Assembly (NCBI GenBank): GCA_021828635.1
Contig: JAJZEJ010000637.1
Location: 1 to 5,731 of the forward strand
DNA length: 5,731 nucleotides
DNA from: Chloroflexota bacterium
GTDB taxonomy: Bacteria; Chloroflexota; Ktedonobacteria; Ktedonobacterales; Ktedonobacteraceae
Direction of reading: 5' to 3'
The translations under genes and the position numbers were made by a program. Below, piece by piece: positions 1 to 5,731 of this stretch (its first letter is position 1; the number at the start of each line of letters is the position of its first letter). The notes under the pieces were generated by a model that worked only from the letters and a program-made list of their open reading frames with translations, made no database searches and had not been told where the DNA came from.

Positions 1-161
1 TTCCGATCTGACCTCGGAGAAATGACAGCACAGGCTTCCGATTCTGAATGGTCTTCAAAGAAAGAAGAACATAAGGGCGTTTTCTTGCCCGGTTCTGTTT
101 TCTGAACACCATGAGGTCGAGAACAGATTGTACCGAATTGCATCTACAAGGAGTGAACACG
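1..161. other. Upstream leader of the DinB gene / contig edge
   Basis: No gene is seen here. Bases 1-9 (TTCCGATCT) equal the last nine bases of the common Illumina adapter and may not be genomic. A weak hairpin (GGGC at 75-78, GCCC at 87-90) is followed by a T-rich stretch and could be the tail of a terminator for a gene lying to the left, but its stem is only 4 bp. I find no convincing -35/-10 pair for the DinB gene. An in-frame ATG at 111 exists but has no ribosome binding site, unlike the one at 162. Confidence 0.4.
148..153 (+). promoter_or_regulatory. Ribosome binding site of the DinB-family gene
   Basis: AAGGAG ends 8 nt before the ATG at 162. This decides the start: the earlier in-frame ATG at 111 would add 17 residues but has no Shine-Dalgarno sequence in front of it. 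Confidence 0.8.
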
Positions 162-668
162 ATGAGTGAAACAAGCGAAACGTTGGCTTTCTTTACCCAT
201 GGCTGGCAAAACTACCAGAAGCACTTGAGTATATCCCTCGCTCGACTCACACCAGAGCAGCTTACGCTGCGTGCCGCACCGAATCTACGTTCCATCGAAG
301 AGCTGGCGCATCATATCATTGCGGTGCGGGCCGGGTGGTTTCACTACCAATTAGAAGAGGGAGGTGAGGAGTTGCGTACGTTTACAACGTGGGGTGAGCC
401 TGAGAGTCCGCCGTGTTCAGCGGAGGAACTGGTGAGTGGATTGGAACACACCTGGCAGGTTATACAGGATGTGCTGGGACGCTATACGCTCGCGGATTTG
501 CGGTCCACTGTCCAGGACGAGTGGAACGGCAATATCTCCACCCTCAGCCGCGGCTGGGTTCTCTGGCATGTCCTGCAACACGACCTGCATCACGGCGGCG
601 AGATTGCCTATTCCCTCGGAATGCACGGCCTTCCTGCCCTATCTAATACCGACTTATATGGTGAGTGA
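162..668 (+). CDS. DinB-family protein (putative metal-dependent enzyme)
   Basis: A 168-residue protein, the usual length for the DinB/YfiT-like four-helix-bundle superfamily, whose members use three histidines to hold a divalent metal. Many are thiol-dependent transferases or hydrolases, and many have no known reaction. Seen here: His50/His51 at the end of an 'SIEELAHH' helix, in the place of the first ligand, and an 'HVLQHDLHHGGEI' segment (136-148) offering His136, His140 and His143/144 for the HxxxH pair near the C-terminus. Trp- and Phe-rich segments (WF at 59-60, GWVLWH at 131-136) fit the packed helical core. There is no signal peptide or membrane segment, so it should be cytosolic. 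It stands alone: no gene is close downstream on the same strand and no partner gene suggests a substrate. The family call is secure; the substrate is unknown. Confidence 0.85.
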   Translation: MSETSETLAFFTHGWQNYQKHLSISLARLTPEQLTLRAAPNLRSIEELAHHIIAVRAGWFHYQLEEGGEELRTFTTWGEPESPPCSAEELVSGLEHTWQVIQDVLGRYTLADLRSTVQDEWNGNISTLSRGWVLWHVLQHDLHHGGEIAYSLGMHGLPALSNTDLYGE

Positions 669-1058
669 CACTAGGCGAACGTCCCCCCTTGCAAGAAACA
701 AGGCAGATTGTCGGTCACTTTTCCCCCGAAAGCAGGATATTTCACAGGTTCTCTGGGTTTCTCCAAGACCACGTTTTCTCGCAAGGGATGGTTTTCCAAC
801 CATGATTCAGACCAGAAAGGAGTTCCAGGACCATAAATTCGCCGGATTGACGTATTTCATCGCCTTGTTTGGCGATTCTCAGACGATTTTGAACGGGAAT
901 TTCCCCTTTTCTCCTCTCACCCGAAATCGGCGGGGTTATCCGTCAAATTGTGTTTCAGGCGAAGATATTTGTCGGAAAAATCGCTGTGAACTCATCAATT
1001 CAGGCTCGTATACTGGCAATTTTATGGGCCAGAAGTGGCGAAGTTATGGTATTTCCGA
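669..1058. other. Gene-free spacer with small hairpins
   Basis: About 390 bases without a credible gene; the open frames crossing it are low-complexity or antisense shadows. Two neat hairpins are visible: ATGGTT-TTCC-AACCAT (788-803) and ATCGCC-TTGTTT-GGCGAT (859-876). A GGG/CCC mini-stem (895-905) followed by TTTTCT is a weak terminator candidate for the DinB gene. An 8-bp inverted repeat, GTCGGAAA (971-978) with TTTCCGAC (1052-1059), runs up to the longer 15-bp repeat at 1059. 'TTATCCGT' occurs at 936-943 and again at 1063-1070. This may be a decayed mobile-element flank, but nothing proves it. Confidence 0.35.
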
Positions 1059-1073
1059 CCTGTTTATCCGTAC
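1059..1073 (+). repeat. Left copy of a 15-bp inverted repeat
   Basis: CCTGTTTATCCGTAC here is the exact reverse complement of GTACGGATAAACAGG at 3050-3064. Read inward from each end, both copies start CCTGTTTATC, as terminal inverted repeats or head-to-head recombination sites would. The left copy contains the stop codon of the minus-strand HTH gene. No flanking target-site duplication is visible. A perfect 15-bp match is unlikely by chance in a window this size, but not impossible. Confidence 0.55.
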
Positions 1074-1855
1074 TCTTCAGAAAGGTAGAGCATCGGCGCT
1101 TCTCCTGCATCAGCCTCCGAAGATGCCGTTTGGTGAGGGCAATGAGGACAGAGGGTAGAGGCAAGAGCGTGCTGTTGGGCGTAGAGCAGCGTCGCGTCCT
1201 GTTGTTGTGGGGTAATCCACCATTCCTGTTTATTGCGGATCGCTCCCTCCCGATCAATCAGAGCGAACTGGAGTGCGCCTGCCAAGCGTAACTTCTTGAG
1301 CTGATAGAGGTTCATAGAATGTTGAGACGCGAAATCTGCCAGCGTTGTGGAACCAGAGGGAAGGTGCCGCTTTTCCAGACGGCTCAGGTGTGGTAACGCA
1401 TACTGTGGGCGCAGGAGCGAGAGCAAGTGCAGGGCTTCTGGCCGTGCAAGTGGGAGTGGCGACATCGAAGACGAGAAGGAGGTTGTCTCGCTCTGCTGTT
1501 GCTCCATCGCCAGAGCAGCGATGAGAGTCGTGAGGTGTTCAACGTGTTCTTGCACGCGACGAAGCTGCTCTTTCAGCGAGCGTAAGTCCTGAACCTGTGC
1601 CTTGAGATCAGCTACCTCCTGAACCAGTGCAGCCAAGGAATTTTCTTCCTCCTGCTCCTGCACTGGATATTTTTCCAGGTAGGCGTAGACCTCATCGGCG
1701 GCGATACGGAGGCGATTTTTACGATCATGACTGGCCGCCAGTTCACCACGCTCAATGCGGCGATAGATGGTGCGCGGATTGCACCGCATGAGGTGTGCTG
1801 CTTCGGCTCCGGTGAGATACGTGCGTCCTTCACGATGGTTCTGCTGTTTGGCCAT
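1064..1855 (-). CDS. Excisionase/MerR-like HTH protein with coiled coil
   Basis: A 263-residue predicted DNA-binding protein. Residues 13-60 form an excisionase-type winged HTH ('YLTGAEAAHLMRCNPRTIYR', then 'RIERGELAAS' and 'RIAADEVYAYLEKY'), the fold of Xis and BldC/MerR N-termini. Residues 66-120 are rich in Glu, Gln, Leu and Lys with heptad spacing, a likely coiled coil for self-association. A Ser/Pro linker (122-138) leads to a second region (168-230, 'TTLADFASQHSMNLYQLKKL') that resembles another HTH. The tail holds CPHC and a nearby His (236-241), a possible but unproven metal site. I chose the ATG at 1855 because GGGGAG precedes it and the HTH begins soon after; an upstream ATG at 1972 lacks both. 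The gene reads away from an array of TGTCATGACA palindromes, the natural candidate for its target. The role could be repressor, partition adaptor, replication initiator or excisionase. The fold is fairly sure, the function is not. Confidence 0.75.
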   Translation of the reverse strand: MAKQQNHREGRTYLTGAEAAHLMRCNPRTIYRRIERGELAASHDRKNRLRIAADEVYAYLEKYPVQEQEEENSLAALVQEVADLKAQVQDLRSLKEQLRRVQEHVEHLTTLIAALAMEQQQSETTSFSSSMSPLPLARPEALHLLSLLRPQYALPHLSRLEKRHLPSGSTTLADFASQHSMNLYQLKKLRLAGALQFALIDREGAIRNKQEWWITPQQQDATLLYAQQHALASTLCPHCPHQTASSEADAGEAPMLYLSEEYG

Positions 1856-1857
1856 AG

Positions 1858-1863
1858 CTCCCC
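1858..1863 (-). promoter_or_regulatory. Ribosome binding site of the HTH gene
   Basis: On the minus strand GAAAGGGGAG lies just before ATG 1855. The GGGGAG core is only 2 nt from the start, though AAAGG a little upstream has more normal spacing. It supports the start at 1855 over the longer frame. Confidence 0.5.
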
Positions 1864-1961
1864 TTTCTTGGCGCGGTGAGGTGCGTCCATCAGATGAGAA
1901 CAACGTTTCCAGAAGAGATATACGCTTGATTGGGAGGAAAAGTTGCAATCGTAGTGAACGG

Positions 1962-2429
1962 TGTCGTGACACGAAGAGACCATATGAAGCATGGTAGGGT
2001 GATGATGATCCCTACACGTGTCATGACAGGCCGTAAACAACGCCACTCTCGGCACACAGGAAACGTTCATGACAGGTCATCTAAGCTGGTGGAGACTGCT
2101 GTAATGTCTGTCATAATACGCCGGTGCGAGCGAAGAGGCATGGAGCATGCCCATCATGACAAGTCGCACTTCTTGGGGCGTGAGGGAGTCAGGATGGTGA
2201 GAGGTGTCATGACAGGCCATCACCTGTGCGGGAAGAGTAGCACTTGCTCGAAGCTCCGAAGCGATACGCCAGCATCCTCTCTGGTCATGACACGCCTCAC
2301 CAGTGATTCTAAGGATGGGTTCCACGGTCATGACAGGCCGCACAGAGCGCGTGGCAAGCATGGTGGGGGTGTCATGACAGCACCGCACCTTCTGGCCTCC
2401 TGCACAGTGTGTGCTGTCATGACATGACA
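1962..2429. repeat. Array of TGTCATGACA palindromes (operator, iteron or centromere-like)
   Basis: Ten-base sites start at 1962 (TGTCGTGACA), 2019, 2065 (GTTCATGACA), 2109 (TGTCATAATA, half), 2152 (CATCATGACA), 2205, 2283 (GGTCATGACA), 2326 (GGTCATGACA), 2370, 2415, and overlapping at 2420 (TGACATGACA). Those at 2019, 2205, 2370 and 2415 are perfect palindromes. TCATGACA occurs eight times, always in the same orientation, and is often followed by GGCC. Most steps are 43-46 bp, about four helical turns, so many sites face the same side of the DNA; the steps 1962-2019, 2152-2205 and 2205-2283 are longer. Sequence between the sites is not conserved apart from scattered 'AGCATGG' or 'AGGATGG' just upstream. 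Regular iteration of a palindrome next to a DNA-binding protein gene is typical of partition centromeres, iteron origins and large operators. The array ends 45 bp before the -35 box of the promoter at 2475. Confidence 0.85.
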
Positions 2430-2474
2430 CTGTTTATAGAAACAAAATGCGTTTTTACGTCGAAAAACACTCTA

Positions 2475-2503
2475 TTGACAAATGACTCCCTATCAGTTAT
2501 AGT
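2475..2503 (+). promoter_or_regulatory. Strong sigma70-type promoter of the RNA-like region
   Basis: TTGACA (2475-2480), a 17-nt spacer, then TATAGT (2498-2503): perfect -35, 5/6 -10 and ideal spacing. Transcription would start near 2510. An 11-bp dyad, ATAG-TAT-CTAT (2499-2509), overlaps the -10 and the likely start site. The local sequence is AT-rich. It shares ATCAG just before the -10 with the promoter at 4221. It points away from the array into a region with no convincing protein. Confidence 0.8.
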
Positions 2504-2509
2504 ATCTAT

Positions 2510-3010
2510 GTGTTTTGGGATGACTCCTCCATGATGGAGTTGCAGTGATGCACCGCTGCCCCGTGACCTGCTCCGGGAAAGGTCTCAGGAATTCGGTGGC
2601 CTGGATATCGCTGGCTTGAGTGGTACTCGCCGGATATCGAAGCATCGACAGGGGGTGTTTCACCTGATGGATACTTGTCTACGAGGCAACTCGCAGGCAA
2701 GGAAGGAGTGTTGCATCTGTAACGCTCTCCATAAAGCAAACAGGGCGGCATCGGCCCGATCTGGTTCACCAGGTCAATGATGGGTGTGGCTCTCCTGACG
2801 AGCGTGGCCTGGTCTTCCTGAGAGACTGGTACACATCGCACCTGGCGATGTCTGGGATACTCAGCAGTTTCTGAGTGGTCGTTGCCAACGGCTGTCGCTT
2901 GTAGCGATGGTATGTAGGGTATGGAGCGTGCGGACCTGCTAGCGGTACGTGTCCTCTGGCAGGAATGGATGTCGTTTTCGTAGGGTTGCCATCCCACCCC
3001 AAACGGGGTG
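2510..3010 (+). ncRNA. Candidate structured non-coding RNA (or structured leader)
   Basis: Follows a near-consensus promoter, yet no plausible protein is encoded on either strand; the antisense frame of 179 codons lacks protein-like composition. Compact hairpins come one after another: 2604-2638 (GATATC pairing with itself, TGGC/GCCG and GAGT/ACTC around a GGT loop), 2682-2693 (CGAG, GCAA tetraloop of GNRA type, CTCG), 2705-2728 (8 bp, 8-nt loop), 2768-2775 with 2806-2813 (8 bp), 2833-2851 (ACATCGC/GCGATGT, 5-nt loop), 2859-2876 (ACTCAG/CTGAGT), 2880-2890, 2892-2910 (7 bp with wobbles), 2935-2963 (CCTGC/GCAGG) and 2995-3010 (CACCCC-AAAC-GGGGTG). No T-run follows the last stem, so the 3' end is unknown and the RNA could run on as a ~600-nt leader of the recombinase mRNA. 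It matches no family I recognise: no RNase P, tmRNA or group II domain V signature is visible. Some hairpins are expected by chance in sequence of this composition. Confidence 0.45.
2995..3010 (+). other. Perfect 6-bp stem-loop at the end of the RNA-like region
   Basis: CACCCC, loop AAAC, GGGGTG. It is GC-rich and stable, but no T-tract follows, so it is not a standard intrinsic terminator. It may be the 3' closing hairpin of the candidate RNA or a processing site. Confidence 0.45.
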
Positions 3011-3105
3011 CTTCCTGACCCGTTACTCATGGCTTGCAAGCTCATTGATGTACGGATAAACAGGAAAGTAGGTCAAGGCAGGATCGAGGAGCGTCGGCGA
3101 GACCT
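3011..3105. other. Spacer before the recombinase reading frame
   Basis: Contains the right copy of the 15-bp inverted repeat (3050-3064) and GAGGAG at 3086-3091, a Shine-Dalgarno-like sequence 14 nt before the ATG at 3106, which is longer than usual spacing. Nothing else is recognised. Confidence 0.35.
3050..3064 (-). repeat. Right copy of the 15-bp inverted repeat
   Basis: GTACGGATAAACAGG, the exact reverse complement of 1059-1073. The two copies enclose 2006 bp holding the HTH gene, the palindrome array and the RNA-like region. This copy lies about 40 bp upstream of the probable true start of the recombinase, a common position for a recombinase's own site. Confidence 0.55.
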
Positions 3106-3226
3106 ATGGAAGCAGCTTCGAAAAATTCTCAACGTGCTACTGTTCTGCTAGTTTCTCGACAAGGAGCCAACTACGGGCAAACGACCTGGGGCCAAATATG
3201 CTGCCATCCAGCGTCTTGATGCGCAG
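3106..3226 (+). pseudogene. Out-of-frame N-terminus of the tyrosine recombinase
   Basis: From ATG 3106 one frame reads 24 codons ending 'LLVSRQGANYG' at 3177. The main recombinase frame, open only after the TAG at 3149, reads 'GKRPGAKYAAIQRLDAQ' (3176-3226) directly into Met 3227. That segment is typical of the N-terminus of integrase domain-containing tyrosine recombinases, yet it has no ATG, GTG or TTG of its own. Dropping one base near 3178 joins the two frames into a smooth 317-residue protein ('GANYG' then 'KRPGAKY'). So there is an apparent +1 frameshift here, from mutation, sequencing error or programmed slippage. Confidence 0.6.
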
Positions 3227-4060
3227 ATGGGCATTGGACAAAAACGTTCTCTGGCCAAAGATGAGGCCAGAGCGCGCGGCGAATCCCTCTTTGCCTTTTC
3301 CGATGGCAAGATTCATTCCTTCGAGACGCGCAATAACTATCAGAAGATCGTCATGCGTTTTATTGACTGGTGCCGTGATACCCAGCAGGTTCGTGACCTC
3401 GACAAGATCACCGAGCAGGCCGATGAGCTGGTCTCGCTCTACCTGATCGAGCGCATGGAAAACACGGAGCGACAGTATAGTGCCTGGACGCTTCAGACGG
3501 AACGCTCAGGGTTACGCCAATTCTTTCAGGATCATACGCTAGCTGATAGCGTGGAATTGCCACCGCGACGACGTGAAGATATTAAACGTTCACGCCTGCC
3601 CGCCAAACGGGATAGCCATATCAATCTGGACAATTGGCAACACGTCATCACGTTTTGCTTGGCCTGTGGGTTGCGCCGTGAGGAACTGCGTGATCTGCGT
3701 GTGCGTGATGTCTTGGTGCAACCGTCGGATCAGCAGCTGGTGGTGCGTGTCGTCAAAGGCAAGGGGGGGAAATACCGCGCAGTTCCTGCCTTTCCTGGCC
3801 GAGAGCAGGCCATTCTGTCTCAGGTGATAGGCAAAGAGGCAGATGCCCCGGTCTTTGAGCGTCTCTCCAGCTTGCTCGATATTCACAGCTACCGGCGACA
3901 ATTTGCACAAGAATTGTATGAGCATCTCTCTGGTTGCCCGTTACCACCGAAGGAAGGGCGTCTGCACTCGCCCGATCTGGACCGGCGTGCAGCCCTCTTT
4001 GTGTCACAATGCCTGGGGCATAATCGTATCGAGATTATCTTTGGGCATTATATTCGTTGA
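3227..4060 (+). CDS. Tyrosine recombinase / integrase
   Basis: Cuts and rejoins DNA at specific sites through a 3'-phosphotyrosyl intermediate, as phage integrases and XerC/D do. The 277 residues seen contain a SAM-like core-binding domain (about 30-108, 'HSFETRNNYQKIVMRFIDW', 'TLQTERSGLRQFF') and a catalytic domain (about 130-277). All active-site residues are present: Arg150 in GLRREE, Lys179 in the KGKGGK beta-hairpin, His220 and Arg223 in HSYRRQFA, His265 in LGHNR and the nucleophile Tyr275 in GHYIR at the extreme C-terminus. The ATG at 3227 has no ribosome binding site, and coding similarity continues upstream, so the native start is probably 3106 with a 1-nt frameshift between. If translated only from 3227 it would lose about 40 N-terminal residues but keep both domains. 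Expression could come from the promoter at 2475. Its substrate sites may be the 15-bp inverted repeats or the hairpins downstream; neither is shown. Confidence 0.9.
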   Translation: MGIGQKRSLAKDEARARGESLFAFSDGKIHSFETRNNYQKIVMRFIDWCRDTQQVRDLDKITEQADELVSLYLIERMENTERQYSAWTLQTERSGLRQFFQDHTLADSVELPPRRREDIKRSRLPAKRDSHINLDNWQHVITFCLACGLRREELRDLRVRDVLVQPSDQQLVVRVVKGKGGKYRAVPAFPGREQAILSQVIGKEADAPVFERLSSLLDIHSYRRQFAQELYEHLSGCPLPPKEGRLHSPDLDRRAALFVSQCLGHNRIEIIFGHYIR

Positions 4061-4083
4061 ATCAGGCCGATAGGTTTCCAAAG

Positions 4084-4136
4084 AGAATTGTCCAATGCAA
4101 TACTTACCTTTTTGTCTTTCGTCAAAGGACAATTCT
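4084..4136. repeat. 10-bp inverted repeat after the recombinase
   Basis: AGAATTGTCC (4084-4093) and GGACAATTCT (4127-4136) are perfect reverse complements separated by 33 nt. They begin 24 bp after the recombinase stop codon. They could be recombination arm sites, the ends of a tiny element, or a loose stem of an mRNA 3' end. No T-tract follows. Confidence 0.45.
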
Positions 4137-4154
4137 TATAGCCACAAGGATAGA

Positions 4155-4209
4155 GAATAGCAATATGAATACTCAGAGTGAATCTCTCTGGGTATTCATA
4201 TTGCTATTC
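4155..4209. repeat. Long hairpin with a 24-bp stem (MITE-like or bidirectional terminator)
   Basis: The left arm 4155-4178 (GAATAGCAATATGAATAC, then TCAGAG) pairs with the right arm 4186-4209 over 24 positions, with a single T-G wobble and a 7-nt loop (TGAATCT). The 18-bp outer part is a perfect inverted repeat. It is AT-rich and lies between the recombinase and the promoter at 4221. Only scattered Ts follow, so terminator function is possible but not typical. The long perfect stem also fits a small palindromic mobile element or a folded recombination site. No target duplication is visible. Confidence 0.8.
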
Positions 4210-4220
4210 CTCTGTTTCTC

Positions 4221-4249
4221 TTGACACTCGATAGCTCATCAGCTATGAT
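4221..4249 (+). promoter_or_regulatory. Strong promoter with dyad operator, upstream of the restriction remnant
   Basis: TTGACA (4221-4226), a 17-nt spacer, then TATGAT (4244-4249). The dyad ATAGCT-CATC-AGCTAT (4231-4246) fills the spacer and overlaps the -10, as an operator for a dimeric repressor would. ATCAG immediately before the -10 region is also found at the promoter at 2475. The likely transcript starts near 4256 and runs toward the restriction-gene remnant. Confidence 0.75.
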
Positions 4250-4546
4250 AGAGTTCACCCAGAGCTTCTTATAACATCCAGTGCTGGAAGGTGGGGGCTG
4301 TCTATGCCCTCTCGAGCATCTCTTTCGCAGGTACTTGCGAAGCGTGATTATGAAGCACGGACGTACATAATCCAGTTCCGAGACAGTTGCCGGTGTTTGG
4401 CCCATCCGTCTCAATTGGCATGAACGTCTACTCCTAATCTTCCACATCTAGATTGGATTGAGTACCTATGATAAGTTACCACAGCCTGTCGGAATCGACC
4501 TGGACGAAACTGTTCTTCAATCGTCTCTCCATGGGAGGGTTCTCTC
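4250..4546 (+). other. Untranslated leader with hairpins; no gene seen
   Basis: About 300 bases between the promoter and the GTG at 4547. Hairpins: GGGGGC/GCCCTC with a 7-nt loop (4293-4311, one wobble) and TTCGCA-GGTACT-TGCGAA (4324-4341). A frame beginning at TTG 4458 (STYDKLPQPVGIDLDETVL) reads protein-like for about 30 codons and then runs antiparallel to nothing known. It could be the degraded tail of a gene that once preceded the restriction gene, but it is too short to name. Confidence 0.35.
4533..4539 (+). promoter_or_regulatory. Ribosome binding site of the restriction remnant
   Basis: GGGAGGG lies 7 nt before the GTG at 4547. It supports translation from this GTG, which is also where similarity to the restriction enzyme N-terminus begins. 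Confidence 0.65.
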
Positions 4547-4795
4547 GTGTCTGACGCTATTGAAAACCCTGTCATCAACTCGCCTTATGAAGCACCACGA
4601 CAGCATTTCGTCTTCGACAATGAGGGCATCACCAATCAGATTGCCCAGGGGCGTCGCTCAAGCACGTTCTTTATTCCCATTGCTCCACCCAAGCGTAAGG
4701 AGGCTCAGCTTCAACTCGAAGGTATGATGACTGCCGACAGGATGCGGCCCAACGCACTCATCAACCGCATCCGTGGGGAAGTGGTGGTAAATTAA
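4547..4795 (+). pseudogene. N-terminal remnant of a type III restriction endonuclease-like protein
   Basis: 82 residues from a GTG start. 'NPVINSPYEAPRQHFVFDNE' followed by 'GITNQIAQGRRSSTFFIPI' and 'PPKRKEAQLQLE' matches, from memory, the start of the large (about 1000-residue) restriction endonucleases of the type III / BPTD_3080-like kind, which carry DEAD-type helicase and nuclease domains further on. In those proteins 'NALINRIR' is followed by a segment like 'ERVALWRKGGY'. Here the frame changes to 'GEVVVN' and stops, and no continuation is found in other frames downstream. So the gene lost everything after about residue 77, helicase and nuclease included, and cannot be active. The start region and ribosome binding site are intact, and a strong promoter lies upstream, so a short peptide may still be made. 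No methyltransferase gene is present in the window. Confidence 0.65.
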
Positions 4796-4816
4796 CCGAA
4801 GGGCTGACCAATTTTT

Positions 4817-4854
4817 CACTGAAGGGTGAAACTTTGCACTGAAGGGTGAAACTT
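4817..4854. repeat. Two-copy tandem repeat, 20-bp period
   Basis: CACTGAAGGGTGAAACTT occurs at 4817-4834 and again at 4837-4854, separated by 2 nt. It begins 21 bp after the stop codon of the truncated restriction gene and may mark the insertion or deletion junction. No gene covers it. Confidence 0.85.
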
Positions 4855-4922
4855 GATGCTTCGACGCCTGGAAAAACTGCTCCCCATCTAGGATGTCATC
4901 AGAGAAAGTTGTAAATAACCCG

Positions 4923-4946
4923 AACACTCCAGGCCATTGCCGTGTT
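4923..4946 (-). terminator. Weak terminator candidate of the pentapeptide gene
   Basis: AACAC (4923-4927) and GTGTT (4942-4946) enclose GGC-CATT-GCC (4932-4941), giving a stacked hairpin with a 4-nt bulge. It lies 9 bp beyond the stop codon of the minus-strand gene. On that strand it is followed by CGGGTTATTT, a poor T-tract, so termination efficiency is uncertain. Confidence 0.3.
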
Positions 4947-4955
4947 ACTTTCAGG

Positions 4956-5660
4956 CTATACAAGTTCAAGATGCTTCTTTTGCTCTTCTGTCAGGGACAA
5001 TGTGCTGACATCATTTTGTGAGAGTCTTGCTCCACTAAGATCAGCTCCACTGAAGTCAGCTCCACTGAGATTAGTGTCTCTGAGGTCAACTCCGCTGAGG
5101 TTGGCATAGCTGAGGTCAGCTCCGCTGAGGTCGGCCCCTCTGAGGTCAGCGCTACTAAGGTCAGATTCGATAAATTCGGCTCCCCTGAAGTCGGCATTGC
5201 TGAGGTCGGCTTTTCGGAGGCAGGCTCCGCTCAGGTCAGCTTTGCTAAAGTAGGTCCCTCTGAGGTCGGCCCCAGTGAGGTTGGCTCTGGTGAAGTCAGA
5301 TTTTGTGAGGCTGGCCCCGCTGAGATGGGCTCCAGTGAGATCGGATTCGGCGAAGCCGGCTCCAGTGAGATCGGCTCTAGTGAGATGGGCTCCAGTGAGA
5401 TCGGTTTTGTAGAAGAAGGTTCCGCAAAGGAAGGCTTCAGTGAGGTTGGCCCCGCTAAGGTTGGCTCTCCTGAGATCAGCATGGCTCAAGTCAAACTTAC
5501 TGAGATTAACCTGTGTGAGAAGAGCTCCGGAGAAATTCGCCTGGCACAATGAGATAATGCTCTCTCCTTTTTCGGGACTCACCAGCTTTGCTTCACGTAA
5601 AAAGGAAAAGACATGGTTTTGCTGTTGTTTGTCGCATAAAACTTCGTTTTTCTGACGCAT
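4956..5660 (-). CDS. Pentapeptide-repeat protein, 35 uninterrupted repeats
   Basis: A 234-residue protein. Residues 41-215 are 35 consecutive five-residue repeats of the A(D/N)LSG type (for example ADLSG at 141 and ANLSG at 66), with Leu or Phe in every central position. Such tracts fold into a right-handed quadrilateral beta-helix; 35 repeats make almost nine turns. Residues 1-40 ('NHVFSFLREAKLVSPEKGESIISL') resemble the short segment that joins the helix to an N-terminal domain in longer family members, so this may be a trimmed form. Residues 216-234 are a charged C-terminal cap. There is no signal peptide or membrane helix. The start at 5660 is the only ATG before an in-frame TGA about 40 bases upstream; a weak GGAAAAGA sits before it. 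The family includes DNA-mimicking gyrase protectors (Qnr, MfpA), but most members have no known role, and nothing here points to gyrase. Confidence 0.85.
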   Translation of the reverse strand: MRQKNEVLCDKQQQNHVFSFLREAKLVSPEKGESIISLCQANFSGALLTQVNLSKFDLSHADLRRANLSGANLTEAFLCGTFFYKTDLTGAHLTRADLTGAGFAESDLTGAHLSGASLTKSDFTRANLTGADLRGTYFSKADLSGACLRKADLSNADFRGAEFIESDLSSADLRGADLSGADLSYANLSGVDLRDTNLSGADFSGADLSGARLSQNDVSTLSLTEEQKKHLELV

Positions 5661-5731
5661 ATCTTTTCCAACGGTGAGTGTAAATGAGCCTGGTGTAAAT
5701 CACCACAATCAGTGACTGTGTTTTCATCACA
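5661..5731. other. Upstream region of the pentapeptide gene
   Basis: 71 bases to the window end. CAGTGACTG forms a small palindrome near 5711. No confident promoter is seen; it may lie beyond the edge. Confidence 0.3.

Follow-up and report, generated by a model that had tools for sequence, protein, structure and literature searches.

An array of ten directional 13-bp sites beside an excisionase-family gene, upstream of a structured RNA element and a tyrosine integrase gene in Ktedonobacteria

RdfS of ICEMlSym-R7A binds upstream of intS, activates this gene and drives excision (PMC11963761). It is the nearest working precedent for the control of an integrase promoter by an array-bound protein, as considered here for a locus in a window of 5,731 nucleotides (the whole stretch of DNA that was analysed) from a member of the Ktedonobacteraceae. 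RdfS forms filaments and has no apparent consensus motif, whereas the window contains a 13-bp site repeated mostly every 44 bp. The 263-residue protein encoded next to these sites at positions 1064-1855 also differs from the small single-winged-helix proteins Xis and RdfS, whose solved chains have 54 and 67 residues, in that its model shows an extended helix and, in addition, another winged helix-turn-helix (wHTH) domain. BldC of Streptomyces lacks a coiled coil and binds head-to-tail on adjacent repeats, whereas here the sites are mostly 43-46 bp apart and the protein model has a 55-residue helix, which places the protein outside the BldC family.

Classical MerR regulators, which pair a wHTH with an antiparallel coiled-coil dimer, bind one site between the -35 and -10 promoter elements. 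Members such as MtaN and SoxR are described as joining the wHTH to a long helix used for dimerisation and as binding palindromes as symmetric dimers (PMC5859096). A wHTH and a long helix are predicted in the single-chain model of the 1064-1855 protein, but a second DNA-binding-like domain takes the place of the effector domain, and the sites, 8-10 in number, are all upstream of the promoter. The DNA-binding segregation proteins pSK1 Par, RocS and RacA are described as combining a wHTH with a coiled coil (PMC11500499). The 1064-1855 protein gives fold matches to them and is predicted to have the same arrangement of wHTH and coiled coil, a likeness of predicted architecture and domain fold only; its conserved partners, however, are an integrase and a structured RNA, and the DUF536-amphipathic-helix module of Par and RocS was not recognised in it by Pfam, which reports HTH_17 only. 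The sopC centromere of plasmid F contains, within one locus, around twelve sites formed by short inverted repeats, with a unit of 43 bp. Its layout is described as short inverted repeats within longer iterons (PMC5016525). The many short sites in one locus and the 43-bp unit recall the present array, whereas no SopA/SopB-type protein was seen here, the spacers are not conserved and the site is directional.

The array comprises ten sites in one orientation, aimed at the integrase gene.

1962 to 2429, plus strand: array of ten directional sites, consensus GTCATGACANGYC
1963 to 1975, plus strand: site 1
2020 to 2032, plus strand: site 2
2066 to 2078, plus strand: site 3
2110 to 2122, plus strand: site 4 (weak)
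2153 to 2165, plus strand: site 5
2206 to 2218, plus strand: site 6, followed by a 75-78 bp step that is also found in both related arrays of genome G023
2284 to 2296, plus strand: site 7, opening a promoter-proximal block of four
2327 to 2339, plus strand: site 8
2371 to 2383, plus strand: site 9
2416 to 2428, plus strand: site 10, closest to the promoter, with GAC instead of GYC as the third element

With up to two mismatches, TGTCATGACA occurs 15 times in the window, compared with 3.37 ± 1.79 expected from dinucleotide shuffles of the window, none of which (0/200) reached 15. Eleven of these matches (four exact, four with one mismatch and three with two) fall within 1962-2429, and as two of them, at 2415 and 2420, overlap, they represent ten separate sites; the array of the original prediction stands, with its count reduced from eleven. 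The eight copies of an 8-mer that had been reported were recovered as TCATGACA, which occurs eight times on the plus strand of the window, always within the array. The steps between the ten sites are 57, 46, 44, 43, 53, 78, 43, 44 and 45 bp, so that six of the nine have the predicted length of 43-46 bp; same-face helical phasing over the irregular steps was not significant alone (p 0.17). The spacers are unrelated, as had been claimed, their mean pairwise identity being 0.257 against 0.252 ± 0.013 after shuffling. CRISPR arrays consist of near-identical repeats of some 23-50 bp, whereas the conserved unit here is 13 bp long and Tandem Repeats Finder detected no tandem repeat in the array. The unrelated spacers, the lack of tandem repeats and the linkage to the HTH gene described below bear out the earlier view of a binding-site array that is neither a CRISPR nor a duplicated gene.

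Judged from an alignment of 26 sites in three arrays, namely that of the window and those at two G023 loci, L039 and L040, which are related and make the set non-independent, the unit is the directional 13-mer GTCATGACANGYC and not a plain palindrome. From its second base onwards the conserved decamer reads G-T-C-A-T-G-A-C-A, and on its 3' side one free base is followed by G (22/26), a pyrimidine (22/26) and C (23/26). The motif is directional because this G-pyrimidine-C extension is conserved on one side and the first T of the decamer is poorly kept (16 of 26 sites). The palindrome TGTCATGACA, originally proposed as the unit, was dropped on the evidence of this table and of the non-palindromic sites of an orphan array (below). 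In the window, nine of the ten sites have G two bases past the decamer and nine of ten have C four bases past it (binomial 1.4e-4 and 1.9e-5, before correction for the many positions inspected). A site consists of a GTCATGAC core plus the GYC element, and the 13-mer may be readable as three half-sites, GTC, GAC and GYC, five bases apart. Between the arrays of L039 and L040 the sites are 86% identical and the spacers 72%, with the gaps falling in the spacers.

The gene adjoining the array is transcribed away from it.

1064 to 1855, minus strand: HTH_17/excisionase-family DNA-binding protein of 263 aa (Pfam, NCBIfam, AlphaFold2 model)

Its product scores 37.3 bits with Pfam HTH_17 (cut-off 27), the only Pfam family above cut-off, and 31.2 bits with NCBIfam TIGR01764 'excise', above the curated cut-off of 28.8; Pfam found nothing over cut-off in the C-terminal domain searched alone. 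The AlphaFold2 model (mean pLDDT 68.6, with 10-residue blocks mostly at 73-88 in the domains) predicts a wHTH at residues ~12-66, a 55-residue helix at residues 70-124, which is a probable coiled coil, and a second wHTH-like domain at ~168-230; the C-terminus reads CPHCPH. The best structural matches include Xis and RdfS. Named relatives of this protein and of the integrase occur in Ktedonobacteraceae MAGs, Ktedonospora formicarum and Ktedonobacteria bacterium brp13, so that the window is regarded as a metagenome fragment of Ktedonobacteria-like (Chloroflexota) type. The HTH alignment gave no confirmed relative in genome_contigs and viral_contigs, and the protein was not found in the plasmid and phage sets.

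On the other side of the array lies the integrase gene.

3227 to 4060, plus strand: tyrosine integrase of 277 aa from ATG, with homology extending upstream to 3176

Within 3152-3227 the window has ACG where the integrase relatives have the ATG of MGKRPG. Among 47 genomes of the class, matches to the HTH alignment were found in six at E<=1e-6, the full-length ones (two) in G023 only; among 400 genomes of the phylum three matched at E<=1e-9, again full-length in G023 only, with at most six candidates per genome scored. The two G023 homologues, on contigs of 329 and 425 kb (L039 and L040), are both 41% identical to the HTH protein of the window. Each of the three loci carries, one after the other, the HTH gene, the array, a non-coding leader and the integrase gene, and the two genes diverge. 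Each G023 array contains eight sites of the same word, arranged as four at 43-44 bp, a step of 75-76 bp and four more at 43-44 bp; the last eight sites of the window follow this block plan with a middle step of 78 bp.

Searched at E<=1e-20, the integrase family gave 51 matches, which are spread over 16 of the 47 class genomes. The integrase stretches examined (the window, the two G023 loci and 37 others) cover 44 of these matches, the remaining seven being short fragments. The HTH family is present in three of the 40 stretches, namely the window, L039 and L040, and the same three are the ones in which four or more words follow each other at steps of 40-48 bp, while none of 410 block-shuffled controls exceeded three words. 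The array thus accompanies the HTH family at 3/3 loci in the DNA that was covered, which includes the surroundings of one of six homologues from a further protein search, and is present in 0/37 of the other stretches, and this co-occurrence indicates that its linked partner is the HTH gene and not the integrase; the integrase was dropped as a candidate binder, since 37 of the 40 stretches lack the array. The linkage to HTH homologues anticipated by the original prediction was accordingly observed at both full-length G023 homologues, and the 1064-1855 protein is the probable ligand of the array. Two of these 37 stretches, L072 and L094, encode distant relatives of the HTH protein (hhalign probability 92.5 and 94.6%, seven-row profile) and have no array.

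Scans for comparable arrays gave few further candidates. Near other integrase-family members, a step-chain scan found no arrays of four or more copies of another word, and in a palindrome scan (score >=5) the par locus of L016/L072 and GCTGC-rich sequence in L096 were the sole hits apart from the window and the two G023 loci. When the paired motif was relaxed, 10 of 400 Chloroflexota genomes gave a match, whereas a control match was obtained in 2 of 400; by the matched letters, arrays of the kind seen in the window are present in G023 and G003 only, and the G318 match resembles short tandem repeats. Neither the strict paired site nor the integrase was found in viral_contigs, where a looser triple of TCATGACA occurs in 14 stretches; in the 59.7-kb viral contigs L005, L006 and L014 (IMG/VR), TCATGACA recurs with 30-55 bp gaps.

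The sequence between the array and the integrase contains a promoter-like element, an RNA element and a long leader.

2475 to 2503, plus strand: sigma-70-like promoter TTGACA-17-TATAGT, 46 bp past the last site (consensus match only)
2517 to 2590, plus strand: RNA element of three hairpins, with which the transcript expected from this promoter would begin; covariance model R1 scores 76.5 bits, with the window in its training set
2591 to 3172, plus strand: remaining long non-coding leader before the integrase, parts of which can be aligned with L071, L072, L073, L039 and L094

The promoter-like sequence at 2475-2503, with 11 of 12 consensus matches, is the best of three such sites in 1840-3240, where shuffles gave 0.9 ± 1.1. 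The strong promoter of the original prediction is retained as a promoter-like sequence, with the correction that a structured RNA element follows it directly. In an alignment of nine members of this element, which was fitted to the model and includes five rows that trained it, 97.0% of cells pair and 6 of 13 pairs are changed on both sides, values reached by none of 500 shuffles. An unfitted five-row alignment is weaker, its covariation score being reached by 7/500 shuffles and its number of both-side-changed pairs by 68/500. Rfam (E<=1; leaders of the window, L039 and L040) gave no family match except a mir-1909 hit at 2770-2844, with 22.8 bits against a gathering score of 80. Members occur in the window (2517-2590), L039, L040 (two tandem copies), L094, L120, L091 and L072. 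At E<=0.01 the element matches in 7 of the 47 class genomes, the strong matches being the first six rows only (three genomes), while a second RNA model matched in 7 of 30 chosen genomes, with all strong matches at known places and five weaker ones. The integrase leaders that carry it are non-coding and roughly 400-700 nt long.

L039 and L040 share a block of ~80% identity that extends from approximately the HTH stop codon to the end of the RNA element, whereas beyond it their integrases are only 46% identical. This difference suggests that the HTH gene, array, promoter and RNA element travelled together, as a single block, with respect to the integrase. A further locus (L120, on contig C316 of G003) was found by the RNA covariance model with E 1.5e-10 and is absent from its training set. 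Eight variant sites, GTCATGATNTGCC, lie upstream of its RNA element at steps of 43, 66, 34, 43, 43, 44 and 45 bp, a layout that at the far sites is unlike the other arrays, and the G and C of the extension are present in 8/8 sites. On this 13.7-kb contig tblastn gave no match to the HTH proteins or integrases at E<=10. The orphan array is perhaps a remnant, or else a target that is bound in trans. On the most tentative reading (below), array and RNA would be able to move or survive independently of the two genes, and the RNA element may then itself be the regulated product or a recombination crossover region.

The array is probably an upstream binding platform of the MerR/Xis-like 1064-1855 protein that would control the RNA-integrase promoter. 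This is the best account because the array is upstream of the RNA element in 4/4 cases, overlaps no core promoter and is inherited together with the HTH gene; the nearest site lies roughly 85-120 bp before the expected start at the four loci, as estimated from the sequences. Of the functions originally suggested, a large operator fits best, though no site overlaps the promoter core, and the centromere and iteron origin lost ground, no ParA/ParB or Rep being recognised among the five window ORFs searched. The protein would bind the 13-bp sites as dimers joined through the coiled coil, one per approximately four helical turns. With two predicted winged-helix domains per chain, it could reach the additional GYC element or link several sites in a single complex. 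Such a complex would sit just upstream of the promoter for a structured RNA leader reading into the tyrosine integrase gene, and would most likely switch this promoter by activation or silencing from upstream; perhaps it also helps the integrase to build a recombination complex, as RdfS does.

A second element recurs before the integrases. TAAACAG lies 116-200 bp upstream of the integrase in 27 of the 40 loci, whereas 147 kb of control sequence contain it 5 times, and is kept before integrases down to about 41% identity; it is a candidate recombination core or RNA motif. The window has a 15-mer form of it and an inverted copy.

3050 to 3064, plus strand: GTACGGATAAACAGG, local form of the TAAACAG element
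1059 to 1073, minus strand: exact inverted copy of GTACGGATAAACAGG at the 3' end of the HTH gene

This pair encloses the HTH gene, array, promoter and leader and could mark an invertible segment; at L039 and L040 no such inverted copy was observed next to the HTH gene. Alternatively to promoter control, the array might be an assembly site that shapes the attachment region of the integrase, with the HTH protein as an excisionase-type directionality factor and TAAACAG as the core. The 'excise' score over cut-off, the structural matches to Xis and RdfS, the adjoining tyrosine integrase and the position of TAAACAG would agree with this, as would the described binding of RdfS to attP upstream of intS with activation of intS (PMC11963761). 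It is nevertheless rather unlikely, since the array stops ~630 bp short of the TAAACAG element, an array is lacking at 24 of the 27 loci with TAAACAG, L120 keeps the array without an integrase, and one HTH-array block is common to two integrases with only 46% identity.

The coiled-coil protein might instead tether or pair DNA molecules on the array, as a single-protein partition centromere of the pSK1 Par type or a RacA-like anchor. The predicted architecture noted above would suit such a role, but it is distinctly improbable, as the conserved partners of the array are promoter, RNA and integrase, and no ParA or ParB was recognised among the five window ORFs; the 20-kb neighbourhoods of L039 and L040 were surveyed by eye from the ORF list, with Pfam run on five ORFs. 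The appearance of a par locus in this class is illustrated by the 88-kb contig of K. formicarum, which combines ParA, ParB and perfect 18-bp palindromes inside parB. In this locus (L016, 2448-3719) five perfect TGTCTGTAGCTACAGACA palindromes stand at 63-66 bp steps inside parB, three more copies of the TGTCTGTAGCTACAGACA core lie nearby, and the palindromes are a probable parS array.

Direct repeats in one orientation adjoining the gene of a DNA-binding protein, together with a weak match of this protein to the plasmid replication DNA-binding family NF038291, would be compatible with an iteron-type replication origin. This is very improbable, given that the NF038291 score (29 bits) is far under the family cut-off of 85, Pfam recognised no replication initiator among the five window ORFs, the GC content of the array is 55% against 52% for the window, and the G023 arrays are situated on contigs of 329 and 425 kb. 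Although an open frame of 165 aa spans the array, chance or a sequence artefact has a negligible probability, since 0/200 shuffles reach the observed matches and the array is conserved at other loci, and tandem duplication or a coding repeat is ruled out by the unrelated spacers, the lack of a tandem repeat and one-base spacer indels between L039 and L040 that break any frame.

The surroundings of the integrases vary. A helicase of one family follows the integrase in L039 (4809-7373, minus strand), L040 (17211-19121, plus strand), L016 (9431-12031, plus strand) and L094; no such helicase follows the integrase of the window. It belongs to AAA_11 in L039 and L040, and in L039, where the copy resembles MkoA (PADLOC), a WYL regulator and a PLD-domain protein are encoded near it. 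This neighbourhood is possibly defence cargo, the MkoA match not being taken as proof. In the window, the gap that separates the integrase from the following ORF holds a near-perfect 27-bp inverted repeat with a 1-base loop (4155-4209), a pair of adjoining 20-bp direct repeats with 90% identity is found at 4810-4849, and the module is flanked by genes for a pentapeptide-repeat protein (4956-5660, minus strand) and a DinB-like protein (111-668, plus strand).

The upstream binding platform invites a broader and more tentative reading, in which a new mobile-DNA control unit of Ktedonobacteria would be formed by a two-wHTH coiled-coil protein that, on sites spaced by four turns, gates a new RNA leader of a recombinase. 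In the open literature, outside subscription papers, no account of an array-HTH-RNA-integrase system was found. Regular arrays usually suggest centromeres or origins, whereas the array of the window goes together with a promoter, a structured RNA and a tyrosine recombinase. If the proposal is true, a bivalent MerR-like protein would control a mobile element by binding a series of sites at even spacing, the site GTCATGACANGYC, the protein, the promoter and the RNA would form a concrete testable set, and the HTH-array-promoter-RNA block, as a recombining module separable from the integrase, would help to annotate unexplained integrases of the Ktedonobacteria.
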